Positions 1 through 22,924 of a stretch of DNA of 22,924 nucleotides are shown piece by piece (position 1 is the stretch's first letter; every line of letters starts with the position of its first letter). The translations under genes and the position numbers were made by a program. The notes below the pieces were generated by a model. It did no database searches and was not told the DNA's origin. It saw only the letters and a list, made by a program, of their open reading frames with translations. Source of the stretch: a virus; the IMG/VR virus record IMGVR_UViG_3300030329_003088, positions 1-22,924 of that record; one strand, given 5' to 3'.

Positions 1-1108
1 TATCCCAATGGAATGGAACTACGAAGGATTTATTGATGAGTACGGAATTCCAGTATTTGATACACCTGACGTCGATGTGTTCGGCCCAGACGGTGAACTA
101 ATAGACATAGGTATAATTGAGCATTGGCAAAACGAAGCCGACGGTTTAAAAGGAGATCACGATGCGTTAAACGAGTTTTACAGACAGTTTCCTAAAACTA
201 CAGAGCACGCGTTTAGAGATGAGGCGAAAGGAAGTATATTTAACTTAGTGAAAATATACGAGCAGATAGATTATAATGAAGAGATGTCTAGAACTCTTGG
301 TATTACAAAAGGTAATTTTCAGTGGGTTAATGGAGTAAAAGATACACAAGTTATATTTTACCCAGATCAACAAGGAAGATTTAATTTAAGTTGGGTTCCG
401 CCTCAACAATTACAAAATAGAGTGGTTCTTAAAAATGGTATAAAGTATCCTGGTAATGAACACATGGGAGCGTTCGGTTGTGACTCTTATGATATATCAG
501 GGACCGTAGATGGTCAAGGCTCTAAAGGAGCATTGCATGGATTGACTAGATTTAGTATGGAAGATGCTCCAGCTAATAGTTTCTTTTTAGAGTACTTATC
601 AAGACCACCTACGGCTGAAATATTCTTTGAAGATGTTTTAATGGCGTTAGTATTTTACGGTATGCCAATACTCGCAGAGAATAACAAACCTCGATTATTA
701 TACTATTTAAGACGTAGAGGTTATAGAGGATTCAGTATGAATCGACCGGATAAAGTTTGGAATAAATTATCCGTAGCAGAAAAAGAAGTTGGGGGTATTC
801 CAAATTCAAGTGAAGATATAAAACAAGCTCATGCCGCAGCGATTGAGATGTATATTCAAGATCATATAGGCATGAAACAAGATGGATCATTTGGAGACAT
901 GTATTTTAATACCACTTTAAACGAATGGACTAGATTTGATATAACAAAGCGTACAAAGTTTGATGCTACTATAAGTTCGGGTCTAGCTATAATGGCTAAT
1001 AATAGACATTTGTATGCTCCAAACGCAAAGATAGAAAAACCAAAACTAAATATAAATATCGCTAAGTATTCAAATAAAGGTGATATGTCAAGAATAATTA
1101 AAAATTAA
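1..1108 (+). CDS. terL: Terminase large subunit, C-terminal nuclease part (5' end outside window)
   Basis: The frame is open from the left edge (first full codon at 2) to TAA at 1106-1108, so the ATG at 8 is internal and the N-terminal ATPase domain lies off-window. TerL is the packaging motor that cuts concatemeric DNA and pumps it through the portal. The visible part looks like the RNase H-fold nuclease domain. A hydrophobic strand ending in Asp (FGCDSYDISG, Asp codon 482-484) is a plausible first metal ligand. The acidic pair in FFEDVLMALV (codons 629-634) is a plausible second, and the Asp in KFDATISSGLA (962-964) a third. Their spacing of about 50 and 110 codons suits a TerL nuclease. 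The portal gene starts 2 bp downstream, the usual partner order. The metal-ligand assignment is inference; the terminase call rests on the fold pattern and position. Confidence 0.85.
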   Translation, partial: IPMEWNYEGFIDEYGIPVFDTPDVDVFGPDGELIDIGIIEHWQNEADGLKGDHDALNEFYRQFPKTTEHAFRDEAKGSIFNLVKIYEQIDYNEEMSRTLGITKGNFQWVNGVKDTQVIFYPDQQGRFNLSWVPPQQLQNRVVLKNGIKYPGNEHMGAFGCDSYDISGTVDGQGSKGALHGLTRFSMEDAPANSFFLEYLSRPPTAEIFFEDVLMALVFYGMPILAENNKPRLLYYLRRRGYRGFSMNRPDKVWNKLSVAEKEVGGIPNSSEDIKQAHAAAIEMYIQDHIGMKQDGSFGDMYFNTTLNEWTRFDITKRTKFDATISSGLAIMANNRHLYAPNAKIEKPKLNINIAKYSNKGDMSRIIKN

Positions 1109-1110
1109 AT

Positions 1111-3528
1111 ATGGCTGAGTCAGTTGTAAAAAATTATTTTCCAAGTCAAGTTGTTAGTGATGCAGAGAAGCTTAGCTATGATTACGGACTAAAAGTTGCT
1201 AAAGCAATTGAGCAAGAGTGGTTTCATAATGATAGACAAGGTAATAGATACACTACAAACAAAAATAACTTTCATAGTTTAAGATTGTACGCTAGAGGCG
1301 AGCAGTCAATTCAAAAGTATAAGGATGAGTTGTCTATTAATGGCGATTTGTCCTATCTTAATTTAGATTGGAAACCAGTTCCAATTATACCTAAATTTGT
1401 AGATATTGTTGTTAACGGAATAGCTGAAAGAACTTATGATATAAAGGCGGTTTCTCAAGATCCATTTGGTGTTAGTAAAAGAACAGCGTATATGGAATCT
1501 ATACTTGCGGATATGCGCTCTCAAGAGTTAAATGATTTTGCTCAAGAAGCTTTTGGTATAAATTTGTACGAAAACGCCAAAGAAACGTTACCAGATTCTC
1601 AAGAAGAATTAGATTTACACATGCAGTTAAATTACAAGCAAGCTGCAGAAATCGCGGAAGAGCAAGCGCTTAACGTTTTGATGGAAGGTAGTGACTACGA
1701 ACTTATAAAGAAAAGATTTTATTATGATTTAACAACTATAGGAATTGGTGCGGTAAAAACATCTTTTAACACGTCTGAGGGTGTTGTTGTTGATTATGTT
1801 GATCCTGTAGATCTTGTTTACTCCTATACAGATTCTCCTTATTTCGACGATATATATTATGTTGGTGAAGTTAAAAGTGTTCCAATAAACGAATTAGCAA
1901 AACAATTTCCGCATTTAGAACATGAAGATTTAGAAGAAATAATTAATTCATCATCTAATCATTCTGATTATAATTCTGGTAAATGGAGAGTTGATGACGA
2001 CAATAATAAAGTTAGAATTCTGTACTTTAATTATAAAACTTATATGAACGAGGTTTATAAAGTTAAAGAAACTAGTACTGGTGCTGATAAAATAATACCT
2101 AAAGATGATACTTTCGATCCGCCAGAAAATTTAGAGGGTGGTTATAGTAAATTACTAAGAAGTATAGAGTGTTTGTACGATGGTGCTTTAATACTTGGAA
2201 CTAACAAATTGTTAAAGTGGGAAATGGCATCGAATATGATGCGACCGAAAAGTGACTTTACTAGGGTGAAAATGAATTATGCTATTTGTGCTCCTAGAAT
2301 GTATCAAGGTAGAATAGAATCTTTAGTTGGTCGTATTACGGGTTTTGCTGACATGATTCAATTAACACATTTAAAGATACAACAAGTAATGGCTAGAATG
2401 GTTCCAGACGGTGTTTATCTTGACGCTGATGGTTTAGCCGAGATAGACTTAGGTAATGGAACCAACTACAATCCACAAGAAGCGCTAAACATGTTCTTCC
2501 AAACTGGTTCTGTTATAGGTAGATCATTTACGCAAGATGGAGATATGAATCCAGGTAAAGTGCCGATTCAAGAAATTACATCTGGTTCAGGTGGTAATAA
2601 ACTACAAGCGCTTATAGGTAACTATAATTATTACTTACAAATGATAAGAGATGTAACCGGGTTAAACGAAGCTAGAGATGGTAGTATGCCAGATAAAAAC
2701 GCTCTAGTTGGTGTTCAGAAATTAGCAGCGGCAAATTCTAACACTGCTACTAGACACATTTTACAATCAGGTTTGTTTTTAACAACTGAAGTGGCAGAAT
2801 GTTTGTCCCTTAGAATATCTGATATTATAGAGTATTCTCCAACTAGAGACGCGTTTATTCAAGCGATTGGTGCTCATAATGTCGCTACGCTAGAAGAAAT
2901 GTCGAGTTTACATTTATATGATTTTGGTATATTTATAGATTTAATGCCAGATGAAGAAGAAAAAATGTTATTAGAAAACAATATACAACAAGCTTTGTCA
3001 CAACAAAGTATAGATTTAGAAGACGCTATTGATCTTAGAGAAATAAAGAATGTTAAATTAGCAAATCAAATGCTAAAAATAAGAAGAAGAAAAAAGCAAG
3101 AAAAAGATCAAATAATGCAACAACAAAATATTCAAGCTCAAGCAGAGGCTAATATGCAAACACAACAAGCTTCGGCAGAGTTAGAAGTACAAAAAAACCA
3201 AGCTAAAGTTCAAGCTGATGCTCAGTTAGAGCAAATGAAAGCACAAATAGAATCTCAAAAAATGACACAAGAGGTTGAGCATAAAAAAGAACTTATGGAA
3301 TTAGAGTTTATGTACAATATGCAGTTAAAAAGTATAGAGACAGAAGGTCAAAAAACAAAAGAAAAAGAAAAAGAAGATCGTAAAGACGAAAGAACTAGGA
3401 TTCAAGCAACTCAACAAAGTGAATTAATTGATCAGAGAAATACTGGTAGACCACCTAAAAACTTTGAGTCTGCAGGTAATGATATACTTAGCGGAGACTT
3501 TGATTTAGGTGCATTTGATCCTAGATAA
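1111..3528 (+). CDS. Portal protein (head-tail connector ring subunit)
   Basis: An 805-residue protein directly after terminase and before the scaffold/capsid pair, the standard portal position. Portals form the dodecameric ring at one capsid vertex through which DNA enters and leaves. The body (about residues 1-640) is mixed alpha/beta with no catalytic motif. Residues about 640-775 are a long, highly charged, Gln/Glu/Lys-rich stretch (QQQNIQAQAEANMQTQQ and onward) that should form a continuous coiled coil, matching the C-terminal helical barrel of long podovirus portals. The tail end is flexible (RPPKNFESAGND then a short acidic end). The length is close to that of crAss-like and P22-type portals and much longer than siphovirus ones. 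ATG 1111 is preceded by an A-rich leader with no Shine-Dalgarno. No other function fits as well. Confidence 0.85.
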   Translation: MAESVVKNYFPSQVVSDAEKLSYDYGLKVAKAIEQEWFHNDRQGNRYTTNKNNFHSLRLYARGEQSIQKYKDELSINGDLSYLNLDWKPVPIIPKFVDIVVNGIAERTYDIKAVSQDPFGVSKRTAYMESILADMRSQELNDFAQEAFGINLYENAKETLPDSQEELDLHMQLNYKQAAEIAEEQALNVLMEGSDYELIKKRFYYDLTTIGIGAVKTSFNTSEGVVVDYVDPVDLVYSYTDSPYFDDIYYVGEVKSVPINELAKQFPHLEHEDLEEIINSSSNHSDYNSGKWRVDDDNNKVRILYFNYKTYMNEVYKVKETSTGADKIIPKDDTFDPPENLEGGYSKLLRSIECLYDGALILGTNKLLKWEMASNMMRPKSDFTRVKMNYAICAPRMYQGRIESLVGRITGFADMIQLTHLKIQQVMARMVPDGVYLDADGLAEIDLGNGTNYNPQEALNMFFQTGSVIGRSFTQDGDMNPGKVPIQEITSGSGGNKLQALIGNYNYYLQMIRDVTGLNEARDGSMPDKNALVGVQKLAAANSNTATRHILQSGLFLTTEVAECLSLRISDIIEYSPTRDAFIQAIGAHNVATLEEMSSLHLYDFGIFIDLMPDEEEKMLLENNIQQALSQQSIDLEDAIDLREIKNVKLANQMLKIRRRKKQEKDQIMQQQNIQAQAEANMQTQQASAELEVQKNQAKVQADAQLEQMKAQIESQKMTQEVEHKKELMELEFMYNMQLKSIETEGQKTKEKEKEDRKDERTRIQATQQSELIDQRNTGRPPKNFESAGNDILSGDFDLGAFDPR

Positions 3529-3547
3529 ATTATTTATTAATTATTAT

Positions 3548-3566
3548 TATATTATATTATGGCAAA
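3548..3566 (+). repeat. 19-bp direct repeat over start codon, copy 1
   Basis: TATATTATATTATGGCAAA, spanning the start of the acidic 400-residue gene, is found again exactly at 6334-6352 over the start of the 298-residue gene. The shared part includes the ATG and the first two and a half codons, so this is either a conserved initiation/late-promoter element or a trace of copying of a gene start. Confidence 0.7.
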
Positions 3567-4761
3567 AAAGAAAAAAGAAGAAGTAGTAGAACAGACTACT
3601 GAACAACCAAAATTAGATGATAAAGTTGAAAAGTTAACAGTTAAGAAAAAATCAATGAAGAAACTTACTGAAGACGAGCAACCCATCAAAATTGATTTAA
3701 GTAAACTACCAAAAGAAAAGCAAGATGAGCAACCAGTTGATAATGCGGAAACCGAGGAAGTTAAAGAAGAGGTTATTGAAGAAACGACTAGTGAAGAAGA
3801 GGTTGCTGAACAGTCTCCAGAAGAAAATACTGAAACACCTATTTTAGAAGAAATAACAGATGAAGAAGTTGAAGAGCAAGTTGAAGAACTAGCAGAAGAA
3901 GCTCAAGAAGCTATAGCTGAAGCAGAAGCAACAGGTGAACCAGTTCCAGAAAATATTCAAAAATTGATGGATTTTATGAAAGAAACTGGTGGTGATTTAG
4001 AAGATTATGTAAGACTTAATCAAGATTATAATAAGTTAGATGATCAAGATTTGTTATATGAATACTATAAACAAACAAAACCCCATCTAAATGCAGAAGA
4101 AATTAACTTCCTTATGGAAGATACGTTCTCTTACGATGAAGAAATCGATGAAGAAAGAGATATACGTAGAAAAAAATTAGCGAGAAAAGAGCAAGTTGCT
4201 AACGCTAAAGCCCATCTGGACGGGCAAAAGTCCAAATACTATGAAGACATCAAAGCTGGGTCAAAGTTGACTCAAGAACAACAAAAAGCTGTTGATTTCT
4301 TTAATAGATATAACAAGGAAACAGAGGAAAACCAAAAAACAGCAGATAAACAAACAAGGAATTTCTTAAACAAAACTGATCAAGTATTTAATAACAATTT
4401 TAAAGGTTTTGAATATAACATTGGTGATAAGAGATTTAGGTTTAACGTAAAAGAAGCTGGAAAGATAAAAGAAACCCAAAGTGACATCAATAATTTTATC
4501 AAAAAGTTTTTGAATAAAAATAATATGATGGAAGACGCTAAAGGTTATCATAAATCTCTTTATACAGCTATGAACGCTGATGCTGTTGCTAACCACTTTT
4601 ATGAGCAAGGTAAAGCTGATGCTTTAAAAGATAGTGTTGCTAAAGCCAAGAATGTTGACATGAGTCCTAGACAAAGTCACGGAAAAGTTGAAACAAGTGG
4701 GTTTAAGTTCAAAGTGGTTGGAGATGATTCTTCTGATTTTAAGTTTAAAGTTAAAAAATAG
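3559..4761 (+). CDS. Acidic, coiled-coil protein in the scaffold position (putative capsid scaffolding protein)
   Basis: 400 residues between portal and major capsid genes. It opens with MAKKKKEEVVEQ, then residues about 20-130 are almost all Glu/Asp/Lys/Gln/Thr with few hydrophobics, predicted disordered or helical. The middle (about 130-330) is helical and charged, with LMDFMKETGGDLEDYVRLN as a more ordered part. The C-terminus has two copies of FKFKV (residues 382-386 and 394-398) flanking an acidic GDDSSD linker and ends in Lys-Lys. Scaffolding proteins are typically acidic, helical and carry a short basic C-terminal end that binds the coat protein, and they sit just before the coat gene; that family knowledge is the basis of the call. 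Start ATG 3559 follows an A/T-only leader. A decoration or cargo role is possible. Confidence 0.6.
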   Translation: MAKKKKEEVVEQTTEQPKLDDKVEKLTVKKKSMKKLTEDEQPIKIDLSKLPKEKQDEQPVDNAETEEVKEEVIEETTSEEEVAEQSPEENTETPILEEITDEEVEEQVEELAEEAQEAIAEAEATGEPVPENIQKLMDFMKETGGDLEDYVRLNQDYNKLDDQDLLYEYYKQTKPHLNAEEINFLMEDTFSYDEEIDEERDIRRKKLARKEQVANAKAHLDGQKSKYYEDIKAGSKLTQEQQKAVDFFNRYNKETEENQKTADKQTRNFLNKTDQVFNNNFKGFEYNIGDKRFRFNVKEAGKIKETQSDINNFIKKFLNKNNMMEDAKGYHKSLYTAMNADAVANHFYEQGKADALKDSVAKAKNVDMSPRQSHGKVETSGFKFKVVGDDSSDFKFKVKK

Positions 4762-4792
4762 AAAACAAATAACAATTTAAAATTAAAAAATT

Positions 4793-6271
4793 ATGTCATT
4801 AATTACTAATGGTGGTTCGTTAAACCAAGTGCCTGGAGCGATTCAGGGTGAAACGCTTAACACGAACTACTTAGATTTTGCTGCCGGTACAGCGGATTGG
4901 GCAGCGCAATATCTACCTGAGGTAATGGAAAAAGAAGCTGAAGTTTTCGGTAATAGAACAATTTCAGGATTTTTATCTCAAGTAGGTGCAGAAGAGCCAA
5001 TGAGCTCGGACCAAGTTGTTTGGTCAGAACAAGGAAGATTACATCTAGCTTATACAGCGGATATTACTCACTTAACTGCTGGTACTGCAGCGGGTGGTAG
5101 AATAACAATTATTGATCACATCGATACTAACGCAGCTTACGTTGCTAATACACATGGTATACGACCTGGTGATACAGTTCTTTTAGCTACATCAGCTGGT
5201 ACTCTTAAGTGTTATGTAGAAGCTGCGGCTAACGGTTCTAACATTGTAGATGTTGTTCCTTATACTCAAGCTAACTTAGGTTCTGCTGGTGTAACAATGG
5301 TAACTGGATCAGAAAACGCGAGAGTATTCGTTTATGGTTCTGAATTTGTTAAAGGTGCGGCTGGTAGAACAATGTCTAACATTGCTTCACACGTAACTCT
5401 TAGCAACAAACCTATTATCTTAAAAGATTACTACGAAGTATCAGGTTCTGATACAGCTCAAATCGGTTGGGTTGAAGTAAGTGGAGAAGATGGTCAATCA
5501 GGTTATTTCTGGTATTTAAAATCTGCTGGAGAAACTAGATCTCGTTTTTCAGATTACTTAGAAACAGCTATGCTTGAAGGTGAGTTAGATACAAGTGGTG
5601 CTACATCTGGTGTTGATACTGCTTTAGGAGTTGCTGGTAACAGTGTTGGTACAGAAGGTTTGTTTGCAGCTGTTAGAGATAGAGGTAATTCAACTGGTGG
5701 TATCACTGGTACTAGTGCTGCGCAAGATTTAGCGGAGTTTGATGCTATCTTAGCTGAGTTTGATTCTCAAGGCGCTATTGAAGAGTATATGATGTTTGTT
5801 GATAGAACTACATCTCTAGCGATTGACGATATGCTAGGTTCAATGAATTCTTATGGAGCTGGTGGTACTTCTTACGGAGTATTTAACAACTCTGCAGATA
5901 TGGCTCTTAATTTAGGATTTACTGGTTTCCGTAGAGGTTCTTATGATTTCTACAAATCAGATTTCAAATATCTAAATCAGAAAGATGGTAGAGGCGCTAT
6001 CAATGCTATAGCTACAGGTGATGCAATTAGAGGGGTTATGATTCCTGCTGGTGTATCTTCTGTTTATGATCAAGCAATGGGTAGAAATATTAAGCGTCCA
6101 TTCTTACACGTACGTTATAGAGCTTCACAAGCTGATAACAGAAAGTATAAGTCTTGGGTTGTTGGTTCTGTTGGAGCAATGACTAGCGGTGATGATACTA
6201 TGCAAATGCATTTCTTATCAGAAAGATGTTTAGTTACACAAGGTGCAAATAACTTTATGTTATTAAGCTAA
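4793..6271 (+). CDS. Major capsid protein (HK97-type fold expected)
   Basis: 492 residues. The sequence has the features of a tailed-phage coat protein: an N-terminal helix-rich arm (residues about 20-60, ending in RTISGFLSQVG), a shoulder sheet around 75-95 (VVWSEQGRLHLAYTADITHL), and a long segment of alternating strands and helices. The C-terminal sheet (about 435-490, PFLHVRYRASQADNRKYKSW then VVGSVGA) ends in QGANNFML. Residues about 100-185 form a separate beta-rich stretch (GIRPGDTVLL and IVDVVPYTQANL) that reads like an inserted surface domain. Position after portal and scaffold and before a strong terminator fits the most abundantly made virion protein. Base usage is slightly richer in GCT/GGT codons than the neighbours, as expected for high expression. 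No protease is visible nearby, so a cleaved N-terminal delta domain is not indicated. Confidence 0.85.
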   Translation: MSLITNGGSLNQVPGAIQGETLNTNYLDFAAGTADWAAQYLPEVMEKEAEVFGNRTISGFLSQVGAEEPMSSDQVVWSEQGRLHLAYTADITHLTAGTAAGGRITIIDHIDTNAAYVANTHGIRPGDTVLLATSAGTLKCYVEAAANGSNIVDVVPYTQANLGSAGVTMVTGSENARVFVYGSEFVKGAAGRTMSNIASHVTLSNKPIILKDYYEVSGSDTAQIGWVEVSGEDGQSGYFWYLKSAGETRSRFSDYLETAMLEGELDTSGATSGVDTALGVAGNSVGTEGLFAAVRDRGNSTGGITGTSAAQDLAEFDAILAEFDSQGAIEEYMMFVDRTTSLAIDDMLGSMNSYGAGGTSYGVFNNSADMALNLGFTGFRRGSYDFYKSDFKYLNQKDGRGAINAIATGDAIRGVMIPAGVSSVYDQAMGRNIKRPFLHVRYRASQADNRKYKSWVVGSVGAMTSGDDTMQMHFLSERCLVTQGANNFMLLS

Positions 6272-6282
6272 TCATTTATATT

Positions 6283-6320
6283 AAGGAGTTGGGGCTTAGT
6301 CCCCAACCCCTTTATTTTTT
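6283..6320 (+). terminator. Rho-independent terminator after the major capsid gene
   Basis: Arms 6283-6294 and 6301-6312 pair over 12 positions with one A-C mismatch (AAGGAGTTGGGG against CCCCAACCCCTT), a 6-base loop CTTAGT, then TTATTTTTT. It stands in a 73-bp gap, 11 bp after the capsid stop codon. It is by far the most G/C-rich run in any gap of this window. It probably ends or attenuates the transcript that carries terminase to capsid. Confidence 0.9.
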
Positions 6321-6333
6321 ATTAATTTTATTA

Positions 6334-6352
6334 TATATTATATTATGGCAAA
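6334..6352 (+). repeat. 19-bp direct repeat over start codon, copy 2
   Basis: Identical to 3548-6566-style element at 3548-3566: an alternating A/T leader plus ATGGCAAA. It lies 14 bp after the terminator T-tract, so if it contains a promoter it would restart transcription for the following genes. No Bacteroidota-type TAnnTTTG box is visible in the gap. Confidence 0.65.
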
Positions 6353-7241
6353 GAAAACAAAAAAAGTTACAAAAAAAGCAGAAGATGATTTCTTGGATAG
6401 TTTTCCAATGAAGGATTCTAAAGAAACGGTTGTAGAGCAAGAAGTTGTAGAACAACCTAAGGTTAATGTAGATCCAAATATCCCAAAACCACCAAAAGAT
6501 ACAAAACCTATTTTTAAAGATGGTTGGGAATTAAAAGATAGAACATACTATTTAAAAGGTAGTGCTAAACCTTTAGCTAGAATACTAAGAAGTAGTGGTT
6601 TGTATTGGTTTGACGAAGAAAAAGGTTATGAAAGAGAAGTAAAATATTGCGAAAATCAAAACACATGCCTTGTAGACGAGATGAAAGGTGAACAAAGAAT
6701 GTCACACGTTATTTTTAGAGGCGGCATTTTACACGTACCAAAAGAGAAATCTATATTACAAAAGTTTTTATCTTTATATCATCCACATAAAGATAAAGTA
6801 TATTACGAGCATAAGCCAGCTGTACAAGCGGCTTCAGAGATAGATATATTAGAGGTTGAAATTGAAGCGTTAAATGCGGCTCAAAGTTTAGATATCGATA
6901 TGGTAGAAGCTATAATGAGAGTAGAAGTTGGTTCTAAGGTATCAGAGATGAGTTCTAAAGAACTTAAACGAGATGTATTACTTTATGCTAAAAGAAACCC
7001 TGCATTGTTCTTAGAATTAGTTAGCGATGAAAATGTTATACTTAGGAACTTTGGTATTAAAGCGGTTGAAAGCAATATAATAGAACTATCACAAGACCAA
7101 AGAACATTTACTTGGGCTTCTAATGGTAGAAAACTATTAAATGTCCCGTTTGACGAACACCCTTACTCGGCTTTAGCGCAGTGGTTTAAAACTGATGAAG
7201 GTATGGAAATCTACTCTAATATAGAGAAAAGATTAAGATAA
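6345..7241 (+). CDS. Unknown virion-region protein, 298 residues, Lys-rich N-terminus
   Basis: I do not recognise a named family. The N-terminus (MAKKTKKVTKKAEDD, then KETVVEQEVVEQPK) is a charged, disordered-looking 60-residue tail similar in style to the start of the acidic protein at 3559. The folded part begins near residue 60 with GWELKDRTYYLKGSAKPL and continues with YWFDEEKGYEREVKYC and a CLVDEMKGEQ stretch. It then passes into helices (about 165-225, IDILEVEIEALNAAQSLDID) and ends with an aromatic C-terminus (ALAQWFKTDEGMEIYSNIE). No transmembrane segment or catalytic motif is seen. The position between capsid and ring proteins suggests a capsid accessory or connector-assembly role; that is inference only. 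A terminator-like hairpin follows 13 bp after its stop. Confidence 0.8.
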   Translation: MAKKTKKVTKKAEDDFLDSFPMKDSKETVVEQEVVEQPKVNVDPNIPKPPKDTKPIFKDGWELKDRTYYLKGSAKPLARILRSSGLYWFDEEKGYEREVKYCENQNTCLVDEMKGEQRMSHVIFRGGILHVPKEKSILQKFLSLYHPHKDKVYYEHKPAVQAASEIDILEVEIEALNAAQSLDIDMVEAIMRVEVGSKVSEMSSKELKRDVLLYAKRNPALFLELVSDENVILRNFGIKAVESNIIELSQDQRTFTWASNGRKLLNVPFDEHPYSALAQWFKTDEGMEIYSNIEKRLR

Positions 7242-7253
7242 TAACCCATAGTG

Positions 7254-7283
7254 AGCAGCCACTCTATTTGGGGTGGCTGTTTT
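7254..7283 (+). terminator. Hairpin with T-tract after the 298-residue gene (weak terminator/attenuator)
   Basis: Arms 7254-7262 and 7273-7281 pair over 9 positions with one G-T pair (AGCAGCCAC against GTGGCTGTT), with a 10-base loop and then TTTT inside GTTTTACT. The T-tract is shorter than that of the 6283 terminator, so read-through into the following small gene is likely. A GTG that could open a longer version of the next gene lies inside this hairpin region, which argues against its use as a start. Confidence 0.75.
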
Positions 7284-7301
7284 ACTATAAAATTAAATAT
7301 T

Positions 7302-7466
7302 ATGAAATCAAAAGGATTAGGAGATACAATAGAAAAATTTACAAAAGCAACTGGTATAAAATCTTTTACGAACTTTTTACACCAAAACGGTTTAATTAAA
7401 GATTGTGGTTGTAATAAAAGGAAAGAAGCTTTAAATAAAGCTGTTCCATATAAAAACAAAAAATAG
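7302..7466 (+). CDS. 54-residue Cys microprotein with DCGC motif
   Basis: The protein begins MKSKGLGDTIEKFTKATGIK, continues with a short helix (SFTNFLHQNGLI) and then KDCGCNKRKEALNKAVPY, ending in a Lys-rich tail. I chose ATG 7302, after the A-rich leader TAAAATTAAATATT, over the in-frame GTG at 7251 because the latter lies within a hairpin. The adjacent cysteines in DCGC (Cys35 and Cys37) followed by basic residues could bind metal or form a disulfide. From memory, small proteins of this build (GLGDTIEK...DCGCxxRKExLN) recur in marine phage genomes without known function; this was not searched. It is made with the ring-protein gene only 2 bp downstream, so a virion or assembly role is plausible. 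Two cysteines alone cannot complete a classical zinc site in a monomer. Confidence 0.75.
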   Translation: MKSKGLGDTIEKFTKATGIKSFTNFLHQNGLIKDCGCNKRKEALNKAVPYKNKK

Positions 7467-7468
7467 AT

Positions 7469-8215
7469 ATGATAAGTGTAGATACAATATACCAAAGAGT
7501 ATTAGCGTCGGCTAATAAAGAACAAAGAGGATATGTTACTCCTCAAGAATTCAACTTATTTGCTAACCAAGCTCAAATGGATATATTTGATCAATATTTT
7601 TATGACACAGATAAATTTAGTAGGGTTCATGGTAATGAAACTGAAACATCAGATATGCTAGATATTTTAAATGAAAAAATTGATATTTTTGAAATTAAAA
7701 ATATAGGTGTCACTGGTGGTACAATTTTACCATCTCCACCGTTTTTCGCCGAAATATATAGATTAAGTAATATAATGCTTACGACGGCAACTGGACAAAA
7801 TTATCAAGTAGAAAGAGTAAGCGAAAAAGAATGGTTAACAGCACAAAATACTTTGCTAGCGCAACCTAGAACTGAAAGACCTATATATATTAGAGATGGT
7901 AAAAATGCTGGTGGACAAGATTTAATTAGAGTATTTGGACACAATCCAAACACTGGAACTTTTGCGCAGATAACATTAGGTGTAACTTGTAATTATATAA
8001 GAAGACCAATTTCTGCAAATTGGGCATATACCGTTGTTAACGGTTACGCGCAATACAATGCTACAAATTCTATAAACTTTGAGTTACATCCTTCTGAAGA
8101 AAATAATTTAGTTAACAAAATATTACAATTAGCTGGAATAGTAACTAGAGATACTAATTTATACCAAATAGCTGCACAAGAAGAAATAAAAGATATTCAA
8201 CAAGAAAAATCATAA
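7469..8215 (+). CDS. Head-tail connector / ring (adaptor) protein, first of two
   Basis: 248 residues starting MISVDTIYQRVLASANKEQR. The N-terminal half is helical and repeats the look of phage adaptor proteins: a helix, a short turn with Pro (GYVTPQEFNLFANQAQMDIF), then a long helix and a strand-rich C-terminal half (IRVFGHNPNTGTFAQITLGV, CNYIRRPISANW). The sequence ends in a helix (ENNLVNKILQLAGIV and a charged tail). Adaptor/ring proteins dock under the portal and form the neck of short tails. The call rests on this helical start, the size and the position between the capsid block and the nozzle gene, in the same order as in crAss-like phages. No enzymatic motif is present. ATG 7469 follows the previous stop by 2 bp, so translation may be coupled. 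Confidence 0.6.
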   Translation: MISVDTIYQRVLASANKEQRGYVTPQEFNLFANQAQMDIFDQYFYDTDKFSRVHGNETETSDMLDILNEKIDIFEIKNIGVTGGTILPSPPFFAEIYRLSNIMLTTATGQNYQVERVSEKEWLTAQNTLLAQPRTERPIYIRDGKNAGGQDLIRVFGHNPNTGTFAQITLGVTCNYIRRPISANWAYTVVNGYAQYNATNSINFELHPSEENNLVNKILQLAGIVTRDTNLYQIAAQEEIKDIQQEKS

Positions 8216-8219
8216 ATAA

Positions 8220-9380
8220 ATGGCATTATTCACAGGTACTCAACAACAATATTATTCATTTCAGAAAAAATCTTTTACTGCAGATGGAACAACAACAGAT
8301 TTTGTTATCGGAAACACAAACAACGCTTTTGGTATAGGAGGAGCAAATTTGAGTATGTTTAATGTTTATTTTGATGGCGTTTTACAATTGCCTGCTGCTG
8401 CTGCTGTAAACTTTTTTATACCACCTTATACATTAGCTACTGGTTGGGTTTTGAGATTTATGACGGCACCAGCAAGTGGTATCGTTATTGAAATAGAAGT
8501 TAAGAAAAGCGCAAACCCATTTGGAGGTTATCAATTTACATCTTTAGATAATATTATCAATCAATTTATGTTTGCTTATGTTGGTGAAGATAAAATAATA
8601 AGCAAAACTAAAAGATTAGATGTGGCTTACCACGCTCAAAGAGCTATGCAAGAGTTAAGTTTTGATACTTTTAAATCTTGTAAAGCCCAAGAAATAACAG
8701 TACCAGCGTCGCTAACAATGGTATTACCACATGATTATGTAAACTATGTTAAGTTAACGTGGAGTGATTCTGCAGGAATAGAACACGTGATATATCCTAC
8801 TAGTAAAACTTCTAATCCGTTTAATATAAAACAGGACGCTGACGGCAATTATAGTTTTGATATTGATGATGATACGACAGTTCAAATAGGAGATAGGGAT
8901 GATACTGACGAATTAATACCAGCTAGTGAATCTGATACGTGGGGTAATTATAAGACTAGTACACCATCTGCAAATCAAGATGATTATGAAGACGATACGA
9001 AGTGGCCTGCCATGGGACAAAGATACGGTATTGATCCTCAACATTCGCAATCTAATGGTTCTTTTTATATAGATTGTGTTAAGGGTTTAATTCACTTTAG
9101 TTCAAATTTATCTGGTGAAACAGTTATATTACATTATATAAGCGATGGTTTAGGTACAGATGATGAAATGATTGTGCATAAACTCGCTGAAGAAGCTATG
9201 TATAAATGGATAGCTTACGGGATATTATCTACAAGAATAAATACTCCAGAATATATTATTAATAGGTTTAAAAAAGAAAAATTTGCTGAAACTAGAAAAG
9301 CAAAATTAAGATTGTCAAATATTAAATTAGAAGAAATTACTCAAATTTTAAGAGGTAAATCTAAACAAATAAAACACTAG
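8220..9380 (+). CDS. Head-tail ring/adaptor protein with fibre-like N-terminal beta domain
   Basis: 386 residues in two parts. Residues about 15-95 are beta-rich (SFTADGTTTDFVIGN, FNVYFDGVLQL, GIVIEIEVKK), a pattern seen at the start of many phage fibre and spike proteins. Residues about 105 onward change to the ring-protein style: FTSLDNIINQFMFAYVGEDK, a helix with RLDVAYHAQRAMQELSFDT, then a strand pair around VPASLTMVLPHDYVNYVKL. An acidic loop with DDDTTVQIGDRDDTDE follows, and the C-terminus is a helical basic tail (ILRGKSKQIKH). It starts 4 bp after the preceding ring-type gene and precedes the nozzle gene by 3 bp, so the three are surely one operon. The role is a guess from position and remembered similarity to crAss-like ring proteins; a minor tail protein is the alternative. 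Residues 59-62 are encoded by a short CTG run (8392-8406). Confidence 0.6.
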   Translation: MALFTGTQQQYYSFQKKSFTADGTTTDFVIGNTNNAFGIGGANLSMFNVYFDGVLQLPAAAAVNFFIPPYTLATGWVLRFMTAPASGIVIEIEVKKSANPFGGYQFTSLDNIINQFMFAYVGEDKIISKTKRLDVAYHAQRAMQELSFDTFKSCKAQEITVPASLTMVLPHDYVNYVKLTWSDSAGIEHVIYPTSKTSNPFNIKQDADGNYSFDIDDDTTVQIGDRDDTDELIPASESDTWGNYKTSTPSANQDDYEDDTKWPAMGQRYGIDPQHSQSNGSFYIDCVKGLIHFSSNLSGETVILHYISDGLGTDDEMIVHKLAEEAMYKWIAYGILSTRINTPEYIINRFKKEKFAETRKAKLRLSNIKLEEITQILRGKSKQIKH

Positions 9381-9383
9381 TAC

Positions 9384-12300
9384 ATGGCTGAGTTAAAGCG
9401 TACATTCACTACTAGTCGAATGAACAAAGATCTCGACGAGAGATTGGTTCCAAACGGCGAGTACAGAGATGCAAAAAATATTGAAATTTTAAATTCAGAT
9501 GGTTCTGACGTAGGTTCTGTGCAAACGTGCTTAGGTAATTCTATGATTTCCGATTTAGCGCCCGGTATGGGTACAATTAGTGGAACTGATTTATACTCTT
9601 CATGTGTTGGTCATGTTACGGATGATAAGACTAATAAAATATATTATTTAGTTTCTGGATTACCACCTAGATCTAATCAATTTTTTATAAATTTACCAGT
9701 AAGATGGAATAGATTAAGACCAGCTGATCCTAACGAGCCACATTTAGGTGGACACAACTTCATATCTTCGGATATGATAATAGAATACGATTCCGTATTA
9801 AACCAGACTTTACCAGTAATGGTTGACATTTATAATGTAAGAACTGAATTACGTTATGAGTCAGATTTTTATCCTATAGCAGACGGAGCCGTTGCGCCCC
9901 CTGGATTAGCCACCCTATTCGGTAACGCCGATAATTCCAACTCTTTATATGATCATATACCCGTAGTGCACACCAGTGGACTGAGAGTTGGTATGGAAAT
10001 TGAAATGTTTGGTGGTGTTACAGGTTCTGCTATGACTAATCCAGGAACTATTATTACCGCTATACCTAGTGATGACACAATACAAATTTCTCCACCGGCT
10101 TTTTTTACACAAGCGAATGATATAACTACCACGGGTTTAAATGGTGCGGGTAAAACAATAGTTAACGCTTTTGCCCCTCGAGTCCTTAATTTCAACAAAA
10201 AAAATCTTATAACAGGGATTAATATTATTGATGATATGCTTTTTTGGACAGATGGAGAAACAGAACCTAAAAAAGTTAATATTACTAGAGGTAAACAAGG
10301 TACAATACCAGGCATGGGTATTTGTAGAGCTTGTGTGTTTAATCCTAATTTAGAAAATCCTTATGAACACCCTGGTAGTTCAGCATTTGTTAGTTTAGCT
10401 AACCCAGGTCCAACTTGGTTGGGGACAACACATACAGAATTGGTTGTAAAAGAAAATACTGTTAAAAACTTTTCAGATAACGGTGTTGCATTAAATCCAA
10501 GTGCAACTTCAATATACGGTATAGAAGAATATGTCAAAGAAGAGCATATTACCGTTATAAAAAGACCCCCATTATCCCCACCTAAATTAATAATGTACGA
10601 TAGTGTTAAAAGATTCAAACCAGACACTAGAGAATTACATGATGTTCATACTACTGACTTTTATAATTGGGAAGGTAATAACCCTAACGATCCAGCTGGA
10701 CCAAATATATTGACTCCAGTTGGAACAACGTCTATGGAGTGGAATGATGTAAATCCAGGTTCGCCTATGGCGTATTTTAATAGCGGCGCTGATTTTAGAG
10801 TTGATGATATATTATTGTTAACAGATAATCAAAACGCAGCTATAGACGCTAATGGTAATCCATTACCATTTTCAGGTGACGATGTCAAGATTAGGTTGAA
10901 GGTAATACAATCTAACTCTACGGCACAAAACCCAATTCATATATCATCGCCCACTAATGGTGGGTTGCAAGTTAAGGTTTTGTATATAGATGAACTCTAC
11001 GTTTCTGGATTAGGTGGAGTGGATTGGTATGTAAGATTAGAAGATGGCACAGAGTCTTTATATGAATTAAAATTTCCTAAATTCGGTTATAGATATAAAT
11101 ATGAAGACGGTGAATATTCGTCTTTTTCACCATTCTCTGAAGTCGCGTTTTTACCTAAAAAGTTTGAATACGATGCTACAGAGGGTTATAATATAGGTAT
11201 GACAAATGGATTAAAACAACTATTTGTAAAAGATTTTATACCATCTAATATACCTAAAGATGTGGTTGAAGTTGATCTTTTATACAAAGAATCTGATTCA
11301 CCTAATATATATACTTTAAAAACATTTGATGACACAGATCTTGAGTGGAACACGTATGGTACTGGAAGTCATAAAGGATTTTTTGAAATAAAAAATGACT
11401 TAATACACGCTGCAGTTGCATCTAATCAATTATTGCGCCCATGGGATAACGTTCCTAGAAAAGCATTAGCCCAAGAAGTTACAGGTAACCGACTTGTATA
11501 TGGTAATTATATACAAAACTATGATATAAAAGAAAGTGGTAACAATATTGATATTATTAAACCAACTTTCAAAACAATATTAGAAAGTAACACAATTATA
11601 TCTATTGATGAACCTGGTGATTCTCCTGCAAAATCACTAAAATCAATGAGGACTTACCAATTAGGTGTTGTTTATAAAGATTTTTATGGTAGAGAAACTC
11701 CAGTTTTATCAAATGAAACGGCTATTGTTAAAGTAGATTCTTCTAAAGCTGTTTTTGATAATGATATAACAATACAATTAGAATCACCACATCCTTCTTG
11801 GGCACACTCGTTTAAATACTTTGTTAAAGAAGTTTCAAATGAATATTATAATTTAGCGATGGATAGGTGGTATGATGCTGATTACGAAGAATACGATGGT
11901 GACAGAAGAAGTATATGGATGTCTTTTCCTTCTGAGGATAGAAACAAAGTAGATGAAGAGACAACTCTTATACTAAAAAAAGCAGATAACCAAACTACTA
12001 CTATTACTAGTGGTTTTGTAGAAACTACACCTAGGTATAAAATATTAGCTATAGAAAGCGAAGCTCCAGATTTTATAAAAACCACTATGGAAACTTTAGG
12101 AGATCTTTTAGTGACTGACGCTGCTGGTCAAGTTGTTAGTGGTAGTACTGGTCCTGGATTTTACCATACAGGTTCATTACCTGGTATACCACTTCCAGAT
12201 TACAGTCAAATTAGAATCCCATCAGATATGTGGGAAGGAAGTAAATTTGCTAGTTTACAAAACGAAAACAACAATCTTTTAAGTGGTAAGTTGATGAGTA

Positions 12301-15300
12301 GAGGTAGTAGTGCAGTATTGCGTTTTAGAGCTACCGATATAGGATTCATATCAAGTTGGTATAATATCTCTAATATTTCTTATGACAAAAAAAGTACTAA
12401 TTTTTATACTGTTGTAATAGACGGATTTTTTAAAGATGAATTAAACTCTTTGTTTGGCAACGTAACTACTCCAACTGAAACTGATATGATAGCTAATATA
12501 ACAGTTGAAATAGCACAAAAAACTTTAGAGAACAGACCAGAGTTTGATGGTAGATTTTTTGTTAAAATAAAAAGTAACCCTGAACTTAAAAGCGTATTAG
12601 GACTCGAAGGTTCTATAACAAACACAACAAGTTGGGGTACTGAAGCCACTATGAGCACTTATTTTCTTTATGGTGCCGCTGAAATAAGTAATGGCGGTGG
12701 AATATTTAATTCGATTAATACTCCTTATGCCCAAAGTACATTTACCGCTATATCAGGTAACTATGGAGTCACAACCCCTTATAATCATTCAATTTTACCT
12801 ACTTGGGAGCAATATGGCACTAGATTAGTCACAGCCATACTAGGTGTAAATAATTGTTTTGGTTCTGGTTGTGGTGGAGGTGCACAAGGTAATATTGAGC
12901 CATTGGCAGATGATGGCGCGGGTTGGGGTAATGGAAATCAACCTTCAAACATGCAAAGTAACTGTGGTTCTTTTTGGGATCCTTATTGTTCTCAAGTTGA
13001 TTTTTCACCTCCATATAGAGTTGCACAAGATTGGAATGATTTATTAGCAGTAAATGGAGTTTTTCCAACATATTCGACACCTGAAGGAGGTATGTGGTTT
13101 ATAGATTCTGATCCATGTATAGAAACGGGTATATACACTGTACAGGGACAGTCAAATTCAAATGCCGCCAAAAGAGCTTATGAAGTGTCAGAAACTGGTA
13201 AAGGGGCTGATATTGGAAATAGTGAGATAACTATTTCTTTCGCCGGGGATATCCAACATACCAATAGCGGTGGGCAGAACAGTCCGAATGGGAATATACC
13301 TTCCCACGAACAAGACACCTATGACAAACTAACAACAATCGGGACTAAATTTAGATTTGCTCAAGATCCTGATGGTATAGTATACGAAATATATCAAGCT
13401 CATGAGGATTGGGTGTGGAATTGGGTGCCTCCTACCACGGCACCAGGTAACACAAGCAAATCATTAAGAAGAAAAAGAATACATTTAACATTAATAGAAC
13501 CCGGGTCTGCGAATCCTGGACAAACTTTATCATATAAAAGAATAGGAGAACCTTTAGCTGGAAATTTTTTAACAGGTTCTACGTCTTTTGCCACCGCGTA
13601 TTCGCCTTGTAATTATACTGATATAGGTGGCCCAAGTAATCCTGATGGAGCTAAATGGAATGTGCCTACAACAATAGAATTTGTTACACCTAATGTTTCA
13701 ACACAAGAAACAGAATATTCTAAAAATCCAGCCATTTGGGAAACAGAACCAAAAGAAAATGTTGGTTTAGACGTTTATTATGAAATAAGTGATTCTTATC
13801 CAACAAATATGTGTGATGAAAACGAAGAGTTGTATATACAACCTGGGGCTACAGTTTCTATGCATGAGTCTATATTCACGTCTTCTGCTGGCGCGTGCAC
13901 CACTTGTCCATGGTCAACTTTGGGTTGGGGTGATTTTAATTATTATGAAGATGGGGCGTTAAACCTTACGGCACCAGTTATTTACGGGGCAAATTCACCA
14001 ACTAAAATATTATCAACAACTCATACTTATAGTGGTGTTGGCTCAACAATATCTTATAATGGTTATCAAGAGGTTAGATTTAATGCTATGGACATGGGGG
14101 TTTGGAAAAACAAGTATATAACTATAGAATCGTCCGCGGCTACTAATATTAGCGTAGGTGATAGTGTTGATTCACTTATAACACCAAACCCCGTACCAGT
14201 TGGTACTACTGTCGCGGATATATTTACCACAATAAACAATGAAATCTTAATAGAAGTAACCCCACCTATTCCAGTGCCTCACTCAAGTATGGTATCTATA
14301 CCTGGCGGTAGTGTTGTAACTTTTGATGGTGCAACAAGTCCATCTTTGGTTGAATCTCCAGCAACCGTAAGAGCAGTAACAGGATGCGCTGGACTACCCT
14401 ATCCTTTTCCTTCTGGACCTAGATCTACAAAAATAGAGTTAAATTGTGGGCAAGTATTAAACGAAGGTGATGTATTAGCTTTCCACAATCCAGATGGTAC
14501 TATTGTTACCGCCACAGTAGCTATTAGTTCCGGGGGATTTGCTAGTAATGGAATTGATCAAAATATAATATATGTAGACGCTACTACGCATGGACAAAGA
14601 CACACATTATCATATTATAACTGCTACTCTTTTGGTAATGGTGTTGAATCTGATAGAATTAGAGATTTATATAATGCAGTTAGATTAGATAAAGGTGTTA
14701 AAGCTTCTACAACTTTAGCCGAACAATACAAAGAAGAAAGTAGATCAAGTGGTATGATATTCTCTGGTATATATAATAGTATGAATGGTGTTAATAGGTT
14801 AAATCAGTTTATAATGGCTGAAAATATAACAAAAGATTTAAACCCAGAGTATGGTAGTATACAGAAACTACACCAAAGAGATACTGATTTAATAACTCTT
14901 TGTGAAGATAAAGTTTTAAAAGTTTTATCTAACAAAGATGCTTTATTTAACGCTGATGATACTAAAAATATAACAGCAACACAAAACGTTTTAGGTAATG
15001 CAATACCATTTGTGGGTGAATACGGTATATCTAAAAATCCAGAATCATTTGCCCACGAAGGTTTTAGAGCGTATTTTACAGATCAAGAAAGAGGTGCTGT
15101 ATTAAGATTATCGAGAGATGGTTTAACACCTATATCAGAAGCTGGCATGAAAGATTGGTTTGCAGATAATTTACCAAATAATGCAATAGACTTTTTTAAT
15201 AAAGACAAAAAAAGATTATTAGGTAGTTATGATAGAAGAGGTGACTTATACAATCTATCTATTATGGACGAAGATGGTAATCATAATTACGCAGGAGAAA

Positions 15301-15938
15301 CAATTAGTTTTAGCGAAAAAGCTGGTGGTTGGGTTAGTTTTAAATCTTTTGCCCCGGAAATTGCTTTTAGCTTGAATAGCGAATATTATTCAGGTAAAAA
15401 CGGTTGGTTGTGGAAACATCATGATAATACTGTAGATAGAAATAGTTTATATAGTATAGCGCCTAATACTTTAGATGACACTGATGGTGTTATAAATAAT
15501 AGGTCATATATAACAGTTTTATTTAACGATTTACCTAGCGTTATAAAAAGTTTTAAAACTTTAAATTATGAGGGTACACAATCTAAAGTTCATCAAAACT
15601 TATCTGATAATAAACATCGTAATCAACAACCTGAAAAAGGTTGGTATGTTAATGAAATTGTCACAGATCAACAAACCGGTACAATACCAGGTTTTGCTCT
15701 ACTTGACAAAGAGTGGGAGGGTGAATTTATAGAAAAAGAAGGTAAATGGTTTAATTATATAATAGGTAGACAGCAAGCTTGGAAACAGGGGAAAAGTGAT
15801 ATTGACGGTGGTATCAACGCGCCAATAATTGATAGTGGTGTAAACAAAAAAGATACTAAAGAATTAGCTACTCAAGGTATTGGTTTCCCTATAGGAGCCA
15901 CGTATACAAATTCACTTGGTAATGTAATTCGAATATAA
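9384..15938 (+). CDS. Giant tail nozzle ('muzzle'/stabilization) protein, T7 gp12-type
   Basis: 2184 residues, the largest gene here. The N-terminus (FTTSRMNKDLDERLVPNGEY then RDAKNIEI) is the typical start of podovirus nozzle proteins, in which a strand and loop lead into a beta-propeller; the same style appears in T7 gp12-like and crAss-like muzzle proteins. The C-terminal third (about 1755-2184) again shows propeller-like blades: YNSMNGVNRLNQFIMAENIT, CEDKVLKVLSNKDAL, GFRAYFTDQERGAVLRLSRD, LGSYDRRGDLYNLSI. Residues about 190-240 contain one beta module also found in the next gene. Between about 1150 and 1755 lies a Gly/Pro/Asn- and Cys-rich insert. The protein should form the distal, host-facing end of the short tail. 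It is expressed with the ring proteins (3-bp gap). The nozzle role is well supported by position and N-terminal style; receptor-binding by the insert is inference. Confidence 0.75.
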   Translation: MAELKRTFTTSRMNKDLDERLVPNGEYRDAKNIEILNSDGSDVGSVQTCLGNSMISDLAPGMGTISGTDLYSSCVGHVTDDKTNKIYYLVSGLPPRSNQFFINLPVRWNRLRPADPNEPHLGGHNFISSDMIIEYDSVLNQTLPVMVDIYNVRTELRYESDFYPIADGAVAPPGLATLFGNADNSNSLYDHIPVVHTSGLRVGMEIEMFGGVTGSAMTNPGTIITAIPSDDTIQISPPAFFTQANDITTTGLNGAGKTIVNAFAPRVLNFNKKNLITGINIIDDMLFWTDGETEPKKVNITRGKQGTIPGMGICRACVFNPNLENPYEHPGSSAFVSLANPGPTWLGTTHTELVVKENTVKNFSDNGVALNPSATSIYGIEEYVKEEHITVIKRPPLSPPKLIMYDSVKRFKPDTRELHDVHTTDFYNWEGNNPNDPAGPNILTPVGTTSMEWNDVNPGSPMAYFNSGADFRVDDILLLTDNQNAAIDANGNPLPFSGDDVKIRLKVIQSNSTAQNPIHISSPTNGGLQVKVLYIDELYVSGLGGVDWYVRLEDGTESLYELKFPKFGYRYKYEDGEYSSFSPFSEVAFLPKKFEYDATEGYNIGMTNGLKQLFVKDFIPSNIPKDVVEVDLLYKESDSPNIYTLKTFDDTDLEWNTYGTGSHKGFFEIKNDLIHAAVASNQLLRPWDNVPRKALAQEVTGNRLVYGNYIQNYDIKESGNNIDIIKPTFKTILESNTIISIDEPGDSPAKSLKSMRTYQLGVVYKDFYGRETPVLSNETAIVKVDSSKAVFDNDITIQLESPHPSWAHSFKYFVKEVSNEYYNLAMDRWYDADYEEYDGDRRSIWMSFPSEDRNKVDEETTLILKKADNQTTTITSGFVETTPRYKILAIESEAPDFIKTTMETLGDLLVTDAAGQVVSGSTGPGFYHTGSLPGIPLPDYSQIRIPSDMWEGSKFASLQNENNNLLSGKLMSRGSSAVLRFRATDIGFISSWYNISNISYDKKSTNFYTVVIDGFFKDELNSLFGNVTTPTETDMIANITVEIAQKTLENRPEFDGRFFVKIKSNPELKSVLGLEGSITNTTSWGTEATMSTYFLYGAAEISNGGGIFNSINTPYAQSTFTAISGNYGVTTPYNHSILPTWEQYGTRLVTAILGVNNCFGSGCGGGAQGNIEPLADDGAGWGNGNQPSNMQSNCGSFWDPYCSQVDFSPPYRVAQDWNDLLAVNGVFPTYSTPEGGMWFIDSDPCIETGIYTVQGQSNSNAAKRAYEVSETGKGADIGNSEITISFAGDIQHTNSGGQNSPNGNIPSHEQDTYDKLTTIGTKFRFAQDPDGIVYEIYQAHEDWVWNWVPPTTAPGNTSKSLRRKRIHLTLIEPGSANPGQTLSYKRIGEPLAGNFLTGSTSFATAYSPCNYTDIGGPSNPDGAKWNVPTTIEFVTPNVSTQETEYSKNPAIWETEPKENVGLDVYYEISDSYPTNMCDENEELYIQPGATVSMHESIFTSSAGACTTCPWSTLGWGDFNYYEDGALNLTAPVIYGANSPTKILSTTHTYSGVGSTISYNGYQEVRFNAMDMGVWKNKYITIESSAATNISVGDSVDSLITPNPVPVGTTVADIFTTINNEILIEVTPPIPVPHSSMVSIPGGSVVTFDGATSPSLVESPATVRAVTGCAGLPYPFPSGPRSTKIELNCGQVLNEGDVLAFHNPDGTIVTATVAISSGGFASNGIDQNIIYVDATTHGQRHTLSYYNCYSFGNGVESDRIRDLYNAVRLDKGVKASTTLAEQYKEESRSSGMIFSGIYNSMNGVNRLNQFIMAENITKDLNPEYGSIQKLHQRDTDLITLCEDKVLKVLSNKDALFNADDTKNITATQNVLGNAIPFVGEYGISKNPESFAHEGFRAYFTDQERGAVLRLSRDGLTPISEAGMKDWFADNLPNNAIDFFNKDKKRLLGSYDRRGDLYNLSIMDEDGNHNYAGETISFSEKAGGWVSFKSFAPEIAFSLNSEYYSGKNGWLWKHHDNTVDRNSLYSIAPNTLDDTDGVINNRSYITVLFNDLPSVIKSFKTLNYEGTQSKVHQNLSDNKHRNQQPEKGWYVNEIVTDQQTGTIPGFALLDKEWEGEFIEKEGKWFNYIIGRQQAWKQGKSDIDGGINAPIIDSGVNKKDTKELATQGIGFPIGATYTNSLGNVIRI
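9954..10104 (+). repeat. Beta module in nozzle protein (residues about 191-240)
   Basis: VVHTSGLRVGMEIEMFGGV followed by TIITAIPSDDTIQISPP has the same plan as the three modules of the 484-residue protein downstream: TxGLxxGMxI, a Gly-rich turn, a V/I-x-x-I strand, then a D-x-I-x-x-S/T-P strand. This is a protein-level repeat; the DNA copies are not near-identical. Confidence 0.55.
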
Positions 15939-15967
15939 TCATGAATAAAAATTAAAATTAATTAATT

Positions 15968-17422
15968 ATGGCATTATATAGTACTTTAACAACATTAAAT
16001 AATAATATAACACCAAATCCTAGTGTCAACGTTACTGGCGCAAAAACAATAACGGGTTTAGCTATAGACACCTCATCGTTAACTAGCGATGGTGAATTTA
16101 GAAATATAAGTGTTAATGGTACTCCGGGTTCTATATTTTCTTTAACTATTGAAGATAAAAATGGTAGAAATGTATTACCATACTCTAATAGAATTAATAA
16201 GATTGTAAAAACAGCTGTTAGTGCCTCTAATACTTTAGAATTAAATAATACTTCTGGATTAGAAGTTGGAATGGTATTATTAAATAACCAAAGAAGAAAT
16301 GTTAAAATAAAAGGAATTTCAAAAAGTTCAAAAACTAATGAAGACGCTATCAACGAAACTTCATCAACATATATAACCGTTTCTAATTATATTACTTTAG
16401 CCGCTGATACACCAGTGGTTTTTGTAAAAGAACAAGAATTAAAAGAAATTGTTATACCTAATAGTGGTTCTTTTTCTTTTGTACAACATTTTCCACCATT
16501 AGAAAGATTTAAAAGAACATTAAAGACAGCTGCTAGTAGCGCTAGTTCATTAACGCTAGATTATACAAAAGATTTAGAAAAAAATATGAAAATAAGCGGT
16601 ACTGGCGTTGATGGTAATAATCCTATAATATCAGCGGATATTACTAGTGATACCATCGTAAGTGTTACACCCGCTCAAACAATAGACGATGAAACAGAAT
16701 TAACGTTTGAAATGCCAGATAATAGATATGATATAACTATTCGCCCAATAAACGCCTTAATAGGAGATAGTATCCCAAAATATTCTTCTAAAGATTGTGA
16801 TATTATGCCCGCCTATTCTATATATCAATATGTAGATCCTGTGGTAGAGTTTATACCATCGTCTGCGCTATCAAACGTAACAACAAGTGGTACCGTTTCT
16901 TATACTGGTAAGGTTAATAAACCTTATAGCACCGATATCGCTATAAGTATGACAGCTACTAAAAGTGATGGAAATCTAGCAACATCTAGAAATCCTCGAT
17001 TTTCAGCATCAGATTCTACAGTATCGGATTTTGATAATACACTAAATACAACTACTAAAAAAGTAAGGGAAGGTGATTGTCATGACAAAGATATTGTTCA
17101 CTTAAACAATACTACTGGTATAAGAACTGGTATGATAGTTACTGGTGATAATATAGATGAAAATAAAACAGTAACAGTTAAAAGTATAGTGGGTACATCG
17201 GTTAAATTATCTGAAAAACAGCCTATAGAAAAAGATGATAAACTACAGTTTAGTAGTATGCACAAAATTACATTGCATAGTTTAACAGCTGCACTTAGTC
17301 CTAATGGTGGACATTCTACTGGTACATGTACTGTTACTGGTAGTGGTAAAATAACAACTTTTGGAGTGGATAGTTTTAAGTCAACGTTTTCTTTTGATAA
17401 TTTTCTATCTATAACAGAATAA
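15968..17422 (+). CDS. Beta-rich virion protein with three inserted GT-type modules (fibre or decoration candidate)
   Basis: 484 residues, mostly short beta strands. Three units share one plan: residues about 80-152 (ELNNTSGLEVGMVLL ... ITLAADTPVVF), 183-247 (LTLDYTKDLEKNMKISGTGV ... DDETELTF) and 365-428 (HLNNTTGIRTGMIVTGDNI ... KLQF). Removing units 1 and 2 leaves a continuous sandwich-like sequence: ISVNGTPGSIFSLTIEDKNG, then EIVIPNSGSFSFVQHFPPL, then NRYDITIRP. The modules therefore look inserted in loops of a core domain. Similar GTGIPxGTxVxxI...ITLS modules are common in bacterial and phage surface proteins. The gene follows the nozzle gene by 29 bp and starts with ATGGCATTA like the 8220 and 17435 genes. 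A tail or head fibre, or a decoration protein, is plausible; no catalytic motif is seen. Confidence 0.75.
   Translation: MALYSTLTTLNNNITPNPSVNVTGAKTITGLAIDTSSLTSDGEFRNISVNGTPGSIFSLTIEDKNGRNVLPYSNRINKIVKTAVSASNTLELNNTSGLEVGMVLLNNQRRNVKIKGISKSSKTNEDAINETSSTYITVSNYITLAADTPVVFVKEQELKEIVIPNSGSFSFVQHFPPLERFKRTLKTAASSASSLTLDYTKDLEKNMKISGTGVDGNNPIISADITSDTIVSVTPAQTIDDETELTFEMPDNRYDITIRPINALIGDSIPKYSSKDCDIMPAYSIYQYVDPVVEFIPSSALSNVTTSGTVSYTGKVNKPYSTDIAISMTATKSDGNLATSRNPRFSASDSTVSDFDNTLNTTTKKVREGDCHDKDIVHLNNTTGIRTGMIVTGDNIDENKTVTVKSIVGTSVKLSEKQPIEKDDKLQFSSMHKITLHSLTAALSPNGGHSTGTCTVTGSGKITTFGVDSFKSTFSFDNFLSITE
16205..16423 (+). repeat. Beta module unit 1 in 484-residue protein
   Basis: Residues about 80-152. 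Key positions: TLELNNTSGLEVGM, then VKIKGIS, then a longer Ser/Thr-rich turn than in the other units, and ITLAADTPVVF. It lies between the first two core strands of the protein. Confidence 0.6.
16514..16708 (+). repeat. Beta module unit 2 in 484-residue protein
   Basis: Residues about 183-247. Key positions: SLTLDYTKDLEKNM, KISGTGVDG, IISADIT, TIVSVTPAQTIDDETELTF. It lies between the strand SFVQHFPPL and the strand RYDITIRP of the core. It is the closest of the three units to the widespread GTGI-type consensus. Confidence 0.6.
17060..17251 (+). repeat. Beta module unit 3 in 484-residue protein
   Basis: Residues about 365-428. Key positions: IVHLNNTTGIRTGMIVTGDN, TVTVKSIVGTSVKLSEKQPI, KLQF. 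It sits in the C-terminal core domain, before strand HKITLHSL. LNNT(S/T)G is shared exactly with unit 1. Confidence 0.6.
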
Positions 17423-17434
17423 TTAAATAATAAT

Positions 17435-17950
17435 ATGGCATTAATAATACCAACACCAACACACATGACGTTTGAATTTACGTCACCAATAAATGAATCT
17501 CTTCAAACTGGTGACAGTGGAACCCCAGCAAGGGGAGATATTATTTATTATTGTCCCACTACGGTGCACGGTGGATTCAATACCGTCAACAACATAAACC
17601 ACCCTAACACAGGTATAGTTCGTGTAGGTTTAGCTCGAAGTGTAACTATAAACGCTATTGGTCGCTGGGAATTAAATGTGGAAATTGATAATGCGGCTGG
17701 CACTGGTTGTGCTCCGGGTTTTTTTCCTGGAGTAATTTTTGTTTGCCCAACCCCCGCGGAAATACTCGATATTGTAAACGGTTATTCACTTGATTGTAAC
17801 AACGACTGTTTTCTTATGTTTAGTAAAAATACAGAAGCGAATAGAAGTAGTTTATTAGGTTACTATGCAGAAGTTGCATTTGGTAATGATTCTCCAGATA
17901 TAGCTGAATTATTTGCGGTAAGCACGGAGGTTTCTGAGAGTAGTAAATAA
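17435..17950 (+). CDS. Small Cys-containing beta-rich virion-region protein, 171 residues
   Basis: I do not recognise a named family. The protein is beta-rich, with five cysteines at 40, 92, 104, 121 and 125, including CxxxC (CNNDC). It has conserved-looking parts at GIVRVGLARSVTINAIGRWE, at FPGVIFVCPTPAEI and at the C-terminal end LLGYYAEVAFGNDS followed by AELFAVSTEVSESSK. That end (aromatic strand, acidic turn, SxEVxESSK) is familiar from small uncharacterised proteins of uncultured marine phages, from memory only. It has no signal peptide or membrane segment. It starts 12 bp after the 484-residue gene and is probably its partner in the virion, such as a small tail or decoration protein. 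The antisense frame here is a shadow. Confidence 0.75.
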   Translation: MALIIPTPTHMTFEFTSPINESLQTGDSGTPARGDIIYYCPTTVHGGFNTVNNINHPNTGIVRVGLARSVTINAIGRWELNVEIDNAAGTGCAPGFFPGVIFVCPTPAEILDIVNGYSLDCNNDCFLMFSKNTEANRSSLLGYYAEVAFGNDSPDIAELFAVSTEVSESSK

Positions 17951-17996
17951 ACAATAATAGATGTAATTATAAAATAATGATAAAAACAATAAAATT

Positions 17997-18884
17997 ATGG
18001 CAGTAGGTTTAAAAAAGATGGGAAAACCATCACCTTTAAAAATTTTACCTTGGGTAGCGGCTAACCCAATGGCAGCTATGGGTATAGCCCAAGCTGGTGT
18101 AAGTGTTTTAGGTGGTTTAATTGGTGGTAGAAAAAGAAGAAGAGAGCAACGTAAAGCTAGAGAAGCTATGGAAGCGTCTAGACGAGCTTATATGGACCAA
18201 GAATATGTAAATCCCTATGCTAACTTAGAAAACCCCTATGAGGATCTAACTGTTAATCAACAGCAAGCGCAATTTCAAGCTCAGCAAGGAGCACAGCAAA
18301 GAGCTGATATACTAGGGGGTTTACGTGAAACAGCTGGTGGGGCTGGTATTGCTGGTTTAGCACAGGCGATGGCGCAGCAATCTACTTTACAAACGCAACA
18401 AATATCAGCATCTATTGGACAGCAAGAAGCGCGTAATCAAAGGTTAAGAGCACAAGGCGCTATGCAAACTCAAAGATTAGAAAGATACGGAGAACAAATA
18501 AGACAAGGAAAAGAAGAACAAAGAATACAAACTTTATATGGTATGGACATGGGTAGGTTAACCGCCGCTAATAAAGCTAGACAACAAGCTAGACAACAAA
18601 TGATAAGTGGTATTGGTAGGGGTTTAGGTACTATAGCCCAAGGAATAGGTATGGGGGAAACGCCATGGGCTAAAGCTGGTGGAGCGGCTAATGTAGATGG
18701 ATCACTAGATGTTGGTTTACAAAGAGGAAGTGTACAGGGTTTAAATTATGTTCCTCCGCAGACAAACCAATTCCAATTTGATCAGGGACCCTCTTTTAAT
18801 TTTTCCCAACAACAAGGACTTCTCCAACCTAATCAAAATTTAATGGGAAAAACATTTAATATTATGACGGGACAATGGGAATAA
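17997..18884 (+). CDS. Putative internal virion / ejection protein A (T7 gp14-like in build)
   Basis: 295 residues. Residues about 18-44 (ending GVSVLGGLIGG) are a hydrophobic, Gly/Ala-rich helix, followed at once by a very basic stretch (RKRRREQRKAREAMEASRR, 45-63). Two NPYxxL motifs follow (72-77 and 79-84), then a long Gln/Ala-rich amphipathic coiled coil (about 85-200) and a flexible, Gln/Asn/Phe-rich end (QFQFDQGPSFNFSQQQG). A short membrane-active helix plus a Gln-rich coiled coil is the usual build of the smallest ejection protein in podoviruses (T7 gp14, P22 gp7). It heads a three-gene set whose products increase in size, as in T7 14-15-16. Sequence identity to T7 gp14 is not claimed. 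Start ATG 17997 has leader ATAAAATT. Confidence 0.6.
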   Translation: MAVGLKKMGKPSPLKILPWVAANPMAAMGIAQAGVSVLGGLIGGRKRRREQRKAREAMEASRRAYMDQEYVNPYANLENPYEDLTVNQQQAQFQAQQGAQQRADILGGLRETAGGAGIAGLAQAMAQQSTLQTQQISASIGQQEARNQRLRAQGAMQTQRLERYGEQIRQGKEEQRIQTLYGMDMGRLTAANKARQQARQQMISGIGRGLGTIAQGIGMGETPWAKAGGAANVDGSLDVGLQRGSVQGLNYVPPQTNQFQFDQGPSFNFSQQQGLLQPNQNLMGKTFNIMTGQWE

Positions 18885-18899
18885 TAAAAATATAAAATT

Positions 18900-20636
18900 A
18901 TGGCAAACGGAAATTTAATAACTCAAGCGCAAAAAATGTATGAATCAGAGTTAGATACTACTGATTACGCTAAATTACTAACTGAGCCAGCTGTTAAGGC
19001 TATAGGTGATATGCTAAAGGTGCAAAGAGTTAAAACTGAAGCGCTAATGGCTGCTATGCCTGCTGGTGTAAACATATCTAAAGTACCTGAAGAATTAAGA
19101 GGTAAAGTAACTGAGTATTTAACAAAAAATAAAGCGGCATATACTGAAGCTGCTAAAGTTGTTGCCTCTGGAATAAAACCAACAGATCAGAGATATATCG
19201 ATGCTATAGAGACAATGAATAGGGTTCGTGGTGGGTTTGAAGCTTTAGATGCTAGTTTAGTTAATATAGCTGAAAAAAGAAAAGCAGCTTTAGAAAGTAG
19301 AGATAATATATCAGCTGGCGCGCATGATCACGATTCAATACTTCATGAAAAGTGGGCTAATGGAGGTATATACGATGATTTTACATTAGAAGATGGTAAT
19401 TTTTATTATACAGATCATGAAGGTAATAAAGTTAACGCTAATGATTATGCTGGAACTATGCAACAGTCTACAGGTGTCACAGACGGTATGCTTGCACAAA
19501 GTGATCGAGCTAGGGAACTTGGAAGTAAGGGTTATAGTTTTGAAGATGAAGAAGGGAATTTTAGAGGGAGTATAAATGGTATGCTTAAAAATGCTGGTAA
19601 AGATGGTAGAGTAGATTTTGCTTATAGTGGCGTTTATGGCGCTGATAATACACCGTTTATTGACACATATATTAAAGAAAATCACCCACCAGAAGAATAC
19701 GATCGATGGTATGCGCATTATAAAAACGAAGATTTTAGCGCTGGTACCGATATGGGTGATAAATTAAGAGAGTATTTACTAGGTACACTTAGAAATTCAT
19801 ACGATTCGGGTGTAGCCGCTAAAGCAGCTCAAGATAAAGAGAATCAAAAAACTAGAACTAAAACTACTTGGGACACTTCTTTCGGTAACCCTTCTAAAGT
19901 TAGAGCAAATAATTTTATTGATAAAGTAAATAACAATTCGGAAACTGTAACAGATTTACGGGGTAACAAATGGATATTACAAGAAGATGGAACATATAAA
20001 GCTGATGCCGATCCAAGTCAAGTTAGAACACGTGCAGAACTGATAGAGGAAAATGAAATGGAAGCTTATTATCCTGATATATATTCAGGTATATTAGATG
20101 CAGATGGTGGTATACAAACCGCTGGGTTTAATCGAGACGATCCTGCTGATGCTGAAACTATTTTAGGTACTAATATGTCTCATACTACTTTCCAAATGTC
20201 ACAAGAAGACGGTGCGGCAAATATGAATCAGCAATTTGCAGATTACAAAGATTTTGTAAGATTTGATGCGGTTGGTAGCTTTGCTTATGATAAAGTTGCG
20301 GTTACCGCTGGACCTAACCATCCAACTCCAGGAGAAGTACTATTTACAATGGAATTTGATTATGGAAGTGAAAAGAAGCAAAAGAAAGAAATGAAAAGGT
20401 TTAATGATTGGCTGAGAACTCAAGATTGGTATACAACAGAACAAGACGCGGGTGCACAAGATACAGACGTACAAGATACAGATGTACAAGAAGCAGATGG
20501 TAGCATAGAAAAACCATTTACATTACAAGAGGGAGAAGAACCTACACGTGGTAAATATTATAAATTAGAATTTGATCCAGACGGTATATATAAGTTTGAT
20601 GGCAGGGTATATCGTGATGTTGATATAGAAGAATAA
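18900..20636 (+). CDS. Putative internal virion protein B, 578 residues
   Basis: Not recognised by family. Residues about 1-135 are helical (AQKMYESELDTTDYAKLL, AVKAIGDMLKVQRVKTEALM, YIDAIETMNRVRGGFEALDA). The remainder is acidic, with many Tyr and Asp (FTLEDGNFYYTDHEGNKVN, WYAHYKNEDF) and little sign of membrane segments. Residues 514-533 hold four 5-residue units (EQDAG, AQDTD, VQDTD, VQEAD). The C-terminus is a small beta hairpin (GKYYKLEFDPDGIYKFDGRV). It is flanked by the ejection-A-type gene (15-bp gap) and by the peptidase-carrying gene (2-bp gap), so it is read as the middle member of an ejection set by position only. It could equally be a cargo or tail-core protein. Confidence 0.6.
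   Translation: MANGNLITQAQKMYESELDTTDYAKLLTEPAVKAIGDMLKVQRVKTEALMAAMPAGVNISKVPEELRGKVTEYLTKNKAAYTEAAKVVASGIKPTDQRYIDAIETMNRVRGGFEALDASLVNIAEKRKAALESRDNISAGAHDHDSILHEKWANGGIYDDFTLEDGNFYYTDHEGNKVNANDYAGTMQQSTGVTDGMLAQSDRARELGSKGYSFEDEEGNFRGSINGMLKNAGKDGRVDFAYSGVYGADNTPFIDTYIKENHPPEEYDRWYAHYKNEDFSAGTDMGDKLREYLLGTLRNSYDSGVAAKAAQDKENQKTRTKTTWDTSFGNPSKVRANNFIDKVNNNSETVTDLRGNKWILQEDGTYKADADPSQVRTRAELIEENEMEAYYPDIYSGILDADGGIQTAGFNRDDPADAETILGTNMSHTTFQMSQEDGAANMNQQFADYKDFVRFDAVGSFAYDKVAVTAGPNHPTPGEVLFTMEFDYGSEKKQKKEMKRFNDWLRTQDWYTTEQDAGAQDTDVQDTDVQEADGSIEKPFTLQEGEEPTRGKYYKLEFDPDGIYKFDGRVYRDVDIEE
20439..20498 (+). repeat. Four 15-bp tandem units in frame (EQDAG-AQDTD-VQDTD-VQEAD)
   Basis: Units at 20439-20453, 20454-20468, 20469-20483 and 20484-20498. 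The second and third differ only by GCA/GTA and GAC/GAT changes; the outer units are more diverged. It encodes an acidic linker before the C-terminal beta part, and its length could vary among relatives by slippage. Confidence 0.75.
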
Positions 20637-20638
20637 AT

Positions 20639-22924
20639 ATGATAAAATTTAGATTAGCAGACGGTACTTACAAAAATGTAAAGCCAGAAGATGTTGATAT
20701 TTTTAAAGAGCGTTATCCTAGCGCTGTGGAGGTTGGTGGAGGTATACCAAGTGTTGACGTTAAACCTAAATCAGAAAATACTTTTTGGAACACGGTGAAA
20801 AATTTAAGTATGACCGCTTCTGCTTTAACTAATCCTATGACAATGATTCCTACTTTAGTTGCGGGAGAAGTTAAAAAAGCTAAAGGTGAAGACGAACCTG
20901 TTTTAAATACTATAGCTAGAATTGGTGGTGAATATGCAGAATCATTATATGTTGGTTATAAAACTGGTACTGTAGTGGAAGAGTTTTTAGAGGTACAAAA
21001 AGGAAATCATTCTCCAGAAGCAATTGAAGCTATGATAAAAGCTGGTGACATGCTAAATAAATTACCACAAAATGATAGAATGATTAAGTTTGCTAAAAAA
21101 GTAGAGGAAGCTGGCGGGGGTTTTTGGAATGGACTTTGGTTATTAGCAAAAGAAGATAAAATATTAGCGTCTCAAGTTGCGTTACAATCTTTAGCTATGA
21201 TGGCTACTGCGGCTACACATGAAACTATTGAAGAGATAGCAGAAGGAAATCAACCCGATGTTTTAAAACACATGATTGTTGGTGCAGGAACCGGGGCTTT
21301 ATTATATGGTGGGGCTGGTGCCGCTGTTGGGTCTGCTGTCCCTATAGCTGGTACCACTGCTGGTGGTATACTTGGTGCAGGTACAGGTTTTGCAGCTGGT
21401 GGAATAGGTGGTTTATCTTTTGCTATGGAAAAAGGTTTAGTTTTTGTTGAATTACTAAAAGAGGAGATTGAAGCTAGCGGGTTAGAGTATAATAAAGAAA
21501 ACATAAGAAGATTCTTAGAAGACGACGAGAAGTATTTAGATATAAGAAATAAAGCTATCAAAAGAGGGTTAACAATAGGTGTTATTGATATGCTTTCTGG
21601 AGGATTAGCTGGGGCTACCACGGTGAAGACAGGTAAAGTTTTAGCTAAAACAGCTATGATAGGATCTAGGGGAACTAAAATTGCTGCTATTGGAGCTGGT
21701 ACAACAGTTGAAGGTATTAGTGGTGGTTTTGGGGAATTTTTAGGTCAAAAAGCCGCTGGACAAGAATATAATTCTGCTGATATTATTTTAGAAGCGTTTG
21801 CAGAAACACCTGGAGCATTAATTACATCTGTACCTAAAGCTGTTTTGCAAGAAAAAGCAACATATTCTATGATAGAAAATGATGTTAAAATAAATTATAC
21901 TAAAAAAGAATTTTTAGATAAAATAGAAGGTTTAAGTGATGAGAGTATAGCTTTGCTAGATTTAGAAGTAACCAATGATGACGTTTTAGCTAGAGAACTA
22001 TTTAATCGTCAAAACGATTTTATAATACGATCTCAAATAGATCCTAGAGTGAATAACGAAGCGGATATAAAGAAGTTAGTTGAATTAGAGAAACAAAGAC
22101 AAAAAGCTGAAGCTGATACTAAAAAGAAAGGTGTATCTGCAGCTCCTAATGCTAAAGAAAAACTTTTAAATATTGAATCTCAAATTGAAGAGATTATCAA
22201 TAAGTACGAAGGTGTAGATCGTAGAACAAAAGATGTTAGAGCAAGAAAAGAAAAAGCAGCAGAAGTTAGAAAAGTAATAAGAGAATCTACTTTAAAAGAA
22301 ACAATTGAATTTGCTAAAAAAGGTGGAAAGATTATAGGTAAGGACGTAATAGTAGCTGATAATGATACTGACGCCCAAACGCTACATGATAAAGCTGTTA
22401 AAGAATGGAACGCGAGTAATCCTGATAATCAAATAAAAGCTGAGGACGTGGCTGGAGCTGACGGTTTTATTGTTGGAGATACTATTATAATAAACAAAGA
22501 TGTAGCTGGAAAAACAGGACAAATAAACGTTGGTGCACACGAATTGCTACATGGAATTGTGGCTAAACACATGCAGGGGTTAAGTGTTGAAAAACAGACA
22601 AATTTAATATCTGATTTTAAAAATACACTAACTAAAGAGCAAAGAAGTTATATAGAAACAGAAATTAACCGTAGGATTAAAGCTGGTGAAGATTTAAACA
22701 TAAACACTACGGAAGAATGGTTAACTGTATTTTCTGATGGACTTACTAAAGGTGATATAACCTTTAATGAAGGCGTTTTTGATAAATTAAAAAATGTTTT
22801 TGAAGAAATACTTAAAACGTTCGGTATTAGAAAAGAGTTTGAGAATGGTAGACAGGTTTATAACTTTATGAGGGACTACCAAAAAAGTATTAAAACTGGT
22901 AAACTTAGTGGAAGAGCTATTAAA
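20639..22924 (+). CDS. Large internal virion / ejection protein with zinc-metallopeptidase domain (3' end outside window)
   Basis: 762 codons are open to the right edge. It starts at ATG 20639, 2 bp after the previous stop. Residues 1-35 (MIKFRLADGTYKNVKPEDVD, FKERYPSAVEV) form a compact N-terminal element. Residues about 212-263 are a Gly/Ala-rich hydrophobic stretch (GAGTGALLYGGAGAAVGSA, GGILGAGTGFAAGGIGG), and a second such region spans about 310-374. Residues about 475-562 are a charged coiled coil. HELLH at 634-638 (His634, Glu635, His638), after strand DTIIINKD, is a zincin-type active-site signature; Glu692 or Glu693 (TTEEWLTVF) is a candidate third ligand. The role would be cell-wall or protein cleavage, or self-processing, during DNA ejection, with the Gly-rich segments entering the membrane. 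The substrate is unknown and the full length cannot be seen. Confidence 0.7.
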   Translation, partial: MIKFRLADGTYKNVKPEDVDIFKERYPSAVEVGGGIPSVDVKPKSENTFWNTVKNLSMTASALTNPMTMIPTLVAGEVKKAKGEDEPVLNTIARIGGEYAESLYVGYKTGTVVEEFLEVQKGNHSPEAIEAMIKAGDMLNKLPQNDRMIKFAKKVEEAGGGFWNGLWLLAKEDKILASQVALQSLAMMATAATHETIEEIAEGNQPDVLKHMIVGAGTGALLYGGAGAAVGSAVPIAGTTAGGILGAGTGFAAGGIGGLSFAMEKGLVFVELLKEEIEASGLEYNKENIRRFLEDDEKYLDIRNKAIKRGLTIGVIDMLSGGLAGATTVKTGKVLAKTAMIGSRGTKIAAIGAGTTVEGISGGFGEFLGQKAAGQEYNSADIILEAFAETPGALITSVPKAVLQEKATYSMIENDVKINYTKKEFLDKIEGLSDESIALLDLEVTNDDVLARELFNRQNDFIIRSQIDPRVNNEADIKKLVELEKQRQKAEADTKKKGVSAAPNAKEKLLNIESQIEEIINKYEGVDRRTKDVRARKEKAAEVRKVIRESTLKETIEFAKKGGKIIGKDVIVADNDTDAQTLHDKAVKEWNASNPDNQIKAEDVAGADGFIVGDTIIINKDVAGKTGQINVGAHELLHGIVAKHMQGLSVEKQTNLISDFKNTLTKEQRSYIETEINRRIKAGEDLNINTTEEWLTVFSDGLTKGDITFNEGVFDKLKNVFEEILKTFGIRKEFENGRQVYNFMRDYQKSIKTGKLSGRAIK

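Follow-up and report, generated by a model that had tools for sequence, protein, structure and literature searches.

A zincin-like domain in a giant, probable cargo protein of a crAss-like marine phage, and a candidate cleavage motif in its relatives

We analyzed a 22,924-nucleotide stretch of viral DNA (the window), which is the IMG/VR virus record IMGVR_UViG_3300030329_003088. Its last gene encodes the beginning of a giant protein with a zincin-like metallopeptidase domain. In full-length relatives of this protein, a short motif, FS[RK][ST], recurs at the junctions between the domains that follow the zincin. We propose that the zincin autoprocesses the injected polyprotein. Catalysis and cleavage are both predicted from the sequences, and we see the case for autoprocessing as about evenly balanced, but we favor it over the cutting of peptidoglycan. 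Giant phage proteins that are ejected and contain a zincin are already known; what is new here is a clade of such zincins that matches no known family, along with a candidate cleavage code.

A giant gene at the end of the structural block

All genes in the window, and all features of the window described below, are on the + strand. In order, the genes encode the end of terminase, the portal, a charged protein of 400 amino acids, the major capsid protein (4793..6271; PHROG_13704, E = 3.7e-89), further virion proteins, a 2184-aa homologue of the crAss-type muzzle protein (9384..15938), a 295-aa protein (17997..18884), a 578-aa protein (18900..20636), and the 5' part of the gene for the giant protein (20639..22924), which we describe as a virion-cargo (polyvalent) protein. 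This gene is open at its 3' end: it runs off the contig after 762 amino acids. It reads GDTIIINKDVAGKTGQINVGAHELLHGIVAKHM. Full-length relatives have about 2200-3000 amino acids.

The muzzle protein matches PF25731 (crAss_MUZ) well above the Pfam cut-off (E = 1.4e-14; 53.7 bits vs. a cut-off of 27), so we group this type of virion with those of the crAss-like phages. Its C-terminal domain matches PF25729 (E = 1.5e-5). The major capsid protein is 24-46% identical to those of Flavobacterium phages, Cellulophaga phages, and MW202828, and the portal, capsid, and muzzle proteins resemble those of Flavobacterium elemo, Cellulophaga, and Maribacter phages. The source is a crAss-like marine phage, and its hosts are probably flavobacteria.

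Given its position and its relatives, the giant protein is quite likely to be carried in the virion and ejected. In Cellulophaga phage phi40:1, the structural block likewise finishes with a giant gene, gp101 (1691 aa), whose product was detected in virions by MS/MS. This protein has no HExxH, no FS[RK][ST] motif, and no significant sequence similarity to our protein, so the virion location is argued from position and kinship. The 295-aa and 578-aa proteins might also be ejection proteins: their places in the gene order correspond to those in the series gp52/51/50 of N4 and gp099/100/101 of phi40:1, and neither has a family match in PHROG or Pfam searches. The virion of phi-crAss001, which bears a muzzle as well, stores large cargo proteins in the head and the tail, and these are believed to be ejected in a partly unfolded state (PMC10172136); the likeness of the cargo is by description. 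The words "protease," "proteolysis," and "cleavage" are absent from the main text of that paper.

PHROG_32588, a family of unknown function, matches residues 74-524 of the giant protein (E = 5e-31), which covers only the part that precedes the zincin. Within this part, a hydropathy scan identified a stretch rich in Gly and Ala that resembles membrane-active segments (residues 175-273; 21161..21457), and there is a second such hydrophobic stretch at residues 311-329. Residues 410-560 (21866..22318) are highly charged (42% K, R, D, or E) and resemble a coiled coil, as judged by inspection alone. The initial annotation, which was made from the window's sequence, had noticed both kinds of segments. 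It presumed a DNA-ejection protein, which agrees with our inference from the muzzle protein and the MS/MS data for phi40:1, but it took phage T7 as its model, and a crAss-like phage fits better. It also placed the zincin where T7 gp16 carries a transglycosylase. We found no match to a transglycosylase in Pfam or PHROG for the part in the window, or in Pfam for three full-length relatives. The two proteins have no domain in common, and we dropped the analogy.

A zincin-like domain with four invariant residues

Residues 551-762 (22289..22924) are almost certainly a zincin-type metallopeptidase domain, with predicted metal binding and catalysis, given our alignments (A1 and A2) and an AlphaFold2 model. 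A direct search with this domain found 8 relatives, and a profile search found 80 loci, some of them on shared contigs.

In an alignment of 43 diverged homologues (29-71% identical to the window's protein), the invariant columns are exactly H634, E635, H638, and E693. The first three belong to the HELLH sequence (22538..22552), which lies where the initial annotation had reported it; H634 and H638 are predicted metal ligands and E635 is the predicted general base. For the third ligand, either E692 or E693 (codons at 22712-22717) had been suggested. E693 (22715..22717) is 55 residues after H638 and is present in all 43 homologues, while position 692 is a glutamate in just 20 of the 43, so E693 is the candidate. 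This four-residue invariance is the pattern that is expected of a metal site. Other positions are nearly as constant: D700 (22736..22738), in the helix that E693 opens, is D in 41 homologues and E in the other 2, and in the strand TIIIN (residues 615-619; 22481..22495; assigned by DSSP on the model), which lies directly before the HExxH helix, I616, I618, and N619 are kept in 40-42 of the 43.

We also checked whether close or distant homologues had lost H634, E635, or H638, and none had: besides the invariance in the alignment, HExxH is kept in 70 of 70 non-redundant family members. The downstream glutamate pattern was found in 69 of the 70, and the last member also reads ...AEEYLNIFHDA. From the composition of the giant protein, 0.006 occurrences of HExxH are expected, and 107 of 20,000 shuffled sequences contain one. 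Because the motif is kept across homologues, it is far beyond chance.

The AlphaFold2 model of the domain, which was run on nine sequences (pLDDT 84.5, pTM 0.73), has the topology of a zincin, as the initial annotation had anticipated; what the model supports is the order of the elements. These are a helix, a strand, a helix, two strands, a short helix, the HExxH helix (631-646, preceded by the edge strand 615-619), two helices, a helix that begins at E693 (693-704), and further helices. This fits the description of the zincin metallopeptidases (MPTases) of polyvalent proteins, which have an N-terminal helix, a three-stranded sheet, the HExxH helix, and a later helix with a glutamate (Iyer et al. 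2017, PMC5512222). When we compared the model to the PDB with Foldseek, no match had E below 0.001, and a zincin ranked second (E = 1.6, TMq = 0.36). Among the viral models of BFVD, it matched uncharacterised giant proteins from phages, at best with E = 8e-6.

The domain matched no family in sequence searches of Pfam, NCBIfam, PHROGs, or the PDB. In the window and its relatives, no Pfam MPTase-PolyVal or LPD model matched, and no other zincin model scored above its cut-off. The sub-threshold Pfam matches among family members recur in metallopeptidase families (M78, DUF6782, DUF3267, and SprT). With tblastn, we found no match to the domain in phage isolates or plasmids. Among bacterial genomes, the domain is on two contigs from metagenome-assembled genomes (MAGs) only, so we see no sign of prophages.

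The one link to isolates surfaced by profile only. Profile A2 matches residues 1461-1660 of gp18 of the Flavobacterium elemo phages (25.6 bits), a protein of 3694 amino acids that is annotated as structural. The match surrounds HEIFH1543, and these phages, which are isolates, have related portal, capsid, and muzzle proteins. Unlike the proteins in our family, gp18 is much longer, has different flanking sequence, and lacks the recurring motif.

Zincins in other giant phage proteins

Zincins within giant phage proteins were already described for the polyvalent proteins (PMC5512222). Like those, our protein is a giant multi-domain phage protein with a minimal HExxH zincin and a glutamate in a later conserved helix. 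Unlike those, it has other neighbouring domains, a candidate cleavage motif, and no match to Pfam's MPTase-PolyVal above the cut-off. For the polyvalent MPTases, autoprocessing has already been proposed, and the targeting of host proteins is another option on the list (PMC5512222).

Another example is the virion RNA polymerase of phage N4 (vRNAP, gp50), an ejected giant protein with an internal HExxH domain, C1 (PMC12633501). Both are giant podovirus proteins whose genes close the structural block, after two genes for smaller proteins, which in N4 are ejection proteins. However, C1 has no detectable sequence similarity to our zincin, gp50 lacks FS[RK][ST], and we recognised a T7-like RNA polymerase domain in none of three full-length relatives of our protein (by Pfam). 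The N4 protein is packaged uncut, and its HExxH domain is required for encapsidation (PMC5512222).

Domains downstream of the zincin

Because the gene in the window ends at residue 762, we read the downstream part of the protein from full-length relatives. After the zincin, these have a domain that resembles region 2 of sigma-70, variable segments, a segment with the sequence DFDDT, and a C-terminal domain. As in polyvalent proteins, several different domains are thus joined in one giant protein.

The sigma-like domain (at 6592-6996 of locus L004, with equivalents in about 11 other loci) is strongly conserved, with a mean column identity of 70% in alignment A3. Its similarity to sigma-70 region 2 is seen in Pfam for one member (E = 0.003) and in a sequence search of the PDB (E = 0.22), and sigma factors head the list of fold matches in the PDB (E of about 1). 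If this resemblance is meaningful, then virions may deliver a sigma-like factor. We take the DFDDT segment (DFDDTLA) to be HAD-like because of its motif; the C-terminal domain has no tblastn match in phage isolates.

From their sequences, cassettes seem to have been swapped between relatives. Between residues 1535 and 2343 of the giant protein of locus L013, inside and beyond the DFDDT segment, there are an extra stretch with a P-loop-like sequence (GGPGSGKST) as in kinases and a further cassette that is bracketed by two IKFSKS sites. In locus L005, the giant protein ends in a short tail with Cys and His, RCVAIKKSGGRCKNQTKNKSKKCYAHQ, which resembles a small zinc-binding motif.

A repeated motif at domain junctions

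At the apparent domain borders of the relatives, we spotted variants of one short sequence (FSRS, FSKS, LSKT, and similar). Downstream of the zincin, FS[RK][ST] occurs 88 times, as compared to an expectation of 6.3 from composition or 11.1 from shuffles that preserve dipeptides. In the N-terminal part and the zincin, it occurs 2 times vs. 2.9 expected. A looser pattern, [IV]xFS[RKQ], occurs 83 times in the 70 non-redundant proteins (10 expected) and 6 times in the other ORFs of the same contigs (8.2 expected), which is the background rate.

The occurrences in different homologues do not count as independent of each other. The argument rests mainly on the finding that, within a single protein, several unrelated junctions have the same core. 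When we clustered the sites by the sequence around them, the grouping was too greedy for a count of independent sites, so we counted distinct junctions by fixed distances to domains. The places that repeat are 13 amino acids after the zincin, 13-14 amino acids before DFDDT (a HAD strand), and 31 amino acids after FADDA. The first of these, about 13 amino acids behind the zincin, is ahead of the sigma-like domain. In L013, IKFSKS is on both sides of the extra cassette, and the looser pattern gives five sites. In a model of residues 531-858 of the L004 protein, model residues 197-227 form a linker with pLDDT below 50, FSRS is at the end of it, at 225-228 of the model and 755-758 of the protein, and a confident helical domain follows.

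The serines of the motif are encoded by both TCN and AGY codons, even within one gene. Because the codons vary, we interpret the motif as a signal at the protein level, with selection on the protein, and we ruled out a DNA recombination site.

The strict motif is absent from about a quarter of family members, and in some members the first junction has a looser sequence (ESRS, ASKT, or LSLS). The gene in the window has no motif, since the contig ends before its first site is reached.

We also looked at nine polyvalent proteins with LPD38. The motif occurs 8 times in these (expected: 3.6), and a single protein, which also has a zincin, accounts for four of the occurrences. Two gammaproteobacterial LPD38 proteins have one RFSRS each and lack HExxH; another two LPD38 proteins have a zincin and lack the motif. 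Because either can be present without the other, the motif and the zincin are not strictly tied. On these numbers, FS[RK][ST] is at most a candidate for a motif shared by polyvalent proteins in general.

What might the zincin cut?

Three kinds of substrates had been suggested in the initial annotation: peptidoglycan cross-links, periplasmic proteins, or the protein itself. Because, in full-length relatives, the repeats of the motif at domain junctions are confined to the part behind the zincin, the giant protein itself is the best supported of the three, and nothing points to peptidoglycan. In the mechanism that we propose, a crAss-like podovirus would pack the giant protein into its virion and eject it into the cell. 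The domain at residues 551-762 would act as a zinc-dependent peptidase, with the metal bound by H634, H638, and E693 and water activated by E635. This peptidase would cut the polypeptide to which it belongs, or another copy of it, at the F-S-[R/K]-[S/T] core, in flexible linkers that join the downstream domains. The cuts would release at least the sigma-70-region-2-like domain, the variable cassettes, the HAD-like domain, and a large C-terminal part, while the peptidase and the membrane-active segment would stay together in the N-terminal piece. Processing might happen before or after ejection; it could allow the pieces to pass through the narrow tail, or it could free working effectors, such as the sigma-like factor, in the host.

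A stricter form of this proposal, in which the zincin recognises FS[RK][ST] at every downstream junction and the ejected protein falls apart into a sigma-like factor, a HAD-type enzyme, and exchangeable cassettes, is more tentative; we consider it possible, but would not bet on it. The related zincin in elemo gp18, which comes without a series of motifs, argues against self-cutting. The N4 protein, which is packaged uncut and has no motif, argues for self-cutting.

Alternatively, the zincin might, once injected, act as an effector and cut a host protein involved in defence, the envelope, or transcription, with FS[RK][ST] being cut in some other way or serving as a docking motif. Iyer et al. 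list such targets among the options for polyvalent MPTases, and the LPD38 proteins with a motif and no HExxH would also fit. We consider this unlikely, as the motif starts right behind the zincin and is absent, above background, from the N-terminal part and the zincin itself, which is the layout expected for self-processing. Also, very diverged phages retain the active site while the rest of their cargo is swapped.

It is somewhat less likely still that another protease, for capsid maturation or from the host, cuts the repeated motif, and that the zincin has a separate task. The prohead protease of the giant phage SPN3US cuts head proteins, including some that are packaged and ejected (PMC10052503), and the loose tie between the motif and a zincin in cis would also fit. 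But we recognised no second protease candidate among the structural genes of the window (by PHROG and Pfam); the contig is incomplete and other genes may lie beyond it.

We think it improbable that the zincin opens a path for the DNA by cutting peptidoglycan cross-links or periplasmic proteins. The giant protein is probably ejected and has hydrophobic segments that might act on membranes, which would suit this role, but the zincin domain matches no family of peptidoglycan peptidases, and the passages of PMC5512222 that we consulted do not connect the zincins of polyvalent proteins with peptidoglycan. Least probable, if by little, is that the domain is a structural relic whose fold is needed for packaging, as the encapsidation of the uncut N4 protein might suggest, since a purely structural role would not explain why the two histidines and two glutamates of the putative active site, and nothing else, are invariant in 43 sequences.

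Returning to autoprocessing, the idea that the zincins of polyvalent proteins cut the proteins that carry them dates from 2017 (PMC5512222), and we did not find a cleavage motif for it in the literature that we searched. The motif makes the idea directly testable: it predicts the cut sites, the number and sizes of the pieces, and which piece is released first (the sigma-like domain). If the proposal is correct, then it would help to explain how very large cargo passes through a narrow phage tail, and the domain borders of many unannotated giant proteins from marine phages could be read from their sequences. It would also be a bacteriophage counterpart to the polyproteins of eukaryotic viruses, with a readable cleavage code.

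Other giant proteins

We noticed a few other giant proteins in related phages and in the LPD38 set. In MW202828, a giant protein of about 3860 amino acids, which begins at 7228, has two HEFGH motifs and does not match the zincin profile that we built. It is annotated as "reticulocyte binding/rhoptry protein," which is probably misleading. In Maribacter phage Panino, a gene for 1829 amino acids (13229-18718) adjoins the structural block; its product is annotated as a tRNA methyltransferase and lacks HExxH. The two LPD38 proteins with RFSRS (L116 and L117; 1810 and 4888 amino acids) each have the site in a linker that is rich in Gly or Asp. Another protein, L127, has HEWFH at 1282 and four FS/YS-[RK] sites, all of them downstream of its HExxH.
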